A DNA stretch of 64,000 nt from the NCBI RefSeq assembly GCF_002504165.1, contig NZ_CP021404.1:1488001-1552000 (forward strand), given 5' to 3'. This DNA is from Pacificitalea manganoxidans. GTDB taxonomy: Bacteria > Pseudomonadota > Alphaproteobacteria > Rhodobacterales > Rhodobacteraceae. The translations under genes were made by a program, and so were the position numbers. The notes under the pieces are model-generated. The model had not been told where the DNA came from. It did not search any database and saw nothing but the letters and a program-made list of their open reading frames with translations. Shown one piece after another: positions 1 through 64,000 of the stretch; positions within the stretch are counted from its first letter, which is position 1, and the number at the start of each line of letters is the position of its first letter.

Positions 1-2047
1 GGGTCAGCAGCGACAGCGCAATATGGCGCAGGGCCCGGCAGCCTGCGGCCTCGGCATCGGGCGTGTAGGGGCCGGGACGGGTCATGGCATCGAAAAGGGC
101 GGGCAGCTTGGGGGCCAAGGCCTCCGCCTGCGCATGGGCCAGCGCGTCCCGCGCGATGTGGATCGCGGTGGGGTCGGGGGTGGTGCCGTTGTCATGCAGG
201 CTTTGCGCGATGTCGTCCTCGGACGGCAGTTGCAGCACAAGCGCGCGGAAGGCCGGGTCAAGCGTATCATCCGCCAGCACCTGATCGAGCGCGGCGAGAT
301 AGTCGGCGCTGGGCGGCGCATTATCCCCGACCATCCGCAGCAGCACCTCCTTGGCAAGGCTGCGGCCCGCTTCCCATCGGTTGAACGCATCCGTGTCATG
401 GGCCAGCAGAAAGGCCCGCTCCGCCGCGTCACTGGCCCGGTCCAAGATCACCGGTGCCGAGAACCCGCGCAGGAGCGACGGCACCGGGCGCGCGGCGAGC
501 CCGTCGAAGGAGAAGCTTTGCTCCTCCTGCGTCATTTCCAGCACCGTGGTCGGGACCACTTCGCTGCCGTCCGGCGCCAGAAGCCCGACCGCGATGGGGA
601 TCACCTGCGGCAGTTTTTCGGCCTGTCCCGGCGTGGGGGGTGTGCGTTGGCGGAACCGCAGGGTGTAGGTGCCCGCGTCGAATGTTTCCTCGACCGACAG
701 GCGCGGCGTGCCAGCCTGCGTATACCAACGGGAAAACTGGCGCAGATCCCGCTTGGTGACATCCTCGAACACCGCGAGCCAATCCTCGATCGTGGCGGCG
801 TCCCCGTCATGGCGGTCAAAATAGAGCGCCAGCGCCTCGGCATACTGGGCGTCGCCCACGAGCAGCTTGAGCATGCCGATCACCTCGGCGCCTTTCTCGT
901 AGACCGTCGCGGTGTAGAAATTGTTGATCTCGATATAGCTCGACGGGCGGACGGGATGGGCCAGCGGGCCGTTATCCTCGCGGAACTGCCGCGCGCGCAG
1001 TTGGAGCACATCCTCGATCCGCTTGACCGGAACGGAGCGTTGATCGCCCGAGAATTGCTGATCGCGGAACACGGTCAGGCCTTCCTTCAGGCACAGCTGA
1101 AACCAATCACGGCAGGTGATCCGGTTGCCGGTCCAGTTATGGAAATATTCGTGGGCGATGATGCCTTCGATCAATTCGTAGTCGCGATCAGTTGCGGTCT
1201 GGGGCGAGGCGAGGACGTATTTGGAATTGAAGATGTTCAATCCCTTGTTTTCCATCGCGCCCATGTTGAAATCATCGACCGCGACGATGTTGAACACATC
1301 CAGATCGTATTCCCGGCCATAGACCTGTTCATCCCAGGCCATCGACCGTTTCAGGGCGTCCATCGCGTAGGCGCAGCGATCCTCATCGCCGGGGCGCACC
1401 CAGATATTGAGCGCCACGTCGCGGTCTGACGCCGTGGTGAAGCGGTCGGAATGGGCGCGCAGATCGCCTGCAACCAACGCAAAGAGGTAGGAGGGTTTGG
1501 GCCACGGATCGTGCCATTCGACCCATGGCGTGCCATCGGCAAGCGTGCCCGTGGCGCCGGGATTGCCGTTCGACAACAGCACCGGCATCGCGCTTTCCAC
1601 CCGCACATCGAACGGGGCCATCACGTCGGGGCGGTCGGGGTAATAGGTGATCTTGCGGAAGCCTTCGGCCTCGCATTGAGTGCAATACATGCCGTTCGAC
1701 ATGTATAGCCCTTCGAGCGCGGTATTGCCCTCGGGCGCAATCTCGACCTCGCATTCCCATGTGAACGGCCCCTCCGGCACGTCGCAATAGAGCCCGTCCG
1801 GTGTCAGGTCCGGCGTTACGGCGCGCCCGTCGATGCTGGCACGGATCAGCGTCAGCCCTTCGCCATGCAGAAACATCCGCCGCCCCTGCGGACCGGCGGG
1901 GTTCGGCTCCAGCGACAGCCGAGAGATCACCCGCGTCGCGCGCGGATCGAGCCGGAAGGTCAGTTGAACCCGGTCAACGACGTGGCTCCACGGCGTATAG
2001 TCTTCGAGCCGGACCGCCTGTGGCGTGCTGGGGGCGGCATCTTTCAT
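1..2047 (-). CDS. pepN: Aminopeptidase N (M1 metallopeptidase), 3' end cut by window edge
   Basis: The minus frame is open from the ATG at 2047 to the window edge without a stop, about 682 residues of a family usually 850-880 long, so the C-terminal part is missing. The translation carries the M1 exopeptidase signature GAMEN and the zinc site HEYFHNWTGNR, followed about 20 residues later by the glutamate-containing LKEGLTVFRD segment, as in bacterial PepN. The enzyme is a cytoplasmic zinc peptidase that removes N-terminal residues from peptides. An AAGGA ribosome site lies 8 bases before the ATG. The long plus-strand open frame over 23-1429 is its antisense shadow. Assignment is firm; only the C-terminus is unseen. 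Confidence 0.95.
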   Translation of the reverse strand, partial: MKDAAPSTPQAVRLEDYTPWSHVVDRVQLTFRLDPRATRVISRLSLEPNPAGPQGRRMFLHGEGLTLIRASIDGRAVTPDLTPDGLYCDVPEGPFTWECEVEIAPEGNTALEGLYMSNGMYCTQCEAEGFRKITYYPDRPDVMAPFDVRVESAMPVLLSNGNPGATGTLADGTPWVEWHDPWPKPSYLFALVAGDLRAHSDRFTTASDRDVALNIWVRPGDEDRCAYAMDALKRSMAWDEQVYGREYDLDVFNIVAVDDFNMGAMENKGLNIFNSKYVLASPQTATDRDYELIEGIIAHEYFHNWTGNRITCRDWFQLCLKEGLTVFRDQQFSGDQRSVPVKRIEDVLQLRARQFREDNGPLAHPVRPSSYIEINNFYTATVYEKGAEVIGMLKLLVGDAQYAEALALYFDRHDGDAATIEDWLAVFEDVTKRDLRQFSRWYTQAGTPRLSVEETFDAGTYTLRFRQRTPPTPGQAEKLPQVIPIAVGLLAPDGSEVVPTTVLEMTQEEQSFSFDGLAARPVPSLLRGFSAPVILDRASDAAERAFLLAHDTDAFNRWEAGRSLAKEVLLRMVGDNAPPSADYLAALDQVLADDTLDPAFRALVLQLPSEDDIAQSLHDNGTTPDPTAIHIARDALAHAQAEALAPKLPALFDAMTRPGPYTPDAEAAGCRALRHIALSLLT

Positions 2048-2283
2048 GGGGGTGTCCTTCTGGGAGTGCCGCAGGTCGGGGGTGCCCGCCTGCGCGTGCG
2101 TGGTCGTGGCGGAGGTCGGCGGCGGGCCGCTTGGATGGCCCGCGCGCGAGGAACCGATGCCGTCAGCATCACGTTATGCCTGCAAGCGAGGGGGTTCAAC
2201 CGATCCTGCCCCCACAGACCACAATGTCGCCGTTGGCCGTCCGTGCCCGGCATGCCCCGCATCAGATCCGAGGAGTTGATCCC

Positions 2284-2526
2284 ATGTCCGCCCCCCATAC
2301 CGATATCGACAAACAAGAACGCCGTCACAAAGGCCCGCTTGCCGGGATGAAGCTGGTCGTCGGCTTTGCCGTGCTGCTGCTGGTGCTGTGGGTCGGCTGG
2401 GTTGTCATCTACGGCTCCGATCCCGAAGGCGCCGAAACGCAGATCGACGGGCGCACCGGCACGGTCGAGCAGACCGAAGAAACGCCGCAGCCCGGTCAGC
2501 CGGAAACACTGCCTGCGGGCAACTGA
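2284..2526 (+). CDS. Small single-span membrane protein, unknown function
   Basis: An 80-residue protein. The N-terminal 22 residues are charged (DKQERRHKG), then comes one hydrophobic helix (roughly residues 24-43, VVGFAVLLLVLWVGWVVIY), then an acidic, Gln/Pro/Thr-rich tail that should face the periplasm. I chose the ATG at 2284 because AGGAG sits 7-8 bases upstream; the open frame extends further 5' but without a start signal. The next small lipoprotein gene begins 53 bases downstream on the same strand, so both may share a transcript. No enzymatic motif is visible. Confidence 0.7.
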   Translation: MSAPHTDIDKQERRHKGPLAGMKLVVGFAVLLLVLWVGWVVIYGSDPEGAETQIDGRTGTVEQTEETPQPGQPETLPAGN

Positions 2527-2579
2527 TCGGCCCAGCCCCGCAATTGCTACTCTGGTTTAACATTTTGGAAGGACGTTTC

Positions 2580-2732
2580 ATGACCCGCTCTATCTCTCTG
2601 GCGCTTGCCACTGCATTTGCCCTGTCGGCCTGCACGGTCGCGGGGGGCGGCTCGGCCCCGATGCAGAAAAACACCGCCAGCGATGAAGAGCAGGGGTTCA
2701 GCTCCTCCCAGCAGGATGCGCTGGGCGGCTAA
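2580..2732 (+). CDS. Small lipoprotein, unknown function
   Basis: A 50-residue precursor with a typical type II signal: a basic start (MTRS), a hydrophobic stretch, then the lipobox LSAC with the modified Cys at about residue 18. The mature part is only about 33 residues, Gly/Ser/Gln-rich, and lacks Cys beyond the lipidated one. GGAAGG upstream serves as ribosome site. A perfect 10-bp intrinsic terminator follows 27 bases after the stop. It resembles the tiny entericidin-like lipoproteins in size, but sequence similarity to them is not evident. Probably anchored to a membrane by its lipid. Confidence 0.65.
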   Translation: MTRSISLALATAFALSACTVAGGGSAPMQKNTASDEEQGFSSSQQDALGG

Positions 2733-2758
2733 GCCACGCCTATCCACGAGACGGACAA

Positions 2759-2788
2759 GGGCGCGACCATTCAGGTCGCGCCCTTTTT
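2759..2788 (+). terminator. Rho-independent terminator after the lipoprotein gene
   Basis: Perfect 10-bp stem GGGCGCGACC / GGTCGCGCCC around the loop ATTCA, followed by five T. It ends the small membrane protein/lipoprotein transcript and insulates malate synthase. Confidence 0.9.
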
Positions 2789-2928
2789 CATGGCGACGCG
2801 GGCGCGGCTGCGGGCCGCGTCATTGTCCGGTTACGGCTTTTCCCATACCGTTACGTCATGCGTCGCGCTGATTTGTGCGGCTGACGGATCTATTGTGCTG
2901 AAATAATTGCGATTTACGGGACATTGCC

Positions 2929-5112
2929 ATGACCGACCCCGCGCCTGCGAGCTATACCGACCGTGCCGATCTGAAAGTGGACGCGGCGCTTGCCGCCTTT
3001 GTCGAGGCGGAGGCGCTGCCCGGCACCGGGATCGCGGCCGACGCTGTCTGGGCGGGGCTGTCGGCGTTAATCAAAGCCTTTGGGCCCAAGCGCGCCGAGC
3101 TGTTGCAGCAGCGCGAGGATCTGCAAGAACGCATCGACGCGTGGCATATGAAACAGGCTGGGGGAACGCATGATCCTCTGGCCTACCGGGCATTTCTGGA
3201 AGAGATCGGTTATCTGGTGCCGGAGCCGGACAGCGTGCAGATCGCGCCGGGGCGGATCGACCCCGAAATCAGTTCGCTGGCCGCGCCGCAACTGGTGGTG
3301 CCCGCGACGAATGCACGTTTCGCGCTGAACGCGGCCAATGCACGGTGGGGGTCACTTTATGATGCGCTCTACGGCACCGATGCGCTGGGCAGCCCGCCGC
3401 CCGCAGGCGCGCATGATCCAGAGCGGGGAAAGCAGGTCGTCGCGTGGGCGAAGGCGCATCTGGACCGGGTGGTGCCCCTGACCAAAGGCAGTTGGGCCAA
3501 TATCGTCAGCATGGCCCCGGCGGGCGGTAAATTGATCCTCGTTGCCGGGAAAAACACCGTGGCACTGCGCGATCCGACGCAGTTCGCCGGGTTCAACCGG
3601 GGCGCGGATGGGGCGCTGACGGACCTGTTTTTCCGGGTGAACGGGCTGCATATCGTGCTGGTGCTCGACCGCGGCGACCCGATTGGGCGGGATGATCCGG
3701 CGGGCATCGCGGATATGTTCATCGAAGCGGCGGCCTCGACCATCGTCGATATGGAAGATTCGGTGGCCTGCGTGGATGGCGCCGACAAGGTGCTGGCCTA
3801 TCGCAACTGGCTGGGCCTGATGAAGGGCGATCTGACGGCGGAGGTGTCCAAGGGCGGCACGCAATTCACCCGCGAGCTGAACCCCGATATCGGATTTACC
3901 GATCCGACGGGCCAGCCGGTGTTGCTGAAAGGGCGGGCGTTGCTGCTGGTGCGCAATGTCGGGCATCTGATGACGACCCCCGCCGTGCTGGATGCCAGCG
4001 GGGCCGAGGCCCCCGAAGGATTTCTGGATGCGCTGATTGCCGTCCTGATCGCCCTCCACGATCTGCGCCGTTCCGACGGTCCGCGCAATTCACCGGCGGG
4101 CGCGATCTATGTGGTGAAGCCCAAGATGCACGGCCCAGACGAGGTTCGGCTCGCCGATCAGACCTTTGCCGCGGTGGAGCAGGTGCTGGGTCTGCCCGCC
4201 CATACCGTCAAGATCGGCATCATGGACGAGGAACGCCGAACGTCCGCCAACCTCGCCGCCTGTATCGATGCAGCGCGGGAGCGTGTGGCCTTCATCAATA
4301 CCGGGTTCCTCGATCGGACCGGGGATGAGATCCACACCTCGATGGAGGCGGGGCCGATGGTGCCCAAGGGACAGATGAAATCCGCGACGTGGCTGACGGC
4401 CTATGAGACGCGCAATGTCGATATCGGCATGCAATGCGGGCTGAAGGGGCGCGCGCAAATCGGTAAGGGCATGTGGGCGATGCCCGACCGCATGGCCGAT
4501 ATGCTGGATCAGAAAATCGCGCATCCGCACTCGGGCGCGACCTGCGCATGGGTGCCGTCGCCAACGGCGGCGGTGTTGCACGCCACGCATTATCATCACA
4601 TCGACGTGTTTCAGCAGCTTTATACCATTGCGGAAGCGGCGGGTGGTGCGCCCCGCGCCACGCTTGACGATCTGCTGACCATCCCGTTGCTGGAGGGCCC
4701 GCTGCCAGAGGCGGAGATCACGGCGGAGGTGGAAAATTCCGCGCAGAGCATTCTCGGCTATGTCGTGCGCTGGATCGATCAGGGGGTGGGGTGTTCGAAA
4801 GTGCCCGATATTCATGATATCGGCCTGATGGAGGATCGCGCGACCCTGCGGATCAGTGCCCAAGGGCTTGCCAATTGGCTGAAATGGGATGTGGTGAGCC
4901 CGGAACAGGTGATGGCGGCGCTGCGCAAAATGGCGGTGGTGGTCGATCAGCAGAACGCGGGCGATCCGATATATCGCCCAATGGCGCCGGATTTCGACGG
5001 GATCGCGTTTCAGGCCGCCTGTGATCTGGTGTTCAAGGGGCGGGTGCAGCCTGCGGGCTATACCGAACCGATCCTGCATCAACGCCGGGCCGAGGCGAAG
5101 GCGCGCGGATAG
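2929..5112 (+). CDS. glcB: Malate synthase G
   Basis: A 727-residue protein, the usual length of the monomeric G isoform (about 720). It condenses glyoxylate with acetyl-CoA to malate in the cytoplasm. Family segments are recognisable in order: an N-terminal helical clasp, MEDSVACVDGADKV, RNVGHLMTTPAV with the substrate Arg (about residue 341), KPKMHGPDEV, GIMDEERRTSANL with the metal-binding Glu (about 434), and HDIGLMEDRATLRISAQGL with the catalytic Asp (about 636). It stands alone, between the terminator at 2759-2788 and a convergent minus-strand gene. Glyoxylate could come from the ureide pathway at about 24-26 kb or from the glyoxylate shunt. Only a weak GGGA ribosome site precedes the ATG. 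Confidence 0.96.
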   Translation: MTDPAPASYTDRADLKVDAALAAFVEAEALPGTGIAADAVWAGLSALIKAFGPKRAELLQQREDLQERIDAWHMKQAGGTHDPLAYRAFLEEIGYLVPEPDSVQIAPGRIDPEISSLAAPQLVVPATNARFALNAANARWGSLYDALYGTDALGSPPPAGAHDPERGKQVVAWAKAHLDRVVPLTKGSWANIVSMAPAGGKLILVAGKNTVALRDPTQFAGFNRGADGALTDLFFRVNGLHIVLVLDRGDPIGRDDPAGIADMFIEAAASTIVDMEDSVACVDGADKVLAYRNWLGLMKGDLTAEVSKGGTQFTRELNPDIGFTDPTGQPVLLKGRALLLVRNVGHLMTTPAVLDASGAEAPEGFLDALIAVLIALHDLRRSDGPRNSPAGAIYVVKPKMHGPDEVRLADQTFAAVEQVLGLPAHTVKIGIMDEERRTSANLAACIDAARERVAFINTGFLDRTGDEIHTSMEAGPMVPKGQMKSATWLTAYETRNVDIGMQCGLKGRAQIGKGMWAMPDRMADMLDQKIAHPHSGATCAWVPSPTAAVLHATHYHHIDVFQQLYTIAEAAGGAPRATLDDLLTIPLLEGPLPEAEITAEVENSAQSILGYVVRWIDQGVGCSKVPDIHDIGLMEDRATLRISAQGLANWLKWDVVSPEQVMAALRKMAVVVDQQNAGDPIYRPMAPDFDGIAFQAACDLVFKGRVQPAGYTEPILHQRRAEAKARG

Positions 5113-5185
5113 TTGCGCGCGCCGGGGGGGCGAAGTGGGGCGTGCGGATCAGGTGGCCAACGCTTAAACACCAAAATCCAAACAT

Positions 5186-5217
5186 AAAAAAACGCGCGAC
5201 CCCGTAAGGGTCGCGCG
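5186..5217 (-). terminator. Intrinsic terminator of the three-repeat secreted protein gene
   Basis: Perfect 10-bp stem (arms 5193-5202 and 5208-5217, CGCGCGACCC on the plus strand) with loop CGTAA. The seven A at 5186-5192 read as a T-run on the minus strand. Confidence 0.88.
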
Positions 5218-5251
5218 CTGTTTCCCGTCCGCAGGAGACGAAAGCGGGAAA

Positions 5252-5800
5252 TTAGCCTGCCGGGTTGGCAAGGATGTCGCGGGTCTGCTGACGCGCGGTG
5301 CCGGTGTCTTCGGTGCTCAGCTGTTTCAGCAGGGTCAGCTGGTTCAGGCTGTAGGCGCCGGGCTCAACACCCAAGGACGCGGCCAGCTGCGTGGCGTGAG
5401 CCGAAGAGGTCGCGGTGGCGGAGGAGCCGTTGCGCAGAGCGTTGACGCGGAACTGCTCGTCACCTTCGCCGACGGCACCGACCAGAGCGGTCAGTTCACC
5501 CAGCGTGTAGTTGCCGGGCTCGACACCGACGGAAGCGGCCAGCTGAGCGACGTTGCCGTGGCCGTTGACGGTTGCGTCACGGGTGATGGCTTCGCCTGCG
5601 GGGTTGTCGAGGATCTGGCTCACACGGAACTGGTTGCCTTCCTCGGCGCTCAGGCCTTTCAGCTCGACGAGCTGCGAGGTGGAGTAGACGCCGGGCTCAA
5701 CGCCAACCGAACGGGCCAGCTGCGCGGTGTCGGCAGAGGCGGGGATGGCGGTCAGAGTGACGAGAGCGGCGAGGCCTGCGGTGATGAAGTTGGTGGTCAT
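5252..5800 (-). CDS. Secreted protein with three degenerate about 44-residue repeats, unknown function
   Basis: A 182-residue precursor. A Sec signal peptide (about residues 1-23, ending in PASA) is followed by three copies of a unit opening with (A/T)QLAxSxGVEPGxYxxxxL and, in copies 1 and 3, closing with ILxNPAG. The middle copy is shorter, and a Ser/Ala/Thr linker precedes the third. There are no Cys, membrane spans or enzyme motifs. The unit looks like a small helical module, perhaps binding a partner in the periplasm; this is inference. It has a good ribosome site (AAGGAAACGATC before the ATG), its own upstream spacer and its own terminator, so it is a monocistronic and probably well-expressed gene. 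Confidence 0.8.
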   Translation of the reverse strand: MTTNFITAGLAALVTLTAIPASADTAQLARSVGVEPGVYSTSQLVELKGLSAEEGNQFRVSQILDNPAGEAITRDATVNGHGNVAQLAASVGVEPGNYTLGELTALVGAVGEGDEQFRVNALRNGSSATATSSAHATQLAASLGVEPGAYSLNQLTLLKQLSTEDTGTARQQTRDILANPAG

Positions 5801-6239
5801 GATCGTTTCCTTACAAGTGGGGACGCCGGGAGGAGCGTCGTTATGTGATTTCTCTAGAGCGGCGTGGTGTCGCTCTGTGATGATGGGGATATGGCCCCCC
5901 GCACCCGATTAGGAAATTCGCGAAAATGATCTGCTATACTGTGCATATGCGCACAACACGGCGTCGTGAAGTTTGAAACTGTTTGTATTAGCGCGACGTA
6001 AGTCTTGTTAGCGCCCAACACCTATGCGCACAGCATGTAATCGTGCCTTGGAAGCGGGCAGTCTGCAAATGTCATAAGACATCGCTCCCGCGCCGTTTGG
6101 ACCTTCGTCAGCCTGTGGCGGCTTGGAACGGGTGATCGTTCCGCTTTGGGCGCGCGGGGCGGGAAATTCGGCTCTTTCGGCGCATGGCGCTTTGGTCTAG
6201 CCTCGGGCCGTCCTGATCCCCACTTCCACGGTCATCCCT
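5801..6239. other. 439-bp divergent intergenic region
   Basis: It separates the minus-strand repeat protein from the plus-strand amidotransferase-like gene and must hold the promoters of both. It is richer in A+T than its surroundings between about 5900 and 6080. Two sequences stand out: an inverted repeat TGTGC-(6)-GCACA at 5940-5955, with ATGCGCACA repeated at about 6024, and TGTTAGCGC followed by AACA at 6006-6020, which resembles the operator half found before the GAPDH genes. No supportable gene was seen in it. Confidence 0.5.
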
Positions 6240-7028
6240 ATGCCGCGTGCGCACACCCGCCCCATTGTGGGCATCATCTGTAACAGTCATCTGCTGAACG
6301 ATACCTATCCCGCCCATGCCAATGGCGCGATGAATTCCGAAGCGATCGCGACCGTCAGCAACGCGATGCCCATGCTGATCCCCGCCGATCCGGCCTATCT
6401 GAGCGTGGATGAGTTGCTGGACACTTGCGACGGCTTTCTGTTCACCGGCGGGCGTCCGAACGTGCATCCCGAGGAATATGGCGAACCGGAAACGGCGGCG
6501 CATGGGGCGTTCGACCGGGCGCGGGACGCGATCACCCTGCCGTTGATCCGGAAACTGGTCGAGCGCGGCCAGCCCTTCATCGGCGTCTGCCGCGGCTTTC
6601 AGGAGGTCAACGTGGCGATGGGCGGAACGCTCTATCCCGAGATCCGCGATCTGCCGGGGCGTATGAACCACCGGATGCCCCCCGATGGCACGCTGGAAGA
6701 ACGCTTTGCGCTGCGCCATAAGGTGACGTTCACGCCCGAAGGGCCGTTCGCCCGCCTGTTCGGAGCGCCGGAGGTGATGACCAACACGCTGCACGGGCAG
6801 GGGATCAAGCAGCCCGGACCGCGTGTGGTGGTCGATGGCACGGCCCCCGATGGCACGCCAGAGGCGCTGTATATCAAGGACGCGCCGGGTTTCACCATGT
6901 CGGTGCAGTGGCATCCGGAATATCGCGCGGCCCAAGACCCGGTTTCCCGTCCGCTGTTCGAGGCCTTTGGCGCTGCGGTCCATGAGTGGGCAGGCAGCAG
7001 GCGCGACGCGGTGCTGCGCAGCGCCTGA
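6240..7028 (+). CDS. Gamma-glutamyl-GABA hydrolase-like class I amidotransferase (peptidase C26)
   Basis: 262 residues, the family's normal size (about 250). A class I glutamine-amidotransferase fold is shown by FTGGRPNVHP near residue 70, the nucleophile elbow GVCRGFQE with Cys117, and QWHPEY with His225 and Glu227, giving a complete Cys-His-Glu triad. PuuD relatives hydrolyse gamma-glutamyl-GABA in putrescine degradation, but other members act on different gamma-glutamyl amides and no putrescine genes lie nearby, so the substrate is open. No SD is visible before the ATG; the N-terminus RPIVGIICN fits the family start well. It stands alone, followed by about 240 bp leading to pntA. Confidence 0.88.
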   Translation: MPRAHTRPIVGIICNSHLLNDTYPAHANGAMNSEAIATVSNAMPMLIPADPAYLSVDELLDTCDGFLFTGGRPNVHPEEYGEPETAAHGAFDRARDAITLPLIRKLVERGQPFIGVCRGFQEVNVAMGGTLYPEIRDLPGRMNHRMPPDGTLEERFALRHKVTFTPEGPFARLFGAPEVMTNTLHGQGIKQPGPRVVVDGTAPDGTPEALYIKDAPGFTMSVQWHPEYRAAQDPVSRPLFEAFGAAVHEWAGSRRDAVLRSA

Positions 7029-7271
7029 CGACGGGCGGTTCGGCGGCCGTTCCGAGCGCCGATCCTATCGCAATCGCGCTGTGACCCTGTGGAAGTCGGT
7101 TTCACACTGTCGAATTAGCAAGATCCGTCGTGCATTCCGCCCCCGGATGGCTTTCCCTTGGGAAAAGTCTGGTTGCGAAAGAATGTTGCGGAATGTTAAT
7201 TCCTGCCAGACCCAAAAGCCCGTCATGTGCGGTGCGCATGGGCAGGGGGACGGAGAAAGGGAAATTTCATC

Positions 7272-8846
7272 GTGAAAATCGGGACACCGAAAGAGGTATT
7301 TTCAGGAGAGTCGCGCGTCGCGATGACACCTGACTCTGCGCGTATGCTGCAGAAGCTTGGCTACGCGTGCGCAATCGAATCCGGGGCCGGTGCGGCTGCG
7401 GGCTTTAACGACGCCGCCTACGAGGCTGCGGGCGTCGAAGTGATGGCGGATGCCGCCGCGCTGTGGGCCGCATCCGACGTCGTCGCCAAGGTGCGACCGC
7501 CCAGCGAAACCGAAGTGGGCTACCTGCGCGACGGGCAGCTGCTGATCTCGTTCTTCTATCCGGGCAGCAACGAAACGCTGCTGGAGGAGTGCAAGGCCAC
7601 CGGTGCCAGCGTCATCGCGATGGACATGGTGCCGCGCATCAGCCGCGCGCAGAAGATGGACGCGCTGTCCTCGATGGCGAATATCGCGGGCTACCGCGCC
7701 GTGATCGAGGCGGGCAACAACTTTGGCCGGTTCTTCACCGGTCAGGTGACAGCCGCTGGTAAAGTGCCGCCCGCCAAGGTGCTGATCGTCGGTGCCGGTG
7801 TTGCGGGTCTGGCCGCAATCGGCACGTCGACCTCGCTCGGTGCGATGACCTACGCCTTCGACGTGCGTCCCGAAGTGGCCGAGCAGATCGAGTCGATGGG
7901 CGCCGAGTTCGTCTATCTCGATTTCGAGGAAAAGGCCGCCGACGGTGCCGAGACCGGGGGCTATGCCGCCCCGTCGAGCCCCGAATTCCGCGAAAAGCAG
8001 CTGGAGAAATTCCGCGAGCTTGCGCCCGAGATGGACATCGTGATTACAACCGCGCTGATCCCGAACCGCGACGCGCCGGTGCTGTGGACCCGCGACATGG
8101 TCGAGCTGATGAAGCCCGGCTCCGTGATCGTCGATCTTGCCGCCGAGCGGGGCGGCAACTGCGAACTGACCGTCAAGGACGAGAAGATCGTCACCGACAA
8201 TGGTGTCACGATCGTCGGCTACACCGACTTCCCCAGCCGGATGGCCACGCAAAGCTCCACGCTTTACGCCACCAACATCCGTCACATGATGACCGACCTG
8301 ACCCCCGAAAAGGACGGCGCGGTCGATCATGACATGGACGACGATGTGATCCGGGGCGCCACGGTGACCCATGCGGGCGAGATCACCTTCCCGCCGCCGC
8401 CGCCCAAGGTGAAGGCCATCGCGGCCCAGAAGCCCAAGGAAAAAGCCAAGGAACTGACCCCCGAAGAACGTCGTGCCGCCGAAATCGCGGCGTTCAAGGC
8501 GCAGACCAAAAGCCACGTCACCCTGCTGGTGGCGGGTGCGGTTCTGATCGCGCTTGTCGGGGCCTATGCGCCAGCCAGCTTCATGAGCCACTTCATCGTG
8601 TTCGTTCTGGCCTGTTTCATCGGCTTCCAGGTCATCTGGAATGTCAGCCATTCGCTGCACACGCCGCTGATGGCCGTCACCAATGCCATTTCCGGCATTA
8701 TCATTCTGGGCGCGGTGCTGCAGATCGGATCGGGGTCGTTCCTCGTGACGCTGCTGAGCTTCGTCTCGGTTCTTATCGCAAGCATCAATATCGTGGGCGG
8801 GTTCCTCGTGACGCGCCGGATGCTTGCCATGTTCCAGAAATCTTAA
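7272..8846 (+). CDS. pntA: NAD(P) transhydrogenase, alpha subunit
   Basis: 524 residues starting at a GTG ([20 protein letters not shown]), close to E. coli PntA (510). Residues 1 to about 385 form the NAD(H)-binding domain I ([14 protein letters not shown] dinucleotide fold, [13 protein letters not shown]). A Lys/Pro/Glu-rich linker follows, then four hydrophobic helices (about 415-520) of the proton channel. With PntB it uses the proton gradient to move hydride from NADH to NADP, supplying NADPH. The open frame continues 45 bases upstream, but GGAGAAAGG sits 11 bases before the GTG and the family N-terminus matches here. The subunit is undivided, unlike the split PntAA/PntAB of Rhodospirillum. 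pntB follows after 15 bases. Confidence 0.96.
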
Positions 8847-8861
8847 GGGGGAGCAGGGACA

Positions 8862-10298
8862 ATGAGCATCGGACTGGTTTCCGCCGCCTATATCGCGGCG
8901 ACGGTTCTCTTCATCCTCTCTCTTGGGGGTCTGTCGGGACAGGAAAGCGCGAAACGCGCTGTATGGTATGGCATTGCGGGTATGGCCTTGGCCGTGGTCG
9001 CGACCGTTTTCGGGCCGGGCGTTGCCGGGCTGGGGTGGATCCTGCTGGCCGTCGCCATCGGCGCGGGCGCGGGCTACTATGTGGCAGGCAAGGTCGAGAT
9101 GACCGAGATGCCGCAGCTTGTCGCGGCGCTGCACAGCTTTGTTGGTCTGGCGGCTGTGTTCATCGGCTACAACGCCCATATCGAACTGGCGCGCGTGATG
9201 GACATGCCGCTGATCGAGCGGGATGCGTTGCAGGGGTTCGCGGGCGTTCTGGCGCATAAGACCGGCGTTGAGATCGCGATCCTGAAGGTCGAGGTCTTCC
9301 TCGGCGTATTCATCGGCGCGATCACCTTCACCGGCTCTGTCATCGCCTTTGGCAAGCTGGCGGGCAAGGTCTCGTCCGCCGCGCAGAAACTGCCGGGTGG
9401 TCACGCGCTGAACGCGGGCGCGGCGATCCTGTCGCTGATCCTGCTGATCATGTATGTCAACGGGGCCGGGTTCTGGGCGCTGCTCTTGATGTCGCTTTTG
9501 GCGTTCTTCATCGGCTACCACCTGATCATGGGCATCGGCGGCGCCGACATGCCGGTCGTGGTGTCGATGCTGAACAGCTATTCCGGCTGGGCGGCGTCTG
9601 CCATCGGTTTCACGCTGGGCAATGACCTGCTGATCGTGACCGGTGCGCTTGTCGGCTCCTCCGGCGCGATCCTGAGCTACATCATGTGCAAGGCGATGAA
9701 CCGGTCGTTCATCTCGGTCATCCTCGGCGGCTTTGGCGGCAGCTCCGGCCCGGCGATGGAGGTCGAGGGCGAGCAGATCGCGATCGACGCCGACGGCGTG
9801 GCACAGGCGCTCGACGATGCCGATAGCGTGGTCATCGTGCCGGGCTACGGCATGGCGGTGGCGCAGGCGCAGCAGGCGGTGAGCGAGCTCACCCGTCGTC
9901 TGCGGGCGCAGGGCAAGACCGTGCGTTTCGCCATCCACCCCGTCGCGGGGCGTCTGCCGGGGCACATGAACGTGCTTCTGGCCGAGGCCAAGGTGCCCTA
10001 TGACATCGTGCTGGAGATGGAGGAGATCAACGACGATTTCCCCTCGACCGACGTGGTGATCGTCATCGGCTCCAACGACATCGTCAACCCGGCGGCGCAG
10101 GACGATCCCAACTCTCCCATCGCCGGTATGCCGGTGCTGGAGGTCTGGAAGGCCAAGAGCGTGTTCGTGTCGAAGCGCGGTCAGGGCACCGGCTATTCCG
10201 GTATCGAGAACCCGCTGTTCTACAAAGAGAACACGCGCATGTTCTACGGCGACGCGAAGGAATCGCTCAACACGCTGCTGACCAAGATGAACAGCTGA
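8862..10298 (+). CDS. pntB: NAD(P) transhydrogenase, beta subunit
   Basis: 478 residues. The N-terminal half has about nine membrane helices lining the proton pathway. The C-terminal domain III (from about residue 290) binds NADP(H), with [31 protein letters not shown] and [12 protein letters not shown] as in other PntB proteins; [20 protein letters not shown] near the end completes the signature. AAGGGGGAG precedes the ATG, 15 bases after pntA, so the two are translated from one mRNA that ends at the terminator just downstream. The very long minus-strand open frame across this gene and pntA is a shadow. Confidence 0.97.
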
Positions 10299-10323
10299 GT
10301 GTCGATCTGAAAACGAAGAAAGG

Positions 10324-10349
10324 CGGGCCCTGCGGGGCCCGTTTTTTTT
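10324..10349 (+). terminator. Intrinsic terminator of pntAB
   Basis: CGGGCCC (10324-10330), loop TGCG, GGGCCCG (10335-10341), then eight T. It starts 26 bases after the pntB stop. Confidence 0.93.
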
Positions 10350-10370
10350 GTGTGGGGACGCGTCGATCGG

Positions 10371-10544
10371 CGCGCATCCGCTCTCGGACAAGGCCGTAGG
10401 CCGCGAGGGCGAGCGCCTGCCCGGTCCGGCGGGCTGGTGGTTTGCCACCCCTCGCTGACCTCGGATCAAAGAAGAACTTGGCTGGCATAAAGCGCACCCG
10501 TTCAACCGTGGTTGCGCCACCCCCCGGGCAGGCTCACGTGGCAC
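10371..10544 (+). repeat. Structured dispersed repeat, copy A
   Basis: About 174 bp, nearly repeated 207 bp further on (copy B) and related to copies at about 28.4-28.9 kb. Hairpin 1 has arms CGCTCTCG (10379-10386) and CGAGGGCG (10404-10411) around a conserved ACAAGG(C)CG..GGC loop, which itself holds a GGCC-GTA-GGCC mini-hairpin. Hairpin 2 is GCC-T-GCCCG / CGGGC-T-GGT. Then come a GGTGG/CCACC hairpin, the conserved blocks TGACCTCGGAT and GGCATAAAGCGC, and a closing GGGCAGGCTC that is complementary to the GAGCGCCTGCCC of hairpin 2. It lies between the convergent ends of pntB and gap. Strand is arbitrary. Confidence 0.8.
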
Positions 10545-10577
10545 CTAGAATGTCCACTCCCCGCACTTTCCAAACTG

Positions 10578-10750
10578 CGCGCATCCGCTCTCGGACAAGG
10601 CCGTAGGCCGCGAGAGCGAGCGCCTGCCCGTCCTCGCGGGCTGGCGCTTGGAAACCTCGCGCTGACCTCGGAGCGGGGAGGGACGTGGCAACATAAAAGC
10701 GCCCCGACCGACCGTTTCAGCGCCACCCCACGGGCAGGCTCACGTCGCAC
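10578..10750 (+). repeat. Structured dispersed repeat, copy B
   Basis: Same layout and direction as copy A, with the first 37 bases identical except one that turns the G-T pair of stem 1 into a full match (CGCTCTCG 10586-10593 / CGAGAGCG 10611-10618). The middle has diverged (GGAGGGACGTGGCAACATAAAAGC). The closing ACGGGCAGGCTCACGT matches copy A's end and pairs with GAGCGCCTGCCCGT upstream. Short tail-like remnants (CAAGCGGAGCGCGCGG) recur at about 10800-10815. No coding function is credible. Confidence 0.8.
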
Positions 10751-10860
10751 TCAATGGTTCGCCGGGCGACATCATCCGTGCTCAGCGCACTGCCTGCAAA
10801 CAAGCGGAGCGCGCGGATAGTCCCACTCCCCGGCTCACGCCGCGTGCGCTTGCACCAACG

Positions 10861-10886
10861 AAAAAGGGCACCGCCGTGCGATGCCC
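10861..10886 (-). terminator. Intrinsic terminator of the first gap gene
   Basis: On the minus strand GGGCA and TGCCC (plus positions 10866-10886, with further internal pairing) are followed by five T (plus 10861-10865). It sits 30 bases beyond the gap stop. Confidence 0.75.
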
Positions 10887-10915
10887 TTTCCCCGTGTCGT
10901 GCCGGATCGCTCCGA

Positions 10916-11917
10916 TCAGATCAGCTTGCCCATTGCCACGGCGGTGTCGGCCATGCGGTTGGAGAAGCCCCATTCATTGTCATACCACGTCAGGATGCGG
11001 CACATCGTGCCTTCCAGAACCTTGGTCTGGTCGGTCGCGAAGGTGGAGCTGTGGGCGTCGTGGTTGAAGTCGACCGAAACCAGCGGCTCGTCGGTGATGC
11101 CCAGAACGCCTTTCATCGGGCCTTCGGCGGCGGCGCGGATCGCGTTGTTGATCTCTTCGACCGTGGTGTCGCGCGCGGCTTCGAATGTCAGATCGACGAC
11201 CGAGACATTCGGCGTCGGCACCCGGATGGCCACGCCGTCAAGTTTGCCGTTCAGTTCCGGCAGAACCAAACCCACAGCCTTGGCCGCGCCGGTGGAGGTG
11301 GGGATCATCGACAGGGCCGCAGCCCGCGCGCGATAAAGATCCTTGTGCATCGTGTCGAGCGTCGGCTGGTCGCCGGTGTAGCTGTGCACGGTGGTCATGA
11401 AGCCTTTCACGATGCCGATTTCGTCGTTGAGCACCTTGACCACCGGCGACAGGCAGTTGGTGGTGCAGGACGCGTTCGACACGACGTGATCGTCGGCGGT
11501 CAGGCTGGCGTGGTTGACCCCGTAGACGATGGTTTTGTCAGCGCCAGCACCGGGGGCGGAGATCAGCACCCGCTTCGAGCCGTTTTCGAGATGCAGCGCG
11601 GCCTTTTCACGGGCGGTGAAGATACCGGTGCATTCCAGCGCGATATCGACATTGTCCCACGGCAGTTCCTTGGGGTCGCGCAGCGCGGTCACTTCCATCG
11701 GGCCTTGGCCCACATCGATGCTGTTGCCGGACACTTTCACCTCGGCGGGGAAGCGGCCGTGCACGCTGTCGTAGCGCAGCAGGTGGGCGTTGGTCTCGAC
11801 CGGGCCGAGATCGTTGATCGCCACGACCTCGATATCGGTGCGACCGGATTCGATGATGCCGCGAAGCACGTTGCGGCCAATGCGGCCGAACCCGTTGATG
11901 GCGACTTTGACGGTCAT
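10916..11917 (-). CDS. gap: Glyceraldehyde-3-phosphate dehydrogenase, NAD-type
   Basis: 333 residues, full length. It oxidises and phosphorylates glyceraldehyde 3-phosphate to 1,3-bisphosphoglycerate. The Rossmann start [22 protein letters not shown] with catalytic Cys151, the following HSYTGDQ and the C-terminal [12 protein letters not shown] are all present. The cofactor loop reads VVAIND with Asp36, the residue that normally selects NAD over NADP, so a glycolytic role is likely. The S-loop pair facing the cofactor is Thr189-Met190. A promoter whose -10 is covered by an operator-like palindrome lies 55-90 bases upstream (see 11970-12008). A second, different GAPDH gene follows upstream on the same strand. 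Confidence 0.97.
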
Positions 11918-11969
11918 GTTGGATCTCCCATTTGACGCGGAGGGACGGCCGCGAAGCGGTGCCCCGGAA

Positions 11970-11985
11970 ATGTTGACGCTAACAT
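11970..11985 (-). promoter_or_regulatory. Operator-like palindrome over the gap promoter
   Basis: ATGTTGACGCTAACAT on the plus strand, two mismatches from the palindrome ATGTTAGCGCTAACAT. It covers the predicted -10 box of gap and is matched by 13455-13470 before the second GAPDH gene. The shape is that of a LacI-family operator; it resembles what I recall for the central-carbon regulator CceR of Rhodobacter, an attribution made from memory. Confidence 0.6.
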
Positions 11986-12008
11986 GCGAGTTCGAGACGA
12001 AAGGTCAA
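11980..12008 (-). promoter_or_regulatory. Predicted gap promoter
   Basis: On the minus strand TTGACC (plus 12003-12008), exactly 17 bases, then ATGTTA (plus 11980-11985). It would start transcription about 55 bases before the ATG. The rest of the 296-bp spacer up to 12213 shows nothing else I can support. Confidence 0.55.
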
Positions 12009-12213
12009 GGTGTTGCGACGGCGCGCCCCACTTGCCCCGGCTGATCGCAGCGCGGCTCAGTCAGAAGGCTAGCCCGCAGGGCGGGGAACGCAAGCATGGG
12101 AGAGGCCGGCGCGCGCCCTGCCGCTGCGCCGAGCGCTGGGGTGGCAAGGCGGGTGTCCGAGCGGCCAGCAAGACACCGCGCCAACGCGGTCCGGGCGCGC
12201 GCCCGCTGCGCAA

Positions 12214-12357
12214 TTAGCGCCAGAACGCGACCCAGTCGATCAGGTCCAGAAACATGCGGCTTGCGATCAGCAGCCCTTCGCCGTCTTGGAGATGGAAATC
12301 CGCGGCGACAACCGCCAGCACGATCAGCGCAAGCGCCAGGGCGATACGGTTGGTCAC
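12214..12357 (-). CDS. 47-residue single-span membrane protein, cotranscribed with the second GAPDH gene
   Basis: Begins at a GTG 17 bases after the stop of the upstream GAPDH gene, with AGGAG about 11 bases before it. The translation (V/M)TNRIALALALIVLAVVAADF then continues to a C-terminal FLDLIDWVAFWR. One hydrophobic helix spans about residues 5-20; the amphipathic, aromatic C-terminus may lie on the membrane. I recall similar short proteins beside GAPDH in Rhodobacteraceae, but not a function. The close spacing argues that it is expressed with the GAPDH gene. A start further upstream would overlap the GAPDH gene and is less likely. Confidence 0.65.
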   Translation of the reverse strand: MTNRIALALALIVLAVVAADFHLQDGEGLLIASRMFLDLIDWVAFWR

Positions 12358-12374
12358 GCGGGGGGATGCTCCTG

Positions 12375-13379
12375 TCAGTGTAGAAGCCGCCCCATCGCAC
12401 CTGCGACATCTGCCATCCGGCAGGAGAAGCCCCATTCGTTATCATACCATGCCAGCACCCGCACCGTGCGGCCACCGACGACCTTGGTCTGGTCTGGCGC
12501 GAAGATAGACGAATAGGCGGTGTGGTTGAAGTCGATCGAGACTTTGGGCGCGGGGTCATAGGACAGCACGGCCCCCATATGCCCGGCGGCGGCCTCGCGG
12601 ACCACTTCGTTCACGTTCTCGACGGTCACGCTGCACGCGGCCTCGAACGTCAGATCGACGGCGGAGACATTGGGCGTGGGCACCCGCATGGCGGAGCCGT
12701 CAAGGCGGCCTTCCAACTCCGGCAGCACTTCGGAGATCGCCTTGGCCGCGCCGGTGGAGGTGGGGATCATCGCCATCGCGGCGGCGCGCGCGCGGTAGAG
12801 ATCCTTATGCCGCCGGTCGAGCGTGGGCTGATCGCCGGTGTAGCTGTGGACGGTGGTCATGATACCCCGTTCGATGCCGATGGCGTCGTTGAGAACCTTG
12901 GCCAGCGGGGCAAGGCAATTCGTGGTGCAGGACCCGTTCGAGACCATGCGGTCGCCGGGCTCCAGCGCACGGTGATTGACCCCGTAGACGATGGTGCGGT
13001 CGACATTGGACGCGGGCGCGGAGATCAGCACCTTGCGCGCGCCGCGCTCCAGATGGACCGCCGATTTCAGCCCGTCGTTGAATTGCCCGGTGCATTCCAG
13101 CACGACGTCGCAGCCGTCCCAGTCCAGTTCCTGCGGATCGTAGGTCGAAAACACCTCCATCGGGCCGCGCCCCAGATCGAGCGTGTTGCCCGACACCCGG
13201 ACATCCCCGGCGAAGCGGCCATGCACGCTGTCGAACCGCAGCAGATGCGCGTTGGTCTCGATAGGGCCGGTGGCGTTGATCTTGACGACCTGAACGTCAT
13301 TGCGGGCGCTTTCAGCGATCCCGGCCAGAGTGCAGCGTCCGATCCGCCCAAAGCCGTTGATCCCAACCGTAACCGTCAT
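12375..13379 (-). CDS. gap: Second GAPDH, predicted NADP-linked (GapB-like)
   Basis: 334 residues, complete, with SNGSCTTNC (catalytic Cys151) and [12 protein letters not shown]. It differs from its neighbour where cofactor choice is set: the loop reads VVKINATGP, so Asp36 is Ala, as in B. subtilis GapB (INA in place of IND), and the S-loop positions 189-190 are Arg-Arg rather than Thr-Met, which could hold the 2'-phosphate of NADP. I infer an NADP-dependent enzyme working toward gluconeogenesis. A good ribosome site (AGGAGATGGACG before the ATG) is present. Two operator-like palindromes lie 75-130 bases upstream. A small membrane protein gene follows after 17 bases. Confidence 0.95.
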   Translation of the reverse strand: MTVTVGINGFGRIGRCTLAGIAESARNDVQVVKINATGPIETNAHLLRFDSVHGRFAGDVRVSGNTLDLGRGPMEVFSTYDPQELDWDGCDVVLECTGQFNDGLKSAVHLERGARKVLISAPASNVDRTIVYGVNHRALEPGDRMVSNGSCTTNCLAPLAKVLNDAIGIERGIMTTVHSYTGDQPTLDRRHKDLYRARAAAMAMIPTSTGAAKAISEVLPELEGRLDGSAMRVPTPNVSAVDLTFEAACSVTVENVNEVVREAAAGHMGAVLSYDPAPKVSIDFNHTAYSSIFAPDQTKVVGGRTVRVLAWYDNEWGFSCRMADVAGAMGRLLH

Positions 13380-13454
13380 GCGTCCATCTCCTGATCCGTG
13401 TCAGGGCGGAGGGATAGGCGCTGCGGGCGCTGGGTAAAAGTGTCATATATCAGT

Positions 13455-13470
13455 ATGTTAGCGAAAACAT
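13455..13470 (-). promoter_or_regulatory. Operator-like site before the second GAPDH gene
   Basis: ATGTTAGCGAAAACAT, two changes from ATGTTAGCGCTAACAT and the counterpart of 11970-11985 before the first gap gene. It begins 76 bases upstream of the ATG, where a repressor could block transcription. Confidence 0.6.
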
Positions 13471-13488
13471 CTATCACATGGCGAAAGT

Positions 13489-13509
13489 TTGCGCTAACGG
13501 TTAGCGCAA
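13489..13509. promoter_or_regulatory. Perfect 21-bp palindrome in the gap2/doxX spacer
   Basis: Arms TTGCGCTAAC (13489-13498) and GTTAGCGCAA (13500-13509) around a central G. It uses the same half-site (TTAGCGC/GCGCTAA) as the neighbouring operator but with a different spacing. It lies between the divergent GAPDH and DoxX genes, so it could serve either. Confidence 0.65.
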
Positions 13510-13581
13510 GCAGTTCCGCGCCGCGGCATCACGGCCCACAGGCGGGTCACGCCGCCGCCTGTGGAGGCGGGGGGAGGGTTC

Positions 13582-14010
13582 ATGACGGACAGCAACGATT
13601 CGACCCGGCCCGCGCGGCATGGCGGCACGGCGCTGCGGCAATGGCGCGACTGGGCGGTGCTGACGGGGCGTTTGCTGCTGTCGGTGCTGTTTCTGGGCGG
13701 GGCGGCGCAGAAAATCAGCGATCCCGGCCCGGCGATGGCGCTGCTGACCATGCGCGGCCTGCCCGAGGCCCTGCTATGGCCCGCGCTGGCCTATAACCTG
13801 ATGGCGGGGCTGGCGTTGGTCTTGGGGTGGCGGATGATGCCGGTCGCGCTGAGCCTTGCGGCCTATTGCGGCGCGACAAGCTGGTTTCACCTGCAACCGG
13901 ACGATCCGTGGCAGATGACGATCTTTGTCAAAAACTGGTCGATCGCGGGCGGATGTCTGGTGCTGGCGGCCTATGGCGCGGGGCGGTTTTCGCTCGACGC
14001 GCGGCGCTGA
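13582..14010 (+). CDS. DoxX-family membrane protein
   Basis: 142 residues with four hydrophobic segments (about 27-45, 58-78, 82-98, 112-128). The start of the first helix, GRLLLSVLFLGGAAQKISDP, and the WFHLQPDDPWQMTIFVKNWSIAGG block match the DoxX family, inner-membrane proteins related to the small subunit of archaeal thiosulfate:quinone oxidoreductase. The bacterial role is mostly unknown, with some links to oxidative stress. I chose the ATG at 13582 because GGAGGG precedes it closely; an upstream ATG at 13561 lacks one. A convergent peroxiredoxin gene follows after 64 bases. Confidence 0.8.
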   Translation: MTDSNDSTRPARHGGTALRQWRDWAVLTGRLLLSVLFLGGAAQKISDPGPAMALLTMRGLPEALLWPALAYNLMAGLALVLGWRMMPVALSLAAYCGATSWFHLQPDDPWQMTIFVKNWSIAGGCLVLAAYGAGRFSLDARR

Positions 14011-14074
14011 AGGGTGCGGGCGCCCGCGAAACGGCGCGCCCGGGGCCGAATGACCCCCGGCGCACCGTAGGGGA

Positions 14075-14623
14075 TCAGGCGGCCTGCTGCTTGGCCGCGT
14101 CGCGCAGATAGTTGAGCAGGGTTTCGGGCGAGGACACGCCATAGGGGTCTTCGCCGTGGTTGTCGCACAGGCCCGGCTCGGGGAACCATGCCTCGATCAC
14201 ACCGTCATTGACGACGGCGGCGTAGCGCCACGAGCGCAGACCAAAGCCCAGATTGTCCTTGCGCACCAGCATACCCATGCGGCGGGTGAATTCGCCGGAG
14301 CCGTCGGGGATGACCTTGATCTTCTCGATGCCTTGCATCTGCGCCCATTTGTTCATGACAAAGCTGTCATTGACGGACATGCAGTAGATCTCATCCACGC
14401 CCAGATCCTGAAATTCGGCGTAATTGTTCTCGAACCCCGGCAGCTGGTAGGTGGAGCAGGTGGGCGTGAACGCACCGGGCAGGGCAAAGAGCACAACGCG
14501 CTTGCCCGCGAAATAATCCGCGGTGGTTTTGTCTTCCCATGTGAAGGGGTTGTCACCGCCAAGGCTGTCGTCGCGGACGCGGGTGTGGAAGGTGACGTCG
14601 GGCAGTTTGGCGCCGGCTTGCAT
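14075..14623 (-). CDS. Peroxiredoxin (Prx5/AhpE-like, thiol peroxidase)
   Basis: 182 residues. The active-site segment LPGAFTPTCSTYQLPGFE carries the peroxidatic Cys56 with the Thr two residues before it, and the catalytic Arg falls in the later GMLVRKDNLGFGLRSWRYA segment. This is the layout of the Prx5-type subfamily that reduces hydrogen and organic peroxides, usually with glutaredoxin or thioredoxin as donor. A second Cys near the C-terminus (GLCDNHGEDP) is a candidate resolving residue. The ATG at 14623 is preceded by AGGAG at ideal distance; a longer upstream reading is not supported. It acts in the cytoplasm. Confidence 0.92.
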   Translation of the reverse strand: MQAGAKLPDVTFHTRVRDDSLGGDNPFTWEDKTTADYFAGKRVVLFALPGAFTPTCSTYQLPGFENNYAEFQDLGVDEIYCMSVNDSFVMNKWAQMQGIEKIKVIPDGSGEFTRRMGMLVRKDNLGFGLRSWRYAAVVNDGVIEAWFPEPGLCDNHGEDPYGVSSPETLLNYLRDAAKQQAA

Positions 14624-14811
14624 GGGGAAAACTCCTGAATCTGAATATGTCCTCCCTGCCTGAGGAGATAGCCAAGCTGCGGCTTTCATGCAATGCGTCA
14701 GGCGCATGTTCGGCTTGCATTCCCGGTCTGCGCAGCGGTTACGCTTTCAAAGCAGGCACAGCGGGTCTATAGCTGGGCACAAATCGCCGCCGCTGATGAG
14801 GAGGCATACCT

Positions 14812-15762
14812 TTGCGCGATCTCAAGATTCCCGGCCAGCGCCACCCCGAAAAGGCGCACCGTGTCGATAATGCCCAGCCCAAGAAGCCAAGCTGGATCAG
14901 GGTCAAGGCCCCCGTGGGAGAAGGCTACCGCCAGACCCGCGACATCATGCGCGAGCATAAGCTGACGACCGTCTGCGAAGAAGCGGGCTGTCCCAATGTC
15001 GGCGAATGCTGGAGCCAAGGCCACGCCACCATGATGATCATGGGCGAGATCTGCACCCGCGGCTGCACCTTCTGCAATGTGGCGACGGGCCGCCCTGACG
15101 CGCTTGACGTGTTCGAGCCGGGGCGCGTGGCACATGCGGTCGAAAAGCTGGGGCTGAACCATGTGGTCGTCACCTCCGTCGACCGGGACGATCTGGCCGA
15201 TGGCGGGGCGGATCACTTCGCCCAGACGATCCGCGCGATCCGCCACCGGTCCCCGGGCACCACGATCGAGATCCTGACGCCGGATTTCCTGAAATGCGAC
15301 AATTCGGTTCTGGAAACGGTGGTCGAGGCGCGTCCCGACGTTTTCAACCACAATCTGGAAACCGTGCCCGGCCTTTATCCCACGGTGCGGCCCGGTGCGC
15401 GCTATTTCCATTCGCTGCGGCTGTTGCAGCGGGTCAAGGAAATGGACCCCGCGATGTTCACCAAATCCGGCATCATGGTCGGCTTGGGTGAGACCGGCGA
15501 GCAGGTGCGGCAGGTGATGGATGACATGCGCGCGGCGGATGTCGATTTCCTGACCATCGGTCAATATCTACAACCGACCCCGAAACACCACGCGGTGCGC
15601 GATTTCGTGACGCCCGAGGAGTTCGCAGCCTATGAAAAATCGGCTTGGGGTAAGGGGTTTTTGATGGTTTCTGCCACCCCGCTGACCCGGTCGAGCTACC
15701 ATGCCGGGGATGATTTCGCCCGTCTGCGCGACAACCGGCTGGCAAAGCTGGGCCGCGCCTGA
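14812..15762 (+). CDS. lipA: Lipoyl synthase
   Basis: 316 residues, beginning at a TTG with GAGGAGG upstream. A radical-SAM enzyme that inserts two sulfurs into octanoyl groups bound to lipoyl domains. Both iron-sulfur cluster motifs are intact: the auxiliary cluster [12 protein letters not shown] (Cys55, 60, 66) and the radical-SAM CTRGCTFC (Cys81, 85, 88). [19 protein letters not shown] and the C-terminal [10 protein letters not shown] (the conserved Arg-Ser-Ser) are also present. It would make the cofactor used by GcvH, encoded 2.3 kb downstream, and by the 2-oxoacid dehydrogenases. A terminator follows 43 bases after the stop. Confidence 0.97.
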
Positions 15763-15804
15763 GACGCGTTAAGTCGGCCCTGAGCTACAGATGATGGCAT
15801 TGAT

Positions 15805-15833
15805 GGCGCGGGGCCAAGCCTCGCGCCGTTTTT
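15805..15833 (+). terminator. Intrinsic terminator of lipA
   Basis: Ten-bp stem GGCGCGGGGC / GCCTCGCGCC (one G-T pair) with loop CAA, followed after one G by five T. Confidence 0.88.
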
Positions 15834-15868
15834 ATGCCAAGTGGCTGTTTGCAGGCATAGTTTCGCAG

Positions 15869-15886
15869 AGTTGACAGCTGTCAACT
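15869..15886. promoter_or_regulatory. Perfect 18-bp palindrome in a convergent spacer
   Basis: AGTTGACAGCTGTCAACT, in an AT-rich stretch between the ends of lipA and the cyclotransferase-like gene. It has operator symmetry but no gene start nearby, and no T-run that would make it a terminator. Confidence 0.4.
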
Positions 15887-15927
15887 AGTTTCTGAATTAT
15901 TAATTATTACCAGCGGGTTAACGCGGT

Positions 15928-16479
15928 CTAAGCCTTGGCCTGCGCGCGGGTCAAAAGCCGGTCCACCAGCGTCCGCTCCGCCGTGCTTAGCTGCTGATGC
16001 CGGGGGTAGGCGGGCTGCGCACGGTCATTGCGCACCGGCATGTGCCAGCCATGCGTGCTGTCGAAAAACGCCTCTGCGCCCGCTTCGCCGAACATGTCGA
16101 GATAGCCTTTGACCACCACGTCGAGATAGCTTTGTAAAATCGGTGCGCTGCCATCGCCGCAATTGGCGAGCGGCACGGAATAGACCTGAATCTCAGCGTC
16201 GCCAACCGGGTGCTCGGACACCGCGTCCGTGACAAGGTGGCGGGTATAATTGGCTTCGCGCAGGTCCAGCGCGGCCCAATCCCCATCGGGCACACGGGCG
16301 ATCAGCCCGTCGATGGCGCAGCCATGACGCCGCTCGACCGAGAGCACGGCCGCGGAGTGGGCCGGCACATGACGCCAGATCCGCCCCCAGCCCTGTAGCC
16401 GGGCGGTGTGGTGATCGCGGTAGGCATGGGTGCCGGTATGAACGAGTGAGCCGTAGCCAAAGAAATGAGCATTCTGCAT
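15928..16479 (-). CDS. Gamma-glutamylcyclotransferase-like protein (AIG2/GGCT family)
   Basis: 183 residues. It opens with FFGYGSLVHTGTH, the substrate-cradle motif of the GGCT fold, followed by the short strands and the VYSVPLANCG segment typical of the family; these enzymes release 5-oxoproline from gamma-glutamyl compounds. The C-terminal third (GYLDMFGEAGAEAFFDSTHGW, then HQQLSTAERTLVDRLL) is helical and less typical. I placed the start at 16479 (MQNAHFFGYGS); an earlier in-frame start would add 12 residues with no family match. It diverges from the glycine riboswitch and gcv operon. Substrate not determinable. Confidence 0.78.
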   Translation of the reverse strand: MQNAHFFGYGSLVHTGTHAYRDHHTARLQGWGRIWRHVPAHSAAVLSVERRHGCAIDGLIARVPDGDWAALDLREANYTRHLVTDAVSEHPVGDAEIQVYSVPLANCGDGSAPILQSYLDVVVKGYLDMFGEAGAEAFFDSTHGWHMPVRNDRAQPAYPRHQQLSTAERTLVDRLLTRAQAKA

Positions 16480-16589
16480 GGGATCAGTCCTGCCGCAGCG
16501 CGCGCAGGAGGGCAAGAGCGGTTGCGCGGCGCGCGCGGGGCTGCGGGGACTTGCCCGAAGCGGCAGGCTGCGCTATCGCAGGATCACCG

Positions 16590-16746
16590 CACCGGGAGAA
16601 TCCGGCCCAGTGCCGGTGCCGAAGGAGCAACCGCCCCGGTAAACTCTCAGGCATCAGGACCGTTGCGGGCACGACACTCTGGAGAGAGGGGCCATGCGCC
16701 CCCGCCGAAGGGATAACGATCTCAGGCGCCAAGGACAGAGGGGGCA
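16590..16746 (+). ncRNA. Tandem glycine riboswitch upstream of gcvTHP
   Basis: Two glycine aptamers in series. The first runs from GGGAGAATCCGGC through GCCGAAGGAGCAACCGCC, CTCTCAGGCA and AGGACCG to CACTCTGGAGAG; the second runs from there through CGCCGAAGGGATAACG, TCTCAGGCGCCAAGGACAG to AGGGGG. Both hold the conserved CCGAAGG and CAGGC..AAGGAC cores of the gcvT RNA class. Glycine binding normally turns the cleavage system on. The expression platform is likely the hairpin just before gcvT (16810-16827). Confidence 0.93.
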
Positions 16747-16809
16747 TCGCAGGCGTGCGCCGGACCAGATGGTCGGGGTGCGTCACCATGTGATGCCGGG
16801 CCAGACGTG

Positions 16810-16827
16810 CCTCCGGCAAGAAGGAGG
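16810..16827 (+). promoter_or_regulatory. Shine-Dalgarno-sequestering hairpin before gcvT
   Basis: CCTCC (16810-16814) can pair perfectly with the gcvT ribosome site GGAGG (16823-16827) across the loop GGCAAGAA. It lies 64 bases downstream of the riboswitch, where a translational switch would be expected. Confidence 0.5.
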
Positions 16828-16834
16828 GCGCGGC

Positions 16835-18001
16835 ATGGCCGACAGCCAGACAAGCGGACATACCGGCGGACCGGGCGACAGCGACCTGAATGTGACGCCG
16901 CTGTTCGATTTCGCGCAGCGCAATGGCGGCAAGATCGTCGATTTCGCAGGCTGGGCGCTGCCGGTGCAATTCGCGCCTGGCGTGATGAAGGAACATCTGC
17001 ACACCCGCGCCGCTGCCGGGCTTTTCGACGTGAGCCACATGGGGCAGGTGATCCTGCGCCACGCGGATGGCGCGACCGGTGCTGCCCGCGCGCTGGAGAC
17101 GCTGGCGCCCGCCGATCTGATCGGGCTGAAGGAAGGCCGCCAGCGCTATGGTCTGTTTACCGACGCGCAGGGCGGTATTCTTGACGATCTGATGATCGCC
17201 AATCGCGGCGATCACCTGTTCTTGGTGGTCAACGCCGCCAACCGCGCCGCCGATCTGGCGCATCTGCGCGCCCACCTGACCGACTGCGAGGTCGAGGAGA
17301 TCACCGACCGCGCGCTGATCGCGCTGCAAGGTCCGCAGGCCGAGGCCGCGCTGGCGCAGATCGTGCCCGATGCGGCGGCGATGAAATTCATGGATGTGGT
17401 GGTGAAGGACAGCGCGTTCGGCGCGCTCTGGATCAGCCGGTCGGGCTATACCGGCGAGGACGGCTACGAGATTTCGGTGGCGGCGGATGAGGCCGACGCT
17501 TTTGCCTCGGCGCTGATCGCGCAGGAGGGCGTGGAGCCGGTGGGCCTTGGCGCGCGCGATTCGCTGCGGCTGGAGGCCGGGCTGTGCCTGCATGGTCATG
17601 ACATCGACGCGGCCACCACCCCCGTTGAGGCCGCGCTGGTCTGGGCCATGCAGAAGGTGCGCCGTCCCGGTGGAGCCCGTGCGGGTGGTTATCCCGGTGC
17701 CGACCGGATCGCGGCGCAGCTGGACACGGGCCCGGAGCGGCTGCGCGTGGGGCTGCTGCCCGGCACCCGCGCACCGATGCGCGAAGGCACGCTGTTGTTT
17801 GCGCAGGCCGAAGGCGGCACGCCAGTGGGAGAGGTGACATCGGGGGCCTATGGGCCGTCGATCGGGGCGCCGATGTCGATGGGCTACCTGCGCGCAGACC
17901 TTTGCCAGACCGGCACCGCGATCTACGGTGAGGTGCGGGGCAAGCGGCTGCCGGCTACGGTGGCGGATATGCCGTTCCGGCCCGCGACCTACAAACGCTG
18001 A
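16835..18001 (+). CDS. gcvT: Glycine cleavage system T protein (aminomethyltransferase)
   Basis: 388 residues. It moves the aminomethyl carbon from lipoyl-GcvH to tetrahydrofolate, releasing ammonia. Family signatures include NGGKIVDFAGWALPVQF, AGLFDVSHMGQ, RSGYTGEDGYEIS (with the conserved acidic residue) and GLGARDSLRLEAGLCLHGHD. The ATG at 16835 follows AAGGAGGG; the open frame extends upstream through the riboswitch and is not coding there. First gene of the glycine-controlled operon with gcvH (74 bases on) and gcvP. A G/C-rich hairpin (CCCCG-CGTGC-CGGGG) sits in the T-H spacer. Confidence 0.96.
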   Translation: MADSQTSGHTGGPGDSDLNVTPLFDFAQRNGGKIVDFAGWALPVQFAPGVMKEHLHTRAAAGLFDVSHMGQVILRHADGATGAARALETLAPADLIGLKEGRQRYGLFTDAQGGILDDLMIANRGDHLFLVVNAANRAADLAHLRAHLTDCEVEEITDRALIALQGPQAEAALAQIVPDAAAMKFMDVVVKDSAFGALWISRSGYTGEDGYEISVAADEADAFASALIAQEGVEPVGLGARDSLRLEAGLCLHGHDIDAATTPVEAALVWAMQKVRRPGGARAGGYPGADRIAAQLDTGPERLRVGLLPGTRAPMREGTLLFAQAEGGTPVGEVTSGAYGPSIGAPMSMGYLRADLCQTGTAIYGEVRGKRLPATVADMPFRPATYKR

Positions 18002-18075
18002 ACCGGGCCCTGGCCCGCCCCTGAGACAGATCCCCGCGTGCCGGGGCAGATGACAAACCGAAGGAACCCAACCGC

Positions 18076-18435
18076 ATGAAATTTACCGAACAGCATGAGT
18101 GGCTTCTGCCCGAAGGCGATACCGTCACCGTGGGCATCACCGAACATGCCGCGACCCAGTTGGGCGATGTGGTGTTCGTCGAATTGCCGGAGGTCGGCGC
18201 ATCGGTCACCAAGGACGAGGAAATCGTCGTGATCGAAAGCGTCAAGGCGGCGTCCGACATCCTTGCGCCGCTGGACGGCGAGATCGTCGAGATCAACGAG
18301 GCGCTGGTCGCCAATCCCGCCCTGATCAACGAAGACGCGATGGGCGATGCGTGGTTTTTTAAGATCAAACCGTCGAACATGGACGACCTTGACGAGTTCA
18401 TGGACGAAGCCGCCTATAAGGACATGGTCGGCTGA
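18076..18435 (+). CDS. gcvH: Glycine cleavage system H protein
   Basis: 119 residues, the acidic lipoyl carrier that shuttles the aminomethyl group between GcvP, GcvT and the lipoamide dehydrogenase. The lipoylation site is Lys57 in [15 protein letters not shown], flanked by the Glu and Ala usual for H protein. The N-terminal FTEQHEWL and the C-terminal [11 protein letters not shown] also match. AAGGAACCCAACCGC precedes the ATG. Second gene of the operon; lipoyl synthase for its modification is encoded 2.3 kb upstream. Confidence 0.97.
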
Positions 18436-18445
18436 CCCAATAGCA

Positions 18446-18481
18446 GACACAGGGCCGGGGCGTGTTGCCCGGTCCTGTGTC
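18446..18481 (+). other. Strong intercistronic hairpin between gcvH and gcvP
   Basis: GACACAGG (18446-18453) pairs with CCTGTGTC (18474-18481), and CCGGG (18455-18459) with CCCGG (18468-18472), separated by a G/T bulge. There is no T-run, so it more likely stabilises or marks a processing point in the gcv mRNA than terminates it. Confidence 0.55.
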
Positions 18482-18578
18482 GGCGTGCAGGGCCGCCCAG
18501 TGACGCGGCCTGTTCCGATGGCTCCGCCCGTGCATGTGGCGGGGCATCCCTTCTCCCGGTTTCACGAAAGCGCGGTCC

Positions 18579-21428
18579 ATGCCCTTCACCCCCACCGATT
18601 ACGATCCTTATGATTTCGCCAATCGCCGCCATATCGGCCCGTCGCCTGCGGAGATGGAGCAGATGCTGGCCGCTGTCGGGGTCGACAGCCTCGACGCGCT
18701 GATCGACGAAACCGTGCCGCAATCCATCCGGCAGGCCGAGCCGCTGGACTGGGCGCCGCTGACCGAGGGCGAATTGATCGTGCGGCTGCGCGAGGTGGCG
18801 GCAAAGAACAAGGTGATGACCTCGCTCATCGGGCAGGGCTATTACGGCACCGTCACCCCGCCTGCGATCCAGCGCAACATTCTGGAAAACCCCGCATGGT
18901 ATACCGCCTACACGCCCTATCAGCCGGAGATCGCGCAGGGCCGGCTGGAGGCTTTGCTGAACTACCAGACCATGATCAGCGACCTGACCGGGCTGGAAGT
19001 GGCCAATGCGTCGCTGCTGGACGAGGCCACAGCGGCGGCCGAGGCGATGGTCATGGCGCAGCGCGCGGCGAAATCGAAAGCGCCCGCGTTTTTCGTCGAT
19101 GCCGCCTGCCATCCGCAAACCATCGCGGTGATCGAAACCCGCGCCGCGCCGCTGGGCATCCCGGTGATCGTCGCGCCGGTGTCCGAACTGGTGCCTGAGG
19201 GCGTGTTTGGCGCGCTGTTCCAGTATCCCGGCACCGAGGGTCATCTGGTGGATTTCACCGATCAGATCGCCGCGTTGCATGAGGTCCGCGCCGTGGCCGT
19301 GGTGGCGACCGACCTGCTGGCGCTGACGCTGCTGAAAGAGCCGGGCGCGATGGGCGCGGATATCGCCATCGGCTCCGCCCAGCGTTTTGGCGTGCCGCTG
19401 GGCTATGGCGGGCCGCATGCGGCGTTCATGTCCTGCCGCGACGCGCTGAAGCGCACGATGCCGGGGCGGATCGTCGGTGTGTCGGTCGATGCGCGCGGCA
19501 ACAAAGCCTACCGGCTGGCCCTGCAAACGCGCGAGCAACATATCCGGCGCGAAAAGGCGACCTCGAATGTCTGCACGGCGCAGGCGCTGCTGGCGGTGAT
19601 GGCCTCCTTCTACGCCGTGTTCCACGGACCCAAAGGCCTGCGCGCCATTGCCGAGCGCATCCACCTGCGCGCCGTGCATCTGGCCGATGGGCTGGCCGAG
19701 GCGGGCTTTGCCATCGCGCCGGATCAGTATTTCGATACCTTCACCGTCGAGGCGGGCAGCCTGCAGGGGGTGATCCTGCGCGCCGCTCTGGCCGAAGGCA
19801 TCAACCTGCGGCCCCTGTCCGGCGGGCGCATCGGCATTTCGGTCGATGAGACCACCTCCCGCCGCACGGTGGAGGCCGTCTGGCGCGCCTTTGGCATCAC
19901 CCGCAGCTATGGCGACGCGACCCGTGTGGCGCTGCCCGAGGGGCTGCTGCGCGAAAGCGATTATCTGGCCCATCCGGTGTTCCAGATGAACCGCGCCGAA
20001 GCGGAGATGATGCGCTACATGCGGCGGCTGGCGGATCGCGATCTGGCGCTGGACCGGGCAATGATCCCGCTGGGCTCCTGCACCATGAAGCTCAACGCCG
20101 CAGTCGAAATGATGCCGGTGACATGGCCCGAATTCGGTCAGATCCACCCCTTTGCCCCCGCCGATCAGGCGCTGGGCTATGCGGAGATGATCGAGGATCT
20201 GTCGGCCAAGCTGTGCCAGATCACCGGCTATGACGCGATGTCGATGCAGCCTAATTCCGGCGCGCAGGGCGAATATGCGGGGCTGCTGACCATCGCCGCC
20301 TATCACAGCGCGCGGGGCGAGGATCGTGACATCTGCCTGATCCCGACCTCCGCCCATGGCACCAACCCGGCCTCGGCGCAGATGGCCGGGATGAAGGTCG
20401 TGGTGGTCAAGGCTGCGGGCAACGGCGATATCGACCTAGAGGATTTCCGCGCCAAGGCCGAAGCGGCGGGCGCGCGGCTGGCCGCCTGCATGATCACCTA
20501 TCCCTCGACCCACGGCGTGTTCGAGGACACGGTGCGCGAGGTCTGCGCGATCACCCATCATCACGGCGGGCAGGTCTATCTGGACGGGGCCAATCTCAAC
20601 GCGCTGGTGGGCTTGGTGAAGCCGGGCGAGATCGGCGCGGATGTCAGCCACCTGAACCTGCACAAGACCTTCTGCATCCCGCATGGCGGCGGTGGTCCGG
20701 GCATGGGCCCGATCGGGGTGAAGGCGCATCTGGCGCCCTATCTGCCGGGCGATCCCAATGCGGGCGCGCAGGGCGAAACCCCGGGGCCGGTCTCTGCCGC
20801 GCCCTATGGCTCCGCCTCGATCCTGCCGATTTCATGGTCCTACTGCCTGCTGATGGGCGGCGCGGGCATGACGCAGGCGACGCGGGTGGCGATCCTGTCG
20901 GCCAACTACATCGCGGCGCAGCTGTCGGACGGCTACGAGGTGCTGTTCAAGGGCCGCGCGGGCCGGGTCGCGCATGAATGCATCCTCGACACCCGCCCGT
21001 TCGAGAAAAGCGCGGGCGTCAGCGTCGATGACATTGCCAAACGGTTGGTCGATAACGGGTTCCACGCGCCAACGATGAGCTTCCCGGTGCCGGGCACGCT
21101 GATGGTGGAGCCGACGGAAAGCGAAACCAAAGCCGAGCTTGACCGCTTCATCGCCGCGATGCAGTCGATCCGCGCCGAAATCGCGCAGGTCGAGGCCGGG
21201 GACTGGCAGGTCGAGGAAAGCCCGCTGCGCCACGCGCCCCACACGGTCGAAGATCTGGTCGCCGACTGGACCCGGCCCTATCCGCGCGAACAGGGCTGTT
21301 TCCCCGCCGGGGCGTTCCGCGTCGACAAATACTGGCCCCCCGTGGGCCGGGTCGACAATGCGTGGGGCGATCGCAACCTGATCTGTACCTGCCCGCCGAT
21401 GGAGGCCTACGCGGATGCCGCCGAATAA
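18579..21428 (+). CDS. gcvP: Glycine dehydrogenase (decarboxylating), P protein
   Basis: 949 residues, the fused single-chain P protein (N- and C-terminal PLP-fold halves) typical of proteobacteria. It decarboxylates glycine with pyridoxal phosphate and loads the aminomethyl group on GcvH. The N-terminus [39 protein letters not shown], and [20 protein letters not shown] with PLP-binding Lys696 identify it. Start at [13 protein letters not shown]; the frame is open 45 bases further 5' without support and the ribosome site is weak. Last gene of the operon, converging on a DUF2254 gene 45 bases beyond the stop. Confidence 0.97.
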
Positions 21429-21473
21429 CATCGCAGGCGGGGATCGTCCGACCCATCAAGGTCAGGCGCGGGG

Positions 21474-22736
21474 TCAGGCCTCGCGCTTGGCCAGCGCGCG
21501 AAGTTTTTCGCGATCTGATGCCAGCGGCAATGCCGCTTCGGCATGTTCCAGCAGCCGGTCCTGCGCCGCACGGGCGGCGCGGTCCATATCGGGCCGGTCG
21601 GTGCGTTGGGCGGCGGCTTTCAGCGAATTGAGCGCCCGTTGCAGCCGCAGCGCCACCTCGATCATGCCGGCGCCATCGCGCGCCACGGGGTGGAAATAGT
21701 CTTCGATCAGGTCGGCCTCGGTCGTGGGGTGCAGATGAATGCGTTCCGCACCGCGCGGCGGCTCGAACGGCTCCGTTTCGGGCTGGGCTTCGCAAAGCAG
21801 GCGTTCGACCCGGCCCGTGACCTCGATTGCGGTGCCGGGATCGTTGAGCCCCGGTGACAGCGCGCGCGAGGCGATTTCCGACAGCACGGTCAGCCCAAAG
21901 CGCGCGTCCTGATCGAAGGTCCGCACCGGGCCAAAGGTGAACGCCTCCGCCACCGCCTTGACCAGCGCCGCGTCAGAGCGTCCGATATGCGCCACCGGGC
22001 TGCCGGGCGCGCAGAAGGCGCCGGGCCCATAGGGCAGGTAAATTTTGGTGCTGTAATCCTCGGCCATCCGGGCCAGCGCGGCCATATCCACGAATTGCAC
22101 ATGCCCGCCGCGATCACAGGCCACCGGCGTCAGCCCGGCAGGCAGATCGTCGCGGTCGGCCAGCCGCCGCGCCCCCATTGTCGGCGCATGGCGGAACCGG
22201 CGCAGGGTGTCGCGCACGCGCTCTTCCACCTGATCCAGCGTCTCGTCCAGACTGCCCAGTCGACTGAGATGCGCGATCCACCGCAGTACGGCAAGGATCA
22301 CCAGCGCCACGACGATCACGGTAAAGCCAAAGACCACGACCGCCGCCGTCGCCCCGTAGATGTGCGACCGGAACAGGATGATCGCGGTCAGGGCATAGAC
22401 AAACGCCCCAAGGAACGTCGCCAGCACGGTCTGGGTCGTCGTGTCCTCCAGCAGCAGACGGTGCGAACGCGGGGTGATCTGGCTCGACGCCTGCATATGC
22501 GCCGACACCATCACCGTCAGCGAAAAGGTCGTGACGGTCAGCATCGACGAGGCGAGGATCGACAGCAGCGGCATCACCGCGTCTTCACCCAGACGTTCCA
22601 CGGCCTCATCGGGGATGAGCGGACGCAGCAGCGCGGCGGCGGCAAGGGCCACGAGCGCCAGCAACGCGATGCCAGCGGCGCGCACCCAAAGTTTGCGCAA
22701 GACACGGCGCAGCCGCCAGAGTTGTTTGGAGATCAA
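21474..22736 (-). CDS. DUF2254-family integral membrane protein
   Basis: About 420 residues. Four hydrophobic segments in the first 170 residues (AGIALLALVALAAAALL; LLSILASSMLTVTTFSLTVMV; VLATFLGAFVYALTAIILF; AAVVVFGFTVIVVALVILAVLRW) precede a soluble domain with Arg-rich helices and ASRALSPGLNDPGTAIEV, the recognisable core of DUF2254. Function of the family is unknown. I prefer the TTG at 22736, which has AAGGG 8 bases upstream; a TTG at 22769 would add 11 polar residues. It is convergent with gcvP and divergent from the thioredoxin gene. Confidence 0.82.
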   Translation of the reverse strand: MISKQLWRLRRVLRKLWVRAAGIALLALVALAAAALLRPLIPDEAVERLGEDAVMPLLSILASSMLTVTTFSLTVMVSAHMQASSQITPRSHRLLLEDTTTQTVLATFLGAFVYALTAIILFRSHIYGATAAVVVFGFTVIVVALVILAVLRWIAHLSRLGSLDETLDQVEERVRDTLRRFRHAPTMGARRLADRDDLPAGLTPVACDRGGHVQFVDMAALARMAEDYSTKIYLPYGPGAFCAPGSPVAHIGRSDAALVKAVAEAFTFGPVRTFDQDARFGLTVLSEIASRALSPGLNDPGTAIEVTGRVERLLCEAQPETEPFEPPRGAERIHLHPTTEADLIEDYFHPVARDGAGMIEVALRLQRALNSLKAAAQRTDRPDMDRAARAAQDRLLEHAEAALPLASDREKLRALAKREA

Positions 22737-22923
22737 GCTGTTGTCCCTTCGGTCCCTAGTCTGGGTCAATGTCCGCGCGGGGCGGGTGGTTCCGCATCAG
22801 CGGGATGATGGCGACGGGTGCCGGGGCCCGCGCAGGGGTTGCATCCCTTGTCGGATCGGTCGATTGGAGGCCCGACCGGCCCGTGCTGTCAACCAAAGCC
22901 CCGCGATAAGGAGAGCCACCGCC

Positions 22924-23367
22924 ATGAGCGACCCCGTCAAACTGACCTGTGCCGCCTGTGCCGCCGTGAACCGCCTGCCGCACGAAAAGTTGGGCGCGGG
23001 ACCGAAATGCGGCACCTGCGGCGCCAAGCTATTGCCCGGCAAACCGCTGGAGTTCGACCCCCAAAGCCTGCAAGCGGCGATCCGCAACGACGACCTGCCG
23101 CTGGTGGTGGATTTCTGGGCGCCATGGTGCGGGCCATGCCGGGCGATGGCACCGGCCTTTGCCCAAGCCGCCGGGCAATTGGCGCCGGAGGTGCGGCTGG
23201 CCAAGATCGATACCGAAGCGCATCCCGCCGTGAGCCGAAAATTCGGTATTCGTGGCATTCCGCTGCTGATCCGGTTTGATCGTGGCCGCGAGGCGGGCCG
23301 GGTCGCGGGGGCGCGGCCTGCGGGGGATATTGTGCGCTTTGCCCGCGGTGCCCGGCTGGGACGGTAG
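22924..23367 (+). CDS. trxC: Thioredoxin 2 (zinc-ribbon thioredoxin)
   Basis: 147 residues. An N-terminal zinc ribbon with Cys pairs 9/12 and 29/32 (CAAC, CGTC) is followed by a thioredoxin domain with DFWAPWCGPCRAM (active Cys69 and Cys72) and the cis-Pro loop GIRGIPLL. This architecture is that of TrxC, a cytoplasmic disulfide reductase induced by oxidative stress in enterics. GATAAGGAG precedes the ATG. The glyoxalase gene follows after 33 bases on the same strand, so the two may form a small stress-protection operon. Confidence 0.93.
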   Translation: MSDPVKLTCAACAAVNRLPHEKLGAGPKCGTCGAKLLPGKPLEFDPQSLQAAIRNDDLPLVVDFWAPWCGPCRAMAPAFAQAAGQLAPEVRLAKIDTEAHPAVSRKFGIRGIPLLIRFDRGREAGRVAGARPAGDIVRFARGARLGR

Positions 23368-23400
23368 CGCGCGGGTGCATGACAACGGAAAGGACATGAC

Positions 23401-23799
23401 ATGGCAAAATTGATCCACACGATGATCCGGGTGCGGGACGAGGACCGGTCGCGCGCGTTCTACAAGGATGCGTTCGGGCTGGAATTGGCCGAGCGGCTGG
23501 ATTTCGAGAGCTTCACCCTGATCTATCTCAGCAACCCCGAAACCGAATTCGAACTGGAACTGACGGTCAACAAAGGGCAGGCGGAGCCCTATGATCTGGG
23601 CAATGGGTATGGGCATCTGGCCGTGCTGGTCGATGATGCCGACGCGCTGCATGCCCGCCTGACGGAGGCCGGATATGCGCCGCGCAAGCTGGTCGATTTC
23701 GCGCCCGACGGGGGCCCGCTGGTGGCGCGGTTCTTTTTCGTCGCCGATCCCGATGGCTACCAGATCGAAGTGATCCAGCGCGGCGGGCGGTTCGGCTAA
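23401..23799 (+). CDS. gloA: Lactoylglutathione lyase / VOC-family glyoxalase
   Basis: 132 residues, two beta-alpha-beta-beta-beta modules of the VOC fold. Metal ligands typical of glyoxalase I are visible: His6 in LIHTMIRV, Glu in FELELTVN, His in GHLAVLVDD, and Glu in the C-terminal YQIEVIQR. The sequence RAFYKDAFGLEL, the NGYGHLAV block and ADPDGYQIE match GloA. It isomerises the glutathione hemithioacetal of methylglyoxal. AAAGGACATGAC gives a normal ribosome site. Closely related VOC enzymes act on other substrates, so the exact reaction is likely rather than proven. Confidence 0.85.
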   Translation: MAKLIHTMIRVRDEDRSRAFYKDAFGLELAERLDFESFTLIYLSNPETEFELELTVNKGQAEPYDLGNGYGHLAVLVDDADALHARLTEAGYAPRKLVDFAPDGGPLVARFFFVADPDGYQIEVIQRGGRFG

Positions 23800-23877
23800 G
23801 CGAGGGGGCGGTGCAGAGCGGGCGCGCCTGCGATTGCGGACCACCGCTGCGCCGCCCGCCCGCCTCACGCCGCCGTC

Positions 23878-23906
23878 TTGACAACGCGGCGCAAATATTC
23901 GAAATC
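23878..23906 (+). promoter_or_regulatory. Predicted promoter of tRNA-Ala
   Basis: A perfect alphaproteobacterial -35 (CTTGACA, TTGACA at 23878-23883), 17 bases, then a poor -10 (GAAATC at 23901-23906). The start would fall about 5 bases before the tRNA. Confidence 0.5.
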
Positions 23907-23916
23907 ACCGCTCAGT

Positions 23917-23992
<76 letters not shown>

Positions 23993-23999
23993 GATTTCC

Positions 24000-24533
24000 C
24001 TACGATCGCAATGCTGTGGCCTGCGCCGCGACCACCTCGACCGGGGTGGTGAGCCAGTGTTCTTCCAGATTGGCATCCGGGTCTTCGCCTTCGGGCGCGA
24101 TGCGGTCCACCACGGCGAACAGACCGGGCGCAAAGAGCGGCGTCAGCACCCCGTGCCATGTGCCGCGCAGCAGGTTGATGCCCTGTCCCGGCTCGGTCAG
24201 GAACGCCTGCGGCTGACCCGGGCGGCCATTGGCATCCGGGGCGACAATCACCAGAAACGGGTTTTGGTGCAGCGGCAGAAACGCCTGACTGCCCAGCGGG
24301 TGCCGCTCCAGCATCTCTAGCCGGTAGGGCAGGGTGCGGGGCTGGGCGTCAAACAGGCTAAGCCCGGTGCGCCCGCCATCCACATCGATCCGCGCGCGGT
24401 CGTGATAGCGCCCGCACAGACCTTGGTTGATGATCTTGTCCGGCGCGCCGGTGGTATCGAGCAGGTCACCAAAGGGCGCAAAGTCCTGCGCGGTCAGCGG
24501 GCGGACAGGTAGCGGGTCGCGCGTGGCGGTCAT
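24000..24533 (-). CDS. allA: Ureidoglycolate lyase
   Basis: 177 residues, family size about 160-175. It splits ureidoglycolate into glyoxylate and urea, the last step of ureide breakdown. The cupin-like core is shown by FAPFGDLLDTTGAPDKIINQG, LFDAQPRTLPYRLEMLERHPLGSQAFLPL, FLVIVAPD and LLRGTWHGVLTPL. It starts one base after the stop of the upstream puuE-uraD gene, so translation is coupled. No terminator is visible between its stop and the tRNA-Ala gene on the other strand, so its mRNA may run antisense over that tRNA. Confidence 0.93.
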   Translation of the reverse strand: MTATRDPLPVRPLTAQDFAPFGDLLDTTGAPDKIINQGLCGRYHDRARIDVDGGRTGLSLFDAQPRTLPYRLEMLERHPLGSQAFLPLHQNPFLVIVAPDANGRPGQPQAFLTEPGQGINLLRGTWHGVLTPLFAPGLFAVVDRIAPEGEDPDANLEEHWLTTPVEVVAAQATALRS

Positions 24534-24534
24534 C

Positions 24535-25953
24535 CTAGAACTCCATCGCGCGCAGGCGGTGCAGGGCGATGCGCTCCACCTGTCGGCAGGCCGCGACGAA
24601 TTCGGTCGCGCGATCGTTTTCAACCCGGTCTTGGAACGCGGCCAATATCCCGGCCTTGTCGTGATCGCGCACCGCGATGATGAACGGAAAGCCGAATTTG
24701 GCGGTATAGCGGTCATTCAGATCGGTGAACGCGGCCTTTTCCGATGGGGTTAGCGCATCCAGCCCGGCGCTGGCCTGTTCGGCGGTGCTGTCTTCGGTCA
24801 ATTCCCGCGCCTGCGCCAGTTTGCCCGCCAGATCCGGATGCGCGGTCAGCACGCCCAGCTGTTCGTCGCCGCTCGCGCGGCGGAAAATCCGGCATAGCGC
24901 GGAATGCACACCGATGGCGGTGTCATGCGCGGGGCCCAGTTCCAGCGCATGGGCACGCTCCGCAATCCACGGCGAATGCTCGAACACCCCGCCGAAACGG
25001 CGCGTGAAGCTTTCGACATCCATCTGGCTGGGGTTGATGCGCGGCCCCGGCGCGGGGTGGGTTTCGGCCCAATGCCGGGCGATGTCGATCCGCCGCGCGA
25101 ACCATACATCCGGTTTCGAGGCGGCATAGTCGAGGAACCGTTTCAGCCCCATGATCCGCCCCGGTCGCCCGATCAGACGGCAATGCAGACCGATGGACAG
25201 CATTTTCGCGGCGCCACGCTCGCCCTCGGCATAGAGCGCATCGAAGCTGTCCTTCAGATACTGATAGAAATGCTCGCCGGTGTTGAAGCCCTGCGGCGTG
25301 GCAAAGCGCATGTCATTGGCGTCGAGCGTATAGGGCAGGATCAGCTGATCACGGTCGCCCTCGCGGATCCAATAGGGCAGGTCGTCGGCATAGGTGTCCG
25401 AGATATAGTCGAACCCGCCTTCCTCCGCCGCGAGCCGCACGGTGTTGTGGGAACAGCGCCCCGTATACCAGCCGCGCGGACGGGTGCCCGTCACCTCGGT
25501 ATGCAGGCGGATCGCCTCGGCCATATCGGCGGCCTCATCCTGTGGAGAGGCGTCTTTGTATTCCACCCATTTCAGCCCGTGAGACGCGATTTCCCAATCC
25601 GCGTCCTGCATCGCGGCAACCTGTTCGGGGCTACGCGCCAGCGCTGTCGCGACGCCGTAGATGGTGAGCGGAATGTCCATTTCGGTAAACAGCCGGTGCA
25701 GCCGCCAGAACCCGGCGCGTGCGCCGTATTCGTAAATCGATTCCATATTCCAATGGCGCTGGCCGGGCCACGGCTGCGCGCCGACGATTTCGGACAGAAA
25801 CGCCTCGGACGCGGCATCGCCATGCAGGATGCAGTTTTCGCCGCCCTCTTCGTAATTCAGCACGATCTGCACCGCGATCTTGGCGCCGCCGGGCCAGCGC
25901 GGGTCCGGCGGGGTCTGGCCATAGCCCTGCATGTCGCGGTCGTATCGATCCAT
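24535..25953 (-). CDS. puuE: Fused allantoinase (PuuE) and OHCU decarboxylase (UraD)
   Basis: 472 residues. Residues 1 to about 300 are a polysaccharide-deacetylase-fold allantoinase of the PuuE type ([62 protein letters not shown]), opening the hydantoin ring of allantoin to allantoate. Residues about 310-472 are an OHCU decarboxylase ([14 protein letters not shown] with the catalytic His, [25 protein letters not shown]), which makes S-allantoin. One chain therefore performs two consecutive steps. Start at [12 protein letters not shown] after GGAAGGAA. It diverges from uraH, which makes the UraD substrate. Such fusions are known in proteobacteria. Confidence 0.93.
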
Positions 25954-26068
25954 GTGCTGCGTTCCTTCCCTTGGGGAATATGTATTCACGGGTTGCCTGA
26001 GCGGGACTTTCCCGCCTTCATGGGGGCAGTGCAAGCAGGTGGATGACACCCAAAGGAGGTGGATGACA

Positions 26069-26422
26069 ATGGCGGGCTATCTGACCACCCATGTTCTGGA
26101 CACGGCGCGCGGGTGTCCTGCCGAAAATATCGAGATCACGCTGTACCGGATCGACGGGGCGGAGCGGGTCGAGATCGCGCGCATGCGGACCAACGAAGAT
26201 GGCCGCACGGATGGGCCGATCCTGCCCGATGACGATTTCGCGCCCGGTATTTACGAGCTGATCTTCGATGCCGGGGCTTATCTGGAGGCGACAGGCGCGC
26301 CGGGGGAAACCCCGCGCTTCCTCGATCAGATTCCGATCCGGTTCGGCATGTCGCGGGCCGATCATTACCATGTGCCGCTGCTGCTCTCGCCGTTCGGCTA
26401 TTCGACCTATCGCGGGAGCTGA
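26069..26422 (+). CDS. uraH: 5-hydroxyisourate hydrolase
   Basis: 117 residues, the exact size of this transthyretin-like family. The N-terminal [14 protein letters not shown] and the C-terminal signature [11 protein letters not shown] with the catalytic His, Arg and Ser-terminal tetrapeptide are complete. It hydrolyses 5-hydroxyisourate to OHCU. Two in-frame ATGs (26063 and 26069) exist; I chose the second because AAGGAGG at 26053-26059 is 9 bases from it and only 3 from the first. It diverges from puuE-uraD-allA. The urate oxidase that makes its substrate is not in the window. Confidence 0.95.
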
Positions 26423-26547
26423 AATTTCAGGCAGCCTGTGCCGTTGCGGCGCGAATGCGGTGCGGATGCGATCCGCGCTTGGCGCGACGGGGGTAGGGCG
26501 CTTAGCCTGACCTGATCCACCAGACGTCACCGACAGGGAACCCGATC

Positions 26548-28377
26548 ATGCTCGATACCCCGCAAACGCCGCTTGTTTCTATCGAAAACCTGCGTGTCGA
26601 ATTCGACACCAATGACGGGCTGGTCGTGGGCGTCGAGGATGTCTCGTTCGAGATCGGCGCGGGCGAAACCGTCTGCGTGGTGGGCGAAAGCGGCTCGGGC
26701 AAATCGATCTCCTCGTTGTCGTTGATCCGGTTGGTGGAATTCGGCGGTGGCCGCATCGCCAATGGCCAGTTGAATTTCCGGCGGGGCGACAGCGCGGAGA
26801 GCACCATCGACGTGGCGCGCGCCGACAATGCGTTAATGCGCACGATCCGGGGCAATGAGATCGCGATGATCTTTCAGGAGCCGATGAGCGCCCTGAACCC
26901 GGTTTTCACCATCGGGCGGCAACTGTCCGAAGGTCTGCGCGTCCATAAGGGGCTGAGCCGGGAGGCCGCGATGGCCCGCGCGCTGGAGCTGCTGCAACGT
27001 GTGCGCATCCCGGAGCCGGAGCGGCGCCTGAACCAGTATCCGCATGAATTGTCGGGCGGCATGCGGCAGCGCGTGGTGATCGCGATGGCGCTGGCCTGCG
27101 AGCCTCGGCTGTTGATCGCGGATGAGCCGACAACCGCGCTGGATGTGACCATTCAGGCCGAAATCCTCGCCCTGATCGACCGGCTGAAGCGCGAAACCGG
27201 CACGGCGGTGTTGTTCATCACCCATGACATGGCGGTGGTGGCACAGGTCGCGGACCGGGTGGTGGTCATGTATCGCGGCAACAAGGTCGAAGAAGGGCCC
27301 GTCGAGCAGATTTTCGAAGCGCCGAGCCACGACTACACCCGCGCGCTGCTGTCGGCTGTGCCCAAGCTGGGCGAAATGGCGGGCACCGACCGGCCCGCGC
27401 CGCTGAATGTGCTGGGCCAACCCAAGGTCGAGGCCCGCCCCCCCCGCGCCGGGTCTGGCGAGCCCTTGCTGGAAGTGCGCAACCTGACGACCCGTTTCGC
27501 GGTCAAGGGGGGCTTGCTGCGGCGCACGGTGGCGCGAGTGCATGCGGTGGAAGATGTGTCGTTTACGCTGAATGCCGGTGAAACGCTGTCACTGGTCGGG
27601 GAGTCGGGATGCGGCAAGTCCACGACCGGGCGGTCGATCCTGCGGCTGATCGAGCCGGATAGCGGGCAGATCCGGCTGGGCGATACCGATGTGCTGGCCC
27701 TGAGCGAGCGCGAGATGCGTCAGGCCCGGCGCGACATGCAGATGATATTCCAAGACCCCTATAGCTCGCTCAATCCGCAGATGCGGTTGATGGATCAGGT
27801 GGCCGAGCCAATCCGCAATTTCGGGCTAGAACGCGGATCAGCCATCGAGGATCGCGTGGCGGACCTGTTTGACAGGGTGGACCTGCCGCGCAGCTTCCTG
27901 CGCCGGTTCCCGCATGAGCTGTCCGGCGGGCAGCGGCAACGCATCGCCATTGCGCGGGCGCTGGCGCTGAACCCAAAGCTGATCGTCGCGGATGAGGCGG
28001 TCTCGGCGCTGGATGTGTCGATTCAGGCGCAGGTGCTGAACCTGCTTATCGAACTGCAGGCTGATCTGGGAATTTCGCTGCTGTTCATCAGCCATGACAT
28101 GGCGGTGGTGGAGCGGATCAGCCATCAGGCGGCGGTAATGTATCTGGGCCGGATTGTCGAAATCGGCCCGCGCCGCGCGATTTTCGAAGATCCGCGTCAT
28201 CCCTATACGCGTGACCTGCTGTCCGCGGTCCCAATTGCGGACCCCCGCAGACGGAAGCGCGAAAGCGAACTGAACTTCAAACCGATCCCCTCGCCCGTGT
28301 TTCCGCTGGATTATCAGCCGGCGCCGTCGACCTACGATGAGGTGACACCGGGGCATTTCGTGCTGCGCGACGTGTAG
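26548..28377 (+). CDS. Fused two-domain ABC transporter ATPase (dipeptide/oligopeptide type)
   Basis: 609 residues with two complete nucleotide-binding domains in one chain. Domain 1: Walker A GESGSGKS at about 47-54, signature LSGGMRQR at about 168, Walker B LLIADEPT. Domain 2: Walker A GESGCGKS at about 351-358, signature LSGGQRQR at about 457, Walker B LIVADEAV. The layout equals DppD and DppF joined, as in GsiA/YejF. Each domain ends with the family's YTR(A/D)LLSAVP segment. No permease or binding protein gene is adjacent, so it either serves a transporter encoded elsewhere or is a remnant of a longer operon. The structured repeats follow 47 bases downstream. Confidence 0.93.
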   Translation: MLDTPQTPLVSIENLRVEFDTNDGLVVGVEDVSFEIGAGETVCVVGESGSGKSISSLSLIRLVEFGGGRIANGQLNFRRGDSAESTIDVARADNALMRTIRGNEIAMIFQEPMSALNPVFTIGRQLSEGLRVHKGLSREAAMARALELLQRVRIPEPERRLNQYPHELSGGMRQRVVIAMALACEPRLLIADEPTTALDVTIQAEILALIDRLKRETGTAVLFITHDMAVVAQVADRVVVMYRGNKVEEGPVEQIFEAPSHDYTRALLSAVPKLGEMAGTDRPAPLNVLGQPKVEARPPRAGSGEPLLEVRNLTTRFAVKGGLLRRTVARVHAVEDVSFTLNAGETLSLVGESGCGKSTTGRSILRLIEPDSGQIRLGDTDVLALSEREMRQARRDMQMIFQDPYSSLNPQMRLMDQVAEPIRNFGLERGSAIEDRVADLFDRVDLPRSFLRRFPHELSGGQRQRIAIARALALNPKLIVADEAVSALDVSIQAQVLNLLIELQADLGISLLFISHDMAVVERISHQAAVMYLGRIVEIGPRRAIFEDPRHPYTRDLLSAVPIADPRRRKRESELNFKPIPSPVFPLDYQPAPSTYDEVTPGHFVLRDV

Positions 28378-28424
28378 GGAAGGCACCACGGGATCGGGTG
28401 CGGAGTTCAGTGCTGGGGGCCACC

Positions 28425-28500
28425 GTGCTACAGAACAACCGCCCGCTAACAAGCGAAGCGCGCGGGGCGAGGGCCTGCCCGTTCGGGCGGGCTGGCTCCC
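28425..28500 (+). repeat. Structured dispersed repeat, truncated copy C'
   Basis: Only the 5' half: the lead GTGCTA.AG..CAACCGCC, hairpin 1 (arm CGCCCGC at 28440-28446 against GCGGGGCG at 28462-28469, imperfect) and hairpin 2 (GCCTGCCCG / CGGGCTGGC). It then breaks into the lead of copy C. Confidence 0.7.
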
Positions 28501-28680
28501 ATCGTGCTATAGCGCAACCGCCCCGAACAAGCCGAAGGCGCGGGGCGAGGGCCTGCCCGTTCTGGCGGGATGGCGCTTTGCCACCTTTCGCTGACCTCGG
28601 ATCGGGGAGGAACGGGGCGGGCATAAAGCGCTCCGCTCATCTGTAGCGGCGCCACCCCAAGGGCAGGCTACCCCCGAGCA
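28501..28680 (+). repeat. Structured dispersed repeat, copy C
   Basis: Full unit in the same layout as copies A and B: stem 1 CGCCCCG (28519-28525) / CGGGGCG (28541-28547), loop AACAAGCCGAAGG, hairpin 2 GCCTGCCCG / CGGGATGGC, then TGGCGCTTTGCCA, TGACCTCGGATCGGGGAGGA, GGCATAAAGCGC and the closing AAGGGCAGGCT. Stem 1 differs from A, B and D yet remains fully paired. Confidence 0.82.
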
Positions 28681-28858
28681 AATGAGCAACCGCCCATGGA
28701 CAAGCCGAAGGCGCATGGGCGAGCGCCTGCCCGTTCCGGCGGGCTGGCGCTTCGCCACCCTTGCGCTGATCTCGGAGCGGGGAGGAACGTGGCGGGCATA
28801 AAGCGCACCGCTCACCCGTCGCAGCGCCATCCCACGGGCAGTCTCCCGTCATGCTGCC
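28681..28858 (+). repeat. Structured dispersed repeat, copy D
   Basis: Stem 1 is CGCCCATG (28691-28698) / CATGGGCG (28714-28721), a third fully complementary version. It has loop GACAAGCCGAAGG, hairpin 2 GCCTGCCCG / CGGGCTGGC, TGGCG-CTT-CGCCA, TCGGAGCGGGGAGGAACG, GGCATAAAGCGC and the closing ACGGGCAG. A short remnant of another 5' end (AACCAGCGAAGCGCG) follows at about 28859-28873, just before the tamB stop. Confidence 0.82.
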
Positions 28859-28885
28859 GAACCAGCGAAGCGCGTGACCTAGCCC

Positions 28886-31800
28886 TCAATAATCCCGCTC
28901 GAAGAAGATCCCGAGGCTGGTTTCCCCGTTGCTGCCCGCGCCGCCACGGACGGTCACGGTATCGGTCAGGTCGATGTTGAGGTTGATCGTCGTCTCGCCC
29001 TGCGAATTCGCCGTAACATCCGTATAGATATTGTCGGAGATGTATTTGCCGACACGTAGCGCGGCGTTGCCATCCTCGTCCGCGGTCACGTCCAGATCGT
29101 CGACGCCGATGTTTTCCCGCAGTTCCGTCAGCAAACCACCGCTGCCCTGACCGGCCAGCGTCGCCACGGCAGAGGCCAATTGCGCGGCTTGCAGCGGGGA
29201 CAGGTTTTCGATGCTCTGGCCAAAGAACAGACGTGCAAGCACCTCGTCTTCGGGCAGGTCAGGCTCGGAGGTAAAGCTGATTTCGGGATCGGACGCGGTG
29301 CCGCTGATACCAATCGTGGAGGTAAAGCCTGCATTCACCGTGCGGGCGCTCAGCGCGATGGAGGGCGTCAGCCCGCCTTGCAGGAACACCGCGCCTTCGT
29401 CCAAGGTGAAGCGCTTGCCCAGCAGATCGAGCCGCCCGCGCACCAGTTCAAACGAGCCGACCGGGATGATGTCGCTTGTCGTGCCGGTCACCCGCAGTTC
29501 ACCGCCCAGTTCGGCATCAAGCCCACGGCCGCGGATAAAGATCCGGTTCGGCGCGCGGATCAGCACGTTCAGCGCAAACCCGTCCGAGCCGCCATCGCCA
29601 TCAGCGCCGCTGCCGTCCCCATCGCTGTCATCCCCGATCAGCCCGGCCCGTGCACGGGTGGCGCGCACGATTGCAGGCTCGTTGAGATGGGTGATGTCGG
29701 GAATGTCGGTCGAGAAGGCCAAGCCGGTTTCGGGGATGCGGATTTCGGTTTCGCCGATATCGATGGTGCCGCTGATCGCCGCGCCCCCGGTCAACGGCCC
29801 GGCCAGCGACAGCCGCCCATCGAGCGAGGTGCGGTAAAGGTTGGGATCTTCCAGCACCAGATCGCCCAAACGGATCGCCAGGTCGGCGTTGTAGCCATCC
29901 GACAGCGTGATCGGCCCGTCGACATAGAGCCGCCCGCCCGCCATCGCCCGCGCGAATGCGTCGATGGTGGCGCGACCGCCGCCAAGCTGCACGGTGACGT
30001 TGATGTCTTCGAGCGTCTGTCCCAGCGTGGGCAGGCTCATCTGCGCGCCGCGCGTGGTGACCTGCCCGGAGACGGAACCCAGAGCCGGTGCGCCATTGAT
30101 CGACAGGTCGAACTGCGCGGTGCCGGCAAGGCTGCGAGGCGCGAGAACCCGGTTCACCAAGGCCAGCGGCACACTGCCGGAGGCATCCAGATCGACGGTG
30201 GAGAAATCCTGCGCCATGCTGCCCGTGACCCGCGCCTGCGCGCTGCCGGGGCCGCGACTGTCAAGCGCGACGCGCCAGCCGCCGCCCGACACCTCGGCCA
30301 CCGTGCCGTCAACGGCGAGGCTGCCGGACAGACCCGGCGCAAAGGGGGAGATATTGGGCAAGGACAGTTCAATCGCCACATCCGACGCGCCGGAGCCCAC
30401 AACCCCATCCACCGCGCCGCGCGCGCCATAGGGGCCGGTCAGGTCCAGATCGACATCCCACAGGCCGGCGGTTTCCTCGCGCACGTCACCGGCCACGGTA
30501 AGCGGGCCGGACAGACCGGGCGCGAAGGGGGCGATATTGGGCACTGAAAGCCGCGCCTGCACATCCGTTGCGCCTCCCAGAACGACACCGGCGACGCTTG
30601 CTTCGGAGCCATAGGGGCCTGTCGCGTCGAGATCGACCTGATACTGGCCGCCGTCCAGTTCGCGGATGGTGCCAGCGGCCCGCAGCGGGCCGGAGAAGCC
30701 GGGCGCGAGCGGCGCGATATCGGGCAGGTAAACCTGCGCTTCGACATCCGTCGCACCGCCCAGAACGACCCCCTCGACACTGGCATTCGCGCCATAGGGG
30801 CCGGAGGCGTCAAGATCGACGGCAAAACGCCCGCCGTCCAGTTCGCGGATCGTGCCCGCCGCCTGGAGCGGACCGGCATACCCCGGCACCACCGGCGATA
30901 TATCGGGCACGGCAAGCTGCGCTTCGATATCCGTCGCGCCACCGAGCACGACGCCATCGACACTGGCGGTGGAATTATAGGGGCCGGTCAGGTCCAGATC
31001 GACATCGAGCGAGCCGTCGCCCCGTTCCTGCACCCGGCCTTCGGCGGTGAGCGGACCGGAATAGCCGTATTGCGGCAGCAGCGGTGCGATATCGGGCACC
31101 AACAGGGTGATCTGGACATCCGAGGCGCCGATCTCGACCTCGCCATCGACACGGGCGGAGGTGGAGTAGGGGCCATCGACGGCCAGATCCACGTCAAAGC
31201 GGCTGGCGGTCAATTGCGTCACGCGGCCATCCACCGCGACCGGGCCGGAATAGTCCTGATCGGGCAGCAGCGGGGCGATATCGGGCAGCGAGGCCGCCAG
31301 CACCACATCGACATCCTCCGGCGCGATGCGGCCTTCGACGCGCGCTTCCAGATCATAGGGGCCGGTGAGGTCCAGCGCGACGTCGAACGCGTTTTCGCCA
31401 ACTTCCCGCGCCGTACCTTTCAGGGTCACGGGGCCGGAATACTGCTCCAGCACCTCGCCGATTTCGGCAAGCCGCGCGTCGAGCGTCACGTCGCTCTGAC
31501 CGGGCGCGACCAGCCCGGAGGCGGCAAGAGTCACATCGGGGTTGCGCAGATCGATCGTGTCGATCCGCAGTCCGGTTTCGTCGCGCGATACGCGCCCGAC
31601 CAGCGTGGTTTCGCCGTCCAGCAGCGGGTCAAGCTGGGCGATGCCCACGGCCAGATCCTGCGCGGTGACGTCGAGTGCCAGATCGAAGATGCCGCCAAGC
31701 ACGTCGCCGCTGCCTTCCAGATCGGCGCGCACGGCACCTTCCAGCGGCTGACCGATCAGCGGTGCGTAGCGGGCGAGGTTGTTGGCCTCGAAGCTGGCGC

Positions 31801-33328
31801 TGCCTTCCAGTGCGACGGACCGGTCGGCAATGCGCGCCTGCCCGGTGGCCGAAAGGGTCAGATCCTCGCCGCCAAGCGTCAGGCTTTCCAGCACCAGCGG
31901 TGCATCCTCCTGCCAGCTGATCTGTGCGGTGCCGCCCAGATCGGCGCCAAGGGCCGCGCTCAATTCCGCATCGGGCAGGTCGACGCCCGTCGCGGCAAAG
32001 CGGAAATCCGCAGTCACGCCACGCGGGCTTTCTTCGGTGGTGTCGGCCTGAATGGTGCCGGTGCCGTCAAGCGCGAGCCGCGCGATGCTGACATCGCCCC
32101 GCACGACATCGGTCGTGGTGATCGACGCTTCCCACGCATCGCCGTTTTCGGCGTCGAACTGGGCGCGCAGGCGGGCGTTCTGGATCTGCAGCGGATCGCC
32201 GGAGACGGGCAGCACAACCGGATCGCCGCTGGTGTCTTCGATTGCGCCTTCGATGTTGAACGAGCGGGGCAGACCGTCGCCGCCGATCACCAAAGCCCCG
32301 GCGATATCGAGCCGCCGGGCTGTCAGCGCAAAGCGTTCCAGATCGACGCCGCCATCGGGGCCGGTGGCGCCGCGCGCGGTCAATTGCACGTCTTCGCCAA
32401 AGAAATCCTGATATTGCGGCAGGAACAGCGGGGTCACGTCACCGCCGATATCGACAGAAAATTCGCGTCCGCCGCCGGTCTGGCCGCGCAGTTCCACCGA
32501 CCCGGCAAGGCGCTCTTCGCCATCGGTTTGCAGATCGATGGTGGCATTGAAATCGTCAAGCGGGCCATCGCCCTGAATGCGGGCCACGACCGAAGGTTCA
32601 TCGGGGATGCCAGCCAGCGAGGCGACGATGCCGCCGGGGTCTTCCTCAAGGGCGACGTCGATCGTCAGCGCGTCGCTGGCATTGGAATAGGCACCTTGGA
32701 CCGAGAAAATCCCGGTCCGGCCATCGGTGCGGCGCAGGTCCAGATCGGCCTCGCCTTCGCCATTGGCCAGCCGCATGGAGCCTGCGAGGGTCGCGACCAC
32801 GTCCTGCCCGATTACCGGCTCACCAATTTCCGCGCGCTCGATGGCGAGTTTGTCGATGCGGATCGACACCGGCAGTTCCGGCAGGGAAAAACCGGAAGCC
32901 TGCGCATCCGATGTCTCGACCGGCTTTTCGGCGGGGAGCGGCAGACGCGGCATGATGATTTCTTCGGCGGAGAGTTCCTCCACCTCGACCCGGCCCCGCA
33001 GCAGGGCGGAGCGGTTCCAGTCCAGCACAGCGCCGCGCAGGGTCAGCCATGCGCCATCCGCGTCCGAGATGATCAACTCGTCCATCCGCACGGTCGAGGA
33101 CAGCGCGCCGGAGAACCCGTTGATGATGACCGAACGGTCCTCACCCGACAGGTTGTCTTCGAGAAAGTTGACGATCAGACCCTTGTCGCGATCTTCGTCC
33201 TCGGCGTCCTGTGCCGCCGCGCGCGGCGCGCCGATCTGCCAGCCATCGGGCGCGACCGGGGTCAATTCGGGGCCGACAAAAGCCCAGGCGCCAGCGATCA
33301 GCGCCGCGGTGATGCGGAATGCTTTCAT
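28886..33328 (-). CDS. tamB: TamB-type translocation/assembly module protein
   Basis: 1480 residues. An N-terminal signal anchor (about 1-17) is followed by a very long beta-rich periplasmic body and the conserved C-terminal TamB (DUF490) domain, recognised by GFTSTIGISGTASDPEISFTS, FGQSIENLSPLQAAQLA, a VGKYISDNIY strand and a terminal Phe-Glu-Arg-Asp-Tyr. TamB spans from inner to outer membrane, partnering TamA to deliver outer-membrane proteins and, in recent work, lipids. Seven tandem units of 61-63 residues occupy about 30250-31445. Its ATG overlaps the tamA stop by one base (TGATG), so the pair is translationally coupled. The gene ends 28 bases from repeat copy D. Confidence 0.93.
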   Translation of the reverse strand: MKAFRITAALIAGAWAFVGPELTPVAPDGWQIGAPRAAAQDAEDEDRDKGLIVNFLEDNLSGEDRSVIINGFSGALSSTVRMDELIISDADGAWLTLRGAVLDWNRSALLRGRVEVEELSAEEIIMPRLPLPAEKPVETSDAQASGFSLPELPVSIRIDKLAIERAEIGEPVIGQDVVATLAGSMRLANGEGEADLDLRRTDGRTGIFSVQGAYSNASDALTIDVALEEDPGGIVASLAGIPDEPSVVARIQGDGPLDDFNATIDLQTDGEERLAGSVELRGQTGGGREFSVDIGGDVTPLFLPQYQDFFGEDVQLTARGATGPDGGVDLERFALTARRLDIAGALVIGGDGLPRSFNIEGAIEDTSGDPVVLPVSGDPLQIQNARLRAQFDAENGDAWEASITTTDVVRGDVSIARLALDGTGTIQADTTEESPRGVTADFRFAATGVDLPDAELSAALGADLGGTAQISWQEDAPLVLESLTLGGEDLTLSATGQARIADRSVALEGSASFEANNLARYAPLIGQPLEGAVRADLEGSGDVLGGIFDLALDVTAQDLAVGIAQLDPLLDGETTLVGRVSRDETGLRIDTIDLRNPDVTLAASGLVAPGQSDVTLDARLAEIGEVLEQYSGPVTLKGTAREVGENAFDVALDLTGPYDLEARVEGRIAPEDVDVVLAASLPDIAPLLPDQDYSGPVAVDGRVTQLTASRFDVDLAVDGPYSTSARVDGEVEIGASDVQITLLVPDIAPLLPQYGYSGPLTAEGRVQERGDGSLDVDLDLTGPYNSTASVDGVVLGGATDIEAQLAVPDISPVVPGYAGPLQAAGTIRELDGGRFAVDLDASGPYGANASVEGVVLGGATDVEAQVYLPDIAPLAPGFSGPLRAAGTIRELDGGQYQVDLDATGPYGSEASVAGVVLGGATDVQARLSVPNIAPFAPGLSGPLTVAGDVREETAGLWDVDLDLTGPYGARGAVDGVVGSGASDVAIELSLPNISPFAPGLSGSLAVDGTVAEVSGGGWRVALDSRGPGSAQARVTGSMAQDFSTVDLDASGSVPLALVNRVLAPRSLAGTAQFDLSINGAPALGSVSGQVTTRGAQMSLPTLGQTLEDINVTVQLGGGRATIDAFARAMAGGRLYVDGPITLSDGYNADLAIRLGDLVLEDPNLYRTSLDGRLSLAGPLTGGAAISGTIDIGETEIRIPETGLAFSTDIPDITHLNEPAIVRATRARAGLIGDDSDGDGSGADGDGGSDGFALNVLIRAPNRIFIRGRGLDAELGGELRVTGTTSDIIPVGSFELVRGRLDLLGKRFTLDEGAVFLQGGLTPSIALSARTVNAGFTSTIGISGTASDPEISFTSEPDLPEDEVLARLFFGQSIENLSPLQAAQLASAVATLAGQGSGGLLTELRENIGVDDLDVTADEDGNAALRVGKYISDNIYTDVTANSQGETTINLNIDLTDTVTVRGGAGSNGETSLGIFFERDY
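30250..31445 (-). repeat. Tandem 61-63-residue coding repeats inside tamB
   Basis: Seven units, each opening GP(L/V)xxxGxxxE and running through a VDLDxxGPYxxxAxVxGxV strand pair to PDIAPLxP. The four central units are 61 residues (183 bp) each and closely similar (GGATDVEAQ, AAGTIRELDGG); the first two have 63, and the last is degenerate. They would add rungs to the TamB beta groove. Confidence 0.85.
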
Positions 33329-35118
33329 CAGAATGCCTGCCCGATGCCGATATAGATCTGATAGGGGCTGATATCGTCGTCACCGCCGGACACCGGCGTG
33401 GCGATGTCAAAGCGGATCGGGCCCAGCCCGGTCTGGTAGCGCACGCCAATGCCCGCGCCGGTAATCCACGAGCCTTCGTCATCGATCCAGCTGTTGGCAC
33501 CGATATAGGCCGTGTCGACAAACCCCACGAGGCCAAGCGCATCGGTGATCCCGCCGCGCAGTTCCACCGAAGCCCCGATGAAGGAGCGCCCGCCGACGGT
33601 TTCGTCATCCACCTCGACGCCCAGTTCCTGATAGGGGAAACCGCGGACCGAGCCGCCCCCCCCGGCGTAGAACAGGTAATCGGGCGGCGCTTCGTTCAGG
33701 TCCGGCCCGACGAGGCTGCCGAATTGCAGCCGCCCGGCGACCACGGCGCGATCATCCTTGCCAAACCCGTAATAGGCCCGCGCGTCAGCGGTGATCTGCG
33801 CGCCCGACGGCGTGTCAGACAGGCCCAGCAATGGCTGCACGCCAAGGTCGATGTAATAGCCGCCCGTCGGGTTCAGCTCATCGTTGCGTTTGTCATATTC
33901 GGCGGTGATCGGAAACGCGATCAGGGTGTAGTCGCGCTCGCCAAAGGCATCGTCGATATGCGCCGTGCGGAACAGTGCGCCTGCTTCCAGTGTCAATTCC
34001 GGCGTCACGATCCGGGTCAGGCCCCCCCCGAAGGTGAAGCTGTCGGAATCGTAATTCGGCTCCCGCTCGCGAGCGAGAGTGCCCAGAACGTAAAGATCGG
34101 TATCGGTCTGGAACGTGGCCGGGCGCGTGAACCGGGCCGACAGGGTAAAGTCGGGCTGTTCATCACCGCCGATCTGGGCAATCTCACCGTCGATGCGCAG
34201 CCGCTCCGCCCCGCCCAAAAGATTGCGGTGTAGCCAGTAGGTCGACAGCGTGGCCCCGTCGACGGAGCTGAGTTCCGCGCCAAAGCCCAGACGGCGGCGC
34301 TTTTCCTCGATCAGCGCGGCGTCGATGGGCAGCACGTTGCCCGGCGCGACCTCCTCGGCCTCGCTCAGCGACACGGAGCGGAATGCACCGGCGCGGCGCA
34401 GCCGTTCGGAGGCCAGATCGAGTTCGTCGGGATCGAACACCTTGCCCGTCGGCAGACCGGCGATTTCGCGGATACGTTCGGTGCGCACACGCTTATTGCC
34501 GCTGATCCGCAACTCGCCAAAGGTCAGGCGCGGGCCGGGATCGACGCCCAGCCGCACATCGAGCCTGCGCGCGGCGTGGTTCGCGGTGACCTGCTGCTGA
34601 GGCACATCGGCCTTGGCAAAACCTACCGCGCGCCAGCCTTTGACCGCGGCCTTGCCAGCATCGCTGACCAGTTCGCTATAGGCGGGCTCACCGGGGGCAA
34701 AGCCATCGGGCAGGTCGGTCTCGGGGGCGATGGGCGCCACGCGCGCTTCGCCAAAGGTAAAGGTCTGCCCCGGATTGACGCGCACCTCGATGCGGCTGAT
34801 CTGCGCGGGCGGCTCCAAGGGGGGGATATCCGCGGCCTCGCGCCCGTCGATCAGAATATTCACGGTGCCGTTGTAATAACCCTCGCTGTAGAGCGCGCCG
34901 ACATAGGCCCGGTAATCGGCCCGCGCGGCGGCCAGCAGATCCTGCGGCGTGGTGCGGTCTTCGTCCCGCGCGGCCTTGATTAGCGACGCGCGTCCCAGCT
35001 TATCCGCCAGATTATCGCTCGCGCCGGGCGCTACGATGCGAAAACTGTCAAGCGCCGCTGCCGGAAAGGCAGCCGTGCTTAGTGTGAGGCTCAGGACGAG
35101 AGGAGAAAGTCGGGGCAT
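33328..35118 (-). CDS. tamA: TamA, Omp85-family outer-membrane assembly protein
   Basis: 596 residues. A Sec signal peptide (MPRLSPLVLSLTL to AAA, about 1-21) is followed by POTRA domains (ISRIEVRVNPGQTFTFGEARV; LTFGELRISGNKRVRTERIREIAGL) and a 16-strand barrel. The barrel carries FYAGGGGSVRGFPYQELG, the Omp85 lid-lock (V)RG(F/Y) motif, and ends in a terminal aromatic residue (GQAF) as outer-membrane barrels do. I chose the ATG at 35118 because it gives a clean signal peptide; an ATG at 35142 adds eight residues, and neither has a strong ribosome site. tamB follows with a one-base overlap. Divergent from the parA-like gene across 255 bp. Confidence 0.94.
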   Translation of the reverse strand: MPRLSPLVLSLTLSTAAFPAAALDSFRIVAPGASDNLADKLGRASLIKAARDEDRTTPQDLLAAARADYRAYVGALYSEGYYNGTVNILIDGREAADIPPLEPPAQISRIEVRVNPGQTFTFGEARVAPIAPETDLPDGFAPGEPAYSELVSDAGKAAVKGWRAVGFAKADVPQQQVTANHAARRLDVRLGVDPGPRLTFGELRISGNKRVRTERIREIAGLPTGKVFDPDELDLASERLRRAGAFRSVSLSEAEEVAPGNVLPIDAALIEEKRRRLGFGAELSSVDGATLSTYWLHRNLLGGAERLRIDGEIAQIGGDEQPDFTLSARFTRPATFQTDTDLYVLGTLAREREPNYDSDSFTFGGGLTRIVTPELTLEAGALFRTAHIDDAFGERDYTLIAFPITAEYDKRNDELNPTGGYYIDLGVQPLLGLSDTPSGAQITADARAYYGFGKDDRAVVAGRLQFGSLVGPDLNEAPPDYLFYAGGGGSVRGFPYQELGVEVDDETVGGRSFIGASVELRGGITDALGLVGFVDTAYIGANSWIDDEGSWITGAGIGVRYQTGLGPIRFDIATPVSGGDDDISPYQIYIGIGQAF

Positions 35119-35373
35119 CGGAATATCGCTGAGAGGGCACATACAGCCCCAATCGGTAAACGCATTGGCAAAGCATTGCCACCGGGTTGACGTGGATGCG
35201 GCAGCAAATCGCCACAACTTCGCGCATTCGCGATGTCTTGCGCCGGGTGCCGGGGGGCGCGTGCCGCAACGGCACCCATGCGCGGCGGGTCGAACGGCAC
35301 GCCGGGGCGTCACAGGCCATTGTGGCTGCCCTGACGCTGGGTCATGATCGGGGTGTAAACAGCAGGGGGCCCC

Positions 35374-36012
35374 ATGCGCGGAACCACCATCACCATCGCC
35401 CAGCAAAAGGGCGGTTCAGGCAAGACCACATTGGCGATCAACCTCGCGGTGGAGTATCGGCGGCTGGGCTGTTCGGTCGCGGTTCTCGACACCGATCCGC
35501 AGGGGTCGCTCGGGCGGTGGTTTATGACGCGGATGGAGGCCAGTGGCGGCGCGCCCGACATCGAATTTTCCACCGCGTCGGCATGGGGCGTGGGCTACGA
35601 GGTCGAGAAACTGCGCAAGTCTCACGATGTCGTTATCGTGGACACCCCGCCCAAGGCCGATGCCGATCTGCGTCCCGCATTGCGGGTGGCCGATCTGGTC
35701 GTGGTGCCAGTCTCCGCGTCTCATGTGGATCTATGGGCCACGGAAAGCGTGCTGGAACTGGCCGAGCGCGCGGGCCGTCCCGTTCTGGTCGTGCTGAACC
35801 GCGCCCGAGGCGGCACCCGCCTGACGACAGAGATCGCGCAGAAGCTACAGGATCTGTCGGCCCCGGTCGCAACCACCGTGATCGGCAATCGCGTCGTCTA
35901 TGCCGAGGCCGCGGGCACCGGGCAGGGCGTCTCGGAGCGGGGGCGCAACAGCCCCGCCGCCGCCGAGGTCAACGCGCTGGTCGGCGAAATCGGGGACCGG
36001 CTCGACGCATGA
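35374..36012 (+). CDS. Orphan ParA/MinD-like ATPase
   Basis: 212 residues. A deviant Walker A KGGSGKTT (residues about 12-19) with the signature Lys, switch I LDTDPQGS, switch II VIVDTPPK and the adenine-side VVLNRARGG identify a small P-loop ATPase of the ParA group. There is no parB-like gene or centromere-like repeat nearby, and it lacks the long N-terminal HTH of plasmid ParA, so it more likely positions a protein or complex than partitions DNA. The C-terminus (GRNSPAAAEVNALVGEI) is typical of the short chromosomal group. No SD; the ATG follows GGGGGCCC. Confidence 0.85.
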   Translation: MRGTTITIAQQKGGSGKTTLAINLAVEYRRLGCSVAVLDTDPQGSLGRWFMTRMEASGGAPDIEFSTASAWGVGYEVEKLRKSHDVVIVDTPPKADADLRPALRVADLVVVPVSASHVDLWATESVLELAERAGRPVLVVLNRARGGTRLTTEIAQKLQDLSAPVATTVIGNRVVYAEAAGTGQGVSERGRNSPAAAEVNALVGEIGDRLDA

Positions 36013-36158
36013 GCTTGCGGCCTGTCATGCGTGGGCGGGCAGGGGGCGCACGCCCCCGTGCGCGGCACACGGCTCCGTGAGGGGGCGTATCCCGCGTTGA
36101 CCGAACGGCACGGGCACGTCATCGTCGAAAAAGTTTTCCCCGAGCCATGAGGCCCCCC

Positions 36159-36611
36159 ATGACCCGTTCCCCGCGCTCCCTGATCCTTGCCGTATCCGTC
36201 ATTGCCCTTGGGGCAGGTGCCGCGCTTGCCGAGGCCCATATGGATCCGATCGAGGCCCGGCAGCAGGCGATGAAGACCGTCGGCGCATCGACCAAGACGC
36301 TGGCCCAGATGGCGAACGGCACCAACCCGTTCGATGCCACAGCCGCCGAAACCGCGCTGAGCGAAATGCAGGCAGCCGTGGCCGATTTCGCCACCTATTT
36401 CCCCGACGGCTCTGAGAGCGACGAAAGCGAAGCCGCCCCTGCGATCTTTAGCGACCGCGACGGGTTCGAGGAGCAGGTGGCCGAGTTTCAGGCCGATATC
36501 GACACCGCGCTGGAAACCCCGCCCAGTTCGCAGGATGAGTTGAAAGTCGCGTTTGGCAACGTGGCCGGAAATTGCAAAGCCTGTCACGAGACTTACCGCG
36601 TCGATAAATAA
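36159..36611 (+). CDS. Cytochrome c' (class II c-type cytochrome)
   Basis: 150 residues. A Sec signal peptide (MTRSPRSLILAVSVIALGAGAALA) precedes a four-helix bundle with MDPIEARQQAMKTVGASTKTLAQM at its start and a C-terminal haem site CKACHETYR (Cys139, Cys142, His143 as axial ligand). It is a periplasmic high-spin haem protein that binds NO and protects against nitrosative stress. The ATG at 36159 has GAGG before it; an ATG four codons earlier (36147) lacks one. It lies 146 bases after the ParA-like gene. Confidence 0.92.
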   Translation: MTRSPRSLILAVSVIALGAGAALAEAHMDPIEARQQAMKTVGASTKTLAQMANGTNPFDATAAETALSEMQAAVADFATYFPDGSESDESEAAPAIFSDRDGFEEQVAEFQADIDTALETPPSSQDELKVAFGNVAGNCKACHETYRVDK

Positions 36612-36739
36612 CCGGGTCTGTCGGGCCGAAATGCCCGGCGTCTGCCATTAGCGCGGCGCGACTGTCATGGTCGATGCCGCGTTCGCGTGGGTCTGGATGC
36701 CTCGGCGCAGGTTCGTTCCCCGGCAGAACCACCGCATCA

Positions 36740-36775
36740 AAAACCCGCGTCGCTTGTCACAGCGCCGCGGGTTTT
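36740..36775. terminator. Bidirectional terminator between cytochrome c' and the RND operon
   Basis: AAAACCCGCG (36740-36749) pairs with CGCGGGTTTT (36766-36775) around an inner GC hairpin. The A-run and T-run let it work on either strand for the two convergent transcripts. Confidence 0.8.
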
Positions 36776-36862
36776 CTTGTAGGGGGCCGGGCGACAGGGC
36801 TGTGGCGGCCAACCGGGTTCTGCGCCTGCCGTGGTCAGCGGGGCCAAGTGGCCCCACCGCCA

Positions 36863-39800
36863 TCAGGCGAGGCTCTCCGTCTCGATCCGCAGCCGTTTGG
36901 CCGCCGCGCCGGGTGCGGTGCCCCAAACCGCGATCCAGCGATAGAAGAGCGGCGTCAGGAACAGGGTGAACACGGTCGCAAAGCCAAGGCCGCCAACGAT
37001 CACCCAGCCCACGGCGATACGGGCCTCGGCCCCCGCGCCAGAGGTCAGGATCAGGGGCAAGCCGCCAAAGACGGTCGACACCATCGTCATCATGACCGGT
37101 CGGATGCGCAGGCGCAGCGCATTGCGGATGGCGGTGTCGATGTCCTCGCCCGCCTCGCGAAGCTGGTTGGCGAATTCGACGATCAGAATGCCATTTTTGG
37201 CCATTACCCCGATCAGCATCACCAGACCGATCTGGCTGTAATAGTTCAGCGAACCGCCGGTGATAGAAATAGCCAGCAACGCGGCGGCGAGGCCAAAGGG
37301 CACTGTCATCATGATGACGACCGCGCTGGCGAAGCTTTCGAATTGAGCCGCCAGCACCAGCAGCACGACAATCAGCGCTACGCCGAAAACCGCGTACATT
37401 CCGCCTTGGGTATCATCCAGCGTTGCGGCCTCCCCGGTGAAGGTGATGCCCATGCCGTCGGGCAGAACCTCATCGGCGAGTTCCTGCACCCGATCCATAG
37501 CGGTCGACAGGTCGACGCCCTCGCCCAGATTGGCCTGAAGCGCGACGGAAAGCCCCCCGCCGAGCCGCTCGATCTGGGCATCGCTGACCACCGTATCCAA
37601 CGACGCGACCGCCGATAGCGGGATATAGGCGCCGCTGGGCAGACGGATGGAGAGCGAGGCAATGTCCGACGGATCGTCGATCGGCGGGCCGCCGGGCAGG
37701 ACGTTGACGTCAACCTCGACATCGTCAGAAAAGACGCTGACCGCGACGTCGCCCAGCACCATCGCGCGCACGAGTTGCGTGACATCGGTGCTGTCGAGGC
37801 CCATGTCGCTGGCGGCGGCTGTGTCGACCGAGACTTCCAGTTGGGCATCGACACTGTTGTTCGACAATTGCGGATTGAGGAACGTGTCGTCCTGCGACAT
37901 GGCCGCGATCAGGCTGTCGGCGGCGTCGGTCATGTTGGCCAGATTGGTGCCCGTGACCGCCAGCCCCAAACCGCCGCCTGCGCCACGGATATTGAGGCTG
38001 TTGGTGGATCGCGCACTGACCTGAACGCCCGGCACCGACGCCAGTTGACCGCTGATCTGCGCAATCAGTTCCTGCTGGGTAAAGTCACGCTCGGCCCAGT
38101 CGGGCAGGCGCACCACGATAAAGGCGCTGGTGCCGCCGCCGATGCCAATGATGCTCTGCACCGCGGCGATCTGGCCGGATTGGAGATAGGGCGCGAGGAT
38201 TTCTTCTACCAGCACAACCTGGGAATCGAGGTAGTCGATAGCGGTGTCCGATGCGCCGCGCGCCTGCACCAGGAAAAACCCGCGATCTTCTTCCGGGGTG
38301 ATGGTGGAGGGCAGCGTCGCCGCCGCACCGATGGCGATCATGGCAAAGCCGATGGCGACCGAAAGCACGAGCAGCGGCGTGCGGATGGCGAAATCCATCA
38401 CCGTATCAAAGCCGCGGGCAAGCGCGCCGGGTTTGGTTTCTACCGCTTTGGCCTGTGATTTCCCCGGATCGAGCAGGGCCGCCAGAACCGGCGCGAGCGT
38501 CAGTGCGGTGATCGACGACAGCGTGACCGCAAAGGCCAGCACGAAGCCGAACTCCGAAAACACGCCGCCCGCCTGACCCGGCAGGAAGGAGATCGGGATG
38601 AACACCGCCGCAAGGGTGGCGGTGGTCGAAATCACGGCAAAGAATACTTCGTTCGTGCCTGCGGCGGCGGCGGCGAAGGCGCCCATGCCGGATTTGCGTT
38701 TGCGGACGATGTTTTCGATCACGACGATGGCGTCATCCACAACCATCCCCGTCGCCAGAACCAGCGCCAGAAGGCTGATGGTGTTGACCGAAAAGCCGGT
38801 AAGCCAGATCGCGGCCAGCGTGCCGATCAGGGCCACGGGGATCGTGACCGCCGGGATCAGCGTCGCGCGCGGGGAGCGCAGGAACAGGAAGATCACCGCA
38901 ACCACGATGACGGTGGCCATCAGGATCGATTTCACCACCTCGTTGATCGACCCTTCGATGAAAATACCGTCATCGGAGGTCACCAGAAGCTGCACGCCTT
39001 CGGGCAATTGGCTGCGCAGTTCTTCCACAGCGACGCCGACGTCGCGGGAAATCTCCAGCGTGTTGCCGACCGATTGCCGCGTGATGTCGAGGCTGACGGC
39101 GGTTTCGCCGTTGACGCGGGTATAGACGCTCGCGTCTTCGGGGATCAGCTGAACAAAGGCGACATCCGCCACCCGTGTGGTTTCATTGACCGGCAGCTGG
39201 TTGATGGTGTCTACGGTGACCTCGTCGTTGCCGACCCGCAGCGACAGGGTTTGCGAATCCGTCGACAGCGAGCCCAACGCGGTATCATCGCGCAGCTGAG
39301 CGAGCGCGGTGGACACATCGAACACGGTCAGGCCCCGGCTCAACAACGAAGGCAGGTTCGCCGCGACACGGAATTCATTGGCGCGATTGCCCCGCACGGT
39401 CACCTCGGCGATGCCATCGATCAGTGACAGGCGCTCATACACCGCGCCTTCGGCAAGCTGGGTCAGTTCATTGAAGCTGGCGTTCCCCAGCAGCGCCAGA
39501 CGGATGATCGCGTCGGCGTTGCTATCGCTTTTGCTTACAGTCGGGTCGTCGATATCGTCGGGCAGGGAGCGCAGGGTGTTCGACACGATCTCGCGCGCTT
39601 CGTTGGCGGCGACGTCTACATCGGTGCCATCGGACAGGTCGATGGTGATGCGGCTCGATTCCGCGCTGGAGGTCGACTCGATATAGGACATGCCTTCGAG
39701 CGCGCTGAGCGCATCTTCCAGCACCTGCGTGACTTCGGTGTCGACCGTGCTTGCCACCGCCCCGTCATAGGTGGTGCGGACCGACAGCACGGGCTGATCC

Positions 39801-39946
39801 ACATCGGGCATTTCGCGGATGTCGACGCTTGTCAGCGCCGCAAGACCGGCAATGATAATCAGAAGGTTCAGCACAATCCCGAAGATCGGGCGCGCCACGA
39901 ATGTATCCGCGAACCCGGCCTTATGCGCGCGTTTCTCAAAGCTCAT
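36863..39946 (-). CDS. RND-family efflux permease (HAE-1 type)
   Basis: 1027 residues with the AcrB/MdtB layout: TM1 after an amphipathic start (FADTFVARPIFGIVLNLLII), a large periplasmic loop (DVDQPVLSVRTTYDGAVASTVDTEV), six helices including LALVLATGMVVDDAIVVIENI with the proton-relay Asp pair, a second porter loop, and the C-terminal bundle (GLVMLIGVMAKNGILIVEFANQL). It exports drugs, detergents or other amphiphiles in exchange for protons, with the adaptor encoded just upstream (4-base overlap) and a TolC-like channel from elsewhere. Long plus-strand open frames over it are shadows. Confidence 0.95.
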   Translation of the reverse strand: MSFEKRAHKAGFADTFVARPIFGIVLNLLIIIAGLAALTSVDIREMPDVDQPVLSVRTTYDGAVASTVDTEVTQVLEDALSALEGMSYIESTSSAESSRITIDLSDGTDVDVAANEAREIVSNTLRSLPDDIDDPTVSKSDSNADAIIRLALLGNASFNELTQLAEGAVYERLSLIDGIAEVTVRGNRANEFRVAANLPSLLSRGLTVFDVSTALAQLRDDTALGSLSTDSQTLSLRVGNDEVTVDTINQLPVNETTRVADVAFVQLIPEDASVYTRVNGETAVSLDITRQSVGNTLEISRDVGVAVEELRSQLPEGVQLLVTSDDGIFIEGSINEVVKSILMATVIVVAVIFLFLRSPRATLIPAVTIPVALIGTLAAIWLTGFSVNTISLLALVLATGMVVDDAIVVIENIVRKRKSGMGAFAAAAAGTNEVFFAVISTTATLAAVFIPISFLPGQAGGVFSEFGFVLAFAVTLSSITALTLAPVLAALLDPGKSQAKAVETKPGALARGFDTVMDFAIRTPLLVLSVAIGFAMIAIGAAATLPSTITPEEDRGFFLVQARGASDTAIDYLDSQVVLVEEILAPYLQSGQIAAVQSIIGIGGGTSAFIVVRLPDWAERDFTQQELIAQISGQLASVPGVQVSARSTNSLNIRGAGGGLGLAVTGTNLANMTDAADSLIAAMSQDDTFLNPQLSNNSVDAQLEVSVDTAAASDMGLDSTDVTQLVRAMVLGDVAVSVFSDDVEVDVNVLPGGPPIDDPSDIASLSIRLPSGAYIPLSAVASLDTVVSDAQIERLGGGLSVALQANLGEGVDLSTAMDRVQELADEVLPDGMGITFTGEAATLDDTQGGMYAVFGVALIVVLLVLAAQFESFASAVVIMMTVPFGLAAALLAISITGGSLNYYSQIGLVMLIGVMAKNGILIVEFANQLREAGEDIDTAIRNALRLRIRPVMMTMVSTVFGGLPLILTSGAGAEARIAVGWVIVGGLGFATVFTLFLTPLFYRWIAVWGTAPGAAAKRLRIETESLA

Positions 39947-41109
39947 GCGCCAGAACCCCGGGCGGCATCCGCCGTGGTGACCTGCGCGCCCTCGCGCAGC
40001 TTTGCCGCGCCCTCGGTCACGATCTGCGCGCCCACGGGGGCCTCGGTTTCAAGCCAGACCTGATCCCCGTCGCGGTAGCGGATGGTCACGGGCACACGTG
40101 CCGTCTGTCCCTCATCCGCGACCCAGATGCCTGCGCCGGACCGGTCCCATGTGATCGCGGTAGAGGGCACCATCGGCAGCGGGTCGGTATCTTCGTTCAT
40201 GCGAATTGCGAATGTCATGCCCGACAGCAGTAAACCTTCGGCATTGTCGATTTCGGCCTGCACGGTCGCGCTGCGGGTCACGCTGTCCAAACGGCTGTCG
40301 AACGCCGTGATGGTGCCTTCGAACACGCGCCCGGTATAGGTCGGCGTCGTCACCAGCACCGGCTTGCCCTCGGAGAGAAGACCGATGGAGCGTTCCGGCA
40401 TTTCGAACGTTGCCAGCAACGTCGTGGTGTCATCCACGGTGACGATCGTATCGCCGGTGGACAGCTGATCCCCGACCTGCACGTCGCTCAGCCCCAGTCG
40501 TCCGGAAATCGGCGCGACCACGGTGCGGTTTTCCAAGGCGACCTCGGCCAGCCCGACATTCGCCTCCGCCAGCCGCAGTTCCACCAGCGCCTCGGACAAC
40601 GCCACATCCGTGACGACGGCGCTGCCATTCTGATGCAACCCTTGGTAGCGGGTTACGGTCGCTTGCGCCTGATCGCGATTGGCCTCCGCGATTTCCAGCG
40701 CCAGTCGTTCGGAGCGGTCGTCCAGACGCAGCAGAACGTCGCCTTTCTCGACCAGCTTGTTGGCCTGCAACGCGGCCTCGACAACTTCGCCCGCCTCGGT
40801 CGCGACGACCTCGGCCCGACGCAGCGACACGGCACTTCCGACGGTGCGCAGCTCCTGCGTATAGGCGCGCGCCTCAAGCGGGGCGAGCACGACCGTCGTC
40901 GTCCGCCCCTGCCCACGGGGTCCACCGGGCCCTCCGGGCCCGCCGCCGGGACCACCGGGGCCCCCGGCGCCGCCGCGTGGCGCGGCGTCGGTTTGCTCGG
41001 ACGGAGCGCCGCCCCACAGCTGCGCAACCTGTGCAGGCACGCCAAAAGCGATTGCATAGGCACCGGCCAGAACGACCAGCGAGAGGAGGGCGACACTAAT
41101 TTTTTTCAC
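39943..41109 (-). CDS. RND efflux periplasmic adaptor (membrane fusion protein)
   Basis: 388 residues. An N-terminal membrane anchor (VALLSLVVLAGAYAIAFGV) is followed by an unusual Gly/Pro linker (about residues 46-70, repeated GGPGG). Then come the lipoyl half-motifs (EVVATEAGEVVEAALQANKLVEKGDVLLRLDD and RTVVAPISGRLGLSDVQVGDQL) flanking an alpha-hairpin, the beta-barrel (LATFEMPERSIGLLSEG) and the proximal domain. It belongs to the MdtA/MexA group and links the pump to an outer-membrane channel. It begins 4 bases after the lectin gene stop and overlaps the pump gene by 4 bases, so the three form one translational unit. Confidence 0.93.
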   Translation of the reverse strand: MKKISVALLSLVVLAGAYAIAFGVPAQVAQLWGGAPSEQTDAAPRGGAGGPGGPGGGPGGPGGPRGQGRTTTVVLAPLEARAYTQELRTVGSAVSLRRAEVVATEAGEVVEAALQANKLVEKGDVLLRLDDRSERLALEIAEANRDQAQATVTRYQGLHQNGSAVVTDVALSEALVELRLAEANVGLAEVALENRTVVAPISGRLGLSDVQVGDQLSTGDTIVTVDDTTTLLATFEMPERSIGLLSEGKPVLVTTPTYTGRVFEGTITAFDSRLDSVTRSATVQAEIDNAEGLLLSGMTFAIRMNEDTDPLPMVPSTAITWDRSGAGIWVADEGQTARVPVTIRYRDGDQVWLETEAPVGAQIVTEGAAKLREGAQVTTADAARGSGA

Positions 41110-41113
41110 GTTT

Positions 41114-41716
41114 TCACTGCTCCTGAATGGGCCTTATACGCGACGACAGATCCGTTCCGTCGCGAATAATCCACGTCTTGAAGCTTGGGTCGAGTTCGTC
41201 ACAGGCCGCCAAGAGTAAATCCCGCGATTGGTAGGGCCCGGCGTCGTCGATAGCGGCGCTGACGGTCACACATTGCGCGGCCTCTGCGCCCAGATGAATC
41301 TGACCGCTCTCGGGGTCGTAGGAAAACTGCTGGTTCGGATCGCTGTCGTCGCAGGGCACCAGACCAAACGGGTTTTCGGCGTCGTCGCGCGCGGAATATG
41401 CCATGCACTTGCCCGCGTAAGTTGCTGATTCGATGCGCCCAATGTCCGGTGCGTAGGAGAACAGCACATCATCGCCGGTCGGCTTGCACGAATGCGCATG
41501 AAGTGCGTCGCTTTCGCCGCGGCCTTCGGTATCGATGCACCAGCCGAGCCCTGCAGATTCGTCAAGATTGTCGGCAAGGTGAATGATCGGCCCTTCGGTC
41601 TGAATGACCGGGCTTTCCGCCAGCACAGACTGAGGCAGGAGAAGACCTGCGAGCGCGGCGAGTCCGGCGGGGGCGATCCGAGCCTTGGCGGTTGCTGCAA
41701 AATTATAGGGGGTCAT
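41114..41716 (-). CDS. Secreted ricin-B-like beta-trefoil protein, first gene of the RND operon
   Basis: 200 residues. A signal peptide (about 1-33, ending SVLA) leads to three Cys-paired subdomains: GWCIDTEG..SCKP, KCMAYSA..VPCDDSDPNQQFSYD and QCVTVSA..AACDELDPSFKTW. The spacing and the QxF/QxW-like closures match a ricin-B trefoil, which usually binds sugars. The ATG at 41716 has AGGAG 10 bases upstream; longer readings up to 41770 lack one. The stop is 4 bases before the adaptor gene. A periplasmic or surface sugar-binding protein in an efflux operon is unusual; it might sense or cap an exported glycolipid, but that is speculation. Confidence 0.75.
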   Translation of the reverse strand: MTPYNFAATAKARIAPAGLAALAGLLLPQSVLAESPVIQTEGPIIHLADNLDESAGLGWCIDTEGRGESDALHAHSCKPTGDDVLFSYAPDIGRIESATYAGKCMAYSARDDAENPFGLVPCDDSDPNQQFSYDPESGQIHLGAEAAQCVTVSAAIDDAGPYQSRDLLLAACDELDPSFKTWIIRDGTDLSSRIRPIQEQ

Positions 41717-41924
41717 GGCATTCAACTCCTGAAGTGACATGACCATTTTGCGGCTATCCGCCCGCCCCACGCAATAACGCGCAGGGGGGCGGTAATATTT
41801 CTAGCGACATTGGGATGATGGATGGCGGGGGGGAGGGGCTAGCCCGTCTGCGTCTGCCTAGCGTTGCAGCATGCCGGATTATCGGCGGGTCAGTCCACTC
41901 GCCGCATCTGCGGGGTGGGGGCGG

Positions 41925-43106
41925 TCACCCCCGTTCGACGATCACGGCGATCCCTTGGCCGCCGCCGATACACATGGTCGCAAGGCCGTAGCGCCCGCCT
42001 ATGCGCTCCAGTTCGTAGAGCAGCTTGGTGAGGATGATTGCGCCCGAGGCGCCGACAGGATGGCCAAGTGCTACCGCGCCGCCGTTGGGGTTCACCTTGT
42101 TGGTGGGAAGATCGAGGTCAGCACTGACGGCACATGCCTGCGCGGCGAAGGCCTCGTTCGATTCGATCACGTCGAGATCGCTCACCTGCAGACCGGCGCG
42201 CTCCAGCGCCTGACGGGAGGCCGGCACGGGGCCCAGTCCCATCACTTCGGGAGCGACGCCGCCCAAGCCATAGGCGACGATCCGGGCCAGCGGGGTGATG
42301 CCGCGCGCCGTGGCGGTCTCGGCCTCCATCAACACCAGCGCTGCCGCGCCGTCGTTGATCCCCGAGGCGTTTCCGGCGGTAACCGAGCCGTCCTTGGCGA
42401 AGACCGGGCGCAGCTTGGCAAGATCGGCGTCGGTCAGGCCCGGCCGCACATGTTCGTCCGTGTCGAATGTCACCTCCGTGCGGCCTTGGCGAACGGTCAT
42501 TGGCAGAATCTGGCCCTTGAACCGGCCCTCTGCGATGGCGCGAGCGGCGCGGCGGTGGGATTCGACGGCAAACGCATCCTGCGCGGCGCGGTTGATATTG
42601 CCGCGCTTGGCGATGTTCTCGGCGGTGACGCCCATGTGGCCGTTGCCGAACGGATCGGTGAGCGCGCCCAGCATCATGTCGGTCGCCACCACGTCGCCCA
42701 TCTTCTGGCCCCGACGCGACTGGGTCAGCAGGTGACCGGCGCGGCTCATGCTTTCGGCGCCGCCAGCCAGCGCGATGTCGCAATTGCCCAGCAGGATCTG
42801 CTCGGCGGCGCTGACAACGGCCTGTAGCCCTGAGCCGCATAGCCGGTTGAGCGTCAGCGCGGGCGCGGTTTCCGGCACACCGGCGCGCATGGCCACGACG
42901 CGGGACAGATACATGTCCTCGGGCGCGGTGTGGATGACGTTGCCGAACACGGTTTGCCCGATATCCCCCGCCTCGATCCCCGCGCGGGAGATCGCCTCCC
43001 GCGCCACAGCGGCGCCAAGGTCGCAGGGGCTGACGCTGGCCAGCGCGCCACCGGCATCGCCGATCGCGGTGCGGACGCCTGAGGCGATGACTACCGATTT
43101 GGTCAT
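41925..43106 (-). CDS. Acetyl-CoA acetyltransferase (thiolase)
   Basis: 393 residues, normal for a type II thiolase. Active residues are in place: nucleophile Cys90 in NRLCGSGLQA, the His of GGAVALGHPVGASGA and the second Cys of MCIGGGQGIAV. It either splits 3-ketoacyl-CoA (degradation) or joins two acetyl-CoA. The start MTKSVVIASGVRTAIG follows AGAAGGAAG. It lies 91 bases behind the TetR gene on the same strand and opposite the SDR, acyl-CoA dehydrogenase and acyl-CoA synthetase genes, so it probably performs the last cut in a CoA-dependent catabolic route encoded here rather than polyhydroxybutyrate synthesis. Confidence 0.94.
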   Translation of the reverse strand: MTKSVVIASGVRTAIGDAGGALASVSPCDLGAAVAREAISRAGIEAGDIGQTVFGNVIHTAPEDMYLSRVVAMRAGVPETAPALTLNRLCGSGLQAVVSAAEQILLGNCDIALAGGAESMSRAGHLLTQSRRGQKMGDVVATDMMLGALTDPFGNGHMGVTAENIAKRGNINRAAQDAFAVESHRRAARAIAEGRFKGQILPMTVRQGRTEVTFDTDEHVRPGLTDADLAKLRPVFAKDGSVTAGNASGINDGAAALVLMEAETATARGITPLARIVAYGLGGVAPEVMGLGPVPASRQALERAGLQVSDLDVIESNEAFAAQACAVSADLDLPTNKVNPNGGAVALGHPVGASGAIILTKLLYELERIGGRYGLATMCIGGGQGIAVIVERG

Positions 43107-43197
43107 GGGATCTTCCTTCTGGTCTCGAATGTCGGAGTGGCCCGCAGGAAGGCGGTGTGCCGCGGCATCCGTGGGTGTGATCTGGTGTTTCCCGGTA

Positions 43198-43914
43198 TCA
43201 GGCGGCGCCGCTTTCGGCCTTGTCAGCGGTGGTTTGCGCCGCCGCACCGCAGGCCGCGAGGACGATGCCCTGAACCATCGCGATGTAGCTATCGATGTCG
43301 ACCTTGCGTCGACGATACTTGGCGCGCTTGACATACCAGTCCTGCAGCAGCGGTTTGGTCAGCGCGGCCATCAGCGGCGGCATATCCGCCGAGAAGCTGC
43401 CATCCTGCTGACCCCGGGCGAGAACCTCGGCGAAATAGCCTTCGGTCAGTTCCTCACTGTCGATGGCCAGTTTGCGCTCGGCGGCGGGGAAGTTTTTGGC
43501 CTCCATAAAGGAAAAGGTGAACCACGGCAGCATCGCCTCGGTCAGGCGAATATGGGTGTCGATCAGCCATAACAGGTGGTCGCGTGGGGATTGCCGCACC
43601 TCGGCTGGCGGCTCGCCCAAGGCGGCCTCGACCGCGCCGGTGACCTCGGAGAGGATCATTTTCAGCAGCGTGTCCTTGCTGTCGAAATACGAATAGAGCC
43701 CGCCCATGCTGACCCCCGACGCCCGCGACAGGTCGCGCAGGCTCATGGCCTGAAACCCCTTCTTATTCGACAGATCCAGCGCCGCGTTCAGGATCAGCGC
43801 AAGCTTACGCACCGCAAACTCGGGCTTCTGGATCGAGATGCTGTCGCGGTTGTTCTCAAGCACCGACCGGCAGAGGTCTTCGGTCGTGGGCAGATGGGTC
43901 CCGGCGGTTGTCAT
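43198..43914 (-). CDS. TetR-family transcriptional regulator
   Basis: 238 residues. The N-terminal helix-turn-helix lies at about residues 34-85 (AALDLSNKKGFQAMSLRDLSRASGVSMGGLYSYFDSKDTLL), followed by a helical ligand domain with an aromatic cluster (LPWFTFSFMEAKNF). The gene is divergent from the SDR, acyl-CoA dehydrogenase and acyl-CoA synthetase genes and cotranscribed with the thiolase. A perfect 10-bp palindrome at 44007-44016 in the shared spacer is its likely operator. I infer repression of both arms, relieved by an acyl-CoA or related acid. AGGAG precedes the ATG at 10 bases. Confidence 0.92.
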   Translation of the reverse strand: MTTAGTHLPTTEDLCRSVLENNRDSISIQKPEFAVRKLALILNAALDLSNKKGFQAMSLRDLSRASGVSMGGLYSYFDSKDTLLKMILSEVTGAVEAALGEPPAEVRQSPRDHLLWLIDTHIRLTEAMLPWFTFSFMEAKNFPAAERKLAIDSEELTEGYFAEVLARGQQDGSFSADMPPLMAALTKPLLQDWYVKRAKYRRRKVDIDSYIAMVQGIVLAACGAAAQTTADKAESGAA

Positions 43915-44006
43915 GCTGACATGTCTCCTGCTGAAGGCGAGCGAAATCGCTTGCAGACTGCAATGAAACTCTTGCCAGCACCAGAGGAACCGTGCAACAA
44001 ATATAT

Positions 44007-44016
44007 CGAGCGCTCG
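44007..44016. promoter_or_regulatory. Candidate TetR operator
   Basis: CGAGCGCTCG, a perfect palindrome followed by TTCG, in the 122-bp spacer between the divergent TetR and SDR genes. CG-rich palindromes of this kind are usual for TetR regulators of acyl-CoA metabolism. Confidence 0.5.
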
Positions 44017-44036
44017 TTCGAAAAATGGAGGCGATC

Positions 44037-44816
44037 GTGACGGGACTAAATCCGCAATCGGCGGCGCAGGTGGGGTTTGACCTTGCTGGCCGCACCGCTT
44101 TGGTAACCGGCGCGTCGTCCGGCTTGGGCGTGCATTTCGCCCGGTGTCTTGCCGGTCATGGGGCGCGGGTGGCCGTGGCTGCCCGGCGTGCCGAAAAGGT
44201 CGCGACGCTCGCCGAGGAGATCAACGCCAGCGGTGGTGAGGCCGAGGCTCTGCGTCTTGACGTGACCGATGCGGCGTCGGTGGCCGAGGCTTTCGAGGGG
44301 CGTTGCTTCGACATCGTCGTGAACAATGCGGGCATCGCCTTCAACGGTCCCGCGCTGGACACGCCGGAGCAGGACTGGCGGCAGGTGATCGACACCGATC
44401 TGACCGGTGTCTTTCTGGTGTCGCAGGCGGCGGCGCGGGCGATGGTCGCCGCGCAGCGGGGCGGCAGCATCATCAACATCGCCTCTATTCTGGGCAAGCG
44501 CGTGGCGGGTGGACTGTCGGCCTATGCCGCGGCCAAGGCAGCGGTGGTGCAGCTGACCCGCGCCAACGCGCTGGAATGGGCCCGCCACGACATCCGCGTC
44601 AACGCGATCTGCCCCGGCTACATCGAAACCGACATCAACCGCGACTTTTTCGCAACCGAGGCAGGCCAGAAGCTGGTGCGCCGCATCCCCATCCGCCGCT
44701 TGGGCCAGATGGAGGATCTATCTGCGCCGCTGCTGCTGCTGGCCTCGGATCACAGCCGGTTCATGACCGGCTCGGAGCTGGTGGTCGACGGCGGCCATCT
44801 GGTCACTTCACTTTAA
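44037..44816 (+). CDS. Short-chain dehydrogenase/reductase
   Basis: 259 residues. A classical SDR: nucleotide motif TGASSGLG, NNAG, catalytic Ser in IINIASILG, and YAAAKAAV with the Tyr-x-x-x-Lys pair; the C-terminus SRFMTGSELVVDGGHLVTSL closes as usual. It probably oxidises a hydroxyacyl intermediate with NAD(P). I chose the GTG at 44037 because GGAGG lies five bases upstream; ATGs at 43992 and 44025 have no such site, and the former would overlap the putative TetR operator. First gene of a plus-strand catabolic operon. Confidence 0.9.
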   Translation: MTGLNPQSAAQVGFDLAGRTALVTGASSGLGVHFARCLAGHGARVAVAARRAEKVATLAEEINASGGEAEALRLDVTDAASVAEAFEGRCFDIVVNNAGIAFNGPALDTPEQDWRQVIDTDLTGVFLVSQAAARAMVAAQRGGSIINIASILGKRVAGGLSAYAAAKAAVVQLTRANALEWARHDIRVNAICPGYIETDINRDFFATEAGQKLVRRIPIRRLGQMEDLSAPLLLLASDHSRFMTGSELVVDGGHLVTSL

Positions 44817-44826
44817 GGAACGCCCC

Positions 44827-46035
44827 ATGGATTTCGCGATTTCCCCCGAGATTGAGGACTACCGCACCCGTATTGCCCGCTTTGTCGAGGATGAGATCAT
44901 TCCTCACGAGGCCGACCGCAGCGCCTATGACGCCCATGGAAACATCGATGAGACGCTGCTGGGAACGCTGCGCGATAAGGCCAAGGCGGCGGGTCTGTGG
45001 TGTTTGCAGCTCAAGCCCGAGACTGGCGGCAAGGGGCTGGGCAAGGTCGGGATGGCGGTCTGCTACGAGGAAATGAACCGCTCGATTTTCGGGCCGGTGG
45101 TTTTTAACTCCGCCGCCCCGGACGACGGCAATATGATGGTGCTGGAACAGGCCGCGACCGATGCGCAGAAGGCGCGCTGGCTTGCGCCCATCGTCGACGG
45201 GCGTGTGCGCTCGGCTTTCGCGATGACCGAGCCGGGTCCGGGCTCGGGCTCCGATCCGTCGATGATGCTGACCAAGGCCGAGCGGAAGGGCGATAAATAC
45301 GTCATCACCGGGCGCAAATGGTTCATCACCGGTGCGGAGTCGGCGCAGCATTTCATCCTGATGGCGCGCACCTCCGACGATCCGCGACGGGGGCTTACGG
45401 CCTTCCTTTTCGACCGGGACCAGCCCGGCTGGCACATCGACCGGCGCATCCCGATCATGGGTCCCGAAGAGCATGGCGGCCATTGCGAGCTGGTTTTCGA
45501 CGGGCTGGAGGTCGATGCCGACAACGTGCTGCTGGGCGAGGGGCTGGGCCTTAAGGTCACGCAGATGCGTCTGGGTCCGGCGCGGCTGACCCATTGCATG
45601 CGCTGGCTGGGCCTGTCCAAACGCTCGGTCGAGATTGCGCAGGACTACGCCGCGCATCGCTATGCCTTTGGCGAGCGCCTGATCGAGCGCGAGAGCATCC
45701 GCCAGATGCTGGGCGATCTGGCCATGAAGATCGAGATCGGGCGGCTTCTGGTGATGAAGGCAGCGTGGGCGCTCGATCAGGGAAGCTATGCGCGCAAGGA
45801 GGTCTCGATGGCCAAGGTGCACGTCGCTAACCTGCTGCATCAGGCCGCTGATACCGGCATCCAGATCAACGGCGCCCGCGGCTATTCCACCGACACCCCG
45901 CTTGAATGGATCTACCGATATGCCCGGCAGGCGCGCTTGGTCGATGGCGCGGACGAGGTCCACAAAATGGTCTTGGAGCGGTTCCTGAGCAAGGAGCACC
46001 GGGACTTCTGGAACTGGGAGGTCGCCAGCAGCTGA
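44827..46035 (+). CDS. Acyl-CoA dehydrogenase
   Basis: 402 residues. FAD-dependent oxidation of acyl-CoA to the enoyl form. Present are AFAMTEPGPGSGSDPSMM, GRKWFITGAESAQHFILMART and the C-terminal INGARGYSTDTPLEWIYRYARQARLVDGADEVHKMVLERFL, resembling the ACAD10/11-like group that often travels with phosphotransferase genes such as the one 1.6 kb downstream. The ribosome site AAGGAACGCCCC begins 2 bases after the SDR stop, so the genes are in one operon. The substrate is not deducible; the pattern suggests a branched or cyclic carboxylate CoA-ester. Confidence 0.94.
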   Translation: MDFAISPEIEDYRTRIARFVEDEIIPHEADRSAYDAHGNIDETLLGTLRDKAKAAGLWCLQLKPETGGKGLGKVGMAVCYEEMNRSIFGPVVFNSAAPDDGNMMVLEQAATDAQKARWLAPIVDGRVRSAFAMTEPGPGSGSDPSMMLTKAERKGDKYVITGRKWFITGAESAQHFILMARTSDDPRRGLTAFLFDRDQPGWHIDRRIPIMGPEEHGGHCELVFDGLEVDADNVLLGEGLGLKVTQMRLGPARLTHCMRWLGLSKRSVEIAQDYAAHRYAFGERLIERESIRQMLGDLAMKIEIGRLLVMKAAWALDQGSYARKEVSMAKVHVANLLHQAADTGIQINGARGYSTDTPLEWIYRYARQARLVDGADEVHKMVLERFLSKEHRDFWNWEVASS

Positions 46036-46080
46036 TTTCGGCAATTCAGTAAAACATCAAGGCATGAGGAGGTGCCGAAC

Positions 46081-47664
46081 ATGTTCGAAGACCTGCATCT
46101 TGCGGCTCGTGCCGCGAATTTCCGGCCCCTGACGCCGCTCGATCTGTTGGACCGCACCATCGAGGTGCATGGCCAACGTCCCGCCGTGGCGTGGCACGAT
46201 CATATCTGGACCTATGCCGAATTCGGCGCGCTGGTGGCGCGCATGGCCGACTGGCTGCGCGCGCAGGGCGTGGGGCGCGGTGACGTGGTGTCGGTCATGC
46301 TGACCAATCGCCCCGAAATGCTGGCCGCGCATTTCGCGGTCCCGGCGCTGGGCGCGGTGCTCAATACGTTGAACACGCGGCTCTCGGCGGAGGAGATCGC
46401 CTATATCCTCGATCATGCCGGCAGCACACTTGTGCTGTGCGAGACCCGGACCGCCGGGGCGCTTGCGGAGGCGCGTGTGCCGGTCACCCGGCTCTGCGAC
46501 GCGCCGGGGCAACCAGCGGCAGAGGAGGGCGGCCTCGATCTGTTCCACGGGCCGGTGCCGGTGTTCGACTGGGCGGACAATGTCCTGTCCGAAACCCAAG
46601 CCATTTCGCTCAACTACACATCGGGCACGACAGGCCGCCCCAAGGGGGTGATCTGCACCCATCGCGGCGCCTATCTGAACGCGATCGGCAATGTCCTGTC
46701 GCTGGGATACACCACGGCGACCAGCTACCTTTGGACGCTGCCGATGTTTCATTGCAACGGCTGGTGTCACACATGGGGCGTCACCGCAGCCGGTGGTCTG
46801 CATGTCTGTTTGGAGCAGGTCGAGCCAGCGCCGATCCTTAGTCTGATTGACCGACATCGTGTCACTCACATGTGCTGTGCGCCGGTGGTTTTATACATGA
46901 TCCTCGATCATGGTGGCAGCGGGCCTGCGCACCGGGTCAAGGTGACGACCGGCGGCGCCGCCCCGACGCCCACCCTGCTGGCAGGGATGGAGGAGCGCGG
47001 CTTTGACCTCGTGCATGGCTACGGTCTGACCGAAAGCTACGGCCCCGCCACGTTCAACGACCCCGGAGAAGACGCGCCCGGCACCGTCGAGGCCCGCGCG
47101 GCGCTGCTGGCGCGACAGGGCTACCGGCACACCACGACCGGCGGCATCGCCGTTGTCGACGAGGCGGGCAACGAAGTGCCCCGCGACGGCGTGACGGAGG
47201 GCGAGATCGTCCTGCGCGGCAACACGGTGATGGCTGGGTATTTCCGCGACGCCGAGGCGACCGAGGCCAGTTTCGCAGGCGGTCATCTGCACACCGGCGA
47301 TCTGGCCGTGCGCCACCCCGACGGCCAGATAGAGATCCGCGACCGGGCCAAGGATGTGGTCATCTCGGGCGGCGAGAACATCTCGAGCATCGAGGTTGAG
47401 ACCGTGCTGCACAAACATCCCGACGTGCTGCTGGCCGCCGTGGTCGCCGTGCCGCATGACAAATGGGGCGAGACGCCTTGGGCCTTTGTGGAGCCGCGCA
47501 AGGGCGCCAGCCTGACCGAGGCCGATTTGGAGGTGTTCTGCCGCGGGTATCTGTCCGGCTTCAAACGGCCCCGTCGCTTCGTCTTCGGTGAACTGCCGAA
47601 AACAGCCACGGGCAAGATCCAGAAATTCCTGTTGCGGGAAACCGCCAAGAAAATGGTGACCTGA
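46081..47664 (+). CDS. AMP-forming acyl-CoA synthetase
   Basis: 527 residues of the ANL superfamily: P-loop YTSGTTGRPKGV (about 180-191), VHGYGLTESYGPATFND, HTGDLAVRHPDGQIEIRDRAKDVVISGGENISS, and the catalytic Lys in the C-terminal TGKIQKFLLRE. It activates a carboxylic acid to its CoA thioester via an acyl-adenylate, so it would act first on the acid brought in by the downstream TRAP system. GAGGAGG lies 8 bases before the chosen ATG; a GTG three codons earlier lies inside that site. The next gene overlaps its stop (TGATG). Confidence 0.94.
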   Translation: MFEDLHLAARAANFRPLTPLDLLDRTIEVHGQRPAVAWHDHIWTYAEFGALVARMADWLRAQGVGRGDVVSVMLTNRPEMLAAHFAVPALGAVLNTLNTRLSAEEIAYILDHAGSTLVLCETRTAGALAEARVPVTRLCDAPGQPAAEEGGLDLFHGPVPVFDWADNVLSETQAISLNYTSGTTGRPKGVICTHRGAYLNAIGNVLSLGYTTATSYLWTLPMFHCNGWCHTWGVTAAGGLHVCLEQVEPAPILSLIDRHRVTHMCCAPVVLYMILDHGGSGPAHRVKVTTGGAAPTPTLLAGMEERGFDLVHGYGLTESYGPATFNDPGEDAPGTVEARAALLARQGYRHTTTGGIAVVDEAGNEVPRDGVTEGEIVLRGNTVMAGYFRDAEATEASFAGGHLHTGDLAVRHPDGQIEIRDRAKDVVISGGENISSIEVETVLHKHPDVLLAAVVAVPHDKWGETPWAFVEPRKGASLTEADLEVFCRGYLSGFKRPRRFVFGELPKTATGKIQKFLLRETAKKMVT

Positions 47665-48710
47665 TGAGCAGCCTTGATACTGCGGCGTTGCGCGACTGGC
47701 TGAGCCGCCAGTTTCCCGACGATGGCGGCGCGGACGCCGAATTGACGTGCGAGCCGATCAGCGGCGGGCAGTCCAACCCCACCTATTTCGTGACTTGGGG
47801 TCCGCGGCGGCTGGTGCTTCGGCGCAAGCCTGCGGGGGCGATCCTGCCCGGCGCTCACGCCATCGAGCGGGAGTTTCGGGTGCTCCGCGCGCTGGAAGAC
47901 ACGAACGTCCCCGTGCCCCGCGCGCTGATGCTGGAGGAGGATGCCTGGGTTCTGGGCACGCCCTTCTATGTGATGGAGCGGCTCGACGGGCGTGTCTTTT
48001 CGGACTGCGCGTTGCCCGGTCTGAGCGCTGAGGACCGGCGGGCGATGTATCTGTCCATGGCCGAAACGCTGGCCCGGCTTCATGCGGTGCGTCCCGACGC
48101 GGTGGGGCTGAGCGATTATGGCCGGCCCGGCGGCTATTTCGAGCGGCAGCTAAAACGGTGGAGCGCGCAATATGCCGACTCGCCCGGTCCGCGCATTCCT
48201 GCGCTCGACCAGATGGTGGATTGGCTGCCCGCCAACATGCCCGCCGATGACGGTGCGGTGTCCATTGCGCATGGGGATTTCCGGCTGGGCAACATGATGT
48301 TCCACCCCACCGAGCCGCGGGTCATTGCGGTGCTCGACTGGGAACTGTCGACGCTGGGCCATCCGCTGGCGGATCTAGGCTTCTGCGTGATGCCTTGGCA
48401 GACCGCGCCCGACGAATATGGCGGCATTCTGGGGCTCGACAGGGCGGCGCTGGGCATTCCCACGCGCGCCGAATTCGTGGCGCATTACCACGCCCATGCG
48501 CGCCCGACGGCGGACCTGACCCGCTTTCATCTGGCCTTCGCGCTTTTCCGTTTTGCCGTGATTTTCGTAGGCATCGCTGATCGTGCGGGCGCGGGCAACG
48601 CCGCCTCGGACGAGGCGGCAGAATTGGGCCCGCTGGCCGAGCGCTTCGCCATCCGCGCCGTTGAGGCCGCCGGTCTCGATCCGACACATGAGGCAGATCC
48701 GAGCCGATAG
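47664..48710 (+). CDS. Aminoglycoside-phosphotransferase-like kinase (ACAD10/11-associated)
   Basis: 348 residues. Kinase-like fold with ISGGQSNPTYFV, FYVMERLDGRVF, IAHGDFRLGNMMF (catalytic Asp and metal Asn) and VIAVLDWELSTLGHPLADLGF (metal Asp). This family is fused to or adjoins acyl-CoA dehydrogenases of the ACAD10/11 type. Human ACAD10 and ACAD11 were reported to handle 4-hydroxy acids by phosphorylating the hydroxyacyl-CoA before elimination. By that analogy it may phosphorylate a 4-hydroxyacyl-CoA here. One-base overlap with the acyl-CoA synthetase gene. Antibiotic resistance is not implied. Confidence 0.88.
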   Translation: MSSLDTAALRDWLSRQFPDDGGADAELTCEPISGGQSNPTYFVTWGPRRLVLRRKPAGAILPGAHAIEREFRVLRALEDTNVPVPRALMLEEDAWVLGTPFYVMERLDGRVFSDCALPGLSAEDRRAMYLSMAETLARLHAVRPDAVGLSDYGRPGGYFERQLKRWSAQYADSPGPRIPALDQMVDWLPANMPADDGAVSIAHGDFRLGNMMFHPTEPRVIAVLDWELSTLGHPLADLGFCVMPWQTAPDEYGGILGLDRAALGIPTRAEFVAHYHAHARPTADLTRFHLAFALFRFAVIFVGIADRAGAGNAASDEAAELGPLAERFAIRAVEAAGLDPTHEADPSR

Positions 48711-48733
48711 GCCAAGACCCGAAAGGTCGTGAC

Positions 48734-49267
48734 ATGAAACTGCTCAGACGTATCGAATACATCAATGTGCTGATCGGCAAGGCGGTGTCCTTCCTGATTT
48801 GGATCGGCATCGTCGTTCTGTGCTGGGAGGTGGTCGCCCGGTATGTCTTTGGCGCGCCTACGATCTGGGCGCATGGCTACACCCAGCGCATCTTTGGCGC
48901 CTATTTCGTGATGGTGGGCGCCTATACGCTGATCCGCCGCAACCATGTCCGTGTGGACCTGCTGCTGGGCACCGCGTCGCCACGGTTCAACGCCTTTCTC
49001 GATCTGGTCAACTGCGCCTTCCTCATCGTCTGGGGCGTCGTTCTGGTCTGGGAAGGCTTCTGGCTGTTCGAGGACGCTTGGCGCTTCAACGAACTGGACG
49101 ACAGCGTGCTGCGCCACCCCATGTGGCCGATCAAGCTTTCGCTGTTTCTGGGCGCGCTGCTCATTACCGTCCAGGGGGTGATCGAGGCGGTCCGCTCGCT
49201 GGTGCTGATCGTCAATCCCGACGCCGATATTGGTCCCGCCGACGCACAGGGGAGCGAAATTCTATGA
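48734..49267 (+). CDS. TRAP transporter small permease (DctQ-type)
   Basis: 177 residues with four membrane helices (IEYINVLIGKAVSFLIWIGIVVLCWEVVARYVF; IFGAYFVMVGAYTLI; FLDLVNCAFLIVWGVVLVW; LSLFLGALLITVQGVIEAV) and the usual RRNHVRVDLL after helix 2. It forms the membrane unit of a sodium-driven TRAP importer with the DctM gene, which overlaps by 4 bases (ATGA), and the binding protein gene further on. It follows the kinase gene by 23 bases, tying transport to the acyl-CoA enzymes. Confidence 0.92.
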   Translation: MKLLRRIEYINVLIGKAVSFLIWIGIVVLCWEVVARYVFGAPTIWAHGYTQRIFGAYFVMVGAYTLIRRNHVRVDLLLGTASPRFNAFLDLVNCAFLIVWGVVLVWEGFWLFEDAWRFNELDDSVLRHPMWPIKLSLFLGALLITVQGVIEAVRSLVLIVNPDADIGPADAQGSEIL

Positions 49268-50571
49268 GCGCTGAAATCCTCACCATTGGCATGTTCGGAA
49301 TGGTGCTTGTCGCCATCCTGTCCGGCGTATCGCTGGCCTTTGCGATGGGCGGCACCGCCGTGATCTTTGGCCTGCTGACCTTTGGCAGCTACGGCATGTA
49401 TTCCATTGTCACGACGATGTTCGGCTCCATGTGGTCGATCCTGCTATCGGCGATCCCGTTGTTTGTTTTCATCGGGGTGGCGCTGGCACGCTCAAAGATC
49501 GCGCATGACCTATACCATGCCTTTTATCTCTGGTCGGGCCGCACCAATGGCGGTCTGCTGCTGGGCACCGCAGGGTTCGCCGCGACGCTTTCTGCGATGA
49601 CCGGTAGCTGCGCGGCCTCGACCATGACGACCGGCCTTGTCGGCATCCCGGCAATGGACAAGCGCGGCTACGACCGGTCCTTTGTTCTGGGCACCATCGG
49701 CGCCTCCGGGACGCTGGGCATCCTTATCCCGCCATCGATCACGCTGATCATCATCGGCATGCAGACCGGCCAGTCTGTCGGGCGGCTGTTCTTGGGCGGT
49801 CTGGTTTCGGGGTTGCTGCTGCTGGGCATGTTCCTCGCCTATGTCGCGCTCCGCAGCTACATGCGGCCCGAACTGGCCCCCGGCGCCGCGGAGGTAGCGC
49901 CGCTGCGCGAGCGGGTGCGCGCCCTGCGGTCGGTCTTTTTGCCGCTCGTCATCATCCTGTCGGTGTTGATCTCGATCTTTGCCGGCATCGCCACCCCGAC
50001 CGAGGCCGCCGCCGTCGGTGCCGCCGCCGTGGTCATTTCGGTCGCGATCCGGCGGGAACTGAACTGGACCTACATCAAAACCGTCAGCTACGAGACCGCC
50101 GCGATGACCGGGATGGTGATCTGGATCGTCTTTGGCGCCAGCGCCTTCATCGCCGTCTACGGCGGGGCAGGGGGCACAACCTTCATGCAGAACTTCCTGC
50201 GCGACCTCGACGTGTCGCCGCTGATGATGATCGTGATCCTGCAGGCCGTGACCCTGGTGCTGGGCATGTTTCTCGACCCGATCGGGATCATCCTGCTGAT
50301 GCTGCCGATCTTCTTTCCCATCGTGGTCGAACTTGGCTTCGATCCGATCTGGTTCTGCATCCTGTTCCAGTTGAACCTGTGCATCGGATACATCTCGCCG
50401 CCGTTCGGCTATAACCTGTTCTACCTGAAGATCCTGAGCCCGGAGACGCCGATCAGCGCGATCTACCGCGCGATCACCCCCTTCTTCCTGCTCATGCTTT
50501 TGACCGGGGCGCTGATCTTCGTGTTCCCGCAAATCATCACCAGTTTCACCGATCTTCCGAAGCGGCTCTGA
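49264..50571 (+). CDS. TRAP transporter large permease (DctM-type)
   Basis: 435 residues, about 12 membrane helices. Typical segments: SAIPLFVFIGVALARS, TAGFAATLSAMTGSCAASTMTTG (the SGSSAA-like hairpin), GTLGILIPPSITLIIIG, IATPTEAAAVGAAAV, FLDPIGIILLMLPIFFPIV and YISPPFGYNLF. It carries the substrate and Na+ ions across the inner membrane, accepting cargo from the periplasmic protein encoded next. Start ATG at 49264 overlaps the DctQ stop; the frame is open upstream but lies in another reading of dctQ. Confidence 0.95.
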   Translation: MSAEILTIGMFGMVLVAILSGVSLAFAMGGTAVIFGLLTFGSYGMYSIVTTMFGSMWSILLSAIPLFVFIGVALARSKIAHDLYHAFYLWSGRTNGGLLLGTAGFAATLSAMTGSCAASTMTTGLVGIPAMDKRGYDRSFVLGTIGASGTLGILIPPSITLIIIGMQTGQSVGRLFLGGLVSGLLLLGMFLAYVALRSYMRPELAPGAAEVAPLRERVRALRSVFLPLVIILSVLISIFAGIATPTEAAAVGAAAVVISVAIRRELNWTYIKTVSYETAAMTGMVIWIVFGASAFIAVYGGAGGTTFMQNFLRDLDVSPLMMIVILQAVTLVLGMFLDPIGIILLMLPIFFPIVVELGFDPIWFCILFQLNLCIGYISPPFGYNLFYLKILSPETPISAIYRAITPFFLLMLLTGALIFVFPQIITSFTDLPKRL

Positions 50572-50606
50572 CCCGTTTCGGCAGCCGCCGCCCCGCAGGA
50601 GGAGTT

Positions 50607-50648
50607 ATGCGGAGCGGTCCCTTAACGTTAGTGGAGGACCTAACATGA
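50607..50648 (+). CDS. Possible 13-codon leader ORF overlapping the dctP start
   Basis: ATG at 50607 with a strong upstream AGGAGGAG (50597-50604) opens MRSGPLTLVEDLT and stops at TGA 50646-50648, overlapping the dctP ATG (50645) as ATGA. The dctP ribosome site lies inside the ORF and within possible stems (GTTAG 50627-50631 / CTAAC 50640-50644; GGTCC 50616-50620 / GGACC 50636-50640). This could tune dctP translation. It may also be chance. Confidence 0.35.
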   Translation: MRSGPLTLVEDLT

Positions 50649-51697
50649 CGTTGAACAAGCAGTCGCTTTCCCGGCGAAACCTTCTGACCGCAGGTGCGGC
50701 AGCGGGTGTCGGCTCGGTTCTGGCCGCGCCCGCGGCCATCGCCCAAGGCAAGACCACCTGGCGGATGCAGACCCACTGGCCTACGGGCAACTGGTATTAC
50801 GAGGACGTTTTCGTCAACTTCGCCAACCGCGTGACCGAGGCCACCGGCGGCGAGCTGACCATCGAACCCGTCCAGAACGACGGCATCGTGCCCACCGGCG
50901 AAGTGCTGAACGCGGTCCGCCGCGGGCTGCTGGAAAGCGCGTTCATCTACCCGTCCTACTGGATGGGGCGGATCCCCGTCGCGGGCCATCTCAACGGCAA
51001 TATCGGCACCTTCGGCAGCCACGAAGAAATGCACATGTTCATGTATGAGATGGGCGCGCTGGATATCATCCGCGAGGCCTATGCCGAACAGGGTGTCTAT
51101 CAGGCAGGCCCCGTGTCCTATGCCGGTCTGGCGCTCTATTCCAACCGCCCGCTGGTGACCAAGGAAGACTTCGCTGGTTGGCGTGTGCGCTCCACCGGCA
51201 CCGCCGCGATGGTGTTCGAGAAGATGGGCGCCTCGCCAGTGTCGATCCCGGGCGGCGAGCTTTATCAGGCGCTGCAAACCGGCGTTGTCGAAGGGGCGCA
51301 TTGGGGCTCGATCTCGACCGGTTGGGGCATGAACTTCCAGGAAGTGACCAAGTATATCGTTCAGCCCGATCTTGTGAGCCAGCTAAATGGCGAGGTCATG
51401 GTCGGCATGGAGCCGTGGAACGCGATTGGCGACGATCTGAAGGCGACCTTCAACGAGGTCGTCCGGGCCACCAGCGCCGATGCCAGCGCGCATTTCCTGC
51501 ATCAGGATCTCGTGCGTAAGGACGAGTTCGTCAATGAGCTTGGCGGCGAGATCACCAATCTCGACCCCGCCGTGGTCGAGGAGCTTCGCGTCAAGTCGAT
51601 GGAAGTGGTCGACGAGTTCGCCGAGCGTGACCCCGACTATTCGGGCCGCGTGGCCGAGTTGCTGCACGAATTCATGCGTCTGACCGGCAAGGCCTGA
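50645..51697 (+). CDS. TRAP transporter substrate-binding protein (DctP family)
   Basis: 350 residues. A twin-arginine signal (SRRNLLTAGAAAGVGSVLAAPAAIA) shows export of a folded protein, as for many TRAP binding proteins of the organic-acid kind. The mature part starts TWRMQTHWPTGNWYYEDVFVNFANRV and carries the ligand Arg region (GWRVRSTGTAAMVFEKMGASPVSIPGGELYQALQTGVVEGAHW). That Arg normally grips a carboxylate, in line with the acid-activating genes upstream. GGAGGACCTAAC precedes the ATG. It follows dctM by 73 bases. A stem-loop at 51710-51728 follows the stop. Confidence 0.94.
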   Translation: MTLNKQSLSRRNLLTAGAAAGVGSVLAAPAAIAQGKTTWRMQTHWPTGNWYYEDVFVNFANRVTEATGGELTIEPVQNDGIVPTGEVLNAVRRGLLESAFIYPSYWMGRIPVAGHLNGNIGTFGSHEEMHMFMYEMGALDIIREAYAEQGVYQAGPVSYAGLALYSNRPLVTKEDFAGWRVRSTGTAAMVFEKMGASPVSIPGGELYQALQTGVVEGAHWGSISTGWGMNFQEVTKYIVQPDLVSQLNGEVMVGMEPWNAIGDDLKATFNEVVRATSADASAHFLHQDLVRKDEFVNELGGEITNLDPAVVEELRVKSMEVVDEFAERDPDYSGRVAELLHEFMRLTGKA

Positions 51698-51709
51698 CCC
51701 CACAGGGCG

Positions 51710-51728
51710 GGGGCCCATTGCGGGCCCC
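51710..51728 (+). terminator. Possible weak terminator after dctP
   Basis: GGGGCCC (51710-51716), loop ATTGC, GGGCCCC (51722-51728), then only TTA. It may attenuate rather than end transcription into the quinone reductase gene. Confidence 0.4.
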
Positions 51729-51825
51729 TTAGCCACCTCTCCATCATGTCGCTCATCAGGCGATGCGCAAAGCCGCGTTTTGATACCGGCGCCCGGGCAC
51801 ATGCCCCACATGCCGAGGCTGACCA

Positions 51826-52815
51826 ATGCACCTTCCCAAAACCATGCGTGTAGTCGAAATTTCGCAATACGGTGGGCCCGAGGTGCTGCAATCCGCCACC
51901 CGGCCCGTGCCGCAGCCCGGTCCGGGGCAGATCCTGATCCGGCTCAGCCATGCCGGTGTGAACCGTCCCGACGCGTTGCAGCGCGCGGGCAATTACGCCC
52001 CGCCCCCCGGTGCCTCGCCGATCCCCGGCCTAGAAGGCGCGGGCCATGTCGCCGCTCTGGGCGAGGGCGTAACCCGTTGGCAGGTGGGCGATGCGGTGAC
52101 CGGGTTGCTGCCCGGTGGCGGTTACGCGGACTATGCCGTGACCCATGCCGACCACGCCCTGCCGGTGCCCAAGGGCCTGTCGATGGCGCAGGCCGCGGCG
52201 CTGTGCGAGACCTACTACACGGTTTGGACCAACGTATTCATGCGCGGGGGCCTAAAGGCGGGGGAGCGTTTTCTTGTCCACGGTGGCTCGTCGGGGATCG
52301 GCACGACCGCGATCCAGCTTGCCGCGTTGCGCGGCGCACAGGTGTTCGCCACCGCCGGATCGCCTGTGAAATGCGAAACTTGCAAGGCGCTGGGCGCGGA
52401 GCGGGCGATCAACTACCGTGATACCGATTATGTCGAGGTCATGAAGGCCGAGGGCGGTGCGCATCTCATCCTCGACATGGTGGGCGGCCCCTATATGGCG
52501 CGCAACTTGGATGCTTTGGCAGATGACGGGCGTCTTGTGCAAATCGCTTTCCTGCAGGGCGCCGAGATGCAGCTCAACATGACCCAGCTCATGACCCGGC
52601 GGCTGACCATCACCGGCTCCACCCTGCGACCCCAAAGCGATGCAGCGAAGGCCAGGATCGCCGAGGCGCTGCTGACTGAGGCTTGGCCACATCTGGAGGC
52701 GGGTCGCATCGCGCCGGTAATGGACTCGGTCTATCCTCTGGACAAGGCCGCCGAAGCCCACGCGCGGCTGGAGACGTCCGAGCATATCGGCAAGATCGTG
52801 TTACAGGTGGCGTAG
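51826..52815 (+). CDS. Quinone oxidoreductase-like zinc-free MDR (PIG3/Qor family)
   Basis: 329 residues of the medium-chain dehydrogenase superfamily without the zinc ligands. VEISQYGGPEVLQSATRPVPQPGPGQILIRLSHAGVNRPDALQRAG is the N-terminal catalytic lobe; LVHGGSSGIGTTAIQLAALRGAQVFATAGSPVK is the NADPH fold. PIG3-like enzymes reduce quinones or enones with NADPH. It trails the TRAP operon by 128 bases with a weak GAGG site, so it may belong to that operon (reducing an enoyl intermediate) or stand alone. A LysR gene follows on the same strand. Confidence 0.9.
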   Translation: MHLPKTMRVVEISQYGGPEVLQSATRPVPQPGPGQILIRLSHAGVNRPDALQRAGNYAPPPGASPIPGLEGAGHVAALGEGVTRWQVGDAVTGLLPGGGYADYAVTHADHALPVPKGLSMAQAAALCETYYTVWTNVFMRGGLKAGERFLVHGGSSGIGTTAIQLAALRGAQVFATAGSPVKCETCKALGAERAINYRDTDYVEVMKAEGGAHLILDMVGGPYMARNLDALADDGRLVQIAFLQGAEMQLNMTQLMTRRLTITGSTLRPQSDAAKARIAEALLTEAWPHLEAGRIAPVMDSVYPLDKAAEAHARLETSEHIGKIVLQVA

Positions 52816-52961
52816 CAACATCCTCGGAGGCGCCATCTGAGGGCCGTCTGCGCCGTTCGCGACGCAGAGGTATCATACGACCGCGTTTGCAGATTTCGCC
52901 TCGCTCAATATACCTTCTGTGCTATCAAAGATTGGTGACAACGCCAAGTGGATAGCAAATT

Positions 52962-53897
52962 ATGCATGAATTACTTGCGGCGGCTAAGAAGGTCAGGCTG
53001 CGTCAGCTTCGGTGTTTCGTGGCGGTGGCCCGAAAGAAAAGTTTCGTGCTAGCCGCCGAGGATCTCGGCCTAACGCAGCCCGCAGTCAGTCGCAGTGTGC
53101 GCGAACTTGAACAGGTGCTGGGGCATGATCTGTTTGATCGGTCCACCAGAGGCGCGGAACTGACACCACGCGGTCGGACGTTTCTGGAAGCGACGGAATC
53201 CGGACTGCTGCGGATATTTCAGGGCGTGCGCTCCGTCACCGGAGAGGTTCTGTCGGACGAAATCGTTCGGATTGGGGCGTTGCCGAACGTGTGCTCGCAA
53301 TTCCTTCCGGCCATCGTGCAGGTCTTCAAAAGCGAATATCCCAGCGTCAGGGTGCGGGTAAGCCCAGGCACAAACGCAGGCCTGTTGGACAGCCTCAGAC
53401 GCGGAGAGACCGACTTCGTGATTGGGCGGTTATCCTCCAGCGAAGATATGCGTGGGCTGGTCTTCAGGGCGCTTTTTGATGAGCCGCTGGTTTTTGTTGT
53501 TCGCGGGGGGCATCCGCTCTCCGGCGGGCAAGCGACGCTGGAGGAGGCGCTGACCTTTCCAACCCTGCTGCCGCCCGAAGGCACGATCATCCGGCAAGAA
53601 TTGTCGCGGTATCTATCGGGGCAGGGCGTGTCGGAACTGCCCGACGTGGTTGAAACCACATCGTCAGATTTCCAGCGGTCCTACGTCGCCCGCACGGACT
53701 GCGTCGCCGTCATGCCGCGCGGCGTCGTTCAAGCCGAGTTGGAGAGCGGCGCGTTCGTTCATCTCGACATAGCAAAAGACGCGATGCGGGGACCGGTGGG
53801 TTTGACGACAAATCCCGAACTGCGCCTTGGATCGGGCGCCGGAAAGCTTGTGGAGACGATCCTGAATACGCCCTTAATGCCGAAAATGGTATCTTAG
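52962..53897 (+). CDS. LysR-family transcriptional regulator
   Basis: 311 residues. The N-terminal winged HTH (about residues 14-73: LRQLRCFVAVARKKSFVLAAEDLGLTQPAVSRSVRELEQVLG) is followed by a periplasmic-protein-like effector domain (VRIGALPNVCSQFLPAIVQVFKSEYPSVRVRV). The sequence resembles regulators such as PcaQ/GbpR in this region, which respond to aromatic acids or sugars. It sits directly before, and in the same direction as, the TAXI-TRAP/sulfatase genes (80 bases), which it probably controls. Its spacer is AT-rich; the ribosome site is weak. Confidence 0.92.
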   Translation: MHELLAAAKKVRLRQLRCFVAVARKKSFVLAAEDLGLTQPAVSRSVRELEQVLGHDLFDRSTRGAELTPRGRTFLEATESGLLRIFQGVRSVTGEVLSDEIVRIGALPNVCSQFLPAIVQVFKSEYPSVRVRVSPGTNAGLLDSLRRGETDFVIGRLSSSEDMRGLVFRALFDEPLVFVVRGGHPLSGGQATLEEALTFPTLLPPEGTIIRQELSRYLSGQGVSELPDVVETTSSDFQRSYVARTDCVAVMPRGVVQAELESGAFVHLDIAKDAMRGPVGLTTNPELRLGSGAGKLVETILNTPLMPKMVS

Positions 53898-53977
53898 ATC
53901 GCGTTTTATGAATTTTACGTCGCGAATTCGATATGACATGTGTCGTGGTGATACGCAGTGTATGGGAGGATTCACAC

Positions 53978-54982
53978 GTGCATCTCGTTAAAGGACTTCT
54001 TGTGGCGGCAACCTTGGCCGCAGGCGCAACCGTCGCGCAGGCGCAATCGCTCAGCCTCGAAGGTGGGGGCGCGGCTTCGCTCACCGGTATCGTGCCGCAG
54101 ACCTATGCCCAGTTTGCCGCCGAGGAGGGCATCTCGTTGCAGGTGGTGCTTGGCCAGACGCTGACCCGGTCGGCGCTGAAACTGGCAGCGGGACGGATCG
54201 ATATGGCTGTTGTGCCGCCGCCAGCATTCGGGGCGATGTCGCGCGGCGTCGGCCCCTATGCCGATCAGGGGGACCAAGCCAAGGCAATGGCCGAAAACGT
54301 ACGGGCCCTTTTCGGGTTTCCGGGCGGAACCCTGCACGCCATCACCTGGGCCGACAGCGGCGTAGAGGACTGGGGCGATCTTGCAGGCAAGCGGGTTTAT
54401 ATCGGCCCACCGGCCGGTGCAGCCAGCGGCCAGATCCAAGGGATGATCACCGCGGCCTCTGGTGGCCTTGCGGCCGGTAACGACTACGAGGGCGTCCGTG
54501 CGCCATGGGGGGCCGCGCAGCAGTCGTTTCAGGATGGCCAGTTCGATGTCTATGTCGCCTTGGCGGCTGTCGGCAGCCAGGCGCTGAACGAACTTAGCCT
54601 GCAACGCGAGATCCGCATTCTTGGCGTTCCGGACGAGGTGCTGTCCACCGACGCCTGGACCGAGGCCCTCACCAAGGGTGCTTTGGTCAAAACCCAGATC
54701 CCCGCCGGAACCTATTCGGGGAACGTCACGGGCGATACCGACCTGACCACCGCCGCAACCTCGATGATGATGGCGGTGCACAAGGACATGGACGACGACA
54801 CCGCCTATGCGCTGACCAAGGCATATTGGGAAAATCTGGAATCGATGATGAACGCCAATGCGCTGATGCGGACGATCGATATCGACAATCGCTTTGGCGG
54901 CACCAATGCGCCCCTGCATCCGGGTGCTGTGCGCTACTATGAGGAAGCCGGCATCGAGATTCCTGCCAATCTGATGCCCTGA
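53978..54982 (+). CDS. TAXI-family TRAP transporter solute-binding protein
   Basis: 334 residues from a GTG (HLVKGLLVAATLAAG signal, cleaved after AQA) preceded by GGGAGG. The mature domain has GRIDMAVVPPPAFGAM, GDLAGKRVYIGPPAGAASGQIQGMI and the C-terminal HPGAVRYYEEAGIEIP, which are hallmarks of the TAXI branch that pairs with fused permeases. The fused permease gene follows 97 bases on. The ligand is unknown for most members; the downstream sulfatase hints at a sulfate or phosphonate ester. An ATG-type start further upstream (53933) is not supported. Confidence 0.88.
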   Translation: MHLVKGLLVAATLAAGATVAQAQSLSLEGGGAASLTGIVPQTYAQFAAEEGISLQVVLGQTLTRSALKLAAGRIDMAVVPPPAFGAMSRGVGPYADQGDQAKAMAENVRALFGFPGGTLHAITWADSGVEDWGDLAGKRVYIGPPAGAASGQIQGMITAASGGLAAGNDYEGVRAPWGAAQQSFQDGQFDVYVALAAVGSQALNELSLQREIRILGVPDEVLSTDAWTEALTKGALVKTQIPAGTYSGNVTGDTDLTTAATSMMMAVHKDMDDDTAYALTKAYWENLESMMNANALMRTIDIDNRFGGTNAPLHPGAVRYYEEAGIEIPANLMP

Positions 54983-55079
54983 TCCCTTCGGTCCAGCTGC
55001 GCCACGCGTCGCGGCTGGACACTCCAAGCCCCCAAAGCCCCCAAAGCCCCCCTGAGCCGATCTCGTCGAGGAGACCGCC

Positions 55080-57011
55080 ATGACCCCCCATTCGAGCGGT
55101 GCAAAGCGCACCGCCGGGTATTCCGTCTATGCCATCGGGCTGATCATCGCCCTTTCCGGCCTTGCCAACGTGATGCCCACCTACAATGTGCTGCCCCGCA
55201 TCGGGCCGTTTCCGGTGGAATGGTTCCGGCCGCTGTTTTACTGGCTGTCGATCCTGGTCTTTCTGGCCGCAGATGCCGAGCGGCGCGCCGGTCGGGGACG
55301 GTTGTCGCCGCTTCACTTGGGGGCCTACGCCGTGGCCGCCGTGGTGGTCAGCTATGTCTGCTACGACTACTATCGGATCGGTCAGATCATCGCCAACTCG
55401 GTGATCTTCTTCGGCCCGCGCGAGATGTATGTGGCGCTGGCCGCTGCCGCGCTGTCGCTCTGGGCCTGTTGGATCCTGTGGGGCGCACCGATTGCTGTGC
55501 TTGGCGGTCTTGCGCTGCTGTATCTCGCCACGGGGCAATACTGGCCCGGACCGCTTCGGACGGCGCCATCGGACATCTATGATACGATCTCGGCCAATAT
55601 CTGGTACGACAGCGACCAAGGCATTCTTGGCTCGATCATGGGCGTGGTGCTGACCACGGTGCTGCCCTTTATCATCCTCGGCGCCATTCTGGAGGGGTGC
55701 GGCGCGGGTGGGTCGATGATCCGCATCTCGTTCCATCTGATGAAGAAATTCAAAGGCGGCCCGGCCTATGCCGCGATCCTCGCCTCGGCGCTCTTTGGCA
55801 CTGTGTCCGGCTCTGCCGTCGCCAACGTGGTTGGCACAGGGGTCGTCACCATTCCGATGATCCGCAAGCGCGGGTTCAACGCCAATTTCGCCGGTGCGGT
55901 GGAGGCCACGGCCTCGACCGGCGGGCAGATCCTGCCGCCGATCATGGGCGCGGCGGCGTTGGTGATGGCCGATATCGTCGGCGTCAGCTATCTGACTGTG
56001 GTGCTGGCTGTGATCATTCCGGCTGTCGCCTATTACCTGTCGCTGTTCCTTGCGGTTTATTTCGAGGCGCAGAAGCTCGACATCCAAGTTGGCGACGACG
56101 ATGTGAGCGTGCCCCCACCGGCCTTGCAGGACTGGGTCAACCTCGTGCTGGTCTTTGGCCCGATCTTTGTCATTGTCTGGTTGCTGGTTAGCGGGCTGTC
56201 CGCCGCCGGTGCGTCCATCGCGGCGATCCTGCTTTTGGTGCCGCTCAGCTTCATCAACCCTCAGGTGCGCCGCAAGCCGCAGATGCTGATCGCCGCGCTT
56301 GCCGAGGGCGGCAAGACCATCGGGCAACTGGCCGTGGCCATTGCCATCGTGGGCATCGTCGTCTCGACCCTGTCGGCCACCGGCGTGCCCACCAGTTTCG
56401 CGGTGCTGCTCTCCACCGCGTCGGGCAACTCGTTGCTGATCGCGCTGCTGATCGCTGCGGCGGGCTGCATCATCCTTGGCATGGGCATGCCGACGCTGCC
56501 CGCCTATATCGCCATCATTTCGGTCATGGGCCCGACATTGCAGGGCTTCGGCATGGACCTGCTGGCGGCGCATATGTTCGTGTTTTTCTTCGGCGTCGCC
56601 GCCGGTATCACGCCCCCCGTCGCACTGACCGCTTTTGCTGCGGCGAGCGTCTCCGGTGGCCGTCCCATTGCGACCGCGGTGGCCTCCACCCGGATCGGCG
56701 CGATGATGTTCCTGATCCCCTTCGCCTGGGCCTTTGACGATGCACTTCTGCTGGGCATCGGCGAAACCGATCTGGCGGTGGTGATCCCGGCGATCTTCTT
56801 CCTGCTGGTGGCGCTCTATTTCTGCACCAGCGCGCTGATCGGGTTCGACCGGGGCAAACTGAGCCTGTGGGAGCGTCTGGCGCGGCTTGGTGTGACCATT
56901 GCGCTGCTGACCCCCATGATCTTCGCAGAACTCGGCGGCCTCGCCATCGGACTGGCGCTGGTGGCGTATCGCCACACGCTGGCCCCCAAGACCAAGGAGA
57001 CGGCCGCATGA
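55080..57011 (+). CDS. TRAP transporter fused permease (TAXI type, DctQM)
   Basis: 643 residues. An N-terminal four-helix DctQ-like part (about 1-150) is joined to a DctM-like part with FKGGPAYAAILASALFGTVSGSAVANVVGTGVVTIP (the SGSxxA hairpin), TGGQILPPIMGAAALVMADIVG and GMGMPTLPAYIAIISV, then AAGITPPVALTAFAAASVSGG. This 4+12-helix fusion is the normal partner of TAXI binding proteins. The next gene, a sulfatase, overlaps its stop by 4 bases (ATGA), so transport and hydrolysis are translationally linked. GAGGAGACCGCC precedes the ATG. Confidence 0.94.
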   Translation: MTPHSSGAKRTAGYSVYAIGLIIALSGLANVMPTYNVLPRIGPFPVEWFRPLFYWLSILVFLAADAERRAGRGRLSPLHLGAYAVAAVVVSYVCYDYYRIGQIIANSVIFFGPREMYVALAAAALSLWACWILWGAPIAVLGGLALLYLATGQYWPGPLRTAPSDIYDTISANIWYDSDQGILGSIMGVVLTTVLPFIILGAILEGCGAGGSMIRISFHLMKKFKGGPAYAAILASALFGTVSGSAVANVVGTGVVTIPMIRKRGFNANFAGAVEATASTGGQILPPIMGAAALVMADIVGVSYLTVVLAVIIPAVAYYLSLFLAVYFEAQKLDIQVGDDDVSVPPPALQDWVNLVLVFGPIFVIVWLLVSGLSAAGASIAAILLLVPLSFINPQVRRKPQMLIAALAEGGKTIGQLAVAIAIVGIVVSTLSATGVPTSFAVLLSTASGNSLLIALLIAAAGCIILGMGMPTLPAYIAIISVMGPTLQGFGMDLLAAHMFVFFFGVAAGITPPVALTAFAAASVSGGRPIATAVASTRIGAMMFLIPFAWAFDDALLLGIGETDLAVVIPAIFFLLVALYFCTSALIGFDRGKLSLWERLARLGVTIALLTPMIFAELGGLAIGLALVAYRHTLAPKTKETAA

Positions 57012-58582
57012 GCAAGCGCCCCAACTTCATCCTCTTCGTCACCGATCAGCACCGCGCCGACTATTTGGGTTGCTATGGCCATCCGGTCCTGCAGACGCCG
57101 AATATCGACGATATTGCTGCGCGCGGGGTGGCCTTCGACAGCTTCTATGTCGCCAGCCCGGTCTGCATGCCCAATCGCGCCAGCCTGATGACCTGTCGCA
57201 TGCCGTCCAGCCATGGTGTGACGATGAATGGCGTCCCGCTGGACCGAAAGAACGTGACCTTTGTCGAATTGCTGAAGGAAGCGGGCTACAACACTGCCCT
57301 GATCGGCAAGAGCCACCTGCAAACCTTTACCGGCGCGCCAGCAACACTGCAGATCCCGCCCACGCGCGACGGATATGTCCGGGCTGGTGGCGGGCTGGCA
57401 GAAGCGGTGCGGCACGATCTGGATGACCCGGCCTATAAGGTCGAAGAGCCCAAGTTCTGGTCTGGCCCGCACCCCAAGGTGCCGACGCCGTTCTATGGCT
57501 ACGATCATGTGGAACTGGTGACAGGCCACGGCGATCATATTGGCGGCGACTACGCCGCTTGGCTGTCGGAGCGCGAACCGGAGGCCGCCAGCCTGATCGG
57601 CCCCGAGAACCAGTTGCCGCACGACTACACTTGCCCGCAGGCGGTGCGCACGGCGGTCCCGGCGGAGCTCTACTCGACGAGCTATATCGCGGAGCGCGCC
57701 GCGGCGTATATCGAGGCGCATAAGGACGACGAAGCCCCGTTTTTCCTGATGATCAGCTGGCCGGACCCGCACCACCCGTTCAATCCGCCGGGCAAATATT
57801 GGGGCATGTATGACCCCGATGACTTCGCGGTGCCGGAGGCATTCCGACGCGACGACTGGACCCCGCCACCCCATGTGGCAGGCGTTCAGAAGGCCCGGCG
57901 GGACGGTCGTGCAGACCTGAACGGCATGAATGCTGTCGGCTGCTCGGCCCGCGAGGCGCAGGAGGCGCAGGCGCTGACCTGCGGTATGATCACCATGATC
58001 GACGATGCGGTGGGTCAGGTGCAGGCGGCGTTGCAGGCGTCGGGCCGCGCGGATCGGACGGTGGAGATCTTTACTTCCGATCACGGCGATCACCTCGGCG
58101 ATCACGGCCTTCTGTTCAAGGGCGCCGAGCAATATGAGCAGATCACGCGGGTGCCCTTCCTCTGGGCCGACCCGGACGGTGAGGCAGACGTCCGCACCGG
58201 CCGCATCGGCCAAACCCACGACATCGGCACCACCATCCTCGAACGCGCCCGGATCGAGCCCGCGTTCGGAATGCAAGGGCTTGATCTTTTCGGGGCAAAG
58301 ACCCGCCAAGCGGCCTTCGTGCAATATGCGCACCAAAAAGCGATGGACGAGATCGGCGTGCCGCCAAATATCCACACGATCCGCGATGCCCGCTACCGGC
58401 TTTCGGTGCTACAAGATCTGGACTGGGGCGAGCTTTACGATCTCGACACCGACCCCGGCGAGTTTTGTAACCTCTGGGACGCTCCGGAGGTTCAGTCCGA
58501 CAAGCTCCGCCTGATGGAGGAGCTAATCCGCGCGGAACTGGCGCATGTGAACCGCTCGCCCATGCCGACCGGACGCGCGTGA
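57008..58582 (+). CDS. Sulfatase / phosphonate monoester hydrolase family enzyme
   Basis: 524 residues of the alkaline-phosphatase-like superfamily. The start RPNFILFVTDQHRADYLGCYGH carries a metal-binding Asp. SPVCMPNRASLMT supplies Cys53 in C-x-P-x-R, the residue oxidised to formylglycine. ITMIDDAVGQVQAAL and FTSDHGDHLGDHGLLFKG complete the metal site. No signal peptide is visible, so it acts in the cytoplasm on imported esters, as choline sulfatase and phosphonate monoester hydrolase do. Translation is coupled to the TAXI-TRAP permease. Sulfate versus phosphonate esters cannot be told apart from this reading. Confidence 0.9.
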   Translation: MSKRPNFILFVTDQHRADYLGCYGHPVLQTPNIDDIAARGVAFDSFYVASPVCMPNRASLMTCRMPSSHGVTMNGVPLDRKNVTFVELLKEAGYNTALIGKSHLQTFTGAPATLQIPPTRDGYVRAGGGLAEAVRHDLDDPAYKVEEPKFWSGPHPKVPTPFYGYDHVELVTGHGDHIGGDYAAWLSEREPEAASLIGPENQLPHDYTCPQAVRTAVPAELYSTSYIAERAAAYIEAHKDDEAPFFLMISWPDPHHPFNPPGKYWGMYDPDDFAVPEAFRRDDWTPPPHVAGVQKARRDGRADLNGMNAVGCSAREAQEAQALTCGMITMIDDAVGQVQAALQASGRADRTVEIFTSDHGDHLGDHGLLFKGAEQYEQITRVPFLWADPDGEADVRTGRIGQTHDIGTTILERARIEPAFGMQGLDLFGAKTRQAAFVQYAHQKAMDEIGVPPNIHTIRDARYRLSVLQDLDWGELYDLDTDPGEFCNLWDAPEVQSDKLRLMEELIRAELAHVNRSPMPTGRA

Positions 58583-59414
58583 TGGGCTGGCGGTCCGTAT
58601 CTGAGCGGGCCGCGTAGGCCACCGACCACACGATCTCCTGCAAGCTCCGAAAAAAGGTGGAGATGCTAATCGTGCGTTTAAAGCGCATCGTAGGCCGTTT
58701 CCGACTGAGAGGCCCGAGTGGCGCACGTGACCAACTGCCCAATTGAGAATGCACGGGTATTCATAACTCGCCAAACCAGCGGCATTACAATCCTAAATAA
58801 ATTTTGAAGATCTGGCATTCCGACAAGTTTTGGAGATTGACGTGATCGACGTTTGGCGACGCCGGTGACAATTTGGTTGCGCCTGATGCCAGAGGTCAAA
58901 AAGAATCCAGATTACGGGTATCTCAAGTCACCTTTGAGCCTCAAGCAACGAACATTATAGTCTTAACAGCGTCGGAAAGAGCAGCTTTGCGCGGTTATTT
59001 TTACGCGCGAGTTTCAGGCGGTCGCTGCAGCGCAAGGATAAGGCTACCGCCATTCTGGATACGGATGCTCAGGGCATCGCATTCGGCAATTTCGTCATTA
59101 GGCGGCTTGCAGCATTAATCGTGTCATGGACAACGACGCAAAGCTGAGGGTGGATCAAACTTTGGTGGAAATTCGATTTCAGTTTTCAATGGCAGTCGAC
59201 ACCCTCTGCATAGTGCAGGCGTCCGTTCAAATCGTTAGCAGCCGCCACCTCTGCGCCGTTACCTAGAGATAGGCCCTTAGCGCCCTGAAGTTGGTCTAAT
59301 CGCTTTTAGGAATGTAATTTGGCTAATTATATTCTCTTTTTTTGCTACCACGGCTTCTCTAGGTTCCGATGGCACCCGCTTTCTATAAAAAACGCCAACT
59401 TCAGGGATACGAAC
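58583..59414. other. 832-bp AT-richer spacer with no supportable gene
   Basis: Base composition falls well below the neighbouring genes and stops occur in all frames. A plus frame at 58873-59118 (81 codons) has no ribosome site and no family likeness; a second frame at about 59030-59120 reads LDTDAQGIAFGNFVIRRLAALIVSW and hints at a decayed gene. The last 100 bases (AATTATATTC at about 59325) probably hold the promoter of the next TRAP operon. It may be a junction between two separately acquired catabolic modules. Confidence 0.5.
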
Positions 59415-60377
59415 ATGCTTTACCGCAGCCTCATGCTCGCAACGCTGGCAGCCGCCCCCGCGACAGCCGAAACCTGGGACCTGCCGCTAGCGTGGCCGGC
59501 CGAAAACTACATTTCGGTGGCCGCCGGAACCTTTGCCGCGAAGGTCGACGAGGCTACTGATGGTCGCGTCGAGATCACCCTGCACCCGGGCGGTGCGCTC
59601 GGCTTTAAGGGCCCCGAGATGCTCGGTGCCGTTCGCGACGGTCTCGTGCCTATCGGCGACATGCTTCTGAATCAGCAGATCGGTGATGAGCCGCTGCTCG
59701 GCCTGACTTCGTTGCCTTACTTCATCTCCTCCTTTGAAGAGCTGGCCGAGTTCGAAGCTTATTTCCGCGACCAGCTCTCCGCGATCATGGAAGATAACAA
59801 TCAAAAGCTGCTCTACACCATCCCCTGGCCGCAGCAGCAGATCTGGACCAAGACCGAGGTTACCGATCTGGCTTCGCTCGAAGGCATAAAGATCCGCTCT
59901 TATGACCGGTCCTCGACCGATGTGTTCGACTCGGCTGGCATGACCCCTGTGCAGTTGCCTTGGGGCGAGGTGATCCCATCACTGGCCGCCGGCGCCATCG
60001 ATGCAGTCGCGACCTCGTCGCCCTCCGCCGTGGACGGCTCGTTCTGGGAATTCCTGGACTACGGATATCCGACCCGCCAGACGTGGAATCTGAATGCCAT
60101 GACTGTGAACCTCGACAGCTGGAACGAGCTGGACGAGGCCGACCAGAAGGCAATCACCGAAGTTGCCAAAACCCTCCAACCGGACTTCTGGCAGGCCGCG
60201 CAGGATGAGGACGCGCGCAACATGGCTATTGTCGAAGAGAACGGAATGACCCTCGCGCCGATTTCGGACGAGCTGCGTGCCGAGATGGCGAAACGTGCCG
60301 CGCCGTTGCGAGCCGCTGTGCTCGAAGAGCTCGGGGATGAGGCGACCGCCGTGGTCGAAGGCTTCCAGTCGCGCTGA
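59415..60377 (+). CDS. TRAP transporter substrate-binding protein (DctP family)
   Basis: 320 residues. A short Sec signal (MLYRSLMLATLAAAPATA) leads to ETWDLPLAWPAENYISVAAGTFAAKVDEATDGRVEITLHPGGALGFKGPEMLGAVRDGLVPIGD. The ligand Arg lies in SLEGIKIRSYDRSSTDVFDSAGMTPVQLPWGEVIPSLAAGAIDAVATS. The chosen ATG at 59415 gives a normal signal peptide; the frame is open to 59319 but without one. It heads a P-Q-M operon leading to an aminotransferase and an RraA-family aldolase, which suggests import of an amino or keto acid. Confidence 0.93.
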   Translation: MLYRSLMLATLAAAPATAETWDLPLAWPAENYISVAAGTFAAKVDEATDGRVEITLHPGGALGFKGPEMLGAVRDGLVPIGDMLLNQQIGDEPLLGLTSLPYFISSFEELAEFEAYFRDQLSAIMEDNNQKLLYTIPWPQQQIWTKTEVTDLASLEGIKIRSYDRSSTDVFDSAGMTPVQLPWGEVIPSLAAGAIDAVATSSPSAVDGSFWEFLDYGYPTRQTWNLNAMTVNLDSWNELDEADQKAITEVAKTLQPDFWQAAQDEDARNMAIVEENGMTLAPISDELRAEMAKRAAPLRAAVLEELGDEATAVVEGFQSR

Positions 60378-60446
60378 GGCTCCGGTGCATAAGCGTCGTG
60401 GGCCGTCCTCGGCCCGCGGCGTTTCGAACCTAAGGAAAGACCCGCC

Positions 60447-60959
60447 ATGATCAAGGCCATCGACCGTCTGTCCTACGCCCTCGCGCAACTGTCAGGGCTG
60501 GCAATCTGCGGCATCGTTGTGATGATCGTTGTTGAGATCTTCCTGCGCAAGTTCGCGGGGATCAGCCTGCATTTCGTCTGGGAATACTCTGTCTTCATCC
60601 ACATCTCGGCCGTCTTCCTCGGGGCGGGTTGGACGCTACGGACCGGTGGGCATATCCGGGTGACCCTGCTGCGTGCCCTCATCCCGCGCGCCTTCGAATG
60701 GATTAGCGGGGTGATCGGCCTTGCCATCGCTCTGTTCCTGACCAGCGCAATGACGCAGTTGGCGCTCGGCTACCTGACCTCGGGCCGCACCGCCGGCACC
60801 ACGACCGACACCCCGCTCATCATCCCCGCCGCCTTTGTCGTCCTCGGCTGTGTTGTGCTGACACTGCAAATCACGCTGAGGCTTCTTGCCCTGTTGCTCG
60901 GCCGCGCACCCGAACTCGACACGACGGGCGAGGACGATCCCGCCCCGATCATGGACTGA
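60447..60959 (+). CDS. TRAP transporter small permease (DctQ-type)
   Basis: 170 residues with four membrane helices (about 14-34, 46-66, 86-106, 126-148), the RTGGHIRVTLL loop after helix 2, and an acidic C-terminal tail (ELDTTGEDDPAPIMD). AAGGAAAGACCCGCC precedes the ATG, 69 bases after dctP. Together with the next gene it forms the membrane part of this third TRAP system. Sequence identity to the dctQ at 48.7 kb is low by eye, so they are separate systems, not a recent duplication. Confidence 0.9.
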   Translation: MIKAIDRLSYALAQLSGLAICGIVVMIVVEIFLRKFAGISLHFVWEYSVFIHISAVFLGAGWTLRTGGHIRVTLLRALIPRAFEWISGVIGLAIALFLTSAMTQLALGYLTSGRTAGTTTDTPLIIPAAFVVLGCVVLTLQITLRLLALLLGRAPELDTTGEDDPAPIMD

Positions 60960-60965
60960 CCTGCA

Positions 60966-62273
60966 ATGACCGCTTCCGTTCTTGTTCCCTTTGCCATTCT
61001 GCTCGCGCTACTCGGATCCGGCGTTTGGGTCGGACTCGGCTTGTCGGGTATCGGCATCCTGAGTCTCGAGATTTTCCGCAATGTGCCGGTTGAGAAGTTG
61101 CTCGCACAGTCGATCTGGAATGGCCTTTCCTCACCCGAGTTGTTGGCGCTGCCACTGTTCATCCTGATGGCCGAGCTGCTGTTCCGCACAAAGTTCATCG
61201 ATGGCGTGTTCAGCGCGCTGGATCCCTGGCTGCGCAACCTGCCGGGCGGGCTGCTGCACACCAACATCTTCGGCTGTGCGCTTTTCGCGCTGATTTCGGG
61301 CTCGTCCGCCGCCACTACTTCTTCCATCGGCCGCATCACCGTGCCCGAGTTGCGGGCGCGGGGCTATGAAGAGCGTCTGGTGGTGGGCACGCTTGCGGGG
61401 GCCGGGACGCTGGGCTTCCTCATCCCGCCGTCGATTATCATGATCGTCTACGGCGTGCTGTCGCAGACTTCGGTGCTCCAGCTCTTTGCCGCCGGTATCT
61501 TGCCGGGGCTTCTGCTGGCGCTGTGCTTCGTCGGCTATGTCATCATCCGTGCCAAGCTCACCCCAAGTGTGGTCGGCGCTGTCGAGCCCATCGAGCGCAG
61601 GGCGCTTTGGGCGCTGCGCCTTTCGGGCCTGCCCCGGTTGCTACCCTTTCTCGTGCTGATCCTCGCCGTCCTCGGTTCCATGTATGGCGGCATCGCCAGC
61701 CCGACCGAGGCCGCTGCCTTTGCGGTCTTCGCCACTGTGGTCATCATGGCCTTCGAAAAGTCACTCTCGGTTCGAACACTTCGCGATGCCGCCATTGGGA
61801 CTTCGCGCACGGTGTCGATGCTGGGGCTAATCATTGCCTCGGCCTCGTTCCTGACGATGGCGATGGGCTTTCTCGGGATGCCGCGCGCTGTGTCTGATTT
61901 CGTCAACGGGTTGGACCTGTCTCCGCTGATGCTGATCGGACTGTTAATTGTGGTCTACATCGTGCTTGGCAGCTTTCTTGAGGGTATGTCGATCATTGTG
62001 ATGACCATCCCGATCGTGCTGCCGCTTGTTACTGCGGCGGGCTACGACAGCCTCTGGTTTGGCATTTTTCTGATCCTGATGGTGGAGCTGGCGCAGATCT
62101 CACCGCCAGTGGGAATGAACCTCTTCGTGTTGCAGGGGCTGACCCGTAAGCCATTGGGGGAGATCGTCCGCGCCGCGCTGCCCTTCTTCATCATCATGCT
62201 GCTCTTCGTGCTTACCATCGCGGTCTTCCCCGGGATCGTCTCGGTCATTCCTGACCTCGTCAAAGCCGGCTGA
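60966..62273 (+). CDS. TRAP transporter large permease (DctM-type)
   Basis: 435 residues, about 12 helices. NIFGCALFALISGSSAATTSSIGRITVPEL, GTLGFLIPPSIIMIVYGVLS, IASPTEAAAFAVFATVV and LAQISPPVGMNLFVLQGL are the standard DctM landmarks. It starts 6 bases after the dctQ stop with no clear ribosome site, implying coupled translation. A strong GC hairpin (62290-62322) follows before the aminotransferase gene. Confidence 0.94.
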   Translation: MTASVLVPFAILLALLGSGVWVGLGLSGIGILSLEIFRNVPVEKLLAQSIWNGLSSPELLALPLFILMAELLFRTKFIDGVFSALDPWLRNLPGGLLHTNIFGCALFALISGSSAATTSSIGRITVPELRARGYEERLVVGTLAGAGTLGFLIPPSIIMIVYGVLSQTSVLQLFAAGILPGLLLALCFVGYVIIRAKLTPSVVGAVEPIERRALWALRLSGLPRLLPFLVLILAVLGSMYGGIASPTEAAAFAVFATVVIMAFEKSLSVRTLRDAAIGTSRTVSMLGLIIASASFLTMAMGFLGMPRAVSDFVNGLDLSPLMLIGLLIVVYIVLGSFLEGMSIIVMTIPIVLPLVTAAGYDSLWFGIFLILMVELAQISPPVGMNLFVLQGLTRKPLGEIVRAALPFFIIMLLFVLTIAVFPGIVSVIPDLVKAG

Positions 62274-62289
62274 CCGCTTGCTCCGCGCT

Positions 62290-62322
62290 CCCGGCGCCTC
62301 GTGCCCTTGGGCACGGGCCGGG
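62290..62322 (+). other. Strong hairpin between dctM and the aminotransferase gene
   Basis: Outer stem CCCGGC (62290-62295) / GCCGGG (62317-62322) and inner perfect stem CGTGCCC / GGGCACG around TT (62300-62315). No T-run follows, so processing or mRNA protection of the transporter part is more likely than termination. Confidence 0.5.
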
Positions 62323-62452
62323 AAAGTCGTGCCACCTGCCGGAGCCGTGTCACCTGAACTCAACCGGGACACCATGCCCGGAGAGACCTGAACTTGGCTC
62401 TTTCGACAGACTCGGAGGGCCCCCGACCGCCAGAAACCAAAGAGGTTCTTCC

Positions 62453-63694
62453 ATGCCGATCCCCATTTCCGCCAAGGTGCAGCAGCTGCGACCTTCGCCC
62501 AGTATGGCCGCCAAACAGCGCGTGCTGGAGCTCGAAGCGGCTGGTCGGAGCATCCTCGACTTTTGCCTTGGCGAACCCGATTTCGACACGCCCGCCTTCA
62601 TCATTGACGCCGCCGAACAGGCCATGCGCGCAGGCGACACCCACTACACCGCCGCCCAAGGCAAGCTCTCGCTGCGCGAGGCGGTATCACGCAAGCTCGC
62701 CACCGAGAACGGCGTCGATTATGCTCCCGCCGAGATCGTCATCGGCAACGGCGCGAAGCAGCTCATCTTCGAGGTGCTGGCGGCGACGCTTTCCGAGGGC
62801 GACGAGGTGATCGTGCCCACGCCCTACTGGGTGAGCTATCCGGACATCGTGACCCTCAACGGCGGTGTTCCGGTTATCACCACCTGCGGCCCCGAGGTGG
62901 ATTTCAAGCTAACGCCCGAGATCCTTGAGGCAGCCATCACCGAGCGCACCCGTTGGCTCATCGTGAACTCGCCCTCGAACCCCACCGGCGCGGTCTACAC
63001 CCGGGATGAATGGCTGGGGTTGGTCGCGGTGCTGGACCGTCACCCTCAGGTCGCGCTGATGACCGACGAGATTTACGAGAAAATCTTCTATGACGACCAC
63101 CGAACCATCACCCCAACCGCTATCGCTCCGGGGCTGAGGGACCGCTGCGTGGTGGTCAACGGCATGTCCAAAGCCTATGCCATGACCGGCTGGCGCGTGG
63201 GCTATGCCGCCGGGCCCGTCGAGGTCATCAAAGCAGTGACCAAGCTGCTCAGCCAGTCCACCAGCTGCCCGTGCGCCTTTGCCCAGACTGCCGCGACCGT
63301 CGCGCTCGAGACCGAAAACCCTGCCGTTGAGCAGATGCTCGAGGCCTACGCCGAGCGGCGTCAACTCATCGTCGAGGGGCTGAACGCCGCGCCGGGCATC
63401 GCTTGCGCGCTGCCCGATGCCGCCTTCTACGTTTTCGCTGATGTCCGCCCTCTGCTCGGCACGGTGACGTCTGACGGCCGCAGCATCGCTACCGACATCG
63501 ATCTTGTGGATTACCTGCTCGACGAGGCGTCGGTCGCGGTCATGGACGGCACGTCCTACGGCACGCCGGGTTTCTTGCGGCTGTCCTTTGCCGCCTCCAA
63601 CGAAACCATCCGTGCCGGCGTAGCGGCCATCGCCGCCGCGGTGTCACAGCTGACGGCCACCCAACAGGCTTTCGAAAAGGCAGACTACGCATGA
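62453..63694 (+). CDS. PLP-dependent aminotransferase (class I, aspartate-aminotransferase-like)
   Basis: 413 residues of fold type I. FCLGEPDFDTP and the glycine loop lie in the N-terminal part; NSPSNPTGAVY, MTDEIYEKIFYD and NGMSKAYAMTGWRVGYAAG with the PLP-binding Lys follow, and FLRLSFAASNETI gives the C-terminal substrate Arg that grips the alpha-carboxylate. It moves an amino group between an amino acid and a 2-oxo acid. AAAGAGGTTCTTCC precedes the ATG. The next gene, an RraA-family aldolase, overlaps by 4 bases (ATGA), so the product is probably a 2-oxo acid that the aldolase cleaves. Confidence 0.92.
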   Translation: MPIPISAKVQQLRPSPSMAAKQRVLELEAAGRSILDFCLGEPDFDTPAFIIDAAEQAMRAGDTHYTAAQGKLSLREAVSRKLATENGVDYAPAEIVIGNGAKQLIFEVLAATLSEGDEVIVPTPYWVSYPDIVTLNGGVPVITTCGPEVDFKLTPEILEAAITERTRWLIVNSPSNPTGAVYTRDEWLGLVAVLDRHPQVALMTDEIYEKIFYDDHRTITPTAIAPGLRDRCVVVNGMSKAYAMTGWRVGYAAGPVEVIKAVTKLLSQSTSCPCAFAQTAATVALETENPAVEQMLEAYAERRQLIVEGLNAAPGIACALPDAAFYVFADVRPLLGTVTSDGRSIATDIDLVDYLLDEASVAVMDGTSYGTPGFLRLSFAASNETIRAGVAAIAAAVSQLTATQQAFEKADYA

Positions 63695-64000
63695 CCTCGA
63701 CATCCTCCTTTGCCGCACAGTCGGCCGACCTTGAACTCATCATGGAATTCAGCAAATGCGCCGTCGCCAATGTAAGCGACAACCTTGATCGCCTGCGCGG
63801 CGCGGTCGGTCTGCGGCCGTTTCATGGCTCCGCGCCGATGGTTGGCCGGGCGCTGACGGTCAAGACTGCACCCGGTGACAATGCCTACATCCACCGCGCC
63901 CTTGACCTTGTTCAGCCAGGGGACGTCATCGTCGTCGACGGTGCGGGCCATGAGGACCGCGCGCTGATCGGGGGCATCATGATGGCGATTGCCCGCAAGC
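63691..64000 (+). CDS. RraA-family aldolase (HMG/CHA aldolase-like), cut by window edge
   Basis: The first 103 residues only. ANVSDNLDRLRGAVGLRPFHGSAPMVGRALTV, PGDNAYIHRALDLVQPGDVIVVDGAGHEDRALIGGIMMAIA match the N-terminal half of the RraA / 4-hydroxy-4-methyl-2-oxoglutarate aldolase family; the metal-binding Arg-Asp segment lies beyond the edge. Family enzymes split 4-hydroxy-4-methyl-2-oxoglutarate or 4-carboxy-4-hydroxy-2-oxoadipate to pyruvate plus pyruvate or oxaloacetate; others bind RNase E. The four-base overlap with an aminotransferase gene and the TRAP operon upstream favour the catabolic aldolase reading. Confidence 0.85.
   Translation, partial: MTSTSSFAAQSADLELIMEFSKCAVANVSDNLDRLRGAVGLRPFHGSAPMVGRALTVKTAPGDNAYIHRALDLVQPGDVIVVDGAGHEDRALIGGIMMAIARK

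Follow-up and report, generated by a model that had tools for sequence, protein, structure and literature searches.

What kind of element occupies the spacer between two converging genes of Pacificitalea manganoxidans, an ABC-transporter ATPase ORF that ends at 28377 (+) and a TamB ORF that ends at 28886 (−) (both assigned by Pfam), and has base pairing been selected in it? A first-pass annotation of the window, i.e., the whole 64,000-nt stretch of DNA analyzed here, had described repeats at this site and the same repeat family at another convergent spacer, formed by a transhydrogenase beta subunit ORF (+) and a GAPDH ORF (−) (Pfam). The sequence and coordinates given there hold, and copies were confirmed at both loci, as follows:

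28439 to 28498, + strand: truncated copy with the 5' half only, i.e., stem 1 and blocks A and B (profile match to positions 1–63 of 156, E 2e-6)
28518 to 28669, + strand: full-length copy (covariance model 1–156, 131.8 bits)
28690 to 28844, + strand: full-length copy (covariance model 1–156, 149.9 bits)
10378 to 10534, + strand: full-length copy in the transhydrogenase beta/GAPDH spacer (profile and covariance model)
10585 to 10740, + strand: full-length copy in the transhydrogenase beta/GAPDH spacer (profile and covariance model)

Three versions of a first stem, described as fully complementary, are present as quoted, but complementarity is incomplete in the copy at 10378, where the 3' arm is CGAGGGCG and one pair is T-G. 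The stem 1 arms of the copy at 10585 are perfect (CGCTCTCG/CGAGAGCG). Both reported versions of a mini-hairpin (GGCC-GTA-GGCC and GCC-GAA-GGC) were found in the window sequence. Elsewhere, the window contains a glycine riboswitch aptamer at 16583–16672 (+) (Rfam RF00504, 66.2 bits) and a tRNA gene at 23917–23989 (+).

The core unit is 155 nt long and consists of stem 1, whose loop contains the mini-hairpin, and of a long-range stem that joins the 5' half to the 3' end. On the + strand, the order is s1, a loop usually ending CAAG, the mini-hairpin, s1*, block A, block B, about 75 nt of middle sequence, A1', and B1'; the middle differs between genera and keeps a motif near GGATAAAGCGCG. These parts lie in the copy at 28690 as follows:

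28691 to 28698, + strand: 5' arm of stem 1, s1 (alignment A2, pair counts, sequence)
28704 to 28712, + strand: mini-hairpin GCC-GAA-GGC in the stem 1 loop (sequence, loop census)
28714 to 28721, + strand: 3' arm of stem 1, s1* (alignment A2, pair counts)
28724 to 28734, + strand: block A, the 5' side of the long-range stem (pair counts, covariation)
28745 to 28751, + strand: block B, which pairs with A1' in the long-range fold or, in the local hairpin, with bases preceding and within block A (pair counts)
28823 to 28829, + strand: block A1', partner of block B (pair counts)
28834 to 28844, + strand: block B1', the 3' side of the long-range stem, where one G→T breaks one pair (pair counts, covariation, sequence)

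By a simple search, 97 of 146 copies from the window's genome and 51 of 60 from relatives have a mini-hairpin loop of the form C(RNA)G (R is A or G); length changes in this hairpin are of 2 and 4 nt. Triloops of the C(RNA)G type are very stable in DNA. Blocks A and B could form a local hairpin, which contains a T-T mismatch in most copies. Complementarity also links A to B1' and B to A1', in two nested helices. Each unit holds three occurrences of the block GCGCC(T/A)GCCCGT, in both directions. Most of the 60 copies from relatives carry a third copy of the stem 1 5' arm directly behind B1', and their 3' end can thereby pair with an unbroken stretch of about 20 bases (s1* plus A). This longer form of the long-range stem and stem 1 are therefore mutually exclusive. 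The third arm copy tracks its own locus, with a best 9-mer match of 7.83 of 9 (8 or 9 in 44 of 60 copies) against 7.00 when loci were exchanged (maximum 7.20 in 200 exchanges); it is absent from the window's genome and from one subfamily in genome G018.

We then asked how well these pairings are conserved. The window alone is weak evidence of covariation, since stem 1 variation in its genome falls mostly into two allele classes (one pair is C-G in 70 and T-A in 34 of 110 copies, these being the aligned ones among the 113 full-length copies then identified). The data across genera are strong. All eight pairs of stem 1 changed on both sides in an alignment of 42 copies. At the column of the mismatch, 41 of the 42 copies have a pair between A and B1' (T-A in 31, G-C in 10), and the local partner of A is unpaired in 31; at loci L119 and L103, changes in A disrupt the local hairpin and the long-range pair is kept (alignment A2, pair tables). 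The long-range stem is the better supported second pairing, compared to the local hairpin. The covariation score was 0.193, against 0.058 upon shuffling (matched in 0 of 500 shuffles) and at most 0.062 when the partners were slid along each other.

An alignment of 75 copies from many genera was then scored for all column pairs. It comprised 60 of the 70 hits in relatives and 15 copies from the window's genome, leaving out two duplicate entries for the same genomic copy and another eight hits below 92 bits, some of them partial or on the reverse strand. The top four of 11,325 column pairs were one pair of stem 1 and three of the long-range helix in register. When compared with a tree-based null in our own R-scape-style test (not R-scape itself), two column pairs exceeded all 60 null alignments, and the third and fourth reached only E 0.37 and 0.95. 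Covariation of both stem 1 and the long-range helix across genera thus bears out the proposal that base pairing has been selected; the earlier account of that pairing was right about stem 1 and missed the long-range stem. One result speaks against the long-range stem: RNAalifold, run on the 110 aligned copies, predicted a small 3' hairpin besides stem 1 and the local hairpin, and not that stem. In single-sequence folding, 32 of 41 relatives and 104 of 129 copies from the window's genome favored the long-range stem, a comparison limited to copies that could be anchored (41 of 60 and 129 of 146, respectively). Stem 1 formed in just 5 of the 41 relatives, as expected if the two folds compete.

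Searches with single copies against the window's genome (3.96 Mb in 8 contigs) gave 86 matches with one query and 108 with another, mostly with very small E-values and far more than chance would give. The covariance model used here, R1, derives from 42 copies (18 from this genome and 24 from other genera) and matched all 150 scored candidates there. The genome holds at least 167 copies at E ≤ 1e-6, a lower bound because searches score a capped number of candidates, of which 146 are full length; they fall into 74 clusters of one to six, whose gene contexts come from a simple custom gene finder. Arrays are often head-to-tail with a nearly constant period, the starts of full-length neighbors being a median of 204.5 nt apart (74 pairs). 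The spread is not recent, since identity between copies at different loci reaches 97.4% at most, with a median of 87.7% to the nearest one. Nor are the arrays simply fresh local duplications, because the closest relative lies inside the same array for only 31 of 123 array copies; conversion between loci would also fit this low kinship. Two copies that lie 4 kb apart in opposite orientation (C1 984133 (+) and 988081 (−), locus L072) are 97.4% identical, far above other pairs at different loci, and probably reflect recent exchange or duplication.

Beyond this genome, R1 matched 132 of 295 sampled Rhodobacteraceae genomes at E ≤ 1e-4 and left 163 without a match, with ten candidates scored per genome, so that counts per genome are lower bounds. 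The window's genome alone matched in a class-level sample of 385 genomes (E ≤ 1e-6, seven candidates scored per genome), which includes at least four members of the same family without a match. Deeper counts gave 31 copies in G009, 89 in G207, 18 in G073, 28 in G196, and 3 in G117. Among named carriers, the repeat occurs on plasmids of Salipiger sp. CCB-MM3 and Salipiger abyssi and, with 37% of the query covered, in Sulfitobacter faviae; no feature is annotated at these matches. These names and the TamB relatives point to Rhodobacteraceae as the family sampled. Tandem pairs recur in other genera with their own spacings: 261–264 nt in G018 (4 of 6 adjacent pairs), 232 and 235 nt in G009, and 244 nt in G161. 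Spacers beside the G018 copies (L178, L121, L125) also hold a second palindromic repeat, of the form GTGGGTT..AACCCAC.

The repeat is dispersed, without a tie to one gene. It sits at unrelated housekeeping loci in low-copy genomes (uvrB, lysA-argH, rplB, trpA), and no shared neighbor gene was found among those examined. Some sites recur, i.e., the pheS/pheT gap in G072 and G258 (same orientation), the position behind lepA in G072 and G168 (opposite orientations), and the vicinity of parE in G035 and G076. No empty site was obtained, as the one congener of G161 has a different gene at the site occupied there. No repeat match was found at E ≤ 0.001 in 46 TamB-type loci of other species, at least five of which are titled outside Rhodobacteraceae, nor in phage records with one copy as the query. 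A protein partner beside low-copy elements was considered and rejected, as the small flanking ORFs scanned were mutually unrelated (DMP19-like, AAA/zeta-toxin-like, pyridoxamine-oxidase-like, fasciclin, and others). At L167 6255–6851, an AAA_33/zeta-toxin-like ORF adjoins a repeat copy and rplB in an apparent ribosomal protein operon of G236.

The occurrence at two convergent spacers had suggested a role in 3' end formation, mRNA protection, or chromosome topology. Enrichment in convergent spacers is borne out in part: 35 of the 74 clusters lie in convergent spacers, compared to 14 of 94 background spacers (those of at least 60 nt in sampled stretches of the same genome; p = 6e-6), but another 36 are codirectional (background 52). 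Only three are divergent, compared to 28 in the background (p = 1e-5); the copies are intergenic and do not lie mainly in genes or promoters. Within codirectional spacers, the neighbors of arrays were head-on to replication in 22 of 35 cases compared to 13 of 52 in the background (p = 0.0007); this enrichment was absent in G009 (4 of 18 compared to 31 of 69).

The orientation of the clusters follows replication in the window's genome. Its origin was placed at about 0.147 Mb by a parS pair, identified with the parS consensus, and its terminus at roughly 1.7–2.4 Mb by base skew. Orientation was co-fork in 54 of 72 chromosomal clusters (53–55 with the terminus set between 1.7 and 2.0 Mb) and, in convergent spacers alone, in 25 of 34 (p = 0.009). 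Gene direction cannot explain orientation in convergent spacers. The evidence from other genomes is suggestive: two showed a weaker bias (19 of 29, p = 0.14; 13 of 18, p = 0.10), and in G207 the co-fork count was 46 of 89 with a symmetric terminus and 60 of 89 only with the terminus at 2.3 Mb (range 42 to 60).

One explanation for these patterns, possible though on balance doubtful, is that the repeats are transcribed 3'-UTR elements whose arrays fold within the mRNA and shield it, undergo cleavage by RNase III or RNase E, or aid termination. Their placement behind stop codons is consistent with this, the 3' end of a gene being faced by the element's 3' side in 58 of 74 clusters and by its 5' side in 48 of 74, and so are folds that are stable on both strands. 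ERIC and Correia repeats are reported to act in this way on transcripts (PMC10969869) and the same placement of REPs is read as a sign of RNA function (PMC3733652). Several observations point away from it. No RNA strand is consistently preferred, as the + strand is the more stable in 38 of 60 relatives but in only 44 of 146 copies of the window's genome. Counts of G-U against A-C pairs are contradictory, at 5 to 12 in one helix and 17 to 4 in the other; those for stem 1 were set aside, as one terminal position counted there belongs to the loop in many copies. A canonical terminator lay within 120 nt of the stop codon at 13 of 89 array-facing gene ends and 13 of 127 background ends, which is no difference, and the idea that arrays replace intrinsic terminators was rejected on this unchanged frequency. 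Moreover, the fork orientation in convergent spacers (25 of 34) is not predicted by a purely 3'-end RNA role.

Fork orientation, together with the occurrence of clusters across most of the chromosome, would also suit a DNA site for a chromosome protein such as gyrase or a nucleoid or segregation factor. The thrice-repeated, bidirectional GCGCC(T/A)GCCCGT blocks would then be candidate binding sites and their symmetry would reflect a multimeric protein. We regard this as improbable: compensatory changes between genera (T-A to G-C) alter the block and keep the pairing, which a fixed site would not tolerate, and copy number ranges from 3 to 89 across four deeply scored genomes while 163 of 295 have no match. 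The idea that many loci express one family of trans-acting small RNAs has very little to recommend it; the conserved structure and the unpaired conserved motif speak for it, but there is no Rfam match, no consistent RNA strand, and no sigma-70-like promoter in the two window spacers (sigma-70 type being the only one searched). Equally slight is the chance that the copies are neutral remains of an extinct mobile element with a structure inherited from a few founders, in keeping with the two main stem 1 classes and the lack of fresh copies in the window's genome, because compensatory changes recur across genera and change is very uneven over columns (42 of 151 changed at most twice on a tree of the 146 copies, against a mean of 12.2 and 0.07 such columns expected under a Poisson model), although gene conversion between loci could be another source of the uniform columns.

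The repeat matched no family above the gathering threshold when the whole window was searched against Rfam 15, and a 901-nt array gave four sub-threshold matches only, which excludes a known Rfam family. No description of it was found in the openly licensed papers searched, and PMC2267715 makes no mention of Rhodobacter or relatives. According to PMC3733652, REPs are high-copy intergenic hairpin repeats that are clustered, mostly between convergent or codirectional ORFs, and are defined by a 20–40 bp palindrome with a GTAG or CGTC tag at one end. The present repeat resembles the REP/BIME elements associated with TnpA-REP (RAYT) in being high-copy, intergenic, clustered, and able to fold, with 71 of 74 clusters convergent or codirectional. 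It differs in its unit of about 155 nt with a long-range second fold, its head-to-tail arrays, and the CGTC that occurs inside many copies but not as a terminal tag. A Y1 transposase (PF01797) was not found in the window's genome (the control was positive in 5 of 14 named genomes), and the REP/RAYT reading was rejected on this ground.

Correia/NEMIS and ERIC repeats, set beside the present family by description and not by sequence, share a length of 100–200 bp, more than 100 copies, inverted segments, and intergenic location, and can alter transcripts, according to PMC10969869. The present repeats differ in their arrays, in an inverted repeat that is not terminal at the 5' side, in showing no target-site duplication, and in having no promoter-like site in the window spacers. 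No word of 2–10 nt at any fixed pair of offsets stood above exchanged loci in 60 loci tested for such duplications, which old insertions could have lost. MITEs are likewise short, non-coding, and present in many copies, as are the 155-nt core and its at least 167 copies. A partial counterpart to the terminal inverted repeats of MITEs is an inverted repeat of at least 20 bp in most relatives checked, shortened in the window's genome, outside which the 5' arm and loop of stem 1 lie. IS200/IS605 elements have hairpins on one strand and their insertion is linked to the lagging-strand template, according to PMC6006769, a likeness to what is proposed here; the repeat contains no coding sequence, however, and the window's genome no Y1 protein. 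The family is REP-, Correia-, or ERIC-like in copy number, folding, and placement, and shows neither the transposase and unit features of REPs nor the target-site duplication of MITEs.

Our preferred reading, in which we have roughly even confidence, is that these sequences form a non-coding, non-autonomous, structured interspersed repeat family of Rhodobacteraceae, of the broad REP/MITE kind, shaped by the following spread and constraint. Copies would spread through a fold that the lagging-strand template adopts as single-stranded DNA (for co-oriented copies this template is the + strand), by the action of a putative enzyme. Recognition of single-stranded DNA is likewise a model for REP spread in PMC6006769. 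Selection would have purged insertions in genes and promoters and spared those behind stop codons. Constraint on the fold would persist either because copies have acquired some local function or because folding is needed for spread or sequence exchange. Three observations make single-stranded DNA somewhat likelier than RNA as the level at which the fold is selected: the orientation with the fork, the absence of a consistently preferred RNA strand, and a frequency of terminators that does not differ from the background. More speculative, and on present evidence unlikely as a whole, is a reading with two mutually exclusive folds, either stem 1 with the local hairpin or a long-range stem of at least 20 bp that frees s1, built on three covarying arm copies. 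Such a unit would be a structural switch on lagging-strand-template single-stranded DNA or on transcripts, spreading without a recognized transposase, and its arrays would separate converging transcription units in step with the direction of replication.

The repeat, which lies mostly behind gene ends in this bacterium and many of its relatives, looks like a hitherto undescribed family of small, dispersed elements with an evolutionarily conserved fold. Almost half of the sampled Rhodobacteraceae genera carry it, although this bacterial family is large and much studied. Genomes with a single detected copy to more than 150 form a natural series that bears on how structured repeats spread without a recognized transposase, on why they gather behind gene ends, and on whether the fold matters as DNA or as RNA. 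The three covarying arm copies make the two-state fold directly testable.
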